Below are positions 1 through 62,780 of a stretch of DNA of 62,780 bases, piece by piece. The stretch comes from Candidatus Polarisedimenticolia bacterium (GTDB lineage: Bacteria; Acidobacteriota; Polarisedimenticolia; Gp22-AA2), in the NCBI GenBank assembly GCA_036001465.1, contig DASYUH010000085.1, positions 1 to 62,780 on the forward strand, read 5' to 3'. Both the position numbers and the translations under genes were made by a program. Position 1 is the first letter of the stretch. The number at the start of each line of letters is the position of its first letter. The notes below the pieces were generated by a model. That model saw only the letters and a program-made list of their open reading frames with translations, had not been told where the DNA came from and searched no databases.

Positions 1-1746
1 GTGGCCTGCATCGCCGCGCTCGCGCTCGGCGCCGACGGCCGTGCGGACGCGCCGGACGACGACCCCTGGACGAACATGGAGGGATACATCGCCTCGCTCG
101 CCACGAGCGACTCCCGGACGAAACGGGATCTCGCCGAGTCGGCCCACTCGTACCTGAGGCCCTTGTTCGAGGCACACCCCGGTCGCGACGAGGAGGACGT
201 GACCCGGGTCGTCGATTCGCTGCGGCGGCTGCTCCGGACCGAGAAGGACGACTGGATCATGAAGGTCGTCCTGGACCAGCATGTCTTCAGCGACGGCGAC
301 GCGCTCCAGCCGCTGTTCCTAGACGCCCTGATGAGCCCTTCGCCCAACCTGTCCTGGTACGGCATCCAGCGGTTTTCCTATGTTGAATACGCCGAGGCGC
401 TTCCCGAGCTTCGGAAGGCCTGGCGGCGCGAGGAGCGGCCGTGGGTCAGGCTCGACTTGATCGATGCCCTGGCCAAGCAGGGCTCGAAGGAGGACCTGGA
501 CGATTTCATCGAGCTGGCCCGCGGCCCGGACCCCGACCTGTCGGTCGCGGCCATCGAGGCCCTGGCGACGCTCGAGGACAGGCGGGCGATCCCCGCCCTG
601 GCGAGGATAATCCGGCACGGCCCCGATGCCGCGCGCCTCGCGGCGCTCGAGGCGCTCGTGACCTGGCCGCTCGATCGCGAGGCGCGCGAGGCCGTTCTCC
701 TTGCCAGCCGCGCCGAAGGGGCGGGGGTCCGGAAGCGCGCCGTGCGCAGCCTCGCCTCCTTCTCCGGCCACGAAGCGGAGGGCCGGCTCGTCGAGCTGGC
801 CCTCGACCCCCATGGCGATGCCGACGTGCGAGCCGCAGCCATCGAGGGCATGAGCCAGATCGCCCCCTGGCGCGCCATCGACGTCCTGGTCGAAATCCTC
901 CGGAAGCCGGCGCCGGAATCGGATTCCCGGCTGCATCGCCGTGTCCTCTCGGAGCTGCGGGAAATCGACGATCCCTCCATCCTGGACGCTCTGCAGGGTT
1001 TCGTGCCGAGGGACGAGGAATTTCCTTCGGGCGATTTGTCCGATCTTCAGGCTTACCTGGCGCGCGATCGCGACAAGCAGGGAAAGGTCCTCGTGCACAG
1101 CCTTTCCTGCTCCCTGGGATTGCTCTCCACCGACCCGGACGATTCGAGCAGCCTCGTCGTCTCCCCTCTCCCCTGGCTTCATTCGATTCGCTGCTGGCGC
1201 TACCCGGGGGTCAACGGGGATCCCGAGGACTTCCCCCGATTGCCGGCCGGGATACCGGTCCGGATCGACGACCACTTCGAGCTGGGCGGAGAGTCCTGGG
1301 TCGGCGTGAGCGGCGTCGACACGGAGCACTGCTGGGTCCCGATGCGGTTCATCGAACACCCCCGCGCACTGCCGACGGGAGCCTCAGAGGAGGGCATCAT
1401 GCTGATCAGGCGCGAGTTCGACCTTCCCGCAAACGAGGCCGAGTCGGACCTCGCCCGCGGGCTGATGGACGCCGGGCTCCTCGAGGTCATCGATCCGGGG
1501 GACGAGGTCATCGGCGTGGCGATCACGGTGGACCCCGAGGACTTCGACATGGTCCTCCTCCTGGCGAAGAGCTGCGGTCTCGAGGAGACGCTGCTCGACG
1601 ACCAGATCGATGCCATCGTGGGGGACCTGGCCCTGCTATACCCGGAGCACCCGTCGCTCGACCGCTTCCGCCGCACGCCGGCCGAGGAGTCGCCCGAAAC
1701 GGACGCGGTGATCGGCCTGCGGATGAAGCAGGCTTCGGACCGGTAG
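1..1746 (+). CDS. HEAT-repeat protein, probably secreted, 5' end cut by window
   Basis: The reading frame is open from base 1 to a TAG at 1744-1746. The first residues (ACIAALALGADGRADA) look like the tail of a signal peptide, so the true start probably lies left of the window. Residues about 100-330 form tandem amphipathic helix pairs of HEAT/PBS-lyase type with recurring motifs such as AAIEALATLEDRRAIPAL and AAIEGMSQIAPWRAI. Around residues 415-450 is a short SH3-like stretch (IPVRIDDHFE..GESWVGVSG..CWVPMRFIEHP), followed by an acidic C-terminal domain that I do not recognise. HEAT repeats usually scaffold protein contacts; no catalytic motif is visible. The specific partner is unknown. The next gene has its own promoter and is probably a separate transcription unit. 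Confidence 0.75.
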   Translation: MACIAALALGADGRADAPDDDPWTNMEGYIASLATSDSRTKRDLAESAHSYLRPLFEAHPGRDEEDVTRVVDSLRRLLRTEKDDWIMKVVLDQHVFSDGDALQPLFLDALMSPSPNLSWYGIQRFSYVEYAEALPELRKAWRREERPWVRLDLIDALAKQGSKEDLDDFIELARGPDPDLSVAAIEALATLEDRRAIPALARIIRHGPDAARLAALEALVTWPLDREAREAVLLASRAEGAGVRKRAVRSLASFSGHEAEGRLVELALDPHGDADVRAAAIEGMSQIAPWRAIDVLVEILRKPAPESDSRLHRRVLSELREIDDPSILDALQGFVPRDEEFPSGDLSDLQAYLARDRDKQGKVLVHSLSCSLGLLSTDPDDSSSLVVSPLPWLHSIRCWRYPGVNGDPEDFPRLPAGIPVRIDDHFELGGESWVGVSGVDTEHCWVPMRFIEHPRALPTGASEEGIMLIRREFDLPANEAESDLARGLMDAGLLEVIDPGDEVIGVAITVDPEDFDMVLLLAKSCGLEETLLDDQIDAIVGDLALLYPEHPSLDRFRRTPAEESPETDAVIGLRMKQASDR

Positions 1747-1782
1747 GCCCCCGGGAAACCCGGTCCGGCGGCGCTTTTCCGG

Positions 1783-1812
1783 TTGACAGACCCCCCCGAC
1801 ACGGCGTATCTG
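1783..1812 (+). promoter_or_regulatory. Sigma-70-type promoter for the secreted protease gene
   Basis: A perfect -35 box TTGACA lies at 1783-1788. The -10 is TATCTG at 1807-1812 (18-base spacer) or GTATCT one base earlier (17-base spacer). It sits between the stop of the HEAT gene and the protease start, leaving a leader of about 20-30 bases. Confidence 0.6.
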
Positions 1813-1839
1813 TCTGTAATACCGAATCTTGGGAGGAAC

Positions 1840-3039
1840 ATGATGCCCCGCTTTGCCCGCTTGCTGTTCGTGATCGCCCTCGTTGCATTCCTGGCCGGAA
1901 CGGCCGCCTGGGCCCAGGCGCCGCTCAGGGTCGGGTCCATCAGGCCCTACCTGGCGGAGACGCCACACCCCTACCCGATGGGAACCAGGCAGCGCCCGGT
2001 GGTCTGGACCGACAGGGTCGTCTCGCCGGGGGCCGAATTCGTCCGCGTCCATTTCAGCGGGCTGAACTTGGCGCCGGGGGACTATGTGTCGGTGTCGAGC
2101 CCGGACGGCCTCCAGGCCTGGACGTACACCGATGCGGGGCCGCGCGGGGACGGAGATGTCTGGGCGTTCGCCATCAATGGGGACACGGCCATCGTCAGGA
2201 TCCATGCGGGGCGGGGGCAGGGGCACGGCTACCGGATCGATGCCGTGGGACACGGAGAGGTCCGTCTGGACGCGAGCAGCCCTGGCCCGGTTCCCGAGGT
2301 CCTGTGCGGCACCGATGGCCGCGAGGACGTCGCCTGTCACATGTCCGATGCGGGATTCGCGGCGGCCCAGGCCCCGGTGGCGCGGCTGCTGTTTGCCAGC
2401 GGGGGGTTTCTCTATGTCTGCACCGGCTGGCTCGCCCGGGGCAGCAACGAGAGCACTCTGGTCACCAACAATCACTGCATCAGCCGACAGCGCGAGGCCG
2501 ACACCCTGCAGACGACGTTCAACTTCCAGGCCACCGAATGCGGCGGCAGCTTCGACGCCCCCATCACGTCCTACGACGGCGGGCTCCTGCTGAAGACCAA
2601 CAATATCCGGAAGCATGGTCGCAGGGACGGCCTCGACTACACCCTCCTGGCCATACCTGGAAATCCCGAGGCGACCTGGGGGGAGCTGATCCCGACGACC
2701 AAGCCGACGGCGGTCGGGGATCCCATCTGGTTCATCCAGCACGGTGGGGGCGGCCGGAAGACGGTCGGATTCTTCGAGGACGACGACAAGGCGGTCCTCT
2801 GCAAGCTGGACGCGGTCGATGAGAACGTCAAGGGGGTTGCCCCGTCCAGCCAGAACTTCTACGCCTGCGACAGCGAGGGGGGATCGTCCGGCTCCCCCAT
2901 CATCGATCCGGCCACGGGACATGTCATCGCGCTGCACCACTTCGGCGGCATCGGTGGCGACACCTGCCTGAACGGTGGGACCGAGATGCCCGAGATCTGC
3001 GCGGACGCCGCGGACCTGCTGTTCTGCGCCGCGGACTGA
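1840..3039 (+). CDS. Secreted trypsin-fold serine endopeptidase
   Basis: This 399-residue protein starts with a signal peptide (MMPRFARLLFVIALVAFLAGTAAWA) and ends in a chymotrypsin-fold domain. The visible triad is His212 in TNNHC, Asp266 in GLDYTLL and Ser350 in GGSSGSP, the arrangement of lysyl-endopeptidase-like and S1-type bacterial proteases. Residues about 25-170 form a beta-rich prodomain. Several cysteines (CGT, ACHM, VCTG, HCIS, TECGG, YACDS, DTCLN) suggest disulphides and an extracellular location. GGAGG at 1832-1836 lies three bases before the ATG at 1840 and six before the adjacent ATG at 1843, so either could be used. Cleavage specificity cannot be read reliably. A bidirectional-looking terminator follows. 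Confidence 0.88.
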   Translation: MMPRFARLLFVIALVAFLAGTAAWAQAPLRVGSIRPYLAETPHPYPMGTRQRPVVWTDRVVSPGAEFVRVHFSGLNLAPGDYVSVSSPDGLQAWTYTDAGPRGDGDVWAFAINGDTAIVRIHAGRGQGHGYRIDAVGHGEVRLDASSPGPVPEVLCGTDGREDVACHMSDAGFAAAQAPVARLLFASGGFLYVCTGWLARGSNESTLVTNNHCISRQREADTLQTTFNFQATECGGSFDAPITSYDGGLLLKTNNIRKHGRRDGLDYTLLAIPGNPEATWGELIPTTKPTAVGDPIWFIQHGGGGRKTVGFFEDDDKAVLCKLDAVDENVKGVAPSSQNFYACDSEGGSSGSPIIDPATGHVIALHHFGGIGGDTCLNGGTEMPEICADAADLLFCAAD

Positions 3040-3063
3040 ATCGCGCCCTGCCGTTTGCGAGCG

Positions 3064-3093
3064 AGCCGCCGGGGACCTCCCCGGCGGCTTTTT
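3064..3093 (+). terminator. Intrinsic terminator between convergent genes
   Basis: AGCCGCCGGGG (from 3064) pairs with CCCCGGCGGCT (to 3089) around a four-base loop, followed by five Ts (3089-3093). It stands 25 bases after the protease stop and 5 bases before the stop of the convergent minus-strand gene, so it ends the plus-strand transcript. It may also impede the opposing one. Confidence 0.85.
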
Positions 3094-3097
3094 CGTT

Positions 3098-3751
3098 TCA
3101 GTGGCGGTGCGAGCCGCGGGGAGAGGGTCTCGGGCTGCCCCCGCCGCGTGGCGCGGATCTGAGGCTGCCGCCGCGCGGCGCGCCCCGGAATGACCCGCTC
3201 ACCCGGGGCGCATTCCGGTAGGAATACCTCGGGTAGTAGCAATAGGGGGCCGAGAAGCGCGTGTGGAACCTGTACGGGGTGTAGTAGTAGGAATACGCGT
3301 AGTACGGGGCGTAGTAATAAGGATAGCCGTAGTAATAAGGGTACCCGTAGGAGAACATGAAGCTGGAGTACCCCGGCACGTAGCTGCCGTCGGAGGGGGC
3401 TGCGTAGTCCCCTTCCCCCGTGCCGAGCCGGTTCGGGTGCTCCCACTGGCTCGTGTCCTGTTCGCCGGTCACGACTTCAACGAGCTCTTTTTCACAACCC
3501 GCCTCGCGCAGCCGGTCCAGGTCGCCGGGGGCCAGGCGGAAAGTCAGGTTCTTCTCGACGATTCGCTGGATGATCTCCCTCTGCTCGATCCCCGCGTCCA
3601 GCAGGGCGAGGACGTAATCGACGCTCACGATCCGCGCCGGGGTCTCGGGGGCCGCCGAGGCGCGGCTGGACAGGAGGGCGAGCGCGACGACGAGCACGAC
3701 AGCGACGGGAGGAAGGATCGAGAAGACGGTGAGGGGCAGGATTCGCTTCAT
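3098..3751 (-). CDS. Exported tyrosine-rich low-complexity protein
   Basis: A 217-residue protein of unknown function. It begins with a signal anchor or signal peptide (KRILPLTVFSILPPVAVVLV, residues 2-21, then an Ala/Ser cleavage-like stretch). Residues about 35-80 form a helical domain with SVDYVLALLDAGIEQREIIQ and an ExxCEKELVEVV stretch, resembling small helical modules seen in exported proteins. Residues about 115-150 are dominated by Tyr, Pro and Gly (YGYPYYYGYPYYY), and the tail from about 165 is Arg/Gly/Ser-rich. ATG 3751 is preceded by GGAGA; the longer open frame upstream lacks a ribosome site. The base composition dips where the Tyr codons cluster. It could be an envelope or matrix protein. 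Confidence 0.7.
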   Translation of the reverse strand: MKRILPLTVFSILPPVAVVLVVALALLSSRASAAPETPARIVSVDYVLALLDAGIEQREIIQRIVEKNLTFRLAPGDLDRLREAGCEKELVEVVTGEQDTSQWEHPNRLGTGEGDYAAPSDGSYVPGYSSFMFSYGYPYYYGYPYYYAPYYAYSYYYTPYRFHTRFSAPYCYYPRYSYRNAPRVSGSFRGAPRGGSLRSAPRGGGSPRPSPRGSHRH

Positions 3752-3859
3752 GGCATTCTCTCCAAAGCCGCACCGGCTGGGTGCTTTCAGCATACACCCG
3801 TCCGGGGTTCTCCGCCAGCGCGGCGCGGCGGCGCTCCATAGCATGGATCGAGGGGACCT

Positions 3860-10087
<6,228 letters not shown>

Positions 10088-10128
10088 GCGCACCTCTTCA
10101 CTGAGTCCCAAGTGGGGAAATTCATTGG

Positions 10129-10157
10129 GATATACGAGCAAAACTACGCTGATGCAA
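10129..10157 (-). promoter_or_regulatory. Sigma-70-type promoter for the giant surface protein
   Basis: Read on the minus strand, TTGCAT (10157-10152) and TATATC (10134-10129) are separated by exactly 17 bases. The interval is visibly AT-richer than its surroundings. This would start transcription near 10122, about 35 bases before the ATG at 10087. Confidence 0.55.
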
Positions 10158-10187
10158 CCGGAGAACTGGAATTGTTTGGGAGGCTCT

Positions 10188-12470
10188 TCAGGGACAGAGG
10201 GTCAGGCCGAAGTACTCGACCAGGATCACCAAGTCGAGCGGCCCGACGAAGCCGTCTCCGTCGAGGTCCGCCCCGGAGCTGTACGCGGGCTCGGACGCGG
10301 CGGCTCCCCAGGCGCGCGCCAGGATGTTGAGGTCCGCGCCATCGACCCGGCAGTCGCGGTTGATGTCGGGCGTCTTGACCACCCTGATCGCGGCCGGCCG
10401 GCCCCCGGTCAGGCCGTCCGGATTGGTCACCGCGACGGACCTGGGGCCGAGGGCGGCCGCGCCGTCGACTGAGACGGGGGCCGTCAGGCGGCCGGACGAC
10501 ACGAAGGTCGCGGCCCCCGCGGCGATCCCGTCACCGGCATCCACCCGGGCGGCGGGCAGGAAGTCGGCTCCGTCGACGCGGATCTCGAAGAGCCCTCCCT
10601 GCGGCAGGTAGATTGACCCCGTGCGCGTCTCGACGACCGAGACGACGGTCGGCGCCGTGGCGGCGATCACGGCGGTCACGGCCTGGGATCCGCCGGCCGT
10701 CGGCGCTTCGTGGCTGGCGATGTCGCTGATCCCGTTGACGATCATCCCGGTGTCGGGGGGCGGCGACGGCGCGCGCACCGACATCCCCACCGAGCCGGCC
10801 GATCCGGCTGGCAGCGTCCCGATCTCCCAGATGACGACTCCGCTGGAATGGACTCCTCCCGCCGTCGCCGACACGAAGACCGTGTCGCGGGGCACCGTGT
10901 CACGGATCACGACCCCTGTCAGGTCGGTCGCACCCGGGTTGGAGTACCTCAGCGTATAGGTGACCACGCCCCCCGCACCGACAGGATCGGGAGCGCCGTT
11001 GACGACGAGCGTCGGTGGGGTCGCCCGGGCCGGTTTCTCGAGCAGGAGGTGCGAGGGGACCTTGACGAGGAACGCGTCCAGCCTATCGCCGCCGGCATTG
11101 CTCGTCCAGATGAAGTACTCCCCGGTGACGTCCAGGTTCCCCTTCGGCGCCTTGCCGTAGTCGTTCCCCCCGCCCGCGGCGTCGAGATCGGTCAGCACGG
11201 GGGCGACGACCAGCACGTCGAGCGTGCCGTCCAGGCGGAAGCAGATGATCTCGTTCGCCCAGACGGCGTCGGCGAGGGACGCACTGCTGCCGCACGCGAA
11301 CTGCCGTTCGAGCGGCAGATCCGGGCGCGCGTTGCCATGGGCGATGTGGTTGGGCGCCGGCGCCGACCAGTCCGTGCTGTGCGACACGAGGACGCCCGAG
11401 AGGGGATCCTTGGAGAAGTCCCAGAGGAGAACGGCGTTCGGAGCGAGGTTCCAGTCGTCCGAGCCCACCACGTAGCCGTGCCCCATGTCGGCGTGACCGA
11501 CCGCCCCGGCCTGGTCCCAGACCAGCCTCTCGTTCCCGGTCGCGAGATCGAAGACCCGCATCTCCAGGTCGTGCCTCTGATCCACATCCTCCAGGCTCAG
11601 GAGCCAGCGGCCGCTTTTGTCGACGTGGCACTCGTTGAACACTCCGATCTTCGGGAACATCTGGAACTGCTGCGTGTCTTCGTGGTAGACGACGCAGCCC
11701 AGCGGCCCGAAGCCCGGCAGCGCCTCGAGGGTCGCGGAGTGGACCCGGTCGTCGTCGCTCGAATGCGCCTGCCGGATGACCCGGTCGGGGCCGAAGCGGG
11801 ACGTGACGTCGAAGACGGTCTGGAACTGAGTCGTCGCGACGTCATAGCGCAGCAGCTGCGGGCCGTTGTCGAGGTAGAGCGTGTCCGGTTGGGTGGCGCT
11901 CCAGTACCAGCCCTCCGCGCTGCGCCAGCTGAGCGGGGAGGCCGGCTCGAACAGGGGCCCTCGATTGGAGACCTGATCGGTCGTCTTGTCGTACGCGAAG
12001 AGCGACGGGCCCGGCCCGCCGCGCGCCCGGTCGAGCCCGAGCAGGATCCACATCTCGTTCCTGCCGGCGTGATTGTTGATGTTGCGCCAGTAGGAGTAGC
12101 CGACGTAGTCCACGCAATCCCCGCCGCCACAGTCGCCGGCGTTCGTCAGACGCACGCCCGCGGTTCCATAGGGCGGGGGGAACAGGAACGCCCCGCGGGC
12201 CGGCAAGAACGACAGGATTTGCTGGAGTGTCGGGCGGGGCCTCACCAGCCCGGTGCCGGCCGTTTCCAGGAACCCGCCGACGAAGGGCAGAAGCTCCGCG
12301 GCAGGTCCCTGCCGGCCCCACCCCGGAGCCGGCGGGAACGCGAGGCCCGCTCCGAGGATGACGGCGGTGGCGGCGCACAGGCGGGCACGGATGCGCAGTC
12401 CCCTGCCCCGGAGCACATCGTGAAGCCCATGCTCCTGGACACATCCCGTCCGCCGTTCAAGCGTTCCCAT
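10188..12470 (-). CDS. Exported beta-propeller protein with DUF11-like and dockerin-like tail
   Basis: A 760-residue protein beginning at ATG 12470, seven bases after GGGAGGG. An atypically long N-region precedes the hydrophobic export segment (CAATAVILGAGLAFP). Residues about 110-500 resemble a TolB/oligogalacturonate-lyase-type propeller (SLFAYDKTTDQVSNRGPLF, GRWLLSLEDVDQ, NHIAHGNARPDLP). Then come a DUF11-type beta domain (DPVGAGGVVTYTLRYSNPGATDL), an IPT/TIG-like domain and two dockerin type I-like calcium loops (DINRDCRVDGADLNILARAW and ADLDGDGFVGPLDLVIL) at the C-terminus. Its N-terminal motif (ELLPFVGGFLETAGTGLVRP) recurs in the truncated gene at 62541, so the two are paralogues. No enzymatic role can be assigned with confidence. 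Confidence 0.82.
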   Translation of the reverse strand: MGTLERRTGCVQEHGLHDVLRGRGLRIRARLCAATAVILGAGLAFPPAPGWGRQGPAAELLPFVGGFLETAGTGLVRPRPTLQQILSFLPARGAFLFPPPYGTAGVRLTNAGDCGGGDCVDYVGYSYWRNINNHAGRNEMWILLGLDRARGGPGPSLFAYDKTTDQVSNRGPLFEPASPLSWRSAEGWYWSATQPDTLYLDNGPQLLRYDVATTQFQTVFDVTSRFGPDRVIRQAHSSDDDRVHSATLEALPGFGPLGCVVYHEDTQQFQMFPKIGVFNECHVDKSGRWLLSLEDVDQRHDLEMRVFDLATGNERLVWDQAGAVGHADMGHGYVVGSDDWNLAPNAVLLWDFSKDPLSGVLVSHSTDWSAPAPNHIAHGNARPDLPLERQFACGSSASLADAVWANEIICFRLDGTLDVLVVAPVLTDLDAAGGGNDYGKAPKGNLDVTGEYFIWTSNAGGDRLDAFLVKVPSHLLLEKPARATPPTLVVNGAPDPVGAGGVVTYTLRYSNPGATDLTGVVIRDTVPRDTVFVSATAGGVHSSGVVIWEIGTLPAGSAGSVGMSVRAPSPPPDTGMIVNGISDIASHEAPTAGGSQAVTAVIAATAPTVVSVVETRTGSIYLPQGGLFEIRVDGADFLPAARVDAGDGIAAGAATFVSSGRLTAPVSVDGAAALGPRSVAVTNPDGLTGGRPAAIRVVKTPDINRDCRVDGADLNILARAWGAAASEPAYSSGADLDGDGFVGPLDLVILVEYFGLTLCP

Positions 12471-12748
12471 GGTCCCTCCCGCGTCGACCGGGCAATCAGG
12501 TCGTGTGCGAAAGACCAAGACTATGTGCAGCGGCGCGGGCACACTATCCGGGGGAACCCCGAACCCGGGACGGGAAGAGCCTCGATGGGGACTCCGTCGT
12601 ATTCCTGAAGCGACTCACCAACCGATCCGTTCCGGATCCCTGACGACCCGTACCGCATTTTCTTCTTTCTCCTTGCGGTTTTCACCCGATTGTTGGGGTC
12701 TTCGAATGGGCCCATGCTCGGGCCGGACGAAACAATCAGGAGGTGCAG

Positions 12749-15700
12749 ATGACGGCGAGAGTGCGGGCGACGCGGATTCCTTCCACCGTTCTGATGGCGA
12801 TCATCGGCTCGCTGTCGCTGTCACCGCACCGGACCGAGGCGCAGATCCTGCCGGGCGACCTGGTCGTCACCATCACGTCTCCAAGTCAGGGAGCGACTGT
12901 CTCGGGCACGATCACGGTCAGCGCGAGCGTGAGCCCCGTGGGTGCCCTTGTCGGAGGCGTTCAATTCAAGGTGGACGGCGCGAACCTCGGCGCGGAAGAC
13001 ACGACGGCCCCGTACTCGATCCCCTGGGATACCACCGGCAAGAGCAATGGGTCGCACACCCTCACGGCCGTCGCGCGGGACGCGCTCGGACTTCTGTTCC
13101 AGTCCAGCCCTGTGACCGTCACCGTCTCCAACGCGCCGCCGCCCGACACCACTCCTCCGACGGTCAGCATCACCTCCCCCGCTTCCGGGGCGACCGTCTC
13201 GGGGACGACTACGGTCAGCGCTTCCGCCTCCGACAACCTCGGCGTCGCCGGTGTGCAGTTCTTCGTGGACGGTTCCGCGCTCGGTGCCGAGGACACGAGC
13301 TCTCCCTACTCGGCCTCCTGGAACACGACGACCGTCGCCAATGGCTCGCACTCGCTCACCGCGAGAGCCCGTGACGGCGCCGGCAATACCAGTATGTCCG
13401 CCGCGGTCACCGTCACCGTGTCGAACGCTCCGCCGCCCGACACGACGCCTCCGTCGGTCAGCATCACCTCGCCCGCTTCCGGCGCGACCGTCTCCGGGAC
13501 GACAACCGTCAGCGCCTCCGCCTCCGACAACGTCGGGGTAGCCGGCGTCCAGTTCTTCGTGGACGGCTCCGCGATCGGCGCCGAGGACACCTCTTCCCCG
13601 TACTCGGTCTCGTGGAACACCACCACCGTCGCCAACGGCTCTCACTCCCTCACAGCCAGGGCGCGTGACGCCGCCGGCAACAGAACCACCTCGGCGGCGG
13701 TCACGGTGACCGTGTCGAACGCCGACACGACCGCTCCAACGGTCAGCATCACCTCCCCATCGTCCGGGGCGACCGTCTCCGGGACGACAACCGTCAGCGC
13801 CTCCGCCTCCGACAACGTCGGGGTAGCCGGCGTCCAGTTCTTCGTCGACGGGTCGGCCCTCGGCGCCGAGGACACGTCGTCGCCTTACTCGGTCTCCTGG
13901 AACACCACGACCGTGGCCAACGGCTCTCACTCGCTGACCGCCAGGGCGCGGGACGCCGCGGGCAACACGACCACCTCGACCGCTGTGACGGTGACCGTGT
14001 CGAACGCCGACACGACCCCTCCGACCGTCAGCATCACCTCCCCATCGTCCGGGGCGACCGTCTCCGGGACGACAACCGTCAGCGCCTCCGCCTCCGACAA
14101 CGTCGGGGTAGCTGGCGTCCAGTTTTTCGTCGACGGGTCGGCCCTCGGCGCCGAGGACACGTCGTCGCCTTACTCGGTCTCCTGGAACACCATGACCGTC
14201 GCCAACGGCTCTCACTCCCTCACCGCCAGGGCGCGGGACGCCGCCGGCAACACGACCACCTCGACCGCTGTGACGGTGACCGTATCGAACGCCGACACGA
14301 CCCCTCCGACCGTCAGCATCACCTCTCCATCGTCCGGGGCGACCGTCTCGGGGACGACAACCGTCAGCGCCTCCGCCTCCGACAACGTCGGGGTAGCTGG
14401 CGTCCAGTTCTTCGTCGAGGGCACGGCACTCGGCGCCGAAGACACAACCTCGCCGTACTCGACCTCGTGGAACACCACGACAGCCACCAACGGTTCGCAC
14501 TCCCTCACCGCGAGGGCACGCGACGCCGCGGGCAACTCAACGACCTCCGCCGCGGTCACCGTCACCGTGTCGAACGCTCCGCCTCCCGACACCACCCCTC
14601 CGACGGTCAGCATCACCTCCCCCGCTTCCGGGGCGACCGTCTCGGGGACGACCACGGTCAGCGCCTCCGCTTCCGACAACGTCGGCGTCGCCGGCGTGCA
14701 GTTCTTCGTCGACGGCTCAGCGCTCGGCGCCGAAGACACAACCTCGCCGTACTCGACCTCGTGGAACACCACCACCGTCGCCAACGGCTCGCACTCCCTC
14801 ACCGCCAGGGCACGCGACGCCGCGGGCAACTCAACGACCTCCGCCGCGGTCACCGTCACCGTGTCGAATGCTCCGCCTCCCGACACGACCCCTCCGACGG
14901 TCAGCATCACCTCCCCCGCTTCCGGGGCGACCGTCTCGGGGACGACCACGGTCAGCGCCTCCGCTTCCGACAACGTCGGCGTCGCGGGCGTGCAGTTCTT
15001 CCTCGACGGCACGGCGCTCGGCGCCGAAGACACAACCTCGCCGTATTCGGCCTCGTGGAACACCACGACAGCCACCAACGGCTCGCACTCCCTCACCGCG
15101 AGGGCACGCGACGCCGCGGGCAACTCAACGACCTCCGCCGCGGTCACCGTCACCGTGTCGAACGCTCCGCCTCCCGACACGACCCCTCCGACGGTCAGCA
15201 TCACCTCCCCCGCTTCCGGGGCGACCGTCTCGGGGACGACCACGGTCAGCGCCTCCGCTTCCGACAACGTCGGCGTCGCCGGCGTCCAGTTCTTCGTCGA
15301 CGGCTCAGCGCTCGGCGCCGAAGACACAACCTCGCCGTACTCGACCTCGTGGAACACCACCACCGTCGCCAACGGCTCGCACTCCCTCACCGCCAGGGCG
15401 CGTGACGCCGCCGGGAACACGACCACCTCGACCGCTGTGACGGTGACCGTGTCGAACAGTTCGCCCCCCACCACGACCCGGTTCGAGGAAAGCTCCACGA
15501 CCCTGACGCCAAGCGGAGCCTGGTCGGAGACCACCAGCGCCGGCGTGGGGGCGACCCTGAGCGGCGACCGGGCCGTGTTCTCCGCGACGTCGGGGGCCAG
15601 GGCGACCTTCACGTTCAACGGCACGGGGGTGAGCTGGATCGGCCTGCCGTGCGAGATCTGCGGTTTCTCGAACGTCTTCCTGGACGGGGCGCTGGTCGGC

Positions 15701-17260
15701 ACGGTGGACACCTACGCCGCCACGCGCCCCGCGGCGTCACAGGTGATGCTCACCAGAAGCGGGCTCGCGTCCGGGAGCCACACGCTCGTGGTGGAAGTCA
15801 CCGGCACGCAGAACGCCGCCTCCGGCGGCGCCAACGTCCTCGTGGACGCCTTCGACGTGACCGGGTCGACTCCGTCCTCCGACACGTCCCCGCCGACGGT
15901 CAGCATCACGTCGCCCGCTTCCGGGGCGACCGTCTCGGGGACCACCACCGTCAGCGCCTCCGCCTCCGACAACGTCGGCGTCGCCGGCGTGCTGTTCTTC
16001 GTGGACGGCTCCGCCATCGGCGCCGAGGACACCACCTCGCCGTACTCCGTGTCCTGGAACACGACGACCGTCGCCAACGGCTCCCACTCCCTCACCGCGA
16101 GGGCACGCGACGCCGCGGGCAACTCGACGACGTCCGGCGCGGTCACCGTGACCGTGTCGAACGCGGCGCCCTCCGACACGACCCCGCCGACGGTCAGCAT
16201 CACGTCGCCCGCTTCCGGGGCGACCGTCTCGGGGACCACCACGGTCAGCGCCTCCGCCTCCGACAACGTCGGGGTCGCCGGCGTGCTGTTCTTCGTGGAC
16301 GGCTCCGCCATCGGCGCCGAGGACACCACCTCGCCGTACTCCGCTTCCTGGAACACCACGACCGTCGCCAACGGCTCCCACTCCCTCACCGCGAGGGCAC
16401 GCGACGCCGCGGGCAACTCGACGACGTCCGGCGCGGTCACCGTGACCGTGTCGAACGCTTCGTCCGGCACGACGCGATTCGAGGAAACCGCCGCGACCCT
16501 GACGCCGAGCGGAGCCTGGTCGGTGACCACCGGCGCCGGCGTGGGGGCGACCTTGAGCGGCGACCGGGCCGTGTTCTCCGCAACCTCCGGGGCCAGGGCC
16601 AGCTTCACCTTCAGCGGCACCGGGGTGAGCTGGATCGGCCTGCCGTGCGAGATCTGCGGCTTCTCGAACGTCTTCCTGGACGGGACGCTGGTCGGCACAG
16701 TGGACACCTACGCCGCCACACGCCCCGCCGCGTCGCGGGCGATGTTCACCCGAAGCGGGCTCGTGTCCGGGAGCCACACGCTCGTGGTGGAAGCCACCGG
16801 CACGCAGAACGCCGCCTCCGGCGGCGCCAACGTCGTCGTGGACGCCTTCGACGTGGAGGGCTCCACCGGGAGCGGATCGGGCCCGAGACGGATCGAGGAG
16901 ACCGATCCGTCCGTCCGGCTCGTCGGCGACTGGATCACCCACTTCCGCGACGATCTGAGCGGCGGCTCGATCGTCGAGGCCGCGAACCCCGGCGAGACCG
17001 CCACACTGACCTTCAGCGGGACGGGAGTGAAATTTATCGGCTTCAGGGGGCCGTGGGCCGGGATCGCGGAGGTCTTCCTCGACGGGACCTTGAGGGCGAC
17101 GGTCGACACCTATGGCCCGGTCGAGCAGGCGCAGGTCGTGATGTACACGGTCAGCGGCCTGCCGGCGGGGAATCACACCATCCAGATCCGGGTCACGGGC
17201 ACCTGGAGCTCGTCCAGCGTTTCCGCCTGGGTCGTCGTGGACGCGTTTGACGTGGAGTGA
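12749..17260 (+). CDS. Giant secreted Ig-like repeat adhesin
   Basis: A 1503-residue protein with an N-terminal signal peptide (residues about 8-31, ending SLSPHRTEA). It contains eleven bacterial Ig-like domains of about 95 residues (VSITSPASGATVSGTTTVSA ... SLTARARDAAGN). Nine lie before and two after a beta-sandwich of about 130 residues (SWIGLPCEICGFSNVFLDG). That sandwich recurs after the eleventh Ig domain and a third, diverged copy ends the protein (FIGFRGPWAGIAEVFLDG). Such Ig stacks typically form stalks of adhesins or surface enzymes; the beta-sandwiches look like ligand- or carbohydrate-binding modules. AGGAGG at 12738-12743 supports ATG 12749. There is no sortase, PEP-CTERM or transmembrane tail, so anchoring is unexplained. 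The next gene follows after 43 bases and is probably co-transcribed. Confidence 0.88.
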   Translation: MTARVRATRIPSTVLMAIIGSLSLSPHRTEAQILPGDLVVTITSPSQGATVSGTITVSASVSPVGALVGGVQFKVDGANLGAEDTTAPYSIPWDTTGKSNGSHTLTAVARDALGLLFQSSPVTVTVSNAPPPDTTPPTVSITSPASGATVSGTTTVSASASDNLGVAGVQFFVDGSALGAEDTSSPYSASWNTTTVANGSHSLTARARDGAGNTSMSAAVTVTVSNAPPPDTTPPSVSITSPASGATVSGTTTVSASASDNVGVAGVQFFVDGSAIGAEDTSSPYSVSWNTTTVANGSHSLTARARDAAGNRTTSAAVTVTVSNADTTAPTVSITSPSSGATVSGTTTVSASASDNVGVAGVQFFVDGSALGAEDTSSPYSVSWNTTTVANGSHSLTARARDAAGNTTTSTAVTVTVSNADTTPPTVSITSPSSGATVSGTTTVSASASDNVGVAGVQFFVDGSALGAEDTSSPYSVSWNTMTVANGSHSLTARARDAAGNTTTSTAVTVTVSNADTTPPTVSITSPSSGATVSGTTTVSASASDNVGVAGVQFFVEGTALGAEDTTSPYSTSWNTTTATNGSHSLTARARDAAGNSTTSAAVTVTVSNAPPPDTTPPTVSITSPASGATVSGTTTVSASASDNVGVAGVQFFVDGSALGAEDTTSPYSTSWNTTTVANGSHSLTARARDAAGNSTTSAAVTVTVSNAPPPDTTPPTVSITSPASGATVSGTTTVSASASDNVGVAGVQFFLDGTALGAEDTTSPYSASWNTTTATNGSHSLTARARDAAGNSTTSAAVTVTVSNAPPPDTTPPTVSITSPASGATVSGTTTVSASASDNVGVAGVQFFVDGSALGAEDTTSPYSTSWNTTTVANGSHSLTARARDAAGNTTTSTAVTVTVSNSSPPTTTRFEESSTTLTPSGAWSETTSAGVGATLSGDRAVFSATSGARATFTFNGTGVSWIGLPCEICGFSNVFLDGALVGTVDTYAATRPAASQVMLTRSGLASGSHTLVVEVTGTQNAASGGANVLVDAFDVTGSTPSSDTSPPTVSITSPASGATVSGTTTVSASASDNVGVAGVLFFVDGSAIGAEDTTSPYSVSWNTTTVANGSHSLTARARDAAGNSTTSGAVTVTVSNAAPSDTTPPTVSITSPASGATVSGTTTVSASASDNVGVAGVLFFVDGSAIGAEDTTSPYSASWNTTTVANGSHSLTARARDAAGNSTTSGAVTVTVSNASSGTTRFEETAATLTPSGAWSVTTGAGVGATLSGDRAVFSATSGARASFTFSGTGVSWIGLPCEICGFSNVFLDGTLVGTVDTYAATRPAASRAMFTRSGLVSGSHTLVVEATGTQNAASGGANVVVDAFDVEGSTGSGSGPRRIEETDPSVRLVGDWITHFRDDLSGGSIVEAANPGETATLTFSGTGVKFIGFRGPWAGIAEVFLDGTLRATVDTYGPVEQAQVVMYTVSGLPAGNHTIQIRVTGTWSSSSVSAWVVVDAFDVE
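13136..16470 (+). repeat. Tandem 285/294-bp Ig-domain repeats
   Basis: The Ig domains of the adhesin recur with a period of 285 bp (linker ADTTPP) or 294 bp (linker APPPDTTPP). Ten near-identical copies are interrupted once by a beta-sandwich module at about 15478-15870. Neighbouring copies share long exact nucleotide stretches, including synonymous positions, which indicates recent duplication or homogenisation rather than only protein-level selection. Confidence 0.88.
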
Positions 17261-17303
17261 CCGTGCGTTCAGCAGTGATGCATTTCTTCGCAAGGAGGGC
17301 AGC

Positions 17304-18587
17304 ATGTCCCGATGCGTTCGACGGAAGTATCACCGCGTTCTTTCTCATGCGAGCCTGATTCTCCTGGCCGCCGGCCTGCTGGCGACGACCTTGGCAGGCT
17401 CGGGGGCGTCCGGGGGGCGCGCGTCCGGCGCCTTCGCCAACGCCCCCCTCCTCGGCGTGTCCCCCATCTTCGTGGCGGACACCGGCGAGGTCCTGACCCT
17501 CTCCGACATGGCCGGCGGGGAAGGGGCCGACCTGCATGACGCGAGCGTGCCCGGAGTCCTGAGCGCGAAGGTCCTCACCGCCACGACGAGCGTCGAGCCC
17601 GGCATCGCCACCAGCTCCACCTCGATCGCAGATGTCGTCGTCCTTGCGGGCCAGCCGGCGGAGCTCACCGCGGCGTTCGTACGTGCGCAGGCGGACGTCC
17701 TGGACGTCAACGGATCGTCGAGGTTTAACGGCGTCACCGAGATCGACGGACTGAGGTTCGGCGGCCAGAGCGTCACCGTCACCGGCAAGCCGAACCAGAG
17801 GATCGATCTCCTGGGGGTGGGATCGCTCATCATCAACGAGCAGATCGCCTCGTCCAAGGCCGGCGTGGCGGAGCTGACCGTCAACGCCCTCCACCTGGTG
17901 CTCGCCACCGGCGACCAGGTCATCCTGGCCGGCGCCCACAGCATCCTGGACCGGCAGGCGAGCACGTCGCCGGCGGGGCTGCGCACCACGGCGCCCCGGC
18001 GGGGAGGCTCGGAGCCGGCGGTGTACCGCAGCCGGGAAGGGGCCTCGCGCCCCAGGGCGCTGTTCGTCCACGAGCAGCCCGAGTGCTTCGACTTCGTCAC
18101 GGGGGGCGGCTGGTTCGAGCCGCGCTTCGAGGGGGGGCCGCCCCTGCGCGTCAACTTCGGGTTCAACGCCGGGTACCGGACCATCGGCGGCGAGCTCAAG
18201 GGGCACGTGAACGTGGTCGACCACAACGACGGCACCCACATCAAGGGGCTCAACGTGGACTCGTACTTTAGGCTCGGCGATCCGCAGAGCCTCTGCCGGA
18301 TGTTCGAGGGGGACGCGGAGATGAACGGGACCACCGGACTCAGGTACCACGTCGAGGTGTGCGACTACGGCGAGCCGGGCCGCGACGATCGCTTCCGCAT
18401 CATCGTGATGGATGCCGCGGGGACCATGCTCTACTTCGCGGACGACAGCAGCTCGGCCAAGGTCTGCGATGTGAACGAGCCGCGGTGCGGCGACCTGGAC
18501 GGCGGCAACATCCAGCTGCACAAGCCGTGCGACGCGCAGCCCGCGTCGGCGAGCAAGTCGGCTGCCGCAGCCGGCCCGCAGTCGTAA
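17304..18587 (+). CDS. Choice-of-anchor-P protein fused to a GGGNIQLHK-type domain
   Basis: A 427-residue exported protein; AAGGAGG precedes ATG 17304. After the signal peptide (SLILLAAGLLATTLAGSG), residues about 120-215 match the choice-of-anchor-P pattern (GQSVTVTGKPNQRIDLLG, IINEQIASS, LTVNALHLVL, QVILAGAHS). After a basic linker, residues about 265-410 carry a second domain (FVTGGGWFEPRFEGG ... DYGEPGRDDRFRI ... DLDGGNIQLHKPC). The same two domains occur as separate neighbouring genes at 49298-50508. These families are predicted surface or extracellular proteins of unknown function. It probably shares a transcript with the Ig adhesin 43 bases upstream. Confidence 0.8.
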   Translation: MSRCVRRKYHRVLSHASLILLAAGLLATTLAGSGASGGRASGAFANAPLLGVSPIFVADTGEVLTLSDMAGGEGADLHDASVPGVLSAKVLTATTSVEPGIATSSTSIADVVVLAGQPAELTAAFVRAQADVLDVNGSSRFNGVTEIDGLRFGGQSVTVTGKPNQRIDLLGVGSLIINEQIASSKAGVAELTVNALHLVLATGDQVILAGAHSILDRQASTSPAGLRTTAPRRGGSEPAVYRSREGASRPRALFVHEQPECFDFVTGGGWFEPRFEGGPPLRVNFGFNAGYRTIGGELKGHVNVVDHNDGTHIKGLNVDSYFRLGDPQSLCRMFEGDAEMNGTTGLRYHVEVCDYGEPGRDDRFRIIVMDAAGTMLYFADDSSSAKVCDVNEPRCGDLDGGNIQLHKPCDAQPASASKSAAAAGPQS

Positions 18588-18589
18588 CT

Positions 18590-18607
18590 CCCGGGGAGAG
18601 CCCCGGG
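18590..18607 (+). terminator. GC hairpin after the anchor-P gene, weak terminator
   Basis: CCCGGGG-AGAG-CCCCGGG forms a perfect seven-pair hairpin two bases after the stop codon. It has no T-run directly after it. A second small GGGG-CAT-CCCC stem followed by CTTTTCCC lies about 25 bases downstream, so termination here is plausible but unproven. Confidence 0.35.
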
Positions 18608-18745
18608 GGGCGACGTCCGCCTCGCCCTCCGGGGCATCCCCAGGCTTTTCCCTTCCAGGAGGCATGAGGGATTTCCCCCGGCGACTTGCAGGGATTCACC
18701 GATTGAGCCGCGCGGCGGCAGGATGTAGAAACACGGGGTGCGGCC

Positions 18746-20041
18746 ATGAGAATCCTCTGGGTCAAGACCGATTTCCTGCATCCGACCACGAAGGGCGGGC
18801 ACATCCGCACCCTCGAGATTCTCAAGCGGCTGCACGCGCGGCACGAGATCCACTACGTCGCGTTCGACGATCCCGGCAATCCGGAGGGGCCGCGGCGAAG
18901 CGCCGAGTACTGCTCGCGCGCCTACCCGGTGCGGCATGTCATGCCCCGGAAGGATTCGCCGGCGTTCCTGGGGCAGCTCGCGGCCGGGTTGATTTCGCCG
19001 CTGCCGGTCACCCTGCGCCGTTGCCGCTCGGCCGCCATGCGGCGCCGGATTGAAGTGCTGCTCGCGGCGCACGCCTTCGATCGCCTGGTGTGCGATTTCC
19101 TCGCTCCCGCGCCGAACATCCCGCGGCTGTCCGACTGGGTGCTGTTCCAGCACAACGTCGAGAGCGCGATCTGGCGGCGGCACGCGGAGCACGCCCGCGA
19201 TCCCGTGAGGAGGGCTTACCTGCGGCTGCAGGCGAGCCGCATGCTCGCTTATGAAGGCCGCGTGTGCCGCGAGGCGGGACAGGTCGTCGCGGTCTCCCGG
19301 CACGACGCCGCAACGATGCGGAGGTGGTTCGACCTGTCGCGGGTCGCCGTCATTCCGACGGGCGTGGACGCGGAATACTTCGCCCGGCCCGAGCCGGTGC
19401 CCCGCGTAGCCGATCTGGTGTTCGTCGGCTCGATGGACTGGCTGCCGAACACGGACGCCGTCACCTGGTTCGTCCGGGAGATCTTCCCCCTGATCCGCAG
19501 GCGCCGTCCCGAGTGCACGCTCGCCATCGTGGGCCGTTCACCCGCCCGGACGGTGGCCGGGCTGGCCGCGAAGGACCCCCGCATTTTCGTGACCGGGACG
19601 GTCGACGACGTCCGCCCCTACCTGTGGGGCTCGACCGTTTCGATCGTGCCGCTGCGCATCGGCGGAGGGACGCGCCTGAAGATCTACGAGGCGATGGCCG
19701 CCGGGTCGCCGGTGGTCTCGACCCCCGTCGGCGCGGAGGGCCTGGAGGTGTCGTCGCCGGAGAACATCCGCCTGGCCGAGACGCCGGGGGCATTCGCCGA
19801 GGCGTGCCTCGATCTCATGGAGAACGCCGCGGCCCGGGCCCGGCAGGCCCTGGCTGCGGCCGAGCTGGTGCGCTCCCGCTGCTCCTGGGAGGCGGTCACC
19901 AGGGCGTTCGAAGACGTGCTGGAAAGGCGCAGCCCGGCCGCCGCCGTGGGGAATGACGCGCCGCTCAGGGCGCAGGCGTCCGTCGCAGCGCGACGGGTTC
20001 TCGTTCGGGAAGGGGCCTCATCGGAGCGCTGTCGCGAATGA
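18746..20041 (+). CDS. GT4-type glycosyltransferase (PEP-CTERM Stp1-like)
   Basis: A 431-residue GT-B fold enzyme. The N-terminal acceptor domain opens with RILWVKTDFLHPTTKGGHIRTLE, typical of the glycosyltransferases found in EPS loci. The C-terminal donor domain has VFVGSMDWLPNTDAV, the GTVDDVRPYL stretch and the donor-binding GGTRLKIYEAMAAGSPVVST (residues about 304-323). It would transfer a nucleotide-activated sugar during repeat-unit assembly at the cytoplasmic membrane face. It is the only EPS-type gene on the plus strand, with 77 bases of tail-to-tail overlap with the minus-strand glycosyltransferase that follows. The ribosome site (GGGGTGCGGCC before ATG) is weak. Donor sugar is unknown. 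Confidence 0.85.
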   Translation: MRILWVKTDFLHPTTKGGHIRTLEILKRLHARHEIHYVAFDDPGNPEGPRRSAEYCSRAYPVRHVMPRKDSPAFLGQLAAGLISPLPVTLRRCRSAAMRRRIEVLLAAHAFDRLVCDFLAPAPNIPRLSDWVLFQHNVESAIWRRHAEHARDPVRRAYLRLQASRMLAYEGRVCREAGQVVAVSRHDAATMRRWFDLSRVAVIPTGVDAEYFARPEPVPRVADLVFVGSMDWLPNTDAVTWFVREIFPLIRRRRPECTLAIVGRSPARTVAGLAAKDPRIFVTGTVDDVRPYLWGSTVSIVPLRIGGGTRLKIYEAMAAGSPVVSTPVGAEGLEVSSPENIRLAETPGAFAEACLDLMENAAARARQALAAAELVRSRCSWEAVTRAFEDVLERRSPAAAVGNDAPLRAQASVAARRVLVREGASSERCRE

Positions 20042-21110
20042 TCCGGTCGATGGCGGAGACGGCGTCCTCCCAGGAGAACCGCGCGGCCCTGTGGTGCGCC
20101 CGGAGGGCCAGGGACGCCATCCGCTCCTCGTCGCGCACCAGCCCGGCGACGGCATCCACCAGGGCCCGCGCGTCCCCCAGGGGAGCGAGAATCCCCGCCT
20201 CCCCCAGGACCTCCCGGACCGCCGGAACGTCGTAGCACACGCAGGCGTGCCCGCTGGCCATCGCCTCGAGCAGGGACAGCCCGAACCCCTCGTACCAGGT
20301 CGGCAGGACGAAGACGCGCGTGGTCGTGAGCAGCGCTTCGAGCTCGCCGCGGCCGAGCGCCCCCGTCATCTTGACCCGCCCGTCGGCCGCCGCGACCCGC
20401 TCCACCCGCGGGCGGTCCGGGCCGTCGCCCGCCACCACGAAGTCGGCCTCGATGTCCCGCCGGCGCGCGAACTCCTCGAGGACATCGGCGATCCCCTTGC
20501 CGAAATGTAGCCGCCCGACGAACAGCAGCGTCGTCCGGGGCGCGGGTCGCTTGCGCTCGTAGCACCTCATGTGTACCGGCTCGACGCCGTGCGGGACGAC
20601 CGCCACCTGTCCGTCCGGAACGCGGTGCAGCCTCACGATGTCCCGCTTCAGGGCCTCGGACGGCACGATGATCCGGAGGGCCCGGCGGTTGCACAGCATC
20701 TCGGGAAGGGCGTAATGCACCAGGCCGGGCAGGAACCGCGCGCGCCGGTGCACGGGCGCCCGGGAGGCGAACAGCCCGATCTGCGCGTACACGGAGGTCC
20801 CTTCCAGGTTGATGAACGGCGCGCGCCTGAGGGCGAAGCCGATGCTGGCCCACACCATCGCCAGGTCGATCTCCCCGTCCCTGTACAGCCGGTCGACCTT
20901 GCGCGACAGGTCGAATCCCGCCAGGTTCATGTGGCGCCAGCGCCTGCCGCGGATCACCCGCGCGAAATCTCCCCGGGGCACCTCCTCCCCCGCGGTGACG
21001 TAGGTGATCTCGTGCCGGCGCGACAGGTCCGGCAGGACCTCCCTCGCCAGCGTGCTCATCCATTCTTCCATCCAGGCGATCCGCAGCCGCCCCCCTCCGG
21101 CGTCGCTCAT
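19965..21110 (-). CDS. GT4-type glycosyltransferase
   Basis: A 381-residue GT-B glycosyltransferase, last gene of the minus-strand EPS block. Donor-domain landmarks are LLFVGRLHFGKGIADVLEEF, VVAGDGPDRPRV, FVLPTWYEGFGLSLLEAMAS (EX7E-type motif region) and CYDVPAVREVL. ATG 21110 overlaps the TGA of the beta-helix gene (ATGA), indicating translational coupling. The 3' end runs 77 bases into the convergent glycosyltransferase with no terminator between them. It presumably adds one sugar of the EPS repeat unit; donor and linkage cannot be read. Confidence 0.85.
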   Translation of the reverse strand: MSDAGGGRLRIAWMEEWMSTLAREVLPDLSRRHEITYVTAGEEVPRGDFARVIRGRRWRHMNLAGFDLSRKVDRLYRDGEIDLAMVWASIGFALRRAPFINLEGTSVYAQIGLFASRAPVHRRARFLPGLVHYALPEMLCNRRALRIIVPSEALKRDIVRLHRVPDGQVAVVPHGVEPVHMRCYERKRPAPRTTLLFVGRLHFGKGIADVLEEFARRRDIEADFVVAGDGPDRPRVERVAAADGRVKMTGALGRGELEALLTTTRVFVLPTWYEGFGLSLLEAMASGHACVCYDVPAVREVLGEAGILAPLGDARALVDAVAGLVRDEERMASLALRAHHRAARFSWEDAVSAIDRIIRDSAPMRPLPEREPVALRRTPAP

Positions 21111-22750
21111 CTCGCCCCGCCCGCCTTGCTGACCTGCGCGAGATCGGCCCCCACGTCGGAACCGTCGCTCGCCTTCCGCCGGTAGGGACTCGTGCTTGCG
21201 AGCCGGTACGTCCCGCCCTGCAGGTCCTGGAACCCGATGGCGGCGAGCGACTTGGGGAAGAAGTTGTCCGGAGGATACGCGCGGGGATCGGCCCCCACGA
21301 GGACGTTCCGGCGGAACTCGTACCCCGGGAAGTAGTGCTCGAGCGCCGGCAGGCCGATCCCCTTGCCGCTGCCGAACACGCCGTACTCGTTGTGCTCGAC
21401 GATGTTGTCCCGGAACACCAGCCCCCTGCTGGGCCCCATGTCGGCCACCAGGATGCTTCCCGAATGCAGGGCCGTGTTGTGCTCGACCGTCACTCCGGCC
21501 GCCCCCTCGAGGATCTGGATGAAGATCCCGGATCCGCTCCGACCCGGCTCGCCGACGTCCAGGAACAGGTTGTGGGAGATGGACACGAACCGGGTCCTGC
21601 CGCTCCGGGTAGGCGACCCGTCGTCGAGCCCCAGGATGTTGACGGCCGAGGAGGTGCGCCGCACCATGTTGTGCGTGACGATCACGTCCTCCACCACCGC
21701 CCAGGGGGTGGAGTCCTCCACGGTCCGCACGGTCAGCAGGATGGCGAAACCGTTCTGCGCCGCCGCCCAGTTGTTCTCGAACAGGTTGCCTTCGACCAGC
21801 ACGCGGCGGGCGTTCTTCAGCTCGAACAGGTTCTTGACCGACCAGGGGGTCCCCTCGTAGGCGGGATCGCCGGCCTTCCAGGCGAGCGGCTTGAAGAAGT
21901 GATTGCCGCGGATTTCGATGTCCGAGGGGACCAGCCGGTCGATGAACGTCGGCGCCCCCCCGAACATCACGTTCTCCCCCGCCCCCTCGAGGTAGTTGTC
22001 GACGATCTTGAACGGACCCCCGCCGTTCCATCCCCCGATGGCCTGCGAATCGGCGCCGGCCTCCTTGAAGTCCGACAGGTGCGAGTCGATGACGGCGGTG
22101 GCGCGGGAGTTGAGCGCGATGCCGCGCCGCGTGCCCCGACGTGGATCGCCGTGGAGGTAGCACCGATCGAACACGATGTCGTGTGGCTGCTCTGCGGCCG
22201 ACGATTCCTCGGAGCCGAGCAGCACCAGGTTGTAGAGGAAGGTCCCCTCCCGGGGCCGCATCTCGATCCCGATGAACCGGTAGTGGTGCGCCCCCCGAGC
22301 CGCCTCGATGACCGAGCCGGACGCGGCCTCGAGCTTCGGCATCCTGGGGGCGTGCGCCGGGCCGACGCGCGCCCCCTCGGGCGGGAAGTCCCGTCCGACC
22401 GCGCTCGATCGAATGACGATCCAGTCCGAGCCCGGCTTTCTCGGCAGCGTGAACGGGCCCCGGTAGACGCCCCCCGCCTCGAGGACGAGGGTGTCCCCCG
22501 GCCTGGCTTCGTTGAGGGCCTTCTGAAGATCGCCGCCTGCCGGCACGGACACGGTCCGGCCGGAAAGCGTCGGCAGGGCCGTGTCGAGGTACACCCTCGG
22601 CTTCTGAGGCGCGCGCAGCGTCCCGGGATCGTCCGTATCCTTTCCCGGCGGCCCGGAGGTGCCGCCCGCGATCAGAAGAAGGGCCAGGCCGGCGGCCGGG
22701 AGCGCCGCCAGGATGACACCTCCCCTCCGGTTCCGCGGCTCAACCTGCAC
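21107..22750 (-). CDS. Exported right-handed parallel beta-helix protein
   Basis: A 547-residue protein starting at GTG 22750 (GAGGG upstream). An N-terminal hydrophobic segment (VILAALPAAGLALLLIAGG) is followed by a linker and a pectate-lyase-like beta-helix. The opening motif VPAGGDLQKALNEARPGDTLVLEAG is typical of such helices, as are the rungs (IEIRGNHFFKPL, VLVEGNLFENNWAA, VIVTHNMVRR, VSISHNLFLDVG, VTVEHNTALHSG). In EPS loci such proteins are often polysaccharide lyases or epimerases. I see no diagnostic catalytic signature, so a binding role is also possible. Neighbouring deacetylase and heparinase-like genes support periplasmic polysaccharide modification. Confidence 0.8.
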   Translation of the reverse strand: MQVEPRNRRGGVILAALPAAGLALLLIAGGTSGPPGKDTDDPGTLRAPQKPRVYLDTALPTLSGRTVSVPAGGDLQKALNEARPGDTLVLEAGGVYRGPFTLPRKPGSDWIVIRSSAVGRDFPPEGARVGPAHAPRMPKLEAASGSVIEAARGAHHYRFIGIEMRPREGTFLYNLVLLGSEESSAAEQPHDIVFDRCYLHGDPRRGTRRGIALNSRATAVIDSHLSDFKEAGADSQAIGGWNGGGPFKIVDNYLEGAGENVMFGGAPTFIDRLVPSDIEIRGNHFFKPLAWKAGDPAYEGTPWSVKNLFELKNARRVLVEGNLFENNWAAAQNGFAILLTVRTVEDSTPWAVVEDVIVTHNMVRRTSSAVNILGLDDGSPTRSGRTRFVSISHNLFLDVGEPGRSGSGIFIQILEGAAGVTVEHNTALHSGSILVADMGPSRGLVFRDNIVEHNEYGVFGSGKGIGLPALEHYFPGYEFRRNVLVGADPRAYPPDNFFPKSLAAIGFQDLQGGTYRLASTSPYRRKASDGSDVGADLAQVSKAGGAR

Positions 22751-22759
22751 GACGGTCCC

Positions 22760-23770
22760 TCACCGCCCCGCGCGCGGCATGCGCGCATCGATTCGTGCCG
22801 GCATCGTCATGATCCCGAGGGCGGGATCCGCCTCGAGGGGGATCGACGCCTTCCCCGGATCGTCCCGCTCCGTCAATCGTTGCCAGAGCGAGACGAATGG
22901 GCCGACCCAGTCGAAGGCGCCCGCGAGCTTGCAGCGGACGCGGAACGGGCCGTCCCGCTCCTCCATCGGGATGCGCGGCAGGGCCAGGGGATCGGAGCCG
23001 GGGCCGCTTCGGCCGATCGCCCGGGTGCACGCCCCGCGGTATCCCGAGCGGCGCAGCGTGTCCTGGAGGCTCCGGTGGAAATCGCCCCAGGCCTCGGACC
23101 CGAACGGATAGGCGAAGAGATCGACCCGGATCCCGGCGCGCCGCTCCAGCGCTTCCTTCGAGAGCCACACTTCGATCTCGGCCTCGCCGTCGGCCAGGCG
23201 GCCGAGCGAGCGGTGCGTGACGGCGTGCGAGCCGATGTCGATGCCCTGACGTGCCATCTCCTTCACCTCGTCCCAGGAGAGCGGCAGCCACGCGAGCGGA
23301 GGGGAGGCCCCGCCCTGCGCCGGCTGGATGGCGAGGTGCGGAAAGAAAGCGGGCTTCCCGACGATGCCGGTGGTCACGAAGAAGGTCGAGGGGAGCCGCA
23401 GGCGCTGCAGGACCGGGCAGGCGAACACGAATTGACCGCGGTAGCCGTCGTCAAAGGTCAGGACCACCGAACGCCTCAGGTCTTCGAGGCGGCCCGCATC
23501 CAGGATACGCACCAGGTCGTGCAGCGCGATGACCCGGTACCCCGCGTCCAGGATGGCGTGCATCTGCCTTTCGAAGCTCTGCGGCGACACGCAATCGGGA
23601 CGTGGCGGTCCCCCGTCCACGGGAGGGCCGACCTGGTGATACATGAGGATCGGGACCTTCACGGTCCCGGAGAGAGATTCCCGGAGCCGGCAGACGGGGT
23701 AGAGGGCCGCGGTGACCGCCCGCTCGACCGGGATGAGCAGCCTACTGAGCACGCGCTTCAGCACCGACAT
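22760..23770 (-). CDS. Polysaccharide deacetylase (NodB-type), first copy
   Basis: A 336-residue CE4-family protein. PILMYHQVGP is the usual entry motif. VVLTFDDGY near residue 100 carries the metal and catalytic Asp pair, and GSHAVTHRSLG near residue 178 carries the zinc-binding HxxxH pattern. FAYPFGSEAW and the closing ALPRIPM segment also fit. It would remove N-acetyl groups from amino sugars of the EPS, or modify other amides. A weak hydrophobic stretch near residues 8-30 could tether it to the membrane. GGAGG lies seven to nine bases before ATG 23770. The start overlaps the end of the AsnB gene by 29 bases. Confidence 0.88.
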   Translation of the reverse strand: MSVLKRVLSRLLIPVERAVTAALYPVCRLRESLSGTVKVPILMYHQVGPPVDGGPPRPDCVSPQSFERQMHAILDAGYRVIALHDLVRILDAGRLEDLRRSVVLTFDDGYRGQFVFACPVLQRLRLPSTFFVTTGIVGKPAFFPHLAIQPAQGGASPPLAWLPLSWDEVKEMARQGIDIGSHAVTHRSLGRLADGEAEIEVWLSKEALERRAGIRVDLFAYPFGSEAWGDFHRSLQDTLRRSGYRGACTRAIGRSGPGSDPLALPRIPMEERDGPFRVRCKLAGAFDWVGPFVSLWQRLTERDDPGKASIPLEADPALGIMTMPARIDARMPRAGR

Positions 23771-25730
23771 GCGAGACGCCTCCTTCCTTCATGAGCGCCC
23801 TGCGCCCCTGGGACGGCCGGCTTCCGGGCGGTGCCAGGGCGGCCGGGTCCTGTCCCTCGACGAAGATGCGCTGCCAGATTTCCAGGTTCAGCAACAGCCA
23901 GAGCCGATCGCCGTGATCCGCGCTCCCGACCACGTGCTCCGCCACCAGGCGCTGCAGGAATGACGGATCGAAGCGGCCCCGCTCCAGGGCGCGCGCGCCG
24001 AGGACGAATTCCTGGAGGAGCGGCCGGAAGGGCCCCCTCAGCCAGCGCCCCACCGGGACGGGGAATCCCATCTTGCGGCGCGCCAGGATGGGCCGCGGCA
24101 CGAGGTCCTTGAGCGCCTCGCGCAGGATCGCCTTGGTCCTGAGGCCCCGGAGCTTCAGGTTCCGGGGGAGCGCCGCCACGTGCTCGACGAGCTCGTGGTC
24201 CAGGAACGGCACCCGGCTCTCGATGGACGCCGCCATGCTCATCTGGTCCTGCTTCATGAGCAGCTCCACCAGATAGGTCTGCATGTCGGCGTGGGCCATG
24301 CGGCCGGGCGGATCGCCCGGGGCCTGCTCGTACAGGGGCAGGACCGCGGCGTACGGGTCCCGCCTGCCGGACCGGCCGGCCTCCGGGAAGAGGCGATGCT
24401 GCACGGCCTCGGGGAAGACCGCGAAATTCTCGTAGACGTGACTGCGCGCGCCGGGCGGAAGCGCCAGGAAGCTCCGGCGGGCGTAACGACGGATCGAGGG
24501 GGGAAGGCTCCCCACGCCCCGGCCGATCGCCCCCCGGGCGCCTCCCGGGAGCACGGCGGCCCAGGCGGCCGCCAGCCGCCAGTTCCAGGCCGCGATCCGG
24601 TAGCGGTTGTATCCCAGGAACAGCTCGTCCGCCCCTTCGCCGGTCAGGACCACCTTGACGTGCTCCGCGGCCAGGCGGGAGACGAAGTAGAGCGGCACGC
24701 TGGAGGGGAAGGCGATCGGCTCGTCCTCATGCCAGACCAGGTACGGCAGTGCGGCGAAGAACTGCCGCGCCGACACGCTGATGTCGCGGTGCTCCGCCCC
24801 GGCGGAGCCCGCCGCCAGGCGGGCGTAGGGGAGCTCGTTCGCCTCGAGCTCGGAAAAGCCGACGGAGAACGTGCGAACCGGAGCTTCTGCCATCGAGGTC
24901 ATGAGCCCCAGGAGCCCGCTCGAATCGAGGCCGCCCGAGAGGAACACTCCGACCGGCACGTCGCTCATGAGGTGGATGCGCACCACCTCCCGCAGCCGCT
25001 CGCGCAGGGCCGCCGCTTCGTCCCCGAGACCGGCGCGGGGAGCCGGGCTCTCGACGGGGTGGGACCAGTAACGGCGCTCCCGAAGTCCCTCGTCGAGCGA
25101 CCAGGTGAGCGTCCTGCCGGGGAGGAGCTTGCTCACGCCCTTGAAGAAGGTCTCCCCGCCCGAGACGAACCGGTTCGCGAGGAACTCCGGGAGGATGGCC
25201 TCGTTCAGCTCGGCCGGGAACGGCGCCGCCTCGAGGATCGCCTTGATCTCGGACCCGAACAGCAGGCCCTGGCCGGTGCGCGCGTAGTAGAGAGGCTTGA
25301 TCCCCAGGCGATCCCGGGCCAGGAGCAGCCGGCGGCGTCTGCGGTCCCACAGGGCGAAGGCGAACATGCCGCGCAGGCGCTCGACGCAGCGCTCCCCCTC
25401 CTCTTCGTAGAGGTGCAGGATGGTCTCCGTGTCGCTGCGGGTGCGGTACCGGTGTCCGCGCGCTTCCAGCTCGGGGCGCAGGTCCGGGTGGTTGTAGATC
25501 TCGCCGTTGCAGACGACGAGGATCGTGCCGTCCTCGTTGGCCATCGGCTGGGCGCCGGAAGCCAGATCCACGATCGCCAGCCGGCGGTGGCCGAGCCCCA
25601 CCGATCCCTCGATGAAGAGCCCCTCTCCGTCCGGTCCGCGGTGACGCAGAGTGTCCCGCATGCGCCGCAGCCGCGCTTCGTCCACGGCGAGATCCGAAGA
25701 GAAGTTGAGGATGCCGGCAATCCCGCACAT
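23742..25730 (-). CDS. asnB: Glutamine-dependent asparagine-synthase-like amidotransferase, first copy
   Basis: A 662-residue class II glutamine amidotransferase plus synthetase. It starts MCGIAGI with the nucleophilic Cys2; the glutaminase domain includes RHRGPDGEG and CNGEIYNH. The ATP-pyrophosphatase loop SGGLDSSG is near residue 263, followed by LTGEGADELFLGYNRY and MSMAASIESRVPFLDHELVE. In EPS and O-antigen loci this family commonly amidates sugar carboxylates or other acids rather than free aspartate, so amidation of a uronic acid or an acyl decoration is the likely job. The start overlaps the stop of the heparinase-like gene (TGATG). A second, diverged copy lies at 29031-30965. Confidence 0.9.
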   Translation of the reverse strand: MCGIAGILNFSSDLAVDEARLRRMRDTLRHRGPDGEGLFIEGSVGLGHRRLAIVDLASGAQPMANEDGTILVVCNGEIYNHPDLRPELEARGHRYRTRSDTETILHLYEEEGERCVERLRGMFAFALWDRRRRRLLLARDRLGIKPLYYARTGQGLLFGSEIKAILEAAPFPAELNEAILPEFLANRFVSGGETFFKGVSKLLPGRTLTWSLDEGLRERRYWSHPVESPAPRAGLGDEAAALRERLREVVRIHLMSDVPVGVFLSGGLDSSGLLGLMTSMAEAPVRTFSVGFSELEANELPYARLAAGSAGAEHRDISVSARQFFAALPYLVWHEDEPIAFPSSVPLYFVSRLAAEHVKVVLTGEGADELFLGYNRYRIAAWNWRLAAAWAAVLPGGARGAIGRGVGSLPPSIRRYARRSFLALPPGARSHVYENFAVFPEAVQHRLFPEAGRSGRRDPYAAVLPLYEQAPGDPPGRMAHADMQTYLVELLMKQDQMSMAASIESRVPFLDHELVEHVAALPRNLKLRGLRTKAILREALKDLVPRPILARRKMGFPVPVGRWLRGPFRPLLQEFVLGARALERGRFDPSFLQRLVAEHVVGSADHGDRLWLLLNLEIWQRIFVEGQDPAALAPPGSRPSQGRRALMKEGGVSHVGAEARAQ

Positions 25731-27940
25731 CAGGCGCGCTCCACCGAGTAGCCGTCCTCGTCGAAGCGCACCGACTCGCGCGGCTCCCGGAAGAGGACCC
25801 CGACCGGGCCGCTGCCGCCGGAGAGCAGCGGGGACACGATCGGCGGGGCGGAGAGCGGATGCCGCGTGGGAAGGAGAAGCGTCACGATCCGCAGCGGCAG
25901 GCGGGTCCGGGCGCGATAGACCAGGGCCGGGGCGCCGCTGCGGGCGCCGTAGGCCGGAGCGATCCAGCCCTCGATCGGCTCTTCGTTCCTCTCGCGGACG
26001 GAGGCCTCGAGCGGCACGGTGGAGAACGGCCGGACGTGCAGGTCGTGGCGGCCGCAGCCCCAGGCCCGGGCCCAGAGATCCGCACCCACGGTGACGACCA
26101 TCGGCGCGAACTGGAAGCGGAGCTCCACGGTGTGGTCGGCCGCCCCGAGAATGTCATCGACCACGAGCCAGTACCGCCGCCTGGCGAACAGCACCCGGCG
26201 GCGGTGGATCACCGGGTCTGGAAGACGTCCGTAGGCGTCGTGATCGGCGTCCGCGAAGTCGAACTCGGCGTTGGACGTGAAGCGGCGGAGTTGCGCCCGC
26301 GGCCGGGCGCGCCAGGAGAAGGGGCCTGCCGGCTCCGCCTGTTCCTGGCCGTCGATGACCACGGTGCTGTGCGCCGAGGTGCCGCGGAAGTGGTCGCGCC
26401 AGCGCGGCTCGGGGGTGTAGCAGTAGGTCCCCGGGTCGGGGAGGAAGAGCTTGCCGAACGCGCTCAGCTGGAGACTCAGGAGATCGGCGTGCCCGTGAGC
26501 CCCGCTGACGGGGCAGCCGAGAGGGCCCGTGTCGAAGATCAGGTGGTGGGCGTCGGGAGCCCAGCCGTCCGCCATCACGGCGTACCCGCCGCTCGGGAAG
26601 AGTCGCGAGGGGGGTGCCGCCGGCGGCTCCGGCTGGAGCGCCTCGAAGGCGTCCAGCCCTTCCGGTCCCAGGAGCCACACCGTCTCGGGAGAGGGTCCCT
26701 TCGCCGCCCAGGCATAGTCGGGCCTGTGGAACAGGGCGGCCGCGATCGAGAAGAGGCTCCGCGCCTCGTCCGGCCGCCGCCGGGCGAGCGGCAGGATCAG
26801 ACCGCCGTCGCCGTCGCCGATCGGCGGGATCGATCCATCGGGACGCCTGACGGCCAGGAGGAAATCGAGCATCCGCTGCACCGTCCGGGAGACGTCCGCC
26901 GGGACCTCCAGGCCTATTCGACCCGCGAGGACCAGGAAGTGGAGCAGGATGTCGATGGTGTACACGTGGTAGCAGGTGGACAGCTCGAAGTGCACCCCGT
27001 CCGGCAGCACCTGCCTGCGGCTCTCCTCCACGAGAATGCCCGACCCCAGGGTCCGCCAGCGCGCCGCGGCGCGCAGCTCCGGGAAGATCGCGCCGGCATA
27101 AAACAGGCCGAGCGCCTCGCCGGTGAGGTGGGTGTTCGGCGAGAAGTAGCGGGACAGGTACCTCTCGACGTGCGCCGCGTGGTCGTGAATCGCCCCGAGC
27201 ATCTCCAGGAAGAAGTCCGGCGTGAGGGCTCTGGAGTCGCGCAGGAGATGGAGCGCCCAGGACCAGGAGACCAGGCGCAGGGCGACCTCCAGGCTGCTGG
27301 CCCAGTTGATCCCGAGGCCCGGCGGATTCTCCATCAGCCAGTCGCCAAGGAGCCGGGCGGACAGGAGGGCGTGCTTCTCGTCTCCGGTCAGGCGGAACGC
27401 CTGGCCGAGACGGACCAGCCACTGGTGGCGGTTGAGCTCCCAGACGATCTTGCAGTCCCCGGCCTCCTCGGGATCGAGAGGATCGAGGCGGCTCCAGTGC
27501 AGAAGCGGGGACCGGCGCCCGGAGACCGGATCCAGGCGCCAGTCGATCGGGTCGCCAAACGAGAGTCCGCGATAGCCGAGGAGGTTGAAGCGTCCTCCCC
27601 GGATCGTCCCGGCCTCGGCCTGGAGCTGCCTGGCTTCCTCGGGCATCCGCTGTCGCACGATCGCGGGGGTGGCGGCGTCGGTGGCGCCGGCGAAGAATCG
27701 GGCGGCCCCCCCCTCCCGGAAGCGCTCCAGGAGGGCGGCCGCGGCCGCGCGACGGGCGGACTCGCTCGAGCCATTCGCCGGAGCCACGAGGCCCGCCACG
27801 ATGCGGAACAGGCGCCCGGGATCCTCCCGGCCGGGGCTCCGGGCGGAGGCCCGCGATCGATCCAGCCATTTGCGGGCCTGCTGCCGGCCGCGCTCCGCCA
27901 CCTCCGGCGGCCCCATGCGCAGAAGCCGGTCGAGCCTCAC
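25730..27940 (-). CDS. Heparinase II/III-family protein
   Basis: A 736-residue protein. The N-terminal half is an alpha-toroid (FDRMH-free helices, e.g. HQWLVRLGQAFRLTGDEKHA, NPPGLGINWASSLEVALRLVS, RYFSPNTHLTGEALGLFYAG). The C-terminal half is a beta-sandwich with SGAHGHADLLSLQLSAFGKL, GTYCYTP and RGTSAHSTVVIDGQ, the hallmark region of Hepar_II_III polysaccharide lyases. The conserved NTHL, YH and GHAD elements are present, so lyase activity on an acidic polysaccharide is plausible. No clear signal peptide is visible. The start is a GTG at 27940 whose TGA overlap (GTGA) couples it to the upstream glycosyltransferase. Such genes are common in EPS loci and may trim or release polymer. Confidence 0.85.
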   Translation of the reverse strand: MRLDRLLRMGPPEVAERGRQQARKWLDRSRASARSPGREDPGRLFRIVAGLVAPANGSSESARRAAAAALLERFREGGAARFFAGATDAATPAIVRQRMPEEARQLQAEAGTIRGGRFNLLGYRGLSFGDPIDWRLDPVSGRRSPLLHWSRLDPLDPEEAGDCKIVWELNRHQWLVRLGQAFRLTGDEKHALLSARLLGDWLMENPPGLGINWASSLEVALRLVSWSWALHLLRDSRALTPDFFLEMLGAIHDHAAHVERYLSRYFSPNTHLTGEALGLFYAGAIFPELRAAARWRTLGSGILVEESRRQVLPDGVHFELSTCYHVYTIDILLHFLVLAGRIGLEVPADVSRTVQRMLDFLLAVRRPDGSIPPIGDGDGGLILPLARRRPDEARSLFSIAAALFHRPDYAWAAKGPSPETVWLLGPEGLDAFEALQPEPPAAPPSRLFPSGGYAVMADGWAPDAHHLIFDTGPLGCPVSGAHGHADLLSLQLSAFGKLFLPDPGTYCYTPEPRWRDHFRGTSAHSTVVIDGQEQAEPAGPFSWRARPRAQLRRFTSNAEFDFADADHDAYGRLPDPVIHRRRVLFARRRYWLVVDDILGAADHTVELRFQFAPMVVTVGADLWARAWGCGRHDLHVRPFSTVPLEASVRERNEEPIEGWIAPAYGARSGAPALVYRARTRLPLRIVTLLLPTRHPLSAPPIVSPLLSGGSGPVGVLFREPRESVRFDEDGYSVERA

Positions 27941-29034
27941 GCCGCCCGTCCCAGGTAGACCGCCTGCCAGGCCTCGCGCACCCGCGGCCAGGCGTAGTCC
28001 GCGGCCTCGCGCCGGGCGCGCCGGACCAGCCGCAGCGCCAGGTCGTGATCGCCGAGAAGACGAAGGACGGCCGCCGCCATGGCGGCGGGATCCCGCGGGG
28101 GGACGAGGAGTCCGGTCTCGTCGTGCCGCACCATCGCCTGGATGTCCCCCGTCGGCGTCGACACGACCGGAAGGCCGGAGGCGAACGCCTCCAGGATGGA
28201 GACCGGCTGGTTGTCGACGACGGAGGAGTTCAGGAAGATGTCGCATTCGTCGTGCAGGCGGGGGATCGCTTCGGGCTCCACCCGGCCCGCGAACCGGATG
28301 CCCGCCGCGCCCAGCCGGGCCGCGAGCCGCCGCAGCTCCTTCTCCTGGCTGCCGTAGCCGACGACGGTGAGGGTCGCCTCGGGGTGGCGGGCGCGGACCA
28401 GGGCGAATGCCCGGAGGGTGTCGTCCACCCGGTAATGGGGCTCGAGGTTTCGGGCGGACAGGAGGCGCGGGCGCAGGGGGAGGCGCTCGCGGTAGCGGAA
28501 CTGCGACAGCTCCACCACGTTCCGGATGACGCGCGGGCGGTAGCCGTGACGCTGGAACACTCCCCGGAGGAACTCGGACGGGACGACGATCTCGTCCGCA
28601 AGGCGCAGCCAGGGGTGGACCCTGACTCCCCAGCGCGCCAGGTGATCCTCGGCCTCGCCGCTGTGATAGTGGAGCACCACGCGCTTGCCGAGAGCGCGCG
28701 CCAGGAGCATCGCGGGGGCGGGGCCCAGGAGGAACGACCAGTAGGAGGCCGAGAAGACGTGCGCCACGTCGGCGCGGCGCAGCCCGGCGAGGCCTCCGAC
28801 GTAGAGCGCCTCGTTCAGGATGGTCCTGAGGCCGGGCCAGCGGCGCAGCCAGCCGAGCCCGCGCGGGAACTTCGGGTTGACTGGGATGAAGCGGACCTCG
28901 GCCCCCTCCGCCAGGAGGGCCCGCTCCAGGGCGCCCGCCTGGATCCCCTGCCCGCCCAGGATGTCGAGGCTTGCCGCCACGACGGCGATCCGGGGAAGCT
29001 GCGGACGAGGCCCGGGCACCGTTTCGACGCTCAT
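27937..29034 (-). CDS. GT4-type glycosyltransferase
   Basis: A 365-residue GT-B enzyme. The acceptor domain begins RIAVVAASLDILGGQGIQAG, and the donor domain carries LLSARNLEPHYRVDDTLRAF, TLTVVGYGSQEKELRRL and NSSVVDNQPVSILEAFASGL with STPTGDIQAMV. It contributes one sugar to the EPS repeat unit. ATG 29034 overlaps the TGA of the second asnB (ATGA), and its own stop overlaps the GTG of the heparinase-like gene, so all three are translationally chained. The donor sugar is unknown. Confidence 0.87.
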   Translation of the reverse strand: MSVETVPGPRPQLPRIAVVAASLDILGGQGIQAGALERALLAEGAEVRFIPVNPKFPRGLGWLRRWPGLRTILNEALYVGGLAGLRRADVAHVFSASYWSFLLGPAPAMLLARALGKRVVLHYHSGEAEDHLARWGVRVHPWLRLADEIVVPSEFLRGVFQRHGYRPRVIRNVVELSQFRYRERLPLRPRLLSARNLEPHYRVDDTLRAFALVRARHPEATLTVVGYGSQEKELRRLAARLGAAGIRFAGRVEPEAIPRLHDECDIFLNSSVVDNQPVSILEAFASGLPVVSTPTGDIQAMVRHDETGLLVPPRDPAAMAAAVLRLLGDHDLALRLVRRARREAADYAWPRVREAWQAVYLGRAA

Positions 29035-30965
29035 GCTGGGACCCCGGTTCCGGAATGGGGAGCCGCCGCGACCCGTGGCGCGGCGGAGGTCGCCTCGAAC
29101 CTCGGGGTCCGGCTGTCGAGGAAGGTCCGGCACCAGAGCTCGAACGAGATCAGGGTCCACAGCTGAAGATCGAGCGGCCGCCCGGCGCCGTGCCGCTCGA
29201 TGAGCCGCTCGACGTACGTCTCGCTGAGGATCCCGCGGCTGCGGCTCCTGGTCGAGAGCAGCAGGTCGCGGACGAACCCGTCGAGCCGCCCCCTGAACCA
29301 TCTCCCGAGCGGGACGGCGAACCCCTGCTTCGGCCGATCGATGATCGAGTCGGGCAGGAGCCCCCTCATGGCGCGCTTGAGGATGTGCTTGGTGACGCCG
29401 TCGCGCAGCCGGAGGTCGGCGGGGATGGTCGCCGCGAACTCGACGAGCCTGTGGTCGAGAAGCGGCACCCGCGTCTCGAGGCCGTGGGCCATGCTCATCC
29501 GGTCGACCTTGGTCAGGATGTCGAGAGGCAGGTAGGACTTGATGTCCAGGTACTGCAGGGCCGACAGCCAGTCGCCGCTCGAGCGCTGAAGCCACTCCGC
29601 CTCGGCCTGCCACGGATCCTCGAGGGAGAGCATCTCGAACGCCGCGGGCCGGAACAGGCGCCGCTTCTCCTCCGCGCGGAACAGCGTGACGGCGTCCAGG
29701 TAGCGCTCGGGGCCGTGCAGCGACAGGTGCCGCAGTAGGTTCCTGCCCCGCATCGTCTCGGGCATCCAGCCGGCCAGGGCGCCGAGCGCCCCCCGGAGCG
29801 GCCGCGGGATCATCTCGTAGCGCCTCTCGCGCCCCTCGACCCGGTACCTGTCGTATCCCGCGAACAGCTCGTCGCCGCCGTCCCCCGACAGGACGACCTT
29901 CACGAACTGCGACGCCAGGCGCGACACCATGAACGTCGGGAGGGCCGACGAATCGCCGAACGGCTCGTCCAGGAACCACGCCAGGTCGTCCACCAGGTCC
30001 ACCGCGTCCGGGGTGACGACCAGCTCGTAGTGCTCCGTGTCGTAGCGCTCCGCCACCTGCCGCGCATAGCGCAGCTCGTCGTAGTCCTGCTCGTCGAAGC
30101 CGATCGAGAAGGTCTTCACCGGACCGGAGGCCTGGCCCGCCATGATCGCCACCACGGAGCTCGAGTCGATGCCGCCGCTCAGGAAGGCGCCCACCGGGAC
30201 GTCGCTGACCATGTGGAGGCGGACCGACTCGTCGAGCAGCCCCCGCAAACGCTCCACGAGCCCCGTCTCGTCGCGGCCCGCGTCGGCCCCGAACGACACG
30301 TCCCAGTAGCGCTCGATGCGGATCCCCCGTTCCGCGGAGGCGAGCAGCAGATGGCCGGGCTCGAGCTTGCGCACCCCCTCCACGATGCTCTGCGCCGCGG
30401 GCGTGCAGAGGGAGGTGAACAGGTGGTTGACCGCGCCCCAGCTCAGGCGGCGTTCGATCCTTTCGAGCTGCAGGATCGCCTTCAGCTCGGACGCGAAGGC
30501 GAGCCGGCCGCCCGACACGGAGTAGTACAGGGGCTTGATCCCCAGCCGGTCGCGGGCGAGAAGGAGCTCCGCGCGCCGCTCGTCCCACACCGCCAGGGCG
30601 AACATGCCGCGCAGCTTCTCGACGCACCCCTTCCCGTGCTCCTCGAAGAGGTGCACGATGACCTCCGAGTCCGAGCCGGTCAGGAACGTGTGGCCGCGGC
30701 GCAGAAGGTCGGCGCGCAGCTCACGGAAGTTGTAGATCTCGCCGTTGCACACGCCCCACACCGACTCGTCCTCGCTCCCCAGGGGCTGGTGCCCGGCCTC
30801 GAGGTCGATGATGCTGAGCCGGCGCATGCCGAGCACGGCCCCGCGGCCGGCGTAGAGTCCCTCGTCGTCCGGGCCGCGATGCGCCATCACCCGGCACATG
30901 GCCCGGACCTCCCTCGGATCCACGGGCCGGCCGTCGAGGCTCACGATCCCGGCGATGCCGCACAT
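29031..30965 (-). CDS. asnB: Glutamine-dependent asparagine-synthase-like amidotransferase, second copy
   Basis: A 644-residue enzyme with the same architecture as the copy at 23742. It has MCGIAGI with Cys2, MAHRGPDDEG and CNGEIYNF, the PP-loop SGGIDSSS near residue 262, then LSGDGGDELFAGYDRY and MSMAHGLETRVPLLDHRLVE. The C-terminal region differs (MRGLLPDSIIDRPKQGFAVPLGRW). Two diverged copies within 2 kb suggest two amidation steps, or two acceptors, on the same polymer. ATG 30965 lies directly after the TAG of the flippase gene. Free asparagine synthesis cannot be excluded, but the context argues for EPS modification. Confidence 0.9.
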   Translation of the reverse strand: MCGIAGIVSLDGRPVDPREVRAMCRVMAHRGPDDEGLYAGRGAVLGMRRLSIIDLEAGHQPLGSEDESVWGVCNGEIYNFRELRADLLRRGHTFLTGSDSEVIVHLFEEHGKGCVEKLRGMFALAVWDERRAELLLARDRLGIKPLYYSVSGGRLAFASELKAILQLERIERRLSWGAVNHLFTSLCTPAAQSIVEGVRKLEPGHLLLASAERGIRIERYWDVSFGADAGRDETGLVERLRGLLDESVRLHMVSDVPVGAFLSGGIDSSSVVAIMAGQASGPVKTFSIGFDEQDYDELRYARQVAERYDTEHYELVVTPDAVDLVDDLAWFLDEPFGDSSALPTFMVSRLASQFVKVVLSGDGGDELFAGYDRYRVEGRERRYEMIPRPLRGALGALAGWMPETMRGRNLLRHLSLHGPERYLDAVTLFRAEEKRRLFRPAAFEMLSLEDPWQAEAEWLQRSSGDWLSALQYLDIKSYLPLDILTKVDRMSMAHGLETRVPLLDHRLVEFAATIPADLRLRDGVTKHILKRAMRGLLPDSIIDRPKQGFAVPLGRWFRGRLDGFVRDLLLSTRSRSRGILSETYVERLIERHGAGRPLDLQLWTLISFELWCRTFLDSRTPRFEATSAAPRVAAAPHSGTGVPA

Positions 30966-32417
30966 CTACTTCGGAGCCTCCGGGACGGCGACCAGCCGAT
31001 CGCCCGGGCCGAACAGGTGGAATGCGCCGGCGAGCGCCGCGTACGCCGCCGCGAAGACCAGCCCGCTCGCCAGGATCGAGGGGAGCGGCGCGAGCCCCGC
31101 GGCCTCCTTCACGAGGAGCGCGGGGAGGCCCGCGGCCAGCGTCGATCCGAGGATCGCGGCGAGGCCCCGCCAGGGGAGAAGCATCGCGACTCCCGTCTTC
31201 AGACGCCCGGCGATCCGCCCCAGGGCGAGCGTCTTTCCGAACAGCGTCGCCACGAGGGTGACCAGAACCCCTCCCTCGAGATGAAAGCGGCCGAGGAACC
31301 ATCCGACCGTGGCGGCGATGAAGGCCAGCTTCAGGGCCCCCAGGACGAAGAGGAAGCGCGTGTCCGCGTAGACCCGGAGCACGCCGTCCACCGGCAGGGC
31401 GGCCAGGAGGAAGGCCCCGGCCCACAGCATGAAGATCGGCACGCTCGCCAGGTAGGCCTGGGTGAACAGGAGGACGATCAGGTCGCGGGCGTTCAGGAGC
31501 AGCGCGCCGACCAGGGGGAGGAACACCAGGGCCAGCCTGCGGACCGCGCCGTGCCACTCGAGGAGCGCCGCCTCCCTGCGGCCGTCCCGCAGCTCCTCCG
31601 ACATCCGGACCATCATGACGTTGCAGGTCGACCCGGCAACCAGGTCCACCAGCGGCACCTGAAGGCATCCCACGGAGTAGACGGCGAAGGCGGCGGCATC
31701 GAAGCGCAGGGAGACGGCGTACTGGTGCAGGTTCCCCTGCAGGATCTCGACCAGGACCGCCAACTCGAACGGGAGCGCGTAGGCGAGCTGCGTCCCGAGG
31801 AGCGAGGCGTCGAACCGCAGCTCGTCGCCGAACTCCCGGCGCAGCGCCACGATCGCCGCGCCGAACCGGAGCGCCGCGAACGCCGTCGCCCCGATCAGCA
31901 CCCCTTCGAGGCTGCGCAGCAGGAGCGCCGGCGCCAGGCAGAGCGCCGTGCGGACGATGTCCGACGCCGCGTACGTCGCGGCGGCCCCGGCGTAGCGCCC
32001 GCGCGCCGTGAGGACGATCTCGAGCGCGGCGGAGGCCAGCATGAGGGCCAGGTGGGCGCCGATCCAGGGGAGCCCCGCGGCCAGGGCGTCGTTCCCGAGC
32101 CAGGTGGCGACGCGGAACCGGCCGGCCCACAGGAGGAGGAGGCACGCCCCCCCGACCGCCGCGAGGACCACGAGCGCGTTCATGGCGTAGCGGCCGGCCC
32201 GCCTCGGATCCGAGGGAAGGAAGTAGAACAGGCTCTCCGCCATGCCGCACTGGGCGATGCCGTACAGGGTGGCGCACACCAGGAACAGTTGCTTGTACGT
32301 GCCGAAGGCGGCCTGGTCGAAGAGGCGGACGAGGACCACGGGGATCGCGAAGGCGATCACCGTCCCGATCAGGCGGCCCGACATCAGGGCCAGGGCGGGC
32401 TTGAGCGTCGAATTCAT
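30966..32417 (-). CDS. Wzx-like polysaccharide flippase (MOP superfamily)
   Basis: A 483-residue integral membrane protein with about twelve to fourteen hydrophobic helices. The N-terminal stretch (LALMSGRLIGTVIAFAIPVVLVRLFD..AFGTYKQLFLV) is characteristic of polysaccharide-specific MOP transporters such as Wzx. It would flip undecaprenyl-linked EPS repeat units across the inner membrane, matching the Wzy-like, Wzz and Wza genes in the locus. No Shine-Dalgarno sequence is apparent before ATG 32417; the gene lies 13 bases after the upstream deacetylase and may depend on coupling. Confidence 0.85.
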   Translation of the reverse strand: MNSTLKPALALMSGRLIGTVIAFAIPVVLVRLFDQAAFGTYKQLFLVCATLYGIAQCGMAESLFYFLPSDPRRAGRYAMNALVVLAAVGGACLLLLWAGRFRVATWLGNDALAAGLPWIGAHLALMLASAALEIVLTARGRYAGAAATYAASDIVRTALCLAPALLLRSLEGVLIGATAFAALRFGAAIVALRREFGDELRFDASLLGTQLAYALPFELAVLVEILQGNLHQYAVSLRFDAAAFAVYSVGCLQVPLVDLVAGSTCNVMMVRMSEELRDGRREAALLEWHGAVRRLALVFLPLVGALLLNARDLIVLLFTQAYLASVPIFMLWAGAFLLAALPVDGVLRVYADTRFLFVLGALKLAFIAATVGWFLGRFHLEGGVLVTLVATLFGKTLALGRIAGRLKTGVAMLLPWRGLAAILGSTLAAGLPALLVKEAAGLAPLPSILASGLVFAAAYAALAGAFHLFGPGDRLVAVPEAPK

Positions 32418-32430
32418 GGGAGGAGGGTTC

Positions 32431-33513
32431 TCAGTTCCAGTGCACCAGCGGGCAGCCGGACACCCGCGGGAGGGTGCCGTCGGCCTGGCAGCCCATCACG
32501 GCGGGCGAGAACGTTCCGGAGATTCCCAGGCCGGCGTTTTCCCACAGCAGGACGCGCGGCAGGGTCAGGAGCGGACGGCCGGAATCGCGGTGGTGGCACG
32601 AGGTGTAGGCGCAGCGATAGCCGGCCGCCTCGACCGCCTCGAGCGTCCTTCCGTCGAACCAGCCGTTCGGGTAGGCGAAATGACGGACGGAGGCGCCCAG
32701 CCGGGCCTCGAGGTCGCGGCGCGATCCGGCGGTCTCCTCCCGCACCCTGCCCCGATCCTCCAGGGTCAGAAGCGGGTGCGTCCTGCTGTGCGAGCCGATG
32801 GTGATCCCGGCGTCGCGCATCTCGCGGATCATCTCCCAGGTCAGGGGACGGTGCCGGGCCACGACCTTCTCATCCCATCCCACCTCGGCGACGAGGGCCG
32901 AGGCCAGGCGCTCGAGGGCAGAATGCGTCATGCTCTCGAGCAGGATGCGCAGGACCACTTGCGGATCGGGAGGGACCGAGTTCCCGCCGGCCGCGCGCAG
33001 AAGATCCAGGCCACGGTCCGCGACGAGGGGGGCCAGGCCCCGGACCGGATCCGGCCAGCGTGTCCACGCCCGAGCCAGCAGGTGATGCATCCGGTCGAAG
33101 AGCGGCGGCGTCCCGGTGCCGATCAGGTCCGAGACCACGAAGACGGCCGCGGGAATCCCCCGTGCCCTGAGCAGGGGAAACGCCTGCTCGTACACGTCGG
33201 CGTAGCCGTCATCGAAGGTGATGGCCGCCGCCGGCAGGCGCCAGCGCGCGCGCCGCGTCAGCCGCGATTCGATCTCGTCCAGGGAGGCGAGCTCGAAGCG
33301 GCGGCCGATCCACTCGATCTGCCGCTCCAGCATGGCCCGGCTGATCAGGGTCGAGGGGATCGAGTCCTCGGCGGCCCGCGCGAAGTCCTCGACCACCCGG
33401 TGGTAACCCACGATGAATGGGCGGCCCGACCAGCCGTTCAGGGTCCGCATCGCGAGGCTCGCGCCGGTGAAGCGCATCCCGTTGGCCAGCCCCGATTTCA
33501 CGAGTCCTCGCAT
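32431..33513 (-). CDS. Polysaccharide deacetylase (NodB-type), second copy
   Basis: A 360-residue CE4-type protein. Landmarks are FIVGYHRVVEDF near the start, AAITFDDGYADVY near residue 96 with the Asp pair, ITIGSHSRTHPLL near residue 236 with the zinc-binding histidines, and HFAYPNGWFDGRTLEAVEAAGY. An insertion of about 100 residues, mostly helical, lies between the TFDDGY and SHxxTH motifs, as in the PEP-CTERM-locus deacetylases. It has no obvious signal peptide, so it may act on a cytoplasmic lipid-linked intermediate. ATG 33513 follows AACGGGG at short distance, eight bases after the preceding stop. Confidence 0.86.
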   Translation of the reverse strand: MRGLVKSGLANGMRFTGASLAMRTLNGWSGRPFIVGYHRVVEDFARAAEDSIPSTLISRAMLERQIEWIGRRFELASLDEIESRLTRRARWRLPAAAITFDDGYADVYEQAFPLLRARGIPAAVFVVSDLIGTGTPPLFDRMHHLLARAWTRWPDPVRGLAPLVADRGLDLLRAAGGNSVPPDPQVVLRILLESMTHSALERLASALVAEVGWDEKVVARHRPLTWEMIREMRDAGITIGSHSRTHPLLTLEDRGRVREETAGSRRDLEARLGASVRHFAYPNGWFDGRTLEAVEAAGYRCAYTSCHHRDSGRPLLTLPRVLLWENAGLGISGTFSPAVMGCQADGTLPRVSGCPLVHWN

Positions 33514-33520
33514 CCCCGTT

Positions 33521-34708
33521 TCAGCACTTGTTGCCGGATTCCCGCAGCGAGGCGATCCGGTCGGCCAGGGCCGCGGGCAGGACCCTGCGCGCCGCCCGCC
33601 TGGCGGCGCGGCCAAGCTCCGTGGTCCCCCGGTAGAGGAGCCCCCGGAGATGGGGCGGAAAGATGTCCACGCGCCCCAGCGATCGCGCCTCGCGGGCCCA
33701 GAGTCCCTTGTAGCGCTCGAGCCCCTGCAGCATGTCGAACTCCGAGGCCCCCTCCTCGATGACCTTCTGGATGGCGAGGCCCATGGTGACGAGCCCGGCG
33801 GCGAATCCGGCGTAGTTCGGATCGAATCCCGACTGATAGAAGGAGAAGACCCCGTCGTACCGGAACCCGTAGAGGGCCGCCACCGGCTCGTCGTCGAGAC
33901 ACAGGGTGTAGATCCGCAGCCACCCCTTCTCGCACGCCAGCCGGCTGAACTCTTCGTGAAATCTCAGATGATTGGGGGTGTGGAAGGCGGTCGAGAAGCC
34001 GCGCTCCCGCCAGCGCGCCTGGTGCAGCGCGATCAGCCGGCCCAGCGCGGCGCGCCGGTGCTCCTCGGTGGATACGGTCTCGAACCGGACGGTGAACTCC
34101 CGCTCCAGCCTCCTGAGCCGGCGGTTGAAGTTGGCCCGGTGCGCCCCCCCCAGGGTGGCGAGGTAGGACGTCCAGGACTGCCCCGCCAGGGGGATGTACC
34201 GCGAGAGGTTCATCTCCTCCGTGGACACGTGCCAGCCCCTGCGTCCGAGGTGCGCGCCGAGATCCTCGGCGCTGCTGCCGGCGGAGCGGATCTGCTCCAG
34301 CTCGAGGGGCCGGTTGGCGGGCGCCAGGCATTCGGCGAGGGCCGGGAGCGCCCGCTCCTCCTCGCCGCGCCTGACGAGGACGTCCAGGTAGTCGGACCCG
34401 ACGCTCCCGACCCCCATGAACTCGAGGGCGGGAAACGGCTGGATGCTGGAGATGCCGGGCGGCCGGATCACCATCGGCGCCAGCGCCACCAGCCGACCCC
34501 GGTCGCGCACGACCGGGGCGAACAGCCGCCGATCGCGAGACAGGTGCCTCCACCAGGTCGACAGCCACTCCCACGTCAGGAACAGGCAGTTGGCGGAGCT
34601 GTGCCGGAGCAGGTCGGTCCATTCCTCCCTCAATCCCATGAGGCGTTCGGTGCTCTCGATGATCTCGACGGAGTTCAATGACACTCTCGCGGCCGCGGCT
34701 TCAGGCAC
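33521..34708 (-). CDS. FemAB-like GNAT-fold acyl/aminoacyl transferase
   Basis: A 395-residue protein of the Acetyltransf_6/FemAB-like type found in polysaccharide loci. Landmarks are NCLFLTWEWLSTWWRHL near the N-terminus, the basic helix GGAHRANFNRRLRRLEREF, then CLDDEPVAALYGFRYDGVFSFYQSGFD and EFDMLQGLERYKGLWA. The family transfers acyl or amino-acid groups to amino sugars or peptides. The start is uncertain: GTG 34708 overlaps the upstream TGA by eight bases, and a second GTG exists at 34684; neither has a strong ribosome site. A related protein is encoded at 35858-37075. Confidence 0.8.
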   Translation of the reverse strand: MPEAAAARVSLNSVEIIESTERLMGLREEWTDLLRHSSANCLFLTWEWLSTWWRHLSRDRRLFAPVVRDRGRLVALAPMVIRPPGISSIQPFPALEFMGVGSVGSDYLDVLVRRGEEERALPALAECLAPANRPLELEQIRSAGSSAEDLGAHLGRRGWHVSTEEMNLSRYIPLAGQSWTSYLATLGGAHRANFNRRLRRLEREFTVRFETVSTEEHRRAALGRLIALHQARWRERGFSTAFHTPNHLRFHEEFSRLACEKGWLRIYTLCLDDEPVAALYGFRYDGVFSFYQSGFDPNYAGFAAGLVTMGLAIQKVIEEGASEFDMLQGLERYKGLWAREARSLGRVDIFPPHLRGLLYRGTTELGRAARRAARRVLPAALADRIASLRESGNKC

Positions 34709-35861
34709 ATGGATCCAGGCGCAGGACCCGTTCCGCCATGAAGTCGATCTGCGCGGTTGTGACGTCCTGATGGATGGGCAGCTCCAGCAGGTGTCTGCGG
34801 AGAAACGCGGCGTCCGGCCCGGCCTGTCCGTCCGCATCGGGGTGGCCGTAGTTCCAGAACTCCACCGCCTCGATTCCATGCTCGCGGAGCGCCCGGGAGG
34901 CGGCGGCCTTGTCCGGCACCAGGATCGGGAGGAACAGGGGGCAGACTCCTTCCGGCAGATCCCGGCGCGCCAGGGCGACCCGGCCCTTCAGGCGTCCGGC
35001 AAGACGCAGGAAATTCTCCCGCCTAAGGCGCACGATGGCCTGGTAATCGAGCCGGTCGAGGAGCCCCGCGCACCATGGCGACATGGCGGTGTCCAGCTTG
35101 CTGATGTCGTACCCCGCGGTCGAGAACTCGGGAGAGATGTCGCCGATCGGGTGGCGGGCGACTCCGAGGCGATCGAGCGTCCAGCCGGCCGCCCGCTTGC
35201 CGCGCAGGAGCGCGGCGCCGAGAGGATCCGAGCGGGCGCGGAGCCACATGAGAAGCAGCTCCGAGGATCGCGCCACGACCGACACCCGGCTGCACGGCCG
35301 GAGCTCCAGGCCATTGAGAGCGGACGGCCCGTCGGTGTTCTGCACCAGGAGCCCGCCGTTCGGGACCGGCAGCGACTTGTACAGGCAGAAGACCGCGAAG
35401 TCCCCGAACGTCCCGAGCGGGCGGCCTTCGACCTCGCTCAGCAGGGACAGGGCGCAGTCCTCGATCAGGGGGATGCCCCGCTCCCGGCACAGGATTTTCA
35501 CTTCGTTCACCGGCTGCGGCCAGCCGAGGTAGTGAATCAGGTAGAGGGCCCTGGGCCTGAGATCGCACAGGGCCTTCAGCTCGTCGAGATCGACCTGCAT
35601 GTCGCGCCCCACGTGGTAGCAGCGGACCGTCGCCCCGGCCGCCCGGACGGCCCAGACCTCGGCACCGCTGTTGTAGTCCGGCATCAGGACGGTCCCTCCG
35701 TCCGCGCACCCCAGGGCCCTCACCAGGTGGTAGATGCCGCCTCGCGCGACGTAAAAGGAGTGGCGCCTCGGGGCGCTGAGTGGAAAGGGGAGGCTGCGCG
35801 CCGGCACGTGGCCGAGAAGGCTGCGCGGCGCCAGCACGGGCCAGGAGGGGATGTACGTCAC
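34701..35861 (-). CDS. DegT/DnrJ/EryC1-type PLP aminotransferase
   Basis: A 386-residue PLP-fold enzyme starting at GTG 35861, whose TGA overlap (GTGA) couples it to the upstream FemAB-like gene. The N-terminal segment ends SFYVARGGIYHLVRALG; VLMPDYNSGAEVWAVRAAG and LYLIHYLGWPQPVNEVKIL fit the cofactor domain. CLIEDCALSLLSEVEG-like residues precede FAVFCLYKSLPVPNGG, where Lys162 is the candidate Schiff-base lysine. The family aminates keto-sugars bound to a nucleotide, making amino sugars that the deacetylases and acyltransferases here could act on. An alternative is amination of a non-sugar acyl precursor for the neighbouring adenylation module. Confidence 0.82.
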   Translation of the reverse strand: MTYIPSWPVLAPRSLLGHVPARSLPFPLSAPRRHSFYVARGGIYHLVRALGCADGGTVLMPDYNSGAEVWAVRAAGATVRCYHVGRDMQVDLDELKALCDLRPRALYLIHYLGWPQPVNEVKILCRERGIPLIEDCALSLLSEVEGRPLGTFGDFAVFCLYKSLPVPNGGLLVQNTDGPSALNGLELRPCSRVSVVARSSELLLMWLRARSDPLGAALLRGKRAAGWTLDRLGVARHPIGDISPEFSTAGYDISKLDTAMSPWCAGLLDRLDYQAIVRLRRENFLRLAGRLKGRVALARRDLPEGVCPLFLPILVPDKAAASRALREHGIEAVEFWNYGHPDADGQAGPDAAFLRRHLLELPIHQDVTTAQIDFMAERVLRLDPCA

Positions 35862-37075
35862 CGGCCCCCCGATCCCGCCAGGGTGTCGCGCACGGTCCGA
35901 TAGAGAGGGAGGCGCGCCAGGCGCGGGACGACCCCGAACTTGACCCCGTGAAGGACCCGGGCCTTGAGGCGCCCGGGGAAGACATAGAGCCATTCGTGCG
36001 ACCGCACCTTGTCGGTCCAGTGCATCTTCCACTCGTCGTTGCCGCCGAGGAAGTCGTATTCGCTGAGGCCCCGCCTGCAGGCTTCCTCCAGGATCAGGCC
36101 GGTCAGGAGGTTGTAGGGCGAGTAGCCGGCGTACGCCGCGTCGTACCCCGATTTCAGGACGTAGACCTTGTCGCCGTGGCGGAGAGCATAGGCGAAGGCG
36201 ATCCGGGCACCTCCGACCGTCAGGAAGAACAGCCGCAGGATCCCGGCGCGGGCCGCGTGGCGGGCGAGGCTGGCGTAGAACCGGCCGAGGGAGGAGGAGA
36301 GCCGGACGGCGGTCCCGGCCCGGTCCTTCCAGGCGCCGGCCTCCAGCCGCCAGCCGTCCTCGAGAGCCCGGTCCAGCCCCTCCTCCGAGTCGATCGTCTC
36401 GAGCGCCACGCGGCCCCGGCGCTCGAGACGGCGGAGGCGCTTGCGCAGCTTGGCCCGATGGTTGTGGCTCAGCGTCATGAGGTACCGATCCCATCCGTCC
36501 CGAAGCGGCACGTAGGGTGACTCGGACGCGCGCCAGGACGCCACGAGGAATCGATCGGCCTCGGCGAGCCGGGCCAGCTCCGCGGTCGCCTGCGATCCCT
36601 GCGGCACCTGGCAGAGCTCCAGCAGATCCCAGTCGTCGCTCGAGGCCCTGAGGTGGCTCCAGATCGCCCGGCAGGCGTCGTCCCGGCGGTCCGCCACCAC
36701 CAGGTCGAAGCGCGGGGTGTGCTCGTTGTACAGGGAGCCGAGGCGCCGCAGTGGGAGGCCGTACAGCCGGGCCGGTCCGAGCATGAGCGGCGCCAGCGCC
36801 ACCGCCTCCTCGCCGGCGCGCACCAGGAGGACGTGCAGCCTCCGGCCGGCGCCGAAGCTCTCCCACCACGAGCGCACCCACGCGTGGCTCTGGAAGGGAT
36901 GATCCAGGCCGGCCCTCCGGACGAGGCCGTCCCACAGCGGCCCCATGTCCAGGAGCGCGCGCGCGTCCGAGACGACCTCCACCCGGCAGGCCGGGAGGGG
37001 CGCCGCCGCCTTCCTCGCCACGATTCGATCGGCGGGCCCTCCCCCGGCACGTTCAGGGACCGATGCACCATTCAC
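35858..37075 (-). CDS. FemAB-like GNAT-fold acyl/aminoacyl transferase
   Basis: A 405-residue relative of the protein at 33521. It has HPFQSHAWVRSWWESFGAG near residue 60, YLMTLSHNHRAKLRKRLRRL near residue 205, and SGYDAAYAGYSPYNLLTGLI followed by YDFLGGNDEWKMHWTD near residues 325-370. The last of these is a typical substrate-pocket segment of polysaccharide-locus FemAB-like proteins. It probably transfers an acyl or aminoacyl group onto an amino sugar. GAGGGTGA precedes ATG 37075; the start overlaps the upstream GNAT gene by 23 bases. Together with the carrier-protein module next door it may attach the activated group. Confidence 0.82.
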   Translation of the reverse strand: MNGASVPERAGGGPADRIVARKAAAPLPACRVEVVSDARALLDMGPLWDGLVRRAGLDHPFQSHAWVRSWWESFGAGRRLHVLLVRAGEEAVALAPLMLGPARLYGLPLRRLGSLYNEHTPRFDLVVADRRDDACRAIWSHLRASSDDWDLLELCQVPQGSQATAELARLAEADRFLVASWRASESPYVPLRDGWDRYLMTLSHNHRAKLRKRLRRLERRGRVALETIDSEEGLDRALEDGWRLEAGAWKDRAGTAVRLSSSLGRFYASLARHAARAGILRLFFLTVGGARIAFAYALRHGDKVYVLKSGYDAAYAGYSPYNLLTGLILEEACRRGLSEYDFLGGNDEWKMHWTDKVRSHEWLYVFPGRLKARVLHGVKFGVVPRLARLPLYRTVRDTLAGSGGR

Positions 37076-38219
37076 CCTCGAGCCTCGTCAGGAAGGCGTC
37101 CCCCCGATGGATGGCCTCGAGCACTTCGGGGTCGCGCGAATGGACCAGGAACCAGGAGATCCCGTCGTGGTGGAACACGCACCGCCTCGCGGCCAGCGCC
37201 TGGAAAGCCGCCGGGTCCATCTGGCCCGACACCGCCACCGCCCCTCCCCGATAGGCGCGCTCGAAGAGGTGATCGACCACGTCTCCCATGAATCCCCGCA
37301 TGGCGCCGACCTGCACGACTTCGCTGATGCCCCCGGGGTTCAGGTAGAAGAGGTACCAGCCGACGAGGGCGCCGGAGCCGTCCCGGACGGCCACCTTCTC
37401 GAACCGGCCGCGCCCCCGCCTGGCGGCCAGGAGGTCGAGAAACCAGTCGAGAAATGCGCCGTCGTAGCGGGGGCGCAGGGCGCGATCGGCGGCGGTTCCG
37501 GACAGGCAGGCCAGGAGATCCCCCGGCGCGAGGTCCTGCCCCGTGAGGCGCGAGCGGGTCGTCCGCATGGAGGCGCCGGCGATCCGGGGGGCCAGCATGT
37601 CGGCGGCGGCGCACAACGGGGCGACCGCCGCCGAGAGGGCGGCGGGCAGCCCGCGCCGCCTCAGGTAGGACAGGAGGTAGCGTCCGGGACGGAGCGGCCG
37701 CGTCCAGCGGAGGCTGTAGAGCAGCGAGGTGGAGCCTCCCAGGCTCTCGAGGATGCGTCGGGAGGGGCCCCCTCCTTCGGCCACCGAGAGATCCTGGCCG
37801 CCCGCCAGGAACGCCCGGGCGAGCGCCAGGGCCGCCAGGCTGGCCCGGCTGCCCGGCTCGACCATGAAGGAATGGCTGATGGCGGCGCGGATCGATCGGC
37901 CGCCGATCCGCATGCGGCGCGGCATCACGCCGAGGCAGCCGACGATGCGGCCGGCGCCGTCCTCGCAGACCAGGGAAGGGAGCGTGGGGTCCCGCCACGG
38001 GCTCTTGCACAGGATCTGCTCGAGGTGGTCCCCCGTCGATCCGGGCGCGCGCCCGGCGCGCCCCGCGAAGACCTGCTCGTACAGCGACACGATGTGCGGG
38101 AGATCCCGCTCGACCAGCGGGCGGACCCGGGAGGCCGCGGACGCCCGCGGCATGTCGCCGCGATCGACCGGACCCGGATCGGCCGCCGGCTGACGTTCCA
38201 ATCCGGCCGCCTCAGCCAC
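37053..38219 (-). CDS. GNAT-family acyltransferase, two-domain
   Basis: A 388-residue protein starting at GTG 38219 with GGGAG upstream; the start overlaps the flavin-reductase TGA (GTGGCTGA). The N-terminal part fits a GNAT fold (VRPLVERDLPHIVSLYEQVFAG, LVCEDGAGRIVGCLGVMPRRM, AAISHSFMVEPGSR). A second GNAT-like half follows (RRGRGRFEKVAVRDGSGALVGWYLFYLNPGGISEVVQVGA). It ends with GDAFLTRLEGEWCIGP. Similar proteins in EPS loci are thought to acylate sugars. Its tight overlap with the flavin reductase, carrier protein and adenylation enzyme suggests it uses the carrier-bound product. Substrate is unknown. Confidence 0.75.
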   Translation of the reverse strand: MAEAAGLERQPAADPGPVDRGDMPRASAASRVRPLVERDLPHIVSLYEQVFAGRAGRAPGSTGDHLEQILCKSPWRDPTLPSLVCEDGAGRIVGCLGVMPRRMRIGGRSIRAAISHSFMVEPGSRASLAALALARAFLAGGQDLSVAEGGGPSRRILESLGGSTSLLYSLRWTRPLRPGRYLLSYLRRRGLPAALSAAVAPLCAAADMLAPRIAGASMRTTRSRLTGQDLAPGDLLACLSGTAADRALRPRYDGAFLDWFLDLLAARRGRGRFEKVAVRDGSGALVGWYLFYLNPGGISEVVQVGAMRGFMGDVVDHLFERAYRGGAVAVSGQMDPAAFQALAARRCVFHHDGISWFLVHSRDPEVLEAIHRGDAFLTRLEGEWCIGP

Positions 38220-38694
38220 CGTACTCCCAGGGGGATTCGGCGATGGTCATCGGTCGGACCGGCTCGCGGCAGCTGGCGTCCAGGACCTCCAGGACGACCA
38301 GGGAGTGGTCCCCTCCCAGGTCGTCGACGATTCTCCGCACGCGGCATTCGAGGTACGCCGGCGCGTTGCGCAGGATCGGGACCGCCGTGGTCCCCTCCTG
38401 GAACGGCTCGCCGTTGATCCCGGAGGCATCGGCCTCGGTCGGCGCGAAGAACCTGCGGGCCATCTCCTCCTGGCCGCGCCCCAGGATGTGCAGCGCCGCG
38501 ACCCCGCTGTCGCGCAGGCAGGCGAACACGTTGCTCCCCGGGCGCACCGCCGCCATGAGGAGCGGCGGCCGGAAGGAGGCCTGCGACACCCAGGTGACCG
38601 TGGCCGCCCCGAAGCGGTCGCCGCTCCTCGAGGTCATGACGTACACACCGTTCGACAGCAGGCGCAGCGTCTTGTGCCGGCTCTCAGGATCCAT
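38212..38694 (-). CDS. Flavin reductase (HpaC/RutF-like domain)
   Basis: A 160-residue flavin-reductase-like split-barrel protein: LLSNGVYVMTSRSGDRFGAATVTWVSQASFRPPLLMAAVRPGSN, FACLRDSGVAALHILGRGQEEMARRFF and a central HSLVVLEVLDA strand. Such enzymes reduce FMN or FAD with NAD(P)H and hand it to a partner monooxygenase; the luciferase-like protein at 41025 is the obvious partner. GAGGGAA precedes ATG 38694, which overlaps the carrier-protein gene by 11 bases. It is short for the family but shows the core barrel. Direct interaction with the partner is inferred from gene order only. Confidence 0.88.
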   Translation of the reverse strand: MDPESRHKTLRLLSNGVYVMTSRSGDRFGAATVTWVSQASFRPPLLMAAVRPGSNVFACLRDSGVAALHILGRGQEEMARRFFAPTEADASGINGEPFQEGTTAVPILRNAPAYLECRVRRIVDDLGGDHSLVVLEVLDASCREPVRPMTIAESPWEYGG

Positions 38695-38947
38695 TTCCCT
38701 CGCTCCCGCGGCGCGCGGCCACGAAGCCGGCGATTCTCTCGATCGTCCGGAAGTTGTCCATCTCGAGGTCCTGCAGCGACACGACGATCCCGAACTCGCG
38801 CTCGAGCTGGGCCAGGAGCTCCACGAAGGCCATCGAGTCGAGCGCCCCGGCCTCGAACAGATCGGTCTCCCCCGACGGCACATCCAGGTTCAGCCTGTCG
38901 GCGAACAGCCGGACAATGCGCCCCTGCAACTCCTCGGCGGCATGCAT
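38684..38947 (-). CDS. Free-standing acyl/peptidyl carrier protein
   Basis: An 87-residue four-helix carrier protein. Ser38 in GALDSMAFVELL is the expected 4'-phosphopantetheine attachment site, and the flanking FEAGALDS and FRTIERIAGFV segments resemble DltC-like and EPS-locus carriers more than fatty-acid ACP. It should hold the acyl or aminoacyl group loaded by the adenylation enzyme at 39436. GGAAGAG precedes ATG 38947, one base after the stop of the upstream GNAT gene. No phosphopantetheinyl transferase gene is seen in the window, so a housekeeping enzyme elsewhere must activate it. Confidence 0.92.
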   Translation of the reverse strand: MHAAEELQGRIVRLFADRLNLDVPSGETDLFEAGALDSMAFVELLAQLEREFGIVVSLQDLEMDNFRTIERIAGFVAARRGSEGNGS

Positions 38948-38948
38948 C

Positions 38949-39455
38949 TCACTCTTCCTTGTGCTCGGAGGCCAGGATGTCGAACCACAGGCGGTCGTGC
39001 GGGCGGCCGTCGATGACGTGACACTGTCTCTGCCTGCCGATCGGCTGGAATCCCAGGCGCGCGGCGATGCGGGCCGACGGGTTGCTCTCGACGATCCAGG
39101 TGTTGATCGCCCCCAGGCCCAGCTCCCGGAAGCCGAGCGTCAGGAGCCTTCCGGCCGCCCGCGTGGCGTGGCCGCGCGCGCGGAACGACTTGTCTCCGGC
39201 CACGACCCAGATGCGGGCGGTCCCGAAGGCCCGGTCGACACCGGTCAGGCCGACCACGCCGACGGGCGTCCTGTCGTCCTCCCCCGTGAACACCCGCAGG
39301 ACCTCCGAGTCGCGCTGCGTGGCGATCTTCAGCCACTCCGGTGTGAGGATCTGCCGCCCGTTCCCGAAATCCAGCCACTGGTAGTTCTCCTTGCTGGACA
39401 TCCAGGAGGCGACGAGCCGGATGAGCTCGGGGCTGTCAAGCGGAAGCAGCTTCAT
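38949..39455 (-). CDS. RimJ/RimL-type GNAT N-acyltransferase
   Basis: A 168-residue single-domain GNAT. ARIWVVAGDKSFRARGHATRAAGRLL contains the acyl-CoA pyrophosphate-binding R/QxxGxG/A-type loop (RARGHA), and the C-terminal INTWIVESNPSARIAARLGFQPIGRQ is the typical RimJ/L ending. It may acetylate an amino sugar or the amino group of a carrier-bound residue. It lies between the adenylation enzyme (20-base overlap) and the carrier protein, so a role in that module is likely. The acceptor is not known. Confidence 0.85.
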   Translation of the reverse strand: MKLLPLDSPELIRLVASWMSSKENYQWLDFGNGRQILTPEWLKIATQRDSEVLRVFTGEDDRTPVGVVGLTGVDRAFGTARIWVVAGDKSFRARGHATRAAGRLLTLGFRELGLGAINTWIVESNPSARIAARLGFQPIGRQRQCHVIDGRPHDRLWFDILASEHKEE

Positions 39456-41040
39456 GACGCTCGAAGGTCTCCTTGAGGACGGCCCGATCGATCTTGCCGT
39501 TGGCGTTTCGGGGCAGCCGGTCGTAGGCCTGCCAGCGCGCGGGGAGCATGTGGGCCGGCAGGAGACGACCCAGCCCCTGGCGGAGCGCCGTGGGATTCAT
39601 CTCCTCCTCCGCCGGGACGTAGGCGCAGCACAGGATCGTCCCCTCGAATTGGTCCGTCGGGATGGCCACCACCGCGCACTCCCGCACGCCGTCCAGGGCG
39701 CCGAGGCAGGTCTCGATCTCCCCCAGCTCGATGCGGTATCCCCGGCTCTTGACCTGCGCGTCGGCCCGCCCGACGAAATAGACCAGCCCGTCCTCGCCAC
39801 GGCGCGCCAGGTCCCCCGTGCGGTAGATCCGTTCGCCTTCGCCGGGGCCGCCGTTTCTGGACAGGAAGACCTCGCGCGTCTTCTGCGGGTCCTCCCAGTA
39901 CCCCGGGCTGAGGCCGCGCCCGCCGATGTAGAGGTTGCCGACCTCGCCGTCCCCGACCGGCTTCAGGTGGTCGTCCAGGATCAGGAGCTCCTCCCCGTCG
40001 CAGGCGGTGCCGATCGGGATCGCCTGGCGGTCGCTGGCGGGGCCGCCCGGAACCGTGTAGTAGCTGCTGGCGATCGTGGCCTCGGTCGGCCCGTAGAGGT
40101 TGGTGAACGAGACATGCGGCAGCCGCCGCATCCAGTAGGCGAGCGCCGGCGTGGGGAACACCTCCCCGCACCACAGAAGCCGCTTGAGCTCCGGGAAGTC
40201 GCCGGGGCGGACCACGTCGAACTTGGCCATGTAGTTCAGGACCGAGGGGACGGAGAACCACTGCGTCAGCCGCGAGGCGCGGATGAATTCCGCCAGCGTG
40301 GTGGGAAGGAGGCTCGCCTGGGGAGGAACCAGGTGCAGCTCCGCCCCCACCGCGAAGGCCCCGAAGATGTCGAACAGCGAGAGGTCGAAGTGCAGCGGCG
40401 GGTGGCACGAGACCCGGTCGGAGGCCTCCATCCCGAAGTAGCGCGTGGCCCAGTCGACGAAGTGCAGGACGTTCGCATGCGTGATGACCACCCCTTTGGG
40501 CGTTCCCGTGGATCCGGAGGTGAACAGGATGTGCGCCGTGTCCAGGGGGGGCGTCGCGGGCGCCCCGGGGACCACGTCTCCGCCGCTGACGTCGGGCGCG
40601 GCGAAGCGCGGCCTGAAGGTCACGGCACCCGGCGGTTCCTCGTCCAGCCAGCCGACGGCGATGCCGGAGCCCCGCTGTCGATCCTCCAGAATCTCGTCGA
40701 GCGTGCGGCCCACCGGGCCGCCCGCCAGGATGAAGCGGGGGGCGCACGAGTCGATCATCTTCGCCAGACGGGGGGCCGGGCTCGACGGATCGAGCGGCAC
40801 GTAGATGCACGAAGCCCGGTAGATCCCGAGAAGCCCCACGATCGCCTGCAGCGATTTCGGCATCAGCAGGCAGACCCGATCCCCCCGCCCGCAGCCTTCC
40901 GCCAGGAGCCTCAGGGCGAGCCGGCGCGAGCGGACCTCCAGCTCGGCATAGGTGAGGGCGCGCCCGCAGTCGACGACGGCCACGGCCTCGGGGCGCCGCT
41001 CCGCCTGCCGTGTCACGAGATGGGCTAGGGATTCGGGCAT
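39436..41040 (-). CDS. Free-standing amino-acid-type adenylation enzyme (A-domain)
   Basis: A 534-residue ANL-superfamily enzyme with the ordered A-domain cores: LTYAELEVRSRRLA, LFTSGSTGTPKGVVITH near residue 170, HFDLSLFDIF near 215, NLYGPTEATI, YRTGDLARR, GRADAQVKSRGYRIELGEIE and the C-terminal NGKIDR lysine. The Asp in FDLS is the residue that in NRPS A-domains contacts the alpha-amino group, so an amino acid is the likelier substrate than a plain fatty acid. It has no fused carrier; the ACP at 38684 is the likely partner, as in DltA/DltC. The ATG overlaps the TAG of the monooxygenase gene by 16 bases. Exact substrate is unknown. Confidence 0.88.
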   Translation of the reverse strand: MPESLAHLVTRQAERRPEAVAVVDCGRALTYAELEVRSRRLALRLLAEGCGRGDRVCLLMPKSLQAIVGLLGIYRASCIYVPLDPSSPAPRLAKMIDSCAPRFILAGGPVGRTLDEILEDRQRGSGIAVGWLDEEPPGAVTFRPRFAAPDVSGGDVVPGAPATPPLDTAHILFTSGSTGTPKGVVITHANVLHFVDWATRYFGMEASDRVSCHPPLHFDLSLFDIFGAFAVGAELHLVPPQASLLPTTLAEFIRASRLTQWFSVPSVLNYMAKFDVVRPGDFPELKRLLWCGEVFPTPALAYWMRRLPHVSFTNLYGPTEATIASSYYTVPGGPASDRQAIPIGTACDGEELLILDDHLKPVGDGEVGNLYIGGRGLSPGYWEDPQKTREVFLSRNGGPGEGERIYRTGDLARRGEDGLVYFVGRADAQVKSRGYRIELGEIETCLGALDGVRECAVVAIPTDQFEGTILCCAYVPAEEEMNPTALRQGLGRLLPAHMLPARWQAYDRLPRNANGKIDRAVLKETFERHEAASA

Positions 41041-42035
41041 CGGTCGAGGGCCCTCTCGAAGGCGGCCTCCGTCTGTTCCAGGTCGTCGGGGTCGCGTGGG
41101 ATGTCGAGGATGAACGTCCGGCAGCCGGCGGAGAGATATCGCGCCAGCTCCGCGCCGACCCGCTCGTGGCTCCCCACGAGGTAGGGGCACATCGTCTTGT
41201 AGTTCTGGAACGGGACCAGCCAGTAGGGACTGCCGTCGCCGGCCTGCCCCATGCCTGACAGCTGGCCGTGCCAGACGGAGTCCGAGACCTTCATCGCGAG
41301 CTGGTGGGCCAGCTGCCCCTTGCGGTCCTCCGGAAACCGGGCGCGCGCCAGCTCCCAGGCCTCGTCCTCGCTCCTCCGGGTGATCAGGCCGACGCGGATC
41401 CCGCGCGCCCCTCCCCCGTCCTTCGAGGGCTCCGGGGCGTCCTGCGCCGGCTTCGGATACTCGATGGCGGTGGCCTCGAGGCTCCGGGCCGCGGCCCTCC
41501 CCGCCTCCGAGGAGCCGGAGACGAAGATGCCCGGAAACAGATCCGGGGGGAGCGGCGGCGAAAGCCTCAGCCGCTCCACCTGGTGGTACTCCCCTGCGAG
41601 GGTGACCGGTTTCTGCCCGGAGAGGAGGTGCCGGATGATCGAGGTGTATTCCACCAGCCGCTGATAGCGCCTGTCGTGCGGCGTCCGGTCCCCGAGCGCC
41701 TCCAGGTCGTTCTTGAATCCCCCGGCGACCAGGTTGAGGTAGATCCTCCGCTCGAAGAGGGAGGCATACGTGGTCACCATCTTGGCCACCGTGTACGGGT
41801 GCATATAGACCGGCTGCACCGCCACCAGAGGACAGAGCGACCGGGTGCCCGCGATGATCAGCTGCGAAACCAGCCAGGCATCCAGGAGCGAATTGTCTGA
41901 ATAGACGAGGATCCCCTTGCAGCCGGCGCGCTCGCTCCAGCGCGCCACCTCGACGACGTGATCGGCATACGCCCGCGCATCGTCGCCTGTGGACGGCGGG
42001 CAGGTGGAGAAGATCTCGATGCGCGGGTCGAACAT
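41025..42035 (-). CDS. Luciferase-like FMN-dependent monooxygenase (LLM class)
   Basis: A 336-residue TIM-barrel protein of the bacterial-luciferase/SsuD type. Landmarks are YADHVVEVARWSERAGCKGILVYSDN, PLVAVQPVYMHPYTVAKMVTTYASLFERRIYLNLVAGG, RYQRLVEYTSIIRHLLSG and the GIFVSGSSEAGRAAA strand. These enzymes use reduced FMN, supplied here presumably by the flavin reductase at 38212. Relatives act in sulphonate oxidation and as NRPS-associated hydroxylases; the neighbouring adenylation enzyme and carrier favour oxidation of a carrier-bound or soluble amino-acid derivative. The gene sits five bases after the upstream glycosyltransferase stop. Confidence 0.87.
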   Translation of the reverse strand: MFDPRIEIFSTCPPSTGDDARAYADHVVEVARWSERAGCKGILVYSDNSLLDAWLVSQLIIAGTRSLCPLVAVQPVYMHPYTVAKMVTTYASLFERRIYLNLVAGGFKNDLEALGDRTPHDRRYQRLVEYTSIIRHLLSGQKPVTLAGEYHQVERLRLSPPLPPDLFPGIFVSGSSEAGRAAARSLEATAIEYPKPAQDAPEPSKDGGGARGIRVGLITRRSEDEAWELARARFPEDRKGQLAHQLAMKVSDSVWHGQLSGMGQAGDGSPYWLVPFQNYKTMCPYLVGSHERVGAELARYLSAGCRTFILDIPRDPDDLEQTEAAFERALDRCPNP

Positions 42036-42040
42036 GGCCT

Positions 42041-43294
42041 CTAGTTGTCCTCGCGGAGGAGTCCGGGCCCCGGACCGTGCGTGGCCTGCGGGCGCTCCCC
42101 CCGAAGCAATCTCAGATACAGACGCTCGAGCTCCCGCGTCATGCTCTCGAGAGAGAAGTGGTCCGCGATCCGGCGCCTCGCAGCCTCGCCCAGTCTGCGC
42201 GCCAGGGCGGCATCCCCCAGGAGCGCGTTCATCCCCTCCGCCAGCGCGGCGGCGTCGCGCGGCGGCACCAGGAGCCCCGACACGCCGTCCTCCACCGCCT
42301 CGGGGCTCCCCCCGACCCGGGTGGCGACGACCGGAACTCCCGCCGCCATCGACTCGAGCAGGGAGTTCGACAGCCCCTCGCTCAGGGACGGCAGCACCGA
42401 CACGGCGACCTCGGCCAGGAGCTCCGGGATGTCCAGCCGGAAGCCGCTGAACACCACACGGTGCGCGATCCCGAGATGCGCCGCCAGGCGTTCCAGCTCG
42501 GCCTGGTAGGCGTCCTCCCGCACCACCATCCTGTCCTTCAGGCCGTACCGATCCCCCACGATCAGGAACCGGACATTGGGGTAGCGACCCGCCACGGCGG
42601 CGGCCGCCTGCAGGAAGTAGTCGAGTCCCTTGAGCTCGTGCAGCCGCGTCACCACCGCCACGATGGGGGCGCCCTGCGGAATCCCCAGCTCGCGGCGCAG
42701 GCGGGGGCCGTCTCCGCGCTTCTCGAACCGCGACAGGTCGACGCCGTTCCGGATGACGACGATGTTGTCCCGGCGGAACCCTTCCTCCACCAGCCACTGC
42801 CTCACCGCCTCGGCGTTCACCACGATGCAGTGGGCCAGACGGCACATGAGCCTCTGGGCGCGCTTCTGGTTCGTCGTCTGGTACACGCCCGTGTCCCTTA
42901 TGGAGGCGAGGACGAGCGGAATGCGGGCCAGACGGGCCGCCGGCAGGGCGAAGACGTTGGGATAGAAGTTGTAGGCATGGACGATCCGGATGCGCAGGCG
43001 CCGCAGATCCCGGGCGAAGCGCAGCTGGGCCCGGAGCGTCCCGGCGTTGTGCAGGCTGTCGATCGGGTACTCCCAGATCGGCACGTGCCGGCTCTCGATC
43101 TCCTCGAGGAAATGGCCCCACCGCCTGAAGCAGCCCAGGTGGAGGTCGAAGCGGGTCCGGTCGATCGCCCGCCCCACGTTCACGACGTGCCGCTCGGTGC
43201 CTCCCATGCCGAAGCCGTTCACGAACATCAGGAGCCCGGTGCGGGCCTCCCCGGCGGCCGGGGCATCTTCCGAGCCGGCCCGGAGCGGTGTCAC
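42041..43294 (-). CDS. GT4-type glycosyltransferase
   Basis: A 417-residue GT-B enzyme starting at GTG 43294, whose TGA overlap (GTGA) couples it to the methyltransferase. The acceptor domain opens LLMFVNGFGMGGTERHVVNVGRAID, the classic GGxE-type loop. The donor domain has VAVVTRLHELKGLDYFLQAA, FLIVGDRYGLKDRM and LPSLSEGLSNSLLESMAAGVPVVATRVGG, giving the EX7E pattern. It adds a sugar to the EPS repeat unit. The product may be the acceptor for the decoration made by the genes just downstream. Confidence 0.88.
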   Translation of the reverse strand: MTPLRAGSEDAPAAGEARTGLLMFVNGFGMGGTERHVVNVGRAIDRTRFDLHLGCFRRWGHFLEEIESRHVPIWEYPIDSLHNAGTLRAQLRFARDLRRLRIRIVHAYNFYPNVFALPAARLARIPLVLASIRDTGVYQTTNQKRAQRLMCRLAHCIVVNAEAVRQWLVEEGFRRDNIVVIRNGVDLSRFEKRGDGPRLRRELGIPQGAPIVAVVTRLHELKGLDYFLQAAAAVAGRYPNVRFLIVGDRYGLKDRMVVREDAYQAELERLAAHLGIAHRVVFSGFRLDIPELLAEVAVSVLPSLSEGLSNSLLESMAAGVPVVATRVGGSPEAVEDGVSGLLVPPRDAAALAEGMNALLGDAALARRLGEAARRRIADHFSLESMTRELERLYLRLLRGERPQATHGPGPGLLREDN

Positions 43295-44139
43295 GCCGCG
43301 CCCTCCACGGCCGGGCCCGGAGGGGTCGCGCGGCGGCCGGCATAAAAGACGTGCGGGGAGACGTAGCGCAGGTCCGGGGCCGCGCGCTCCCCGCAGAGCC
43401 TCAGCCACGCCTCGGCGCCCAGGCCGAGGGCCCGGCAGAGACGCCGCAGCATCGATCGCCTCACCCGGCTCGTCGCCCCGGCGGCCGATGCCAGGTGCGC
43501 GTCGAAGAACCCCGCGTACCCGGACGCGATGGAGGTGAACCCTGCCGCCTCGTGGACCCGGGCCAGCAGGGTCCGGTCGTACACCACGTGAGCCTGCAGG
43601 GTCCGCAGGTCGGCCAGGCGCTGCAGCAGCCAGTTCACCCCCTGCAGGTTCGGGACCGTCGTCAGGATCCGGCCGCCGGGCCTGAGGTAATCCGCCAGGA
43701 CGGCGATCCGCGCGGCCGCGTCGTCATAGTGCTCCAGCACTCCCATCGAGTAGACGAGATCGAATGTGTGGCGCAGATCCGGCCGGGCGACGAGGGCGAA
43801 GGCGTCGCCGCAGTGGATCTCCCCGGCGGCGCGTGCCCCCGCGAGGTTGGCGCGCGCCAGATCCGCGGCGTGGGGCTCGATGTCGATGCCCTCGACGCGG
43901 CACCCGAGCCGCAGGGCGAGAAACGGCAGCCAGGGCGAGCGCCCGCAGCCGATCTCCAGGACCCGGGAGCCCCGCGACAGACTGCCGTGACTCAGGAAGA
44001 GCTCGAAGATTCGTCGATCGCGCAGTCGGCCGATGTCCGGGAGGACCGGCCGCAGCGCAAGCTCTTCGGCGCTCCCGGCGTAGTAGCCCGTCTCCTTCTT
44101 CCAGAGCCACGCGCTCGGGCCGACCTGAGCGATCTTCAT
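43291..44139 (-). CDS. SAM-dependent methyltransferase, class I
   Basis: A 282-residue Rossmann-fold methyltransferase. RVLEIGCGRSPWLPFLALRLG near residue 60 is the SAM-binding glycine motif, followed by VEGIDIEPHAADLARAN, the acidic FDLVYSMGVLEHYDD and LRPGGRILTTVPN. It resembles the O- or C-methyltransferases of polysaccharide loci. It may methylate a sugar of the repeat unit or the carrier-bound group. It overlaps the next gene by four bases and lies four bases after the O-antigen ligase gene. Confidence 0.87.
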   Translation of the reverse strand: MKIAQVGPSAWLWKKETGYYAGSAEELALRPVLPDIGRLRDRRIFELFLSHGSLSRGSRVLEIGCGRSPWLPFLALRLGCRVEGIDIEPHAADLARANLAGARAAGEIHCGDAFALVARPDLRHTFDLVYSMGVLEHYDDAAARIAVLADYLRPGGRILTTVPNLQGVNWLLQRLADLRTLQAHVVYDRTLLARVHEAAGFTSIASGYAGFFDAHLASAAGATSRVRRSMLRRLCRALGLGAEAWLRLCGERAAPDLRYVSPHVFYAGRRATPPGPAVEGAA

Positions 44140-44143
44140 CGTC

Positions 44144-45463
44144 TCAGCCTGGTATCCCGGCCTCGCACGCCGCCCGCGCCGCCAGGGCGAGACCCGCCAG
44201 GTAGTAGAAATAGAAGTGATAGGCGACGGGGTGGAACAGGGCGGCGACCGCGAAGGCTGCCAGGCCGGCCTGGATTCCCTCCGCGAGCAGGAACAGGTCG
44301 CGCCCTTCGGGCCGGGCCGCCGTGCGCCGCATGACCAGGACGGTGGCCCGGATGCAGCCGACGAGGATGATCAGGAAGAGCGCCAGCCCCGGCAGGCCCA
44401 GATCGACCGCGTATTCGAGATACGCGTTGTGGATCTTCTTCCAAAGGGCCCCACGCAGCTCGTTCAGGGCGAGGGCGTTCATCCCGATTCCGGCGCCGAC
44501 CACGGGGTTCTCGGAGACGAACTCCAGGGCCGCCTGCGTGTCCCCCCAGCGCTCCTGCGCCGATCCCGTCGGGTCGGAGTGGATGTTGGTGATGGTGCTC
44601 AGCCGATCGAGGTACCCCTGGGGCAGGAACGGCGTGCCCAGGAGAGCCAGCACGAGGACCGCGAGCGCCCAGCCCCGTCCGGGCCTTCTCAGGGTCCTGG
44701 CCAGATAGAAGGCGCCGGTGACGGCGAGGGTGATGAAGCCGGCGCGCGAGAACGTCAGGATGATCGCGACGACACTCAGGAGCGCGCCGACGATGAGGGC
44801 CAGGCGCGGTAGAGGCGCACGCTGGATCAGGATCAACGCCAGGGTGAGCGGCAGGATGAGGTTGAGCATCAGCGCCAGGTCGTTCGGGTTCTGCGTCAGA
44901 GGGGCATCGTAGCTCTGGATGCGCCGGACCGCGCCGGATGAGATGAAGCGCCCGGCGAGGTATTCGCGGATGCCGAACGCCGCCAGGGGCATCGCCATCA
45001 GCGCCAGCCCCCAGGCCACCGTGCGCAACCTGCGGGGCGTCACCACGACCTGGACGAGCAGGCAGAAGATCGCCAGCGTCTTGGAATAGACCTCGAGGAT
45101 GAAGGCCAGGCTCCCTCCGGGCCAGTACGACATGGGAAGCGTCACGACCGCCCAGGCCAGAAGGGCGGCGGACGCCGCGATCTCGGGGGAAATTCTCAGG
45201 ATCGGCCGGCGGCTCACGAGACGATCGAACAGGTAGGTCGTGATGGCGATCGCCGCCATCAGGAGCCCCGGACGCATCGGCGCTAGGGCCGGAACGAAGG
45301 ACTGGGGGGCGAGTAGCAGGACGAAGGTGAACGCCATGAGCGCCCGGAAGGGGGTCTCGCTCCCGGCGCGCGCCGCGTCTCCCGGGACCTCCGCGGGGAG
45401 TCGATCGGCCGCCGCCGGCGCGAGTTCCGGCCTCCACCACTCGGTGCTCCGGCCGGCGCTCAT
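44144..45463 (-). CDS. O-antigen ligase / Wzy-type polymerase
   Basis: A 439-residue polytopic membrane protein with roughly eleven hydrophobic helices. The signature Wzy_C loop is near residues 310-370: EFVSENPVVGAGIGMNALAL followed by IHNAYLEYAVDLGLPGL. It would polymerise undecaprenyl-linked repeat units in the periplasm, or ligate them to an acceptor; polymerase is favoured because Wzx, Wzz and Wza partners are present and no lipid-A core genes are. ATG 45463 overlaps the TGA of the YvcK-like gene (ATGA). Confidence 0.87.
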   Translation of the reverse strand: MSAGRSTEWWRPELAPAAADRLPAEVPGDAARAGSETPFRALMAFTFVLLLAPQSFVPALAPMRPGLLMAAIAITTYLFDRLVSRRPILRISPEIAASAALLAWAVVTLPMSYWPGGSLAFILEVYSKTLAIFCLLVQVVVTPRRLRTVAWGLALMAMPLAAFGIREYLAGRFISSGAVRRIQSYDAPLTQNPNDLALMLNLILPLTLALILIQRAPLPRLALIVGALLSVVAIILTFSRAGFITLAVTGAFYLARTLRRPGRGWALAVLVLALLGTPFLPQGYLDRLSTITNIHSDPTGSAQERWGDTQAALEFVSENPVVGAGIGMNALALNELRGALWKKIHNAYLEYAVDLGLPGLALFLIILVGCIRATVLVMRRTAARPEGRDLFLLAEGIQAGLAAFAVAALFHPVAYHFYFYYLAGLALAARAACEAGIPG

Positions 45464-46521
45464 GCCCGCCTTCCGGCTGGCGTCCCCAGGATGGCGCGGG
45501 CCAGCTTGACCGGATCGTGACGGACCTTGGTGCCCCGTCTCAGCAGGTCGCGCCCGATCGGCCGGCACCCGAGGGACCGGATGAGACGCGGATCGGCCTT
45601 GATCGGGACCGCGCCGCTCTCGGCGTAGCGCGCGGCCAGATACCGGGGGATCGGCGCGTCGTGGATCAGGACGTCGTCGATCGGCAGGCCGGGAGCGTGC
45701 CGGCGAAGGGCGAGCACGATGTCCGAGGCGCTGTAGCCGTCGGTCTCGCCCGGCTCGGTCATCAGATTCATCACGAGCATGACGCGGGCCCGGGATCGCG
45801 CCACCGCCTCCACGAGGTCCTCGACCAGCAGGATCGGGATCAGGCTCGTGTAGAGGCTTCCCGGACCGATGACGATCCGATCCGCGCGCTCGACAGCCTC
45901 GAGCGCCTGCGGCAGCGCCCTCACCTTCGGGGGAACCAGGCTGAGCCGGCGGACCGCGCGGCGGACCGCCGCGATCCGCGATTCTCCGGCGACGCGGCTG
46001 CCGTCCGCGAACCGGGCGAGCAGGGAGACGTCCTCAAGCGTCGCCGGGAAGACCCGGCCGCGCGTGGCAAGCAGGCCCGCGGCTCGCTCCACGGCCACGG
46101 AGAAGTCCTCTTCCATCCGGCTCAGGGCGGTCAGGATGAGGTTTCCGAGGCTGTGCCCCCCGAGCCCCCCGTTCCCTTCGAAGCGGAAATCGAAGACGGG
46201 GGACAGGGCCGATCCCTCGTCGGCCAGAGCCACCAGGCAGTTGCGGATGTCGCCGGGCGGGAGCACGCCGTACGCCCGCCGCAGCCTGCCCGAGCTGCCG
46301 CCGTCGTCGGCGACATTGACGATGGCGGTCAGGCGCTCGCGCTCCAGGGAGTCGGCGCGCCTCGGCCGCGGAAAGAGCCCCTTCCTCAGGCCGCGCAACA
46401 CGACCGGAAGTCCGGTTCCGCCGCCGAGCGCGACCAGGCGACGGGCGGGAACCCGATCCCGGCCCCGGAATCGCCCCGGCGCGATCGACGCAATGCTCCT
46501 CTCCACTTCCGCTCTCAGCAT
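45460..46521 (-). CDS. yvcK: YvcK/CofD-family protein (gluconeogenesis factor-like)
   Basis: A 353-residue CofD/YvcK-fold protein. RRLVALGGGTGLPVVLRGLR is the nucleotide-binding entry, followed by AIVNVADDGGSSGRLRR, LPPGDIRNCLVAL, GHSLGNLILTAL, RIVIGPGSLYTSLIPILL and VMNLMTEPGETDGYS, all diagnostic. YvcK in Bacillus binds UDP-sugars such as UDP-GlcNAc and affects cell-wall metabolism; it normally sits with whiA and rapZ, neither of which is here. A poor TTGATG/TAGTAA promoter-like pair lies near 46620-46650. No ribosome site is obvious. In this locus it may tie UDP-sugar level to EPS synthesis. Confidence 0.85.
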   Translation of the reverse strand: MLRAEVERSIASIAPGRFRGRDRVPARRLVALGGGTGLPVVLRGLRKGLFPRPRRADSLERERLTAIVNVADDGGSSGRLRRAYGVLPPGDIRNCLVALADEGSALSPVFDFRFEGNGGLGGHSLGNLILTALSRMEEDFSVAVERAAGLLATRGRVFPATLEDVSLLARFADGSRVAGESRIAAVRRAVRRLSLVPPKVRALPQALEAVERADRIVIGPGSLYTSLIPILLVEDLVEAVARSRARVMLVMNLMTEPGETDGYSASDIVLALRRHAPGLPIDDVLIHDAPIPRYLAARYAESGAVPIKADPRLIRSLGCRPIGRDLLRRGTKVRHDPVKLARAILGTPAGRRA

Positions 46522-46679
46522 CGGGAACGTCTCGAGACCCTCGTCATGGAGCCTGGTTCCGGGCGGGCTTCGCCCCCTTCGGTTTCGGGGGCCTGCGGGA
46601 ACGACGCATCAAAGCCATTGTGCGCATCATTACTACAACGGCGATCGCCCCTCATCAATCAGTGGATCCCTCAAAGCCC

Positions 46680-46697
46680 CTCAGGGAATTCCCTGAG
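46680..46697. promoter_or_regulatory. Perfect 18-bp palindrome in the cpsD-yvcK gap
   Basis: CTCAGGGAATTCCCTGAG is an exact inverted repeat centred on AATT, lying five bases after the kinase stop on the minus strand. With no loop and no T-run it does not look like an intrinsic terminator. A dimeric regulator binding site is the simpler reading. Confidence 0.45.
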
Positions 46698-46701
46698 CGG
46701 A

Positions 46702-47526
46702 TCAGCCCGACGTGGGACGCGGGGCGGGCCGCGAAGGAGGCCGGGGGCCCGGGGCGGACTGTCGCGACGGGTGGCCGTACGCGTGGTACCGGCCGTAGTA
46801 GCGGGAATAAGGCCGGCTGGCGCCGTTGAAGACGAGCCCGATGACCCGGGAGGGATCCAGGAGGCTCATCCCCTCCTCGAACAGCTTCCTGGGGGTGCGG
46901 TGCGCCGCGACGACCATGAGAAAGCCGTCCACCCACCGCGCGATCAAGCGGCAATCCGGGACCGGAAGCAGCGGCGGGGTGTCGACGACGATGTAGTCGT
47001 AATGCCGGCGCATCTCCTCGAACAGGGTGCCGAGCCGCGCCGACTTCAGCGCCTCGTACGGCGCCTCGGGCTTCCGGCCCGCGGTGATGACCGACAGGTT
47101 CATCGACGGGTCCTGGCGGACGGTGGACATCAGGGTACGGTCCGTGTCGAGGATGGCGTCGGCCAGCCCGGGGCCGCTCCAGCCGAGCAGCGACTCCACG
47201 GACGGGCGGCGGAGGTCGGCGTCCACCAGGAGGACTCGGGCTTCGGAGGACTGCGCCAGGGCCCCGGCCAGGTTGATGGCGGTCGTGGTCTTGCCGTCTC
47301 CGACCGTGGCGCTGGTGACCGCCACGACCTGGATCGCCTTCCCCTCCTGGCGGGATTCGAGGCGCGCGCGCAGCGTCCGGTATTGCTCGGCCTCGAACGA
47401 CGCGGGTGCGGACAGGCTCACCAGATGGGGATCGAGCCTCTTCGCCCCGCCCGCGGAGGCGTTCTCGGGCGCCGGCCGGACCGGTCCGATCCGTGACGGA
47501 CGCTCCGCGCCGATCGACTCAGGCAT
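46702..47526 (-). CDS. BY-kinase (CpsD/CapB-like tyrosine autokinase)
   Basis: A 274-residue cytoplasmic tyrosine kinase. The Walker A motif TSATVGDGKTTTAIN is near residue 70, the Walker A' motif VLLVDADLRRP near 98, and YDYIVVDTPPLLP is the Walker B region. The C-terminal tyrosine cluster YSRYYGRYHAYG (about 241-252) is where BY-kinases autophosphorylate. It works with the Wzz/GumC protein encoded directly upstream to control EPS chain length and export. AGGAGT precedes ATG 47526; a GTG six bases earlier gives a two-residue longer form. A Pro/Arg-rich tail follows the tyrosine cluster. Confidence 0.9.
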   Translation of the reverse strand: MPESIGAERPSRIGPVRPAPENASAGGAKRLDPHLVSLSAPASFEAEQYRTLRARLESRQEGKAIQVVAVTSATVGDGKTTTAINLAGALAQSSEARVLLVDADLRRPSVESLLGWSGPGLADAILDTDRTLMSTVRQDPSMNLSVITAGRKPEAPYEALKSARLGTLFEEMRRHYDYIVVDTPPLLPVPDCRLIARWVDGFLMVVAAHRTPRKLFEEGMSLLDPSRVIGLVFNGASRPYSRYYGRYHAYGHPSRQSAPGPRPPSRPAPRPTSG

Positions 47527-47534
47527 GCACACTC

Positions 47535-49100
47535 CTAGAGGCGGCCGCCGCTCATCATGAACACCAGGGGCTCGTACTCGCGCGCCAGGTAGCAGGAGGC
47601 GCCGGCGGCCGCCGCCAGCACCATGACCAGCCCCACCGCCGCCACCCCGATCCTCAGGCCCCTCCGGAAGGCGTCCCCCCGGGTGACGATGCGCGGAATG
47701 CTGGCCAGCACCGGCACCCTGGTGAAGGCGCGCAGGCTCTCGACGGTGTGAAAGGAGGTGTCGAGCTGCTCGGCCAGGGCCATGGCCCCCACCGCCAGTC
47801 CAACGGACACGATGAGCCCCATGAGCGACAGCCAGATCCGATTGGGGGCCGCCGGCGCGCTGGGCGGGAGGGCAGGGTCCAGGACGCGGAACTGCTCCGT
47901 CGTCCGGCCGTGCTCCATGCTCTCGGCGAGCAGCGACTCCTCGTGCTTCTTCAGGAGGGAGTCGTAGAGCTCCCGTGTGGTCTCGTAATCGCGCGACAGA
48001 GCCTCGAACTCCTGCTGTCGCTGGGGGGCGTTGTCCACCCGCTGCTCGTAGGCGGCGATGGTCTGCCGCAGGCGCTCCTCCTCGCGCTTCAGAGCCTGGA
48101 TCTCCGCATCCGGGCCGCGCCGGCTGGCGCTCGCGGGAGGCGCCTCGGCCCCGGCCGGGACGGCGCCCCCCGTGGTGCCTGGCGCTTCGGCCCGCGCGGC
48201 GATCCGGTCCTCGAGCGCCGCGATCTCCCGCTCGAGACGCACGACGTCGGGGTACTTGGCGCTGTACTGCCGGCGCAGCGCGGCCAGCTCCTGCTTCAGC
48301 CGGCCGAGGCGCCCCTCATCGTCCTCCGGATCCAGCCCCGCCACCGCGTCGCCGGATGGCCCGGCCAGCCGGTCACGGCGCTCCATGGCCCGGATCTGCT
48401 TCTCGTTGTTGAGCTGCAGTTGAGCGTTCAGCCGCTCGAGGCCGGCGATGTTCGCCTCGACCTGCTGCGGCAGCTCGCCGGCGTGGCGCTTCTTGTACTG
48501 CCCGATCAGGTTCTCCTGGTCCGCCAGCTTCTGCTTCATCTCCGCGAGCTGCGACTTGAGGAACTCGGAGGTCCGCGCGGCCTGGGCCTCACGGACCTTC
48601 GTGTTCTCCTCCACGTAGAACGACGCCAGGGTGTTCACGACCTGCGCCACCTTCCGGGGATCCCGCCCCCTGTAGCCGAGGACGAAGGCGACCGTCGCCC
48701 CGCGGCTCCAGCCGTTCTCGACCCCCTTGAGGTCCAGGTCGATGTCGCGCCGCAGTTTCATGATGGCGTCCTCGACGGAAGCCTTCTGCCTCAGGATGGG
48801 ATAGAGATCGAAACGCGTCAGGAGCTCCGCCAGGTTCGCCCGGCTGAGAATCTCTTCGCTGAGGGCGTGAATCCGGGTCTCCAGCTCTTCGGTCACCGCC
48901 GGACGCACGAACGTCTCCGAGACCTGCGGCCTCTCCACCAGGACCGTCGTGGTCGCCCGGTACATATCCGGGAGGAACGCCACGAAGCTGAGCCCGGGGA
49001 CGAGCACGCCGAGGAAGACCGCGACCCCCAGCCACCACCGCCGGCCCCATATTTCGAGGACCCGGTGAATCCCCTCGCCCTGTTCCGACTGTCCGCGCAT
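47535..49100 (-). CDS. Wzz/GumC-type chain-length and export protein
   Basis: A 521-residue inner-membrane polysaccharide co-polymerase. The first membrane helix is at about residues 23-42 (LGVAVFLGVLVPGLSFVAFL). A long periplasmic coiled coil spans about 165-400 (EFLKSQLAEMKQKLADQENL ... REEERLRQTIAAYEQRV). A second membrane helix is near 425-450 after the Pro-rich PALPPSAPAAPNR, and an additional hydrophobic segment lies near 490-510. It would bridge polymerisation and the Wza channel and activate the BY-kinase encoded eight bases downstream. GAGGAG precedes ATG 49100. Confidence 0.9.
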   Translation of the reverse strand: MRGQSEQGEGIHRVLEIWGRRWWLGVAVFLGVLVPGLSFVAFLPDMYRATTTVLVERPQVSETFVRPAVTEELETRIHALSEEILSRANLAELLTRFDLYPILRQKASVEDAIMKLRRDIDLDLKGVENGWSRGATVAFVLGYRGRDPRKVAQVVNTLASFYVEENTKVREAQAARTSEFLKSQLAEMKQKLADQENLIGQYKKRHAGELPQQVEANIAGLERLNAQLQLNNEKQIRAMERRDRLAGPSGDAVAGLDPEDDEGRLGRLKQELAALRRQYSAKYPDVVRLEREIAALEDRIAARAEAPGTTGGAVPAGAEAPPASASRRGPDAEIQALKREEERLRQTIAAYEQRVDNAPQRQQEFEALSRDYETTRELYDSLLKKHEESLLAESMEHGRTTEQFRVLDPALPPSAPAAPNRIWLSLMGLIVSVGLAVGAMALAEQLDTSFHTVESLRAFTRVPVLASIPRIVTRGDAFRRGLRIGVAAVGLVMVLAAAAGASCYLAREYEPLVFMMSGGRL

Positions 49101-49297
49101 GGCTCCTCTCTCACCGGGCCACCGATCGGCCCGCGCCTTCGTGTCACCTTACGCCGCCCGAAGGGCGCGGCCTATCGGGGAAACTACCGAACCGGAACCG
49201 GGGAGATCCCGCATCGCGCGCCCCCCGAGCCGCGCGTCAGCCGGCTGCCCCCGGAACGTTGCAGCGTGGAGGATTCCGGGAGCAGCCGCCGATGCGA

Positions 49298-49831
49298 TCA
49301 GACCGGACAGTAGGAGCCGGTCGCGGGGGGCGTGTTGGAGGCGTTCCCCTTGTGGAGCTGGATGTTCCCGCCTCCCGGGTCCGGTCCGCCCAGGTCGCCC
49401 ATGGCGAGATAGCCGCTCTGCAGCCTGATCCCGAAGAAGTCGTCTCGGCCGGGCTCGCCGTTGTCGGTCACGCGGACCCGGAAGTAGCCGGAGTCCCCGG
49501 TGTTCGTCTCGTAGGTCCCGCAGATGTCGCGGGTCCTGTCGTCCACGAAGACGTAGCCGGTGATGCTGGTCGCCTTCACGTGCATGCCGCTGCCGTGATC
49601 GAGGTAGTTGAGGTGTCCCCAGAAGGCGCCGTTCTTCACCCCTCCGCCGACGCCGAAGTTCCCCTTGGCGCCGGAGGGGGTGCCGACGATCCATCCCCCG
49701 CCGGTGACGAAGTCGGACGGAGGCAGATTGTCGGTCGGCCAGGCGAAGGTCCGCCCGCCGCCGGTCAGTATCAGGCTGAAGACCGCAAATGCCAGGACTG
49801 CGTTGCGCGCGATCGTTCTCTTGAGAGTCAT
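49298..49831 (-). CDS. Secreted GGGNIQLHK-type domain protein
   Basis: A 177-residue exported protein; signal peptide KRTIARNAVLAFAVFSLILTGGG. The mature part is a single domain with FVTGGGWIVGTPSGAKGNFG, GHLNYLDHGSGMHVKA, DNGEPGRDDFFGI and the closing GGGNIQLHKG. This is the same domain as residues about 265-410 of the protein at 17304. Its function is unknown, but the family is extracellular and usually found with choice-of-anchor-P domains. GAGGAG lies nine bases before ATG 49831. It follows the anchor-P gene after 17 bases and is probably co-transcribed. Confidence 0.8.
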   Translation of the reverse strand: MTLKRTIARNAVLAFAVFSLILTGGGRTFAWPTDNLPPSDFVTGGGWIVGTPSGAKGNFGVGGGVKNGAFWGHLNYLDHGSGMHVKATSITGYVFVDDRTRDICGTYETNTGDSGYFRVRVTDNGEPGRDDFFGIRLQSGYLAMGDLGGPDPGGGNIQLHKGNASNTPPATGSYCPV

Positions 49832-49848
49832 CGTTTCAGTCTCCTCGG

Positions 49849-50508
49849 TTAGAACAGCGGCAGGGGCGGCAGGATCGGCGGCGGCACCGACGAGCCGCCG
49901 GAGCCGGTTCCCGCCTTCGCGGAGGCGATCACCACGTCCGCGATGCCGTCGACGACCAGGTGCAGCGCGTTGACGGTCGTTCCCGCCGTCGACGCGATCT
50001 GCTCGTTGAGGACCAGCCGGCCTCCCAGGAGGGACACCATCTGGTTCGGGGCGCCGCTCACGGGGACCGCCATGCCGTTGACCGACAGGGCGTCGAACTC
50101 CGACGTGCCGACCGGGGTGCCCCCCTGCGGGGCGATCGCCCTGGCCATGACGAAGGCGGCGGACACGGAGTTGCCTGCGACCGACAGGGCCAGGTCGGCG
50201 AGGGACGACTCCGACGCCACGAAGGGCTGCGGCGTGTTGGTCGAGCTCCCCGTGGCGGCGTGCAGGACGCCGGCGCTGCCGACCGACAGGATGGCGGCGG
50301 TGGGCTCCGACGACTCTCGAAGGTCCTGCGCGTCGGCCAGCGGTCCCGTGTCCGCGAGTGCCGTGCTCATGCCCAGGACGCTCGCCTGGATCGCGGTGGC
50401 GGCGCCGTCGACGGTCTGCGCCATCGCGGCCGCGGGCCATAAGGCCAGAAGCGCCGCTGCCATGGCGAGCGCCGCCAGCCTGCCAAGTCCGTTCGTTCCG
50501 TGATTCAT
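49849..50508 (-). CDS. Secreted choice-of-anchor-P domain protein
   Basis: A 219-residue exported protein with signal peptide (RLAALAMAAALLALWPAAAMA). The domain core is ALSVNGMAVPVSGAPNQMVSL, LVLNEQIASTAGTTVNALHLVV and ADVVIASAKAG, the choice-of-anchor-P signature. It ends in a Gly/Pro-rich tail. It forms a two-gene unit with the GGGNIQLHK-domain gene downstream, the split form of the fused protein at 17304. GGAGGT lies five bases before ATG 50508. It may be a surface or EPS-associated protein; its function is not established. Confidence 0.8.
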   Translation of the reverse strand: MNHGTNGLGRLAALAMAAALLALWPAAAMAQTVDGAATAIQASVLGMSTALADTGPLADAQDLRESSEPTAAILSVGSAGVLHAATGSSTNTPQPFVASESSLADLALSVAGNSVSAAFVMARAIAPQGGTPVGTSEFDALSVNGMAVPVSGAPNQMVSLLGGRLVLNEQIASTAGTTVNALHLVVDGIADVVIASAKAGTGSGGSSVPPPILPPLPLF

Positions 50509-50751
50509 GCTGACCTCCATGGAAAGAACTGCGTTCAGGAATCGAACCAACCTTCACGAGCGAGACTACGGCCGTGCGAGACCTCGGGCCATCTGGTCGA
50601 TCCCGCAAGGCGCGGATGGGAAATCATCGGGAAGGGACGAGGGTGTTTCCGGGAAACCGGCTCTGGACGCGGGCCGCGGCCCCGGGGATGGGAGGGGGAA
50701 GCTCCCCGGGACCGGGTCCGCGGCACATCGCCCGCGCGCCGCGGGCACCGA

Positions 50752-51708
50752 TCAGCGCTTGACGAGAACGTCCTTCACGGTCGTCGTGGGGGTCCCGGCG
50801 TTGAACCGTCCGAGCAGGGTCCCGGTTGCGAGATCGAACCGGCAGACGTCGGACGAGCCGTAATTGGCGGCCCAGAAGGTCCCGTCCCCCGCCAGGTCGA
50901 GCCCGATCCACAGGTCCGGCTCGTCGGCCAGGTCGTAGCGGCGGACGGCCCGGCCGGCGGAGTCCAGGCGCGTCACGTCGTCCGCGGTGGCCACGAGCAG
51001 CCCGCCGTCGGGGAGGATGCGCAGGCTCCCCGTGTAGCCGCCCGGCACCGGCGCGACGTTGAAGTCCGGGAGCTGGCGGCGGGAGCAGACGTCGTAGCGC
51101 TTCACGTTCGGCCCCTGCGAGGTGTAGAACATCGTGCAGCCGTCGGCGGCGAGATCGATGCGCGCCGAGCCCCGGCCCTCGCTGGCGACGTCGAAGGCCG
51201 TCCGGAAGGTCCCCGAGAGGTCGAGCTGCCTCAGGTCTCCCGAGCAGTCGGCCTGCCCGACATAGACGTTCCCCAGCCGATCGAAGGCGAACGCGTACGG
51301 GTTGCAGTCGTAACCGCTCCCGAAGGCACCCAGGGAGATTCCCTGCGGGCTGAATTTCTCGACCGAGTTCCCCGCCGCGCAGACGGAGGCGTCGGCGCAG
51401 TAGTGCGAGACGTACAGGTTCCCCGCGGCGTCGAACCCCATCCCCTCCGCCTTTCCGGGCACGAGGTTGACCAGGACGCCCACGAGCGAGCCGTCGCCGG
51501 CGCGCCACTGCACTTCGCCGGTGCGCAGCGACACCAGCACGTCCCCGGGCGCGAAGCTGCGGGCGAGGCCGGCCACCTGCGAGATCGGGGCGATCGTCGG
51601 AACTTCGAGGGCGCCGGTCCCGCGCCCGATCGAGATCCAGGCGATGAGGGCGGCGGCCGCAAGGAAGGACAGGACCCGACAGGTGCGGCTCAGTCGGCTC
51701 GGTCTCAT
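50752..51708 (-). CDS. Secreted NHL/SMP-30-like beta-propeller
   Basis: A 318-residue exported protein with signal anchor (VLSFLAAAALIAWISIG). The rest forms repeated beta blades: GDGSLVGVLVNLVPGKAEGMGFDAAGNLYVSHYC, NPYAFAFDRLGNVYVGQADC, TGSLRILPDGGLLVATADDV and IGLDLAGDGTFWAANYGSS, the NHL-type GNLYV pattern. No catalytic residues are obvious, so a binding role is likely. GGGAGG lies eight bases before ATG 51708; an in-frame ATG at 51741 overlaps the upstream TGA but has no ribosome site. It lies within the EPS block, next to the priming transferase. Confidence 0.8.
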   Translation of the reverse strand: MRPSRLSRTCRVLSFLAAAALIAWISIGRGTGALEVPTIAPISQVAGLARSFAPGDVLVSLRTGEVQWRAGDGSLVGVLVNLVPGKAEGMGFDAAGNLYVSHYCADASVCAAGNSVEKFSPQGISLGAFGSGYDCNPYAFAFDRLGNVYVGQADCSGDLRQLDLSGTFRTAFDVASEGRGSARIDLAADGCTMFYTSQGPNVKRYDVCSRRQLPDFNVAPVPGGYTGSLRILPDGGLLVATADDVTRLDSAGRAVRRYDLADEPDLWIGLDLAGDGTFWAANYGSSDVCRFDLATGTLLGRFNAGTPTTTVKDVLVKR

Positions 51709-51737
51709 GCGTAGTTCCTCCCGGTGGCTGATGGTGG

Positions 51738-52922
51738 TCATGGAAGCCGCGGGCCGGGGCGCGGGTGCGGATCCTCCAGCATCCCGAGCGGGTCCCTTCG
51801 GAAGCTCAGCCGGTGGCTTCGTCCTGCGCCGTGCCGATGCGGAATCCGCGGCAGGAACGCCATGCTTCCCACGCGGGCCGGAAAGGAGGCCGCCGCTTCG
51901 CGCGCCTCGGCGCCGCCGCCCTGGAGCACGACCCGGACGGTGTCCAGCAGGATGCGCACGTCCAGCCAGACGGATCGATGCTTGATGTAGTACAGGTCGT
52001 AGCGCATCTTCTCCGTCTCCTCCTCGAGGTCGTTCGCGTACCCGTAACGGACCTGGGCCCAGCCTGTCACTCCGGGACGCACGGCGGAGCGCAGGCGGTA
52101 GTACGGCACCGTGCGGGCGAAGAGATCGCAGTTCGGCAGCGGCTGCGGGCGGGGACCGATGAGATTCATGTCCCCCCGCAGGACATTGACGAACTGCGGC
52201 AGCTCGTCGAGACGGAACCGGCGCAGCCAGCGGCCGATCCGCGTGATGCGATCACCGTTGTCCCGCGCCCACAGAGTCGTCGGACCCTCCGGGGCATGCA
52301 TGGTCCGGAACTTCAGGAGACGGAACGTCCTGCCGCGGAGACCCTCCCGCTCCTGGACGAACAGGACCGGACCGGGCGAATCCAGCCTGATCGCGATGGC
52401 GACCAGCGCCAGGAGCGGCGCCATCAGGACGAGGCCAAGGCCCGCCACGAGGACGCCGAGCGCGCGCGCCAGCGCGTCGTGCAGCCGGGAGCCGCTGAAC
52501 TCGCTCGCGAAAGCGAGGGAGCCGGGGGAGACGGCTTCGATGGCGATCTTTCCGGTGAGGCGCTCCAGGACCTCGGTCGCTTCCTCCACGGCGACGCCGC
52601 GCACCCGGGCGTCGAGCAGGCTTTCGACTGGAAGACGCCCACGCCGATCGCGCAGGGCGACGATCACGCGCCCCGGCGCGGCGCGGCGCAGCACCTCGTC
52701 GAGATCGCCGAGAGCCCCGAGGACGGGCGAGCCGAACGCCCGGGGCGCTCCTCCCGGGGCCTCGGCGACGACTCCGACGATCGCCTCACGGCAACCGCGG
52801 CGCGCCGCGATCTCGCGCGCGACCGTGCGGGCCATGGGGCCGGTCCCGAGGATCACCGTGCGCCGGGCCAGCGGCCGGACGGCGGCCATAGCCTGGATCA
52901 GCGCGCCGAGCATCGCCGTCAT
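51738..52922 (-). CDS. Polyprenyl-phosphate sugar phosphotransferase (priming enzyme)
   Basis: A 394-residue member of the bacterial sugar transferase family (WbaP/EpsB-like). The catalytic half has one membrane segment (LGVLVAGLGLVLMAPLLALVAIAIRL), then LFVQEREG, FRLLKFRTMH, RFRLDELPQFVNVLRGDMNLIGPRP and RPGVTGWAQVRYGYAND. The N-terminal half is a Rossmann-like CoA-binding-type domain (RTVILGTGPMARTVAREIA). It would load the first sugar-1-phosphate onto undecaprenyl phosphate. The four or five N-terminal membrane helices usual in this family are absent, even if the frame is extended to 53093. The start at 52922 is chosen for its GGAG, but is uncertain. Confidence 0.87.
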   Translation of the reverse strand: MTAMLGALIQAMAAVRPLARRTVILGTGPMARTVAREIAARRGCREAIVGVVAEAPGGAPRAFGSPVLGALGDLDEVLRRAAPGRVIVALRDRRGRLPVESLLDARVRGVAVEEATEVLERLTGKIAIEAVSPGSLAFASEFSGSRLHDALARALGVLVAGLGLVLMAPLLALVAIAIRLDSPGPVLFVQEREGLRGRTFRLLKFRTMHAPEGPTTLWARDNGDRITRIGRWLRRFRLDELPQFVNVLRGDMNLIGPRPQPLPNCDLFARTVPYYRLRSAVRPGVTGWAQVRYGYANDLEEETEKMRYDLYYIKHRSVWLDVRILLDTVRVVLQGGGAEAREAAASFPARVGSMAFLPRIPHRHGAGRSHRLSFRRDPLGMLEDPHPRPGPRLP

Positions 52923-53162
52923 GACGCGCTCCGCCCCGCGTCCCCGCGCGGCCCCCGGCCCATCCTCGATCCCTTCGTCAGCCCGCTCATCGTCTCGTTC
53001 ATCCCCGTCGTGGGCGCCTCGGCGGATTGTTCCGCATTGACGTGAACTGTTGTACGCGCGAAGGAAGGCCCGCACAATCGGTGGAATCCTCAATCGCGCT
53101 GCGGAGAACGCCCGACGGTTTCCTCGGGGAAGACCTTAGGAGCCTAGGGAGAGTGGCGGGGA

Positions 53163-54305
53163 TTAGACGGGGGCCCGCTCCCAGGTGACGCGCTGGCGCC
53201 CGGTGACGACGCGGAGGAATGCGACGGCGGTCGCCCAGTTCAGGAGGCAGACCGTGTACGGCACGGCCAGGACGGCGCCGCCACGTCCCGCGCCCGCCAG
53301 CGCGCCGCCCAGCGCCGCGGCGTAGAAGATCCCCTGGGCCAGCAGCGTGGCGGCGTAGAGCGGCCGATCGGCGAGCAGGACGTTCGATCCCAGGATCGCC
53401 GCCAGGAGCACGGGGCCCAGCAGACGGAGCCCTTTGTGCGACACGGTCTGCAACCAGAGACGGTTGCGGCGCGGGTCGAGAAGCCAGAGCTCGCGGGCGA
53501 ACAGCTGGAAATTTCCGGCGATAGTGCGGACCTTGCGGACGAATTCCTGGCGCGGAGTCTCCGCCGGCTGGTCGTAGGCGCGGGCCCCGGCCTCGAACAC
53601 CACCCGGTAGCCGCGGCGCGCGATGCGCATCGGGATGAGCACGTCGTCCAGGATCGTGTCCGCGGGAATCGGCTCGAACAGCGCGCGCCGGATGGCGTAG
53701 ACCGCCCCTGAGGCCCCGACGGTCGAGTCGATGCGGCTCTCGCTCGCCCGGATCGCCGTCTCGCAGCGCCAGTAAAGGCCCACGCCACGGCTCACGGTCG
53801 TCGCCACCGGCCGATCGGTCAGGATCAGCTCGCCGCCGACCGCGCCGACGGCGGGATCGCCGAAGGGGCGCAGGAGCGCCTCGAGCGCCGTCGCCTCGAA
53901 CCGCTGCCGCGCGTCCGCCAGGACCACGATCTCTCCCCGGCAGAGGGGGAGCAGATCGCCGAGCACGGCCGCCTTGCCGCGGCGCTCCTTGAAATCGTCC
54001 ACCCGCACCCCGTCCCCGGTGAAGGTCCGGGCGCGCGCCGCCGTGTCGTCCGTCGATCCGTCCGATCCGACGAGGATCTCGACACGGTCCTTCGGATAGC
54101 TCAGCGCCAGGAGATTCTCGATCCTGGCGGCGATGCGCGCCCCCTCGTCGTGCGCCACGATCACGACCGAGACCGAGGGGAGGTCGCACCCGGCCGCGGG
54201 CCGTCCCGGGTGCCGCGCGGCCCAGGCCCGGATCAGCAGCGGGTAGCCGAGGTACGTGTAGCCGATCAGGATGACGGAGATCCAGAACAGCGCGACCGCA
54301 CCCAT
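53163..54305 (-). CDS. GT2-family membrane glycosyltransferase
   Basis: A 380-residue processive-type GT2 protein. An N-terminal membrane helix (VALFWISVILIGYTYLGYPLLI) is followed by the GT-A domain: SVSVVIVAHDEGARIAARIENLLAL, VEILVGSDGSTDDTAA (donor-binding Asp), IVVLADARQRFEATALEALL (DXD-like DAR), VGASGAVYAIRRALFEPI and TILDDVLIPMRIARRGYRVVFE. Membrane helices close the protein. It probably elongates the EPS repeat unit at the membrane. No Shine-Dalgarno sequence precedes ATG 54305. Instead the start abuts a large inverted-repeat element (54310-54585) that would lie in its leader transcript. Confidence 0.88.
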   Translation of the reverse strand: MGAVALFWISVILIGYTYLGYPLLIRAWAARHPGRPAAGCDLPSVSVVIVAHDEGARIAARIENLLALSYPKDRVEILVGSDGSTDDTAARARTFTGDGVRVDDFKERRGKAAVLGDLLPLCRGEIVVLADARQRFEATALEALLRPFGDPAVGAVGGELILTDRPVATTVSRGVGLYWRCETAIRASESRIDSTVGASGAVYAIRRALFEPIPADTILDDVLIPMRIARRGYRVVFEAGARAYDQPAETPRQEFVRKVRTIAGNFQLFARELWLLDPRRNRLWLQTVSHKGLRLLGPVLLAAILGSNVLLADRPLYAATLLAQGIFYAAALGGALAGAGRGGAVLAVPYTVCLLNWATAVAFLRVVTGRQRVTWERAPV

Positions 54306-54309
54306 GGCT

Positions 54310-54585
54310 AGGAGTGTGTCCGAGTATTGGGCCGGGTCGCGTTCCGGACGCCGTGGGGCCGGATGCGAGGCGCCGCGACGACGTCCGATGCCAGAGCATC
54401 GTCGAGGCGCGGCAACGAAGCAGACGGCCCCACGCCGCCGGAACCCGAAGGGCGCATGGGGATTGCGGCTGCATACCGCGTCGCTCGTCGTCGGCGATGA
54501 ACCCGCATCGCTCTCCTCCTCGCTCCTTGCCTGCAATCCGCAAGCCCCATGCGCGCGGCCCGGCCGAATACTCGGACACACTCCT
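54310..54585. mobile_element. 276-bp nested inverted-repeat element (MITE-like or structured leader)
   Basis: Terminal arms 54310-54335 and 54560-54585 are reverse complements at 25 of 26 positions (left arm begins AGGAGTGTGTCCGAGTATT). Inside, 54341-54361 pairs with 54425-54444 and encloses the hairpin CGATGC-CAGA-GCATCG (54386-54401). A second arm, 54452-54468 with 54538-54554 (16 of 17), encloses GCGATG/CATCGC (54494-54511). The whole would fold as a three-way junction. No transposase frame and no clear target duplication are visible. It begins five bases upstream of the GT2 start, so it may be a non-autonomous transposable element, a cis-acting RNA, or both. Confidence 0.6.
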
Positions 54586-54602
54586 GGGAGCCTGGCGGCG
54601 GG

Positions 54603-54699
54603 ATGGTGTCCGCCGCCCCGCTGGCCGCCCGGGCAACGGGGGGGCAGCCGGGCGGCTGCCGGATGGAGGCAAAGTCTCCGGCCGGGGCGGCGGACCCAT
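54603..54699. promoter_or_regulatory. Second structured element in the wza-GT2 gap
   Basis: 54603-54620 is complementary to 54683-54699 apart from one missing base. Enclosed are a seven-pair hairpin GGCAGCC-GGGC-GGCTGCC (54643-54660) and a smaller GGAG/CTCC stem (54665-54679). Together with the preceding element, nearly all of the 412-base gap can form stable RNA structure. Confidence 0.45.
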
Positions 54700-54717
54700 T
54701 CTCTGCGTTCGGGGCCA

Positions 54718-55320
54718 TCAGAGCACCAGCACGATGTCGCCGGGACGCAGCTCGATGTTCTCCCTTGCCCCGTCCTGCGTCGCCTTGCCGTAGTTGAACC
54801 GGATGCGGGCAGGTCCGGGACCGTCGCCGCGCAGGATGACGATGCGCGAGCGCGAGGCAAATTCGGTCAGGCCTCCTGCCAGGGCGAGAAGATCCAGCAC
54901 GGTGGTCCGTCCCTTGAGGTCGTAGCGTCCGGGATGCACCACTTCTCCGAGGATCGAGACCTTCGGGCTCCGGACCTCCTTGATGATCACCGAGACCTCG
55001 GGCGACGGCATGTACTCGGAGAGCCGCTTCACGAGGACGTCCCTGAGCTCCATGGGGGTGAGGCCTGCGGCCTGCACGTCGTTGAGGAGCGGCAGCGAGA
55101 TCATCCCGTCCGGCCGCACCGGCATCTCCCCGCCGAGGGCCTCGTTCTTCCAGACCGCGATTGTGAGGACATCCTCGGGCCCGATCCGGTAGTCCCCGGA
55201 CGTGGTTTCCGGGGGACCGCTCCGGCCGGGGGACCGCTCCTGCGCCGCGGGCGGCGGACCCGGGATGAACAGGATGGCCAGGATGGCCAGGCACAGCGCG
55301 ACGGATCGGATGGCTCTCAT
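54718..55320 (-). CDS. Wza-type polysaccharide export protein
   Basis: A 200-residue exported protein (signal peptide ALCLAILAILFIPGPPPAAQ, no lipobox Cys). The Poly_export domain YRIGPEDVLTIAVWKNEALGGEMPVRPDGMISLPL is followed by the SLBB domain (KVSILGEVVHPGRYDLKGRTTVLDLLALAGGLTEFAS), ending NIELRPGDIVLVL. It would form the periplasmic/outer-membrane EPS exit channel. It is short compared with E. coli Wza (about 380 residues) and lacks the C-terminal outer-membrane helix region. The neighbouring barrel at 55325 may therefore complete the pore. GGAGTGAAGCG precedes ATG 55320, four bases after the barrel gene. Confidence 0.9.
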   Translation of the reverse strand: MRAIRSVALCLAILAILFIPGPPPAAQERSPGRSGPPETTSGDYRIGPEDVLTIAVWKNEALGGEMPVRPDGMISLPLLNDVQAAGLTPMELRDVLVKRLSEYMPSPEVSVIIKEVRSPKVSILGEVVHPGRYDLKGRTTVLDLLALAGGLTEFASRSRIVILRGDGPGPARIRFNYGKATQDGARENIELRPGDIVLVL

Positions 55321-55324
55321 CGCT

Positions 55325-56503
55325 TCACTCCGCGGGCGGGACGCCGCCGGACCTGGCCCATCGCCCGCCCTGCCGGGCGACCAGGCTCAGGAGAAAGGTG
55401 TGGTGGGCGATCGGGCCTGCCGCGCCCCCCGTGGGAGGATCCAGGGCGCCGCGCTGCCGGGCGCTGCGGTAGCCGCCGACCAGCGACAGCCGTTCCCCGA
55501 GGTGCCACGCGGCCTGGACGTCCGACAGATACACCGTGGCCTCGGGTCCCCCGCGCGCGTCCCGGATCCGGAAGTACCCGGGGGAGGCGCTCACCTGAAA
55601 CGACGGGCGCGGCTGAAAGGCCACGGACGGCTGGACGCTGTCGGTCACTGCGGCGCCGGCGCGGCCGATGACGGTGACCAGGCTGCGGCCGCACGTCAGC
55701 GCCAGGTGCGTCCTCTTGAAATCGCCCCGGACCGAGGCCGAGAGCTCCGGATCGGTGTTCCCCTCGGAGAACCGCGGGCCGCCGCGCAGCACGAGCGCAG
55801 CACTCCGCCCCAGATCCCGCTCCCAGCCGACGCTCAGAACGTGCGCCGTGGTGACCTCCGGCGCGTCGAAGTCGTAACGGGTCGTTCCGAGGCGGAGGCT
55901 CGCGGTGTTCCGCGGCGACGTCCGCCGCTCGAGCTCCAGGGCCGCGGCCCGGGTCTCTGTCGACGCGCCCCCGGACAGGTCGTCCATGGTCTGCGTGTAG
56001 GTCAGGCTGCCGCCGGAGGCCGGGCCGGCCCGCCAGTCGACCGACGGCCTCACCTCGAGGCGGCGGGCGCGCACGCGGCCGGCCGCAAGCCCGGTCGCGA
56101 GGTTGAGGTCCCCTCCCGGCGTGAGCGTCGTCACGTAGTCGCCATGCAGCGCCAGGCCGACCCGGTGCGACGGCCGGGCCGACAGATCGATCGCCGCGTG
56201 CTGGCGCGCCCGGGAGGTGTCCAGCTCCGGGTGCTCCGCGTAGCGCTCCGCATCGAGGGCGTAGCGCCCCGCGAGCGACAGGCGCGCCGAGCGAAAGTCC
56301 GCCGCGACCTGGGGCGTGAGCCGGGAGATGCGATCCTTCGTCCCGGTCCCCGGAGTCGAGAAGAGGTTGTCGTCCTCGACGCCGGTCAGGGAGAGGGCGC
56401 CGCGCAGGGAGACGTCCGACCCGGCGCGCGCCGCCCCGTGCAAGAGAAGGCCCCCGCAGATGAGCATCCCCGGCACCAGCGGCGGCCTGCGCGCGGGACT
56501 CAC
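55325..56503 (-). CDS. Outer-membrane beta-barrel protein of the EPS export system
   Basis: A 392-residue protein starting at GTG 56503, whose TGA overlap (GTGA) couples it to the NusG-like gene. After a signal peptide (RPPLVPGMLICGGLLLHGAARA) it consists of alternating amphipathic strands (SLRGALSLTGVEDDNLFST, ARLSLAGRYALDAERYA, TASLRLGTTRYDFDAP, FQVSASPGYFRIRD). This is typical of the outer-membrane barrels found with PEP-CTERM/EPS loci. It may be the export porin partner of the short Wza. The N-terminal NLFSTPGTGTKDRISRLTP segment is a recognisable hallmark of that group. The exact role is not proven. Confidence 0.8.
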   Translation of the reverse strand: MSPARRPPLVPGMLICGGLLLHGAARAGSDVSLRGALSLTGVEDDNLFSTPGTGTKDRISRLTPQVAADFRSARLSLAGRYALDAERYAEHPELDTSRARQHAAIDLSARPSHRVGLALHGDYVTTLTPGGDLNLATGLAAGRVRARRLEVRPSVDWRAGPASGGSLTYTQTMDDLSGGASTETRAAALELERRTSPRNTASLRLGTTRYDFDAPEVTTAHVLSVGWERDLGRSAALVLRGGPRFSEGNTDPELSASVRGDFKRTHLALTCGRSLVTVIGRAGAAVTDSVQPSVAFQPRPSFQVSASPGYFRIRDARGGPEATVYLSDVQAAWHLGERLSLVGGYRSARQRGALDPPTGGAAGPIAHHTFLLSLVARQGGRWARSGGVPPAE

Positions 56504-57042
56504 GCGCGATCTACCACCGTGCAGTCGACCTGCACGGCCACGCTGCGCGAGAGCAGGTCCACCGAAAGAACCAGCAGGCCCTTCTGGTCGCTGCGCTGCT
56601 CGAGGATCCCCTCGACTCCGGCGAGCGGGCCGCGAGTGACGCGCACGCGCATCCCCTCCTTGAGGTACGGATGCGGCATGCACGGGAGATCCGATCGCGC
56701 CAGCGCTAGCACCGACTCGACCTCGGCGTCGGGGACGACCGCCAGCTTCTCCCAGCTCTCCCCGAGCACGGCAACCAGCCCGCGCGCCTGGCGCACCCTG
56801 AGGTAGGAGCTCTTGTCCATGGCGTGGCGCAGGAACAGGTATCCCGGGAACATCGGGCGGCGAACCAGGTGCCGCAGGCCGGCCCGGCTCGACCAGACGT
56901 TGACCTTCGGCAGGAACGATTCGAACCCCCGGGACGCGAGCTGATCGTGCACGAGCTGCTCGCAGTGGCTCTGCGTCCAGATCACGTGCCAGCCCGGCCG
57001 TGGCGGGCTGTCGCTGTCGCGGGCAAGTGCTGCGCTCGTCAT
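56500..57042 (-). CDS. NusG-paralogue antiterminator (RfaH/UpxY/LoaP-like)
   Basis: A 180-residue protein with an N-terminal NGN domain (GWHVIWTQSHCEQLVHDQLASRGFESFLPKV; FPGYLFLRHAM) and a C-terminal KOW domain (EGMRVRVTRGPLAGVEGILEQ). Specialised NusG paralogues of this kind ride on polymerase and promote read-through of long polysaccharide operons. It sits exactly at the junction of regulation and biosynthesis: ATG 57042 overlaps the response-regulator TGA (ATGA), and its TGA overlaps the barrel GTG (GTGA). No Shine-Dalgarno sequence is present, so coupling is probable. Its nucleic-acid target is not identified. Confidence 0.9.
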   Translation of the reverse strand: MTSAALARDSDSPPRPGWHVIWTQSHCEQLVHDQLASRGFESFLPKVNVWSSRAGLRHLVRRPMFPGYLFLRHAMDKSSYLRVRQARGLVAVLGESWEKLAVVPDAEVESVLALARSDLPCMPHPYLKEGMRVRVTRGPLAGVEGILEQRSDQKGLLVLSVDLLSRSVAVQVDCTVVDRA

Positions 57043-57671
57043 GGCTGGATCAGGCCCCGCTTGATCGCGTAGCGGACGAGCCCCGCCTTCTCGTGGATTT
57101 CCAGCTTGGACATGATGCGGCTCCGATGGGACTCGGCGGTCTTGACCGTGATCCCCAGGACCTCCGCCACCTGCTTCGTCGATTTGCCTTCGGCGATGAG
57201 CTGCAGCACCTCGCGCTCACGCGGCGTGAGCGGGTCGCGCGGCAGCTCGCCGCGTTCGCGGTAGGCGCCGACCACGACGTTGGAGATGGCGGGGCTGAGG
57301 TAGAGACGCCCGCGATGCACGTCGCGGATCGCCTGGATCATGTCGGAGACCGCCTGGGATTTCAGGACGTAGCCGTGGACCCCGGCGCGCAGCGCTTCCA
57401 GGATGTACGGCTCTTCGGCGTGCTGGGTCAGGATGATGGTCTTGGTACCGGGCGAGATCCGCATGATCTCGCGGGCGGTGTCGATGCCGTTCAGGCCCGG
57501 CATCGCCAGATCGAGCACCACCACTTCGGGGTGGGTCCCCTCCGACTGGCGCAGCGCCTCGCGCCCGTCTGCGGCTTCCGCGACGACCGCGAAGCCTTCC
57601 CGAGCCAGCATGAATTTCAGTCCCTGGCGGACGACAGGATGATCGTCCGCGACCATCACCCGGATCGACAT
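57039..57671 (-). CDS. LuxR/NarL-type response regulator, EPS-proximal copy
   Basis: A 210-residue two-domain regulator. The receiver has DD near residues 9-10, phospho-acceptor Asp54 in VVVLDLAMPG, a Thr in ILTQHA and the Lys in YVLKSQ. The C-terminal LuxR helix-turn-helix is DPLTPREREVLQLIAEGKSTKQVAEVLGITVKTAESHRSRIM. It is a close paralogue of the regulator at 58069, with the same RYAIKRGLIQP ending. ATGA overlap with the NusG-like gene suggests it acts in the same pathway. ATG 57671 is chosen; a weak GGGAG lies somewhat far upstream. The cognate kinase is presumably the one at 58673. Confidence 0.92.
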   Translation of the reverse strand: MSIRVMVADDHPVVRQGLKFMLAREGFAVVAEAADGREALRQSEGTHPEVVVLDLAMPGLNGIDTAREIMRISPGTKTIILTQHAEEPYILEALRAGVHGYVLKSQAVSDMIQAIRDVHRGRLYLSPAISNVVVGAYRERGELPRDPLTPREREVLQLIAEGKSTKQVAEVLGITVKTAESHRSRIMSKLEIHEKAGLVRYAIKRGLIQP

Positions 57672-58068
57672 CTGCGACCACCGCTCCCGTCTCCCCGTTG
57701 CATCATCCACCCGGGCCCGCCCTCATGCCGGAAGGCTTCCGGAAGGGCGGGGAGCCGACGCGAGGGTCTGATGGCGGACCTCCCCGTGGCTCTCGATGGG
57801 TGGAGGCTCTGAATCCCGGCCCGACAATTCCTGCGATTCATGACTGCCCTCCGGCTCCGGTTTCCGGGAGTCCCTGTCGCGGGGCCCCCGGAAGCCGGTC
57901 CATCAGCCTGCCCGTATCGCTGGGCAGGTCAGCCGCGCTCAGACGGGCCGGCGACTGCCCTCACCATACGGCGAGCGCGCGGACGGGAACATCAGGTGAT
58001 GACCCGATTGGGCGGGAGGAACATTCATGAGTGGCGGGGGCCGGGCGCCGCGTGCCCGGCGCACCCGT
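57672..58068. other. 397-bp gap between the two response-regulator genes
   Basis: No convincing gene is seen. A GC hairpin GCCGGGC-GCCGCGT-GCCCGGC (58040-58060) lies just after the 58069 stop but has no T-run; a smaller CTGCCC/GGGCAG stem lies near 57920. A minus-strand frame of 61 codons from ATG 57841 (GGAGGGCAGTC before it) runs to 57656 and overlaps the regulator start by 16 bases. It could be a leader peptide, but its Arg/Gly-rich sequence is not gene-like. No clear promoter was found, although one for the EPS-proximal regulator is expected here. Confidence 0.5.
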
Positions 58069-58701
58069 TCAGGGCTGGATCAATCCGCGGCGGATGGCGT
58101 AGCGGACCAGACCGGCGGTCTCGTGGATGCCGAGCTTCGACATGATGCGCATCCGGTGCGACTCGGCCGTCTTCACGCTGACGCCGAGCAGCGCCGCCAC
58201 TTCCTTGGTGGTCTTCCCCTCGGCGACCAGCTGCAGGACCTCCCGCTCGCGCGGGCTCAGCGGGTCGGGGGGCAACTCGGACTTGCTGCGGTACGCCTCG
58301 ACGACGGTCCGCGACACCCCGGGGCTCAGGTAGACCGCCCCCCGCGTCACCTCGCGAATCGCCTGGACCAGATCGACCGTGGCCTGGGTCTTCAGCACGT
58401 AGCCGCTGATGCCGGCGCGCAGCGCCTCCAGCACGTAGGGGTCCTCGGTGTGCATCGTCAGCAGGATGGCCTTGGTTCGATCGGAGCATCGCAGGATCTC
58501 GCGCGCGGAATCGAGGCCGTTGAGCCCCGGCATGGCGAGATCGAGGATCGCGACGTCGGGTCGCGTGGTCTCGGCGATCCGGACCGCCTCGCGGCCGTCC
58601 GCCGCCTCGCCGACGACCCTGAAGCCTTCGTGCTCGAGCATCGCCCGGATCCCCTGCCGTACCATCTGGTGATCATCGGCCAGAAGCACCTGTGTGGCCA
58701 T
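58069..58701 (-). CDS. LuxR/NarL-type response regulator, kinase-linked copy
   Basis: A 210-residue regulator with receiver (LLADDHQMVRQGIRAMLE, Asp54 in VAILDLAMPG, ILLTMHTED, GYVLKTQA) and LuxR helix-turn-helix (DPLSPREREVLQLVAEGKTTKEVAALLGVSVKTAESHRMRIM). GGAGGG lies five bases before ATG 58701. Its start overlaps the end of the histidine-kinase gene by 29 bases, marking it as that kinase's main partner. It is strongly similar to the regulator at 57039 throughout, suggesting tandem duplication; the two could compete for phosphate or form heterodimers. Confidence 0.93.
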   Translation of the reverse strand: MATQVLLADDHQMVRQGIRAMLEHEGFRVVGEAADGREAVRIAETTRPDVAILDLAMPGLNGLDSAREILRCSDRTKAILLTMHTEDPYVLEALRAGISGYVLKTQATVDLVQAIREVTRGAVYLSPGVSRTVVEAYRSKSELPPDPLSPREREVLQLVAEGKTTKEVAALLGVSVKTAESHRMRIMSKLGIHETAGLVRYAIRRGLIQP

Positions 58702-59635
58702 CGCGTCCCTCCAGAGGAATGATGATGCGAAGATCCGTCCCGCGTCCTGGGGCGGAATCGATCGTGAACTGCCCGCCCACGGCGCTCAGGCGCTCCCGCA
58801 TGCCGATCAATCCGAGGCCCCGCTCCCCCTTGCGGTCCAGGACCGCCTGCAGATCGAAGCCCCGCCCGTCGTCCTTCACCATGCAGCGCGCCGCCTCCGG
58901 GCCGATCTCGAACCGGATGTCGACGCGCGTGGCGAAGGCGTGCTTCGTGGCGTTCCGCAGCGCCTCCTGGACCACGCGGTACAGGGCGGTCTCGATGCCC
59001 GACGGCAGGCGGGGACGGGCCGTTCCCTCCACCTGGATCTCGATCCCGGCGCGCGCCGCGACCCCCTGCGCGAGGAATTCCACCGCCGGCAGGAGTCCGA
59101 GGTCGTCCAGGATCGTCGGGCGCAGCTCGTGCGACAGCCGCCGCAGGTGCTTCTCGATCTCGTCCAGCGGCCCGCGGACCCGCCTGAGTCGATCGCGGGT
59201 GCGGGCCGGCAGTCCCGCGGAGACCTCCTCCAGGACGAGGTGGACCGAGGCCAGAAGCTGTCCGGCGTCGTCGTGCAGGGCGTGGGCGATCCTGCGGGCC
59301 TCCTCCTCGAGCTTTTCATTGAGCCGGCGCAGCGCGGCGACCGCCTCCTGGAAGCCGAGGTGGGTCATCTCGAACGTCGACAGGCTCTCCGCCAGGAACC
59401 TCTCCGAGGCGTCCACGGCGCTCAGGCACGACTCGGGCGCCCGGCTTTCCCGCAGGACGGCGTTCAGGGCTTCCTGGTGCAGCGCGACCAGATCCAGGAC
59501 GCCGACACCGTCGCCGATCGCCCGTCGTCCCAGCTCGTAGGCCTGCTGCAGAGCGGCCTCGCCTCCGTCCGCGAGATATTCCCGCAGCGCCCTGGCGAAC
59601 AGCTCCTTCAGTTCCCGGATGGCCGTGTCCTGCAC
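58673..59635 (-). CDS. Soluble histidine kinase with RsbU_N-like domain
   Basis: A 320-residue kinase without membrane segments. Residues about 5-55 (LKELFARALREYLADGGEAALQQAYELGRRAIGDGVGVLDLVALHQEAL) resemble the RsbU N-terminal domain that docks with RsbT. The HisKA_3 region carries His121 in ARRIAHALHDDAGQLL. The ATPase has VVQEALRNATKHA, KDDGRGFD and GERGLGLIGMRERL. GTG 59635 is chosen because GGGAGG lies eight bases upstream and it starts four bases after the previous gene. The RsbU-like domain next to rsbT-like genes suggests the stressosome output controls this kinase directly. It phosphorylates LuxR-type regulators. Confidence 0.88.
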   Translation of the reverse strand: MQDTAIRELKELFARALREYLADGGEAALQQAYELGRRAIGDGVGVLDLVALHQEALNAVLRESRAPESCLSAVDASERFLAESLSTFEMTHLGFQEAVAALRRLNEKLEEEARRIAHALHDDAGQLLASVHLVLEEVSAGLPARTRDRLRRVRGPLDEIEKHLRRLSHELRPTILDDLGLLPAVEFLAQGVAARAGIEIQVEGTARPRLPSGIETALYRVVQEALRNATKHAFATRVDIRFEIGPEAARCMVKDDGRGFDLQAVLDRKGERGLGLIGMRERLSAVGGQFTIDSAPGRGTDLRIIIPLEGRDGHTGASGR

Positions 59636-59639
59636 GATC

Positions 59640-60248
59640 TCACCTCCCGAGGCGCGCCACCAGGACGAGCGCGTCGTCCGCGTCCCTGGAATGGCGCGCC
59701 AGGATCCCATCGGCCTGGGGCTGCGCCGCGGCGCGCATCTCGACGCTCTGATCGAAGCCGTCCGCGATGCCGTCGGTCGCGAGAATCAGGATCCCCTCTC
59801 CCGGGACCGGCACCGTGGAGGCCTGAAGAGCCGGCAGCCGGTCCCCCACCACCCCGTGGCGGAGCACGAGACGCTCCCGGTCCGGTCGGCTCCCGGATCC
59901 TTCTTTCAGGAGCAGCCCCTCGACGTTCCCCACGCCGACCCAGGTCAGATCCCGCCGTTCCGCGTTCCAGTGCGCCAGGCTCAGCGCCGCGCCGCGCGTC
60001 CGGAGCAACACGCGGTGGCAGGCCTCCACGATCTCGGTCAGCGGCCTGAGGGCGTGGGCCTCCACGGTCCTGATGGCCAGCTCGGCCGCCATGGCGGCCT
60101 CCGCCCCGTGACCGAGGCCGTCCGCCACGGCCAGGAGCGCTCCGTCCCCCATCCTCTTGACCAGGCAGCGATCGCCCGATTCCGTTTCTCCCGCCAGGGC
60201 ACGTGCCGCCACACCCCAGTCGATGAGGTCGCCTTTCATCGCTTCCAT
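59640..60248 (-). CDS. RsbX/SpoIIE-like PP2C phosphatase
   Basis: A 202-residue single-domain phosphatase: GDRCLVKRMGDGALLAVADGLGHGAEAA contains the metal-binding Asp/Gly motif, and GEGILILATDGIADGFD the second metal motif. It matches the RsbX type that dephosphorylates RsbR and RsbS to reset a stressosome. The start is either ATG 60248 (AAGG seven bases upstream) or ATG 60239, which overlaps the upstream TGA (ATGA). It precedes the kinase gene by four bases, completing an rsbR-rsbS-rsbT-rsbX-like order. Confidence 0.88.
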   Translation of the reverse strand: MEAMKGDLIDWGVAARALAGETESGDRCLVKRMGDGALLAVADGLGHGAEAAMAAELAIRTVEAHALRPLTEIVEACHRVLLRTRGAALSLAHWNAERRDLTWVGVGNVEGLLLKEGSGSRPDRERLVLRHGVVGDRLPALQASTVPVPGEGILILATDGIADGFDQSVEMRAAAQPQADGILARHSRDADDALVLVARLGR

Positions 60249-60703
60249 TTTTTTGCCTTCACGGTCGTCCCGCCGCCAGCGATGGAGACGATCTCGAACT
60301 CGTCCATGAGGCGCTTCACCCCTGGGAGCCCGAGACCGAGGCTGCCGGAGGTGGAGAAGCCGAGCTCCATCGCCCGCTCCACGTCGGGGATGCCCGGTCC
60401 TTCGTCCCGGGCGATGACCGTGATCCCCTTCGCACCGTTGTTCTCCACGACCCCGAGGCTCAGCTCGCCCCGTTTGGCGTAGAGAAGGATGTTGCGCGCC
60501 AGCTCCGATATCGCGGTGGCGATCAGGGTCAGGCTGCTGTTCGAGAACCCGAGCTGCTGCGCCAGGGCCCGCCCCCGCTGGCGCGCGGCGACGATGTCCT
60601 GGTCCGAATTGATCGGGACCCTCGTCTCGTCGTTCACTGCAGCCTGCCTCGGTGTAGACACCCGCGCCGCCATGGGGGGGGCGCCGCGGCGTTTTCCCTT
60701 CAT
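60236..60703 (-). CDS. rsbT: RsbT-like serine/threonine switch kinase
   Basis: A 155-residue GHKL kinase. The core begins ETRVPINSDQDIVAARQRGRALA; the N box is LIATAISELARNILLYA, G1 is RDEGPGIPD and G2 is GSLGLGLPGVKRLMDEFEI. This matches RsbT, which phosphorylates RsbR and RsbS and then leaves the stressosome to activate an RsbU-type partner. ATG 60703 overlaps the RsbS-like TGA (ATGA) but adds about 25 residues ahead of the usual start, so a downstream start is possible. Here the released kinase could bind the RsbU_N-like domain of the histidine kinase. Confidence 0.9.
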   Translation of the reverse strand: MKGKRRGAPPMAARVSTPRQAAVNDETRVPINSDQDIVAARQRGRALAQQLGFSNSSLTLIATAISELARNILLYAKRGELSLGVVENNGAKGITVIARDEGPGIPDVERAMELGFSTSGSLGLGLPGVKRLMDEFEIVSIAGGGTTVKAKKWKR

Positions 60704-61086
60704 GCGCCGTGCGCGCCCAGATCACGGGCTATCTTCTTGCTCCCCCGATCCAGAAACGCCAGCCCCTCCTCAAGGTCGAGGGCGGTGGCCACGCCTTCTA
60801 GAGTCAGCCCCAGCTGCACCATGGTGAAGGCGACCTCGGGCTGGATGCCGACGATCACCGTCTCGGCCCCGCGCAGGCGAATCATGTGGGCGATGTCGCG
60901 CAGCGTGCGGGAGGCGAACGAGTCCATCACGTCCATCGCCGTGACGTCGACGATGACGCCGCGCGACCGGTACCGCCCGACCATCTCGACCAGAGCGTTT
61001 CTCAGCTCGAGAAGGTCGGCGTCGGTCAGGGCGGACTGGACGCTGGCAATGAGGTAGGCCCCCTGCTTCAGGATCGGGACGGCCAC
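60700..61086 (-). CDS. rsbS: RsbS-like STAS antagonist
   Basis: A 128-residue single STAS domain. VPILKQGAYLIASVQSALTDADLLELR opens the fold, and VIVDVTAMDVMDSFASRTLRDI carries Ser56, matching the phosphorylated Ser of RsbS. The closing GIQPEVAFTMVQLGLTLEGVATALDLEEGL is standard. It would form the stressosome core with RsbR and sequester RsbT. GTG 61086 is used with AAGGTG upstream; it follows the RsbR-like gene after 21 bases. Confidence 0.92.
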   Translation of the reverse strand: MAVPILKQGAYLIASVQSALTDADLLELRNALVEMVGRYRSRGVIVDVTAMDVMDSFASRTLRDIAHMIRLRGAETVIVGIQPEVAFTMVQLGLTLEGVATALDLEEGLAFLDRGSKKIARDLGAHGA

Positions 61087-61107
61087 GGGGCACCTTCTTT
61101 CTTTCTA

Positions 61108-62004
61108 TTAGGACGGCTGGTCTGTTTTCTCCACCGGGAGGACCTTGTAACCCAGGAGCCGTTCGGCCTCCTCGATTCCTCCCTGCAGGTCGCCGACGGT
61201 GTTCATCTTGGTGAGGTCGACGCCGATGTTCACGAGCGTCTGGGCGATTTCGGGGGACAGGCCGGTGACGATGACGGTCGCGCCGAGGAGACGCGACGCC
61301 TCCACCGTGAGGACGAGATGGTTCGCCACGTTCGAGTCCATGGCCGCGACTCCGGTGATGTCGATGACGACGACCCGCGCGCGGTTGGTCCGGATGCCGC
61401 GCAGGAGCTGCTCGGTGAGCTGGCGGGCCCGCTGCGGATCGATGACGCCGATGATCGGCAGGATGAGGAGCCGCTCGCGCACCTGCAGGACCGGCGTCGA
61501 GAGCTCCCGGATCGCCTCCTGCTGCTCGCGGATGGTGCGCTCGCGCTCCTGCACGAACCCGACCGCCACGGTGATGGCGATACGGTTGGCGGCCGGCTCG
61601 TAGGCGTCCAGGATGCGGTTCAGCTTGTCGAAATCGGCGTGGTAGCGGGCGAACAACGAGCGGGCGAGGACGTCGCGCAGGAGAAGCACGATGCCGACGA
61701 CCTCGTCGGTCTGGACGCCGCGAGGGATGATGCGCTCGGAGAGATTGCGCGAGTATGCCTGCAGGGCCTCGAAGGTTCCCGTCTCGAGCGCCTCGACGTA
61801 GTTGTCGTACACGGAGGTCGCCTCGGCGAACACCTCCTCCTTGGTCATCGCCGTGAGCAGCTTCGCCTCGGTAATGCGCTGCGCCCACTCCTCCCGCAGC
61901 TGGGTCCGGTTCTGCCTCAGATGGCTCACCAGCTCGCGCAGGAGCGCGGTGGTCGATTCGGTCGGCACCTGCGTCAGGTTCGCCGGGTTGCGTCCCCCCT
62001 TCAT
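61108..62004 (-). CDS. rsbR: RsbR-like stressosome protein
   Basis: A 298-residue protein with an N-terminal helical or globin-like RsbR domain (HLRQNRTQLREEWAQRI ... RSLFARYHADFDKLNRILDAYE), a linker helix (VQERERTIREQQEAIRELSTPVLQV) and a C-terminal STAS domain. VVVIDITGVAAMDSNVANHLV carries Ser224 at the position of the first RsbR phosphosite, and TVIVTGLSPEIAQTLVNIGVDL covers the second. The N-domain is the likely signal receiver. AGGAGG lies seven bases before ATG 62004. It heads the minus-strand regulatory block; a possible -10 TAAGAT lies at 62084-62079. Confidence 0.92.
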   Translation of the reverse strand: MKGGRNPANLTQVPTESTTALLRELVSHLRQNRTQLREEWAQRITEAKLLTAMTKEEVFAEATSVYDNYVEALETGTFEALQAYSRNLSERIIPRGVQTDEVVGIVLLLRDVLARSLFARYHADFDKLNRILDAYEPAANRIAITVAVGFVQERERTIREQQEAIRELSTPVLQVRERLLILPIIGVIDPQRARQLTEQLLRGIRTNRARVVVIDITGVAAMDSNVANHLVLTVEASRLLGATVIVTGLSPEIAQTLVNIGVDLTKMNTVGDLQGGIEEAERLLGYKVLPVEKTDQPS

Positions 62005-62164
62005 CGAATTACCTCCTGGCCCCGGAGTCGAACTCGTCCGGGGTACCGAAATCACGCGACCATGTGGAAAGAACCTTCATCTTAGCACCGTCGGACCCCC
62101 GGAAGTCTTCCGGGAGCTTATCGGTTGTTTCGTGGCCATGAATACCCCGATGGAGCCGTGCGTG

Positions 62165-62313
62165 CTATCAGGTGAATTACCCATTTGCCGCCAGGGAAAT
62201 CCAGCAGCGCCGGGCCAAAGGGCGGTTCGACTTGTCGGAAATCGTGCCATCGGACGGCCCGAATTCGGCCGGATTCCCCACCAGTGATCTAACGTAAGGT
62301 ATTAACCTGATAG
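62165..62313. promoter_or_regulatory. Inverted repeat in the divergent rsbR/riboswitch intergenic region
   Basis: CTATCAGGTGAAT (62165-62177) is matched on the opposite strand by ATTAACCTGATAG (62301-62313), identical at 12 of 13 positions when reversed. The two lie 123 bases apart in the divergent control region and could be paired sites for a regulator. Between them only GC-rich, gene-free sequence is seen. Confidence 0.35.
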
Positions 62314-62331
62314 ACATTTAGATGGTTTTCG

Positions 62332-62360
62332 TTGACGAATTCAGTGGAATCACCTATCTT
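62332..62360 (+). promoter_or_regulatory. Sigma-70-type promoter upstream of the riboswitch
   Basis: TTGACG (62332-62337) and TATCTT (62355-62360) are separated by exactly 17 bases in an AT-richer stretch. A start near 62367 would place the riboswitch within the first 120 bases of the transcript. Confidence 0.65.
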
Positions 62361-62394
62361 CGTGGGTGCAGCTAACTTTCAGATTGCGGAGACC

Positions 62395-62488
62395 CCTTCC
62401 CGACAAGGGCAAACCCGTCGCGAGGCGGGGACGCAAAGCCACGGGTCAGAGTGAGCTTTCCTGACAGCCGGGCCGCCGAAAGAAAGGG
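62395..62488 (+). promoter_or_regulatory. Cyclic-di-GMP-I (GEMM-I) riboswitch
   Basis: The aptamer shows all hallmark segments in order: AGGGCAAACC (62406-62415), a hairpin CCCGTC-GCGA-GGCGGG with a GNRA tetraloop, GGGACGCAAAGCC (62428-62440), a second arm ACGGGTCAG..CTGACAGCCGGG, then GCCGCCGAAAG. CCCTT and AAGGG close the outer stem. The GGG after the first A includes the G expected for cyclic-di-GMP rather than cyclic-GMP-AMP recognition, when aligned by hand with the Vibrio Vc2 aptamer. It lies in the leader of the secreted-protein gene at 62541, so that gene should respond to cyclic-di-GMP. Confidence 0.92.
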
Positions 62489-62510
62489 ACACCAGGCAGT
62501 TTCAAGGGAT

Positions 62511-62541
62511 TGGTGGTCTGCCGCCCATGGGAGGGCCACCA
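62511..62541 (+). promoter_or_regulatory. Possible ribosome-site-sequestering hairpin
   Basis: TGGTGG (62511-62516) can pair with CCACCA (62536-62541), which would enclose the GGGAGGG ribosome site and include the A of the start codon. Located just after the riboswitch aptamer, this is a candidate expression platform acting on translation. No intrinsic terminator is seen between aptamer and gene. Confidence 0.4.
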
Positions 62542-62780
62542 TGCCTTGGGACGTCGTGCGATCCGTCCGCCGAGTCTGTGTCCTCGGGATGGCTCTCGTC
62601 GCGGCCGCGCTGGTCTTCTCCGGCCACCACAGCTTTTCCCAGACCTCCCCCGCGCCGGAGCTGGTGCCGTTCCCCGGCGGGCTCATGGAGACGGCCACCA
62701 CGGGGCTGGTCCGGCCCCGCCTGTCCGCGTCCGTCCTGCAGGCGCTCCTGCCGGCCCGCGGTCCGTTCGTCTTTCCCGCG
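62541..62780 (+). CDS. Secreted beta-propeller protein paralogue, cut by window end
   Basis: The frame opens at ATG 62541 (GGGAGGG upstream) and stays open to the window edge, giving the first 80 residues. It begins with a signal peptide (VRRVCVLGMALVAAALVFSG) and continues ELVPFPGGLMETATTGLVRP and LLPARGPFVFPA. These match ELLPFVGGFLETAGTGLVRP and FLPARGAFLFP at the same place in the propeller/dockerin-like protein at 10188-12470, so the two genes are paralogues. Expression is probably governed by the cyclic-di-GMP riboswitch directly upstream. The rest of the protein is outside the window. Confidence 0.8.
   Translation, partial: MPWDVVRSVRRVCVLGMALVAAALVFSGHHSFSQTSPAPELVPFPGGLMETATTGLVRPRLSASVLQALLPARGPFVFPA

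Follow-up and report, generated by a model that had tools for sequence, protein, structure and literature searches.

Among described systems, the closest to the locus reported here are the c-di-GMP-I (GEMM-I) riboswitches Vc1 and Vc2 of Vibrio cholerae, which belong to Rfam family RF01051. In Vc2 the ligand is contacted by G20, A47 and C92; Vc1 lies ahead of gbpA, a gene for a secreted surface-binding protein, and the interval between them has no apparent terminator or anti-SD sequence (PMC4744006). For Geobacter bemidjiensis, PMC2996986 describes several copies of GEMM riboswitches near genes for outer-surface Ig/Fn3-like proteins, and GEMM-regulated genes for fibronectin type III proteins. 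Two further groups bear comparison, the cGAMP-sensing GEMM-Ib riboswitches of Geobacter and the Rfam family RF03167, c-di-GMP-I-GGC.

The locus lies in a stretch of 62,780 nucleotides (the window) from a soil Acidobacteriota of the Gp22 group, whose genome comprises 4.58 Mb in 114 contigs and whose relatives are Acidobacteria 'gp22' soil MAGs. A cmscan of the whole window against Rfam gave one above-threshold match, a complete GEMM-I aptamer on the forward strand, which bears out the element named in the original prediction. The top model was RF03167 (75 bits, gathering threshold 59, E 5.8e-16), whose alignment marks no pair as broken, and RF01051 matched the same place (70 bits, gathering threshold 35, E 1.8e-13). 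Neither model had a match in 14 control genomes. With Vc1 and Vc2 the element has in common the aptamer architecture, helices P1-P3, the GNRA loop, read from the cmscan alignment as GCGA, and the three ligand contacts; the same alignment predicts a P2-P3 interhelical pair between C 62432 and G 62467. Like Vc1 it precedes the gene of a secreted protein, but the window adds an SD hairpin, to whose anti-SD arm a leader strand 5' of the aptamer is complementary. Its fold is that of the Geobacter GEMM-Ib aptamers, from which it differs in having G20; its P1 and P3 sequences resemble RF03167, from which it differs in having A47 where the family consensus has G47. The G. bemidjiensis switches belong to another phylum, and the excerpt of that source links them neither to sigma-54 nor to a leader:anti-SD platform (PMC2996986).

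To judge by every sequence feature tested, the window element is a c-di-GMP-I riboswitch. The aptamer itself is of an already known kind, and it very probably controls the downstream secreted-protein gene. The host genome holds three other GEMM-I aptamers, on contigs C94, C45 and C21. Its GGDEF proteins number about 18, from 20 matches of which two are split. The analysis adds three observations to the original prediction: the GGC variant is ranked first by Rfam, the orthologs have sigma-54 promoters, and the leader strand is complementary to the anti-SD strand. We give even odds to a broader reading, in which Methylomirabilota and Gp22 Acidobacteriota would share a large, double-gated c-di-GMP-I regulon, with sigma-54 acting on transcription and leader/anti-SD pairing on translation of secreted surface proteins, and the window as a member whose promoter has changed to the sigma-70 type. 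If true, two global control systems would be tied together for surface proteins in a little-studied soil and groundwater phylum, whose genomes carry as many as nine GEMM-I switches, almost every one behind a sigma-54 promoter, and this would open testable ways into the c-di-GMP biology of uncultured bacteria.

Table 1. Features of the riboswitch locus (window coordinates).
Feature	Position	Strand	Remarks
RsbR-type protein (weak RsbRD_N, plus STAS), divergent neighbour	61108-61995	-	domain search; synteny
Sigma-70-like promoter TTGACG-17-TATCTT	62332-62360	+	9/12 consensus bases
5' leader strand GCGGAGACC, putative helix P0	62386-62394	+	complementary to anti-SD strand; directly 5' of aptamer
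CCCUU, predicted P1-extension 5' strand	62394-62398	+	sequence and constrained folds; overlaps leader-strand end
GEMM-I / c-di-GMP-I aptamer	62399-62481	+	cmscan; contacts by alignment G20 = 62408, A47 = 62435, C92 = 62476
AAGGG, predicted P1-extension 3' strand	62484-62488	+	sequence and constrained folds; partner of CCCUU
SD-sequestering hairpin	62512-62540	+	SD GGAGG at 62530-62534; kept in orthologs
Anti-SD strand GGUCUGCCGC	62515-62524	+	pairs with leader 62386-62394 or, hairpin part, with SD arm
Start of secreted propeller/Ig/LamG protein gene	62541-62780	+	ATG 62541; aligned with ortholog L058:2966-6520

Promoters of the window and its relatives

Transcription starts of the window and its relatives were inferred from promoter motifs. 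The promoter originally called textbook is present, with one such site found against 0.1 expected in shuffled sequence, but it is only moderate in strength and its class is not conserved. At the aligned place the leader of the sister genome G001 reads TTGACA-17-TAGCCT. Sigma-54 sites were scored with a hand-made matrix and a cut-off of at least 10; upstream of the window aptamer the best -24/-12 element (GG-N10-GC) scores 2.5 (p 0.31), and G001 likewise is without a sigma-54 site at its aptamer, having the sigma-70-like promoter instead. In contrast, scores of 10-15 are found near the corresponding place in the orthologs of G003, G004 (both copies) and G005 and in the NC10 and Rokubacteria cassettes, against a background of 2 sites reaching this cut-off among 125,560 window positions. 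Within Methylomirabilota a sigma-54 site lies no more than 110 nt upstream in 98 of 111 aptamers and in 2 of 217 control windows. The host genome has one gene for the sigma-54 factor, rpoN. On this sequence evidence the promoter class differs among relatives, the sigma-70-like type taking the predicted place of sigma-54 in the window.

The association extends to other targets. A second group of aptamers precedes secreted S8 proteases (L002 and L003, on host contigs C94 and C45, and the orthologs L014, L015, L027, L028, L030 and L031), and all eight score at least 10 for sigma-54; the two host proteases behind them end in GLIWG-like repeats. No member of a third group, the DUF11-protein aptamers, reaches that score. 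We found no paper linking sigma-54 to GEMM-I in the open-licence literature searched, which is weak evidence of novelty.

Leader strand, ribosome-site hairpin and direction of switching

The hairpin suggested earlier at the ribosome site holds up: taken alone it folds with -15.7 kcal/mol, with the SD within its 3' arm. The partner of the leader strand, GGUCU-g-CCGC, consists of the anti-SD arm and hairpin-loop bases. We compared this arrangement across 11 cassettes, whose targets are propeller-protein orthologs in the Gp22 Acidobacteriota G001, G003, G004 (twice), G005 and G010, orthologs in NC10 (G396), Rokubacteria (G397) and G463, and a different gene of G396. In every cassette, across two phyla and much sequence divergence, the start codon follows 134-143 nt after the beginning of the aptamer. 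Cognate leader and anti-SD strands pair more strongly than swapped ones (means of -17.0 to -18.0 against -15.8 to -16.7 kcal/mol, p ~0.011), and the same test on a control spacer gives p 0.76. Cognate pairing also beats swapped pairing in 109 Methylomirabilota elements (z -7.2), where the control region carries a small residual signal (p 0.0096, about 0.6 against 2.0 kcal/mol), so that part of the swap signal reflects composition or relatedness. The two strands show matching changes, with GAAGACC/GGUCUUC alongside GGAGACC/GGUCUCC (G010, L129), GGAGAUCC/GGAUCCUCC (L136), GAAGAGC/GCUCUUC (L116) and GGUGAAGACC/GGUCUUCGUCACC (G397). We consider the leader:anti-SD platform likely to be real. Together with sigma-54 coupling it looks like a recurrent variant in Acidobacteriota Gp22 and Methylomirabilota; a limited search of the open-licence literature returned no description of a leader-based platform. 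A switching strand placed upstream of the aptamer would make a concrete and cheaply testable mechanism.

We lean towards a model in which the c-di-GMP-I riboswitch would govern translation of a secreted multi-domain surface protein, turning it OFF through competition between leader and anti-SD. At low c-di-GMP, the leader would pair with the anti-SD strand, leaving the ribosome site open and allowing the protein to be made. On binding of c-di-GMP, P1 and its CCCUU:AAGGG extension would form, in competition with the leader helix for the shared Cs; the released anti-SD strand would then pair with the ribosome site, and translation would drop. In most relatives the sigma-54 promoter would act as a separate transcriptional gate, whose place in the window would be held by the sigma-70-like promoter. 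With the window leader ending at the AUG, leader:anti-SD pairs are expected to number 9.1 and SD pairs 1.4 in the free ensemble; in the aptamer-constrained ensemble the numbers are 0.2 and 9.8, the latter from the SD hairpin. The coupling was computed for 64 Methylomirabilota elements in which both helices occur: in 54 it is negative, meaning that binding favours the SD hairpin, in nine about zero and in one positive. In the window its sign depends on the chosen ends (-3.6 to +2.4), and across orthologs it is mostly negative. Since negative coupling prevails in these elements and orthologs, OFF at translation is the direction we narrowly prefer. These energies consist in part of the loop penalties of the energy model, and the folding program ignores tertiary effects and stacking. 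In equilibrium folding of full leaders with their first codons, the SD hairpin wins in both states for the window and most orthologs, so a kinetic step would be needed. We also considered, for the ligand-free state, a pairing of the leader with the P3 strand GGGUC, and rejected it because L025 and L068 do not keep it.

The same riboswitch and helices could work in the ON direction, an outcome we regard as possible but rather unlikely. Here c-di-GMP would close P1, and a leader:anti-SD helix coaxial with P1 would free the ribosome site, so that high c-di-GMP would bring about synthesis of the surface protein, in keeping with biofilm logic. The precedent of Vc1, which turns on expression of the secreted adhesin gbpA (PMC4744006), counts against OFF. 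In addition, the leader:anti-SD helix encloses the aptamer, so that a closed aptamer could favour it topologically, and tertiary stacking, which the folding program leaves out, would be relevant to such a helix. Against ON stand the energy coupling, which runs the opposite way in 54 of the 64 elements and agrees with it in one, and the overlap of the P1-extension CCCUU with the leader strand.

A relic aptamer, or one whose sole effect is on transcript stability or termination, with the SD hairpin and leader match incidental, is improbable. The gene family is often without a switch, and some cassettes retain promoter, leader and hairpin around an aptamer core below the Rfam thresholds (24.6 bits in L069, 22.3 bits in L081); however, the aptamer of the window is intact, the spacing and the complementarity have been kept in two phyla, and we found no intrinsic terminator.

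Ligand of the aptamer and variation among its relatives

The c-di-GMP named in the original prediction as the ligand draws its support from the pocket residues, and model columns were converted to Vc2 numbering to place them in the window. By alignment, all three contact positions are canonical. At model position 37, equivalent to Vc2 position 47, the RF03167 consensus as printed has G (GACGCGAA), where the window reads GACGCAAA with A. Taking the family name GGC to denote G20/G47/C92, which is our own reading, we rejected the GGC variant by pocket, as the window lacks G47, though its score lies above the RF03167 threshold. All 112 Methylomirabilota RF03167 matches have C at position 92, 105 have G at position 20 and 107 have A at position 47; at this last position the remaining five (four C, one G) are apparently displaced by small insertions. 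With A47 in the window and in nearly all of these matches, the label reflects overall similarity and not the pocket, and a best match to the Rfam GGC model does not imply a GGC pocket. The contacts being the ordinary G20/A47/C92, c-di-GMP is still the most likely ligand despite the top rank of RF03167. That the label is correct and the specificity altered is very improbable: RF03167 does outscore RF01051, by 75 to 70 bits, yet the A at position 47 in the window and in 107 of the 112 matches departs from the family consensus, and positions 20 and 92 of the window are canonical.

The mark of cGAMP-sensing GEMM-Ib aptamers, A at position 20, is absent in the window. In Gmet_0970 a change of A20 to G turns selectivity to c-di-GMP (PMC6456294). 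The G001 ortholog of the window aptamer, L011, has A and not G at this position, as do L161, L196, L200, L209 and L211. This change is linked to cGAMP sensing in Geobacter; in the sister genome the switch at this gene may respond to another ligand. In the S8-protease aptamers, all with sigma-54 promoters, the 21-46 pair is flipped to C-G, with G20 and A47 unchanged. Some aptamers of the host genome have the C21-G46 pair, as do Geobacter cGAMP aptamers. Two cassettes with a drifted core, L069:2826-2905 and L081:1327-1406, from a Rokubacterium and a Gp22-order genome, keep the sigma-54 site, leader, hairpin and spacing, and their drift may reflect an altered ligand or decay.

In Methylomirabilota (G402-G494) there are 117 RF03167 matches in 50 of 95 genomes, with up to nine per genome, a large expansion of these aptamers. 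Hydrophobic N-terminal stretches are found in many of the sampled targets, as are domains of the Ig, fn3 or a similar type; response regulators and STAS-like proteins are also among the targets. A single gain of the riboswitch on the target-domain tree is not supported: its patchy distribution takes 5 changes, no better than the shuffled mean of 5.6. In G029 and G033, GEMM-I aptamers (L016, L021) lie 16 nt before genes with CxxCH motifs resembling multiheme cytochromes.

The downstream protein and its gene neighbourhood

Contig C85 ends at 62780, which cuts the downstream gene after 80 codons. Its N-terminus aligns with those of the orthologs in G001, G003 and G005, in agreement with the secreted protein proposed for this position. 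The full-length G003 ortholog (L058:2966-6520) has 1184 residues; a signal peptide was recognized by eye, and an N-terminal domain of some 430 residues is followed by Big_7 and fn3-like regions and a pair of Laminin_G_3 domains. As the N-terminal domain has no family in Pfam or NCBIfam, its fold was predicted instead. The AlphaFold2 model is a beta-propeller (mean pLDDT 81.2, pTM 0.84), so that 'propeller-like' was an apt description of the predicted fold. Among solved structures the model is closest to the oligogalacturonate lyase 3pe7, aligned over 342 residues with a VIA-align Z of 29.1 and an rmsd of 3.6; WD40 propellers score far lower (Z ~22). At 13% identity, this resemblance of the model is one of fold only.

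The propeller (residues ~35-465 of the L058 protein) is conserved, with homologs also in Nitrospira and Methylomirabilota. The host genome has two more paralogs, at 11010-12311 (-) of the window and at G000:C99:70574-71884. A GEMM-I aptamer is absent at both, and the C99 paralog has a strong sigma-54 site (TGGCACATCGCTTGCT).

The stressosome/EPS setting is likewise recovered, with STAS, HATPase, RsbU_N-HATPase and sugar-transferase genes nearby. The divergent RsbR-type STAS gene adjoins the switch in the host and in G001, G003 and G004. The contigs G000:C85, G001:C59 and G004:C215 all break a few hundred bases into the same downstream gene, which is consistent with repeats or paralogs confusing assembly.
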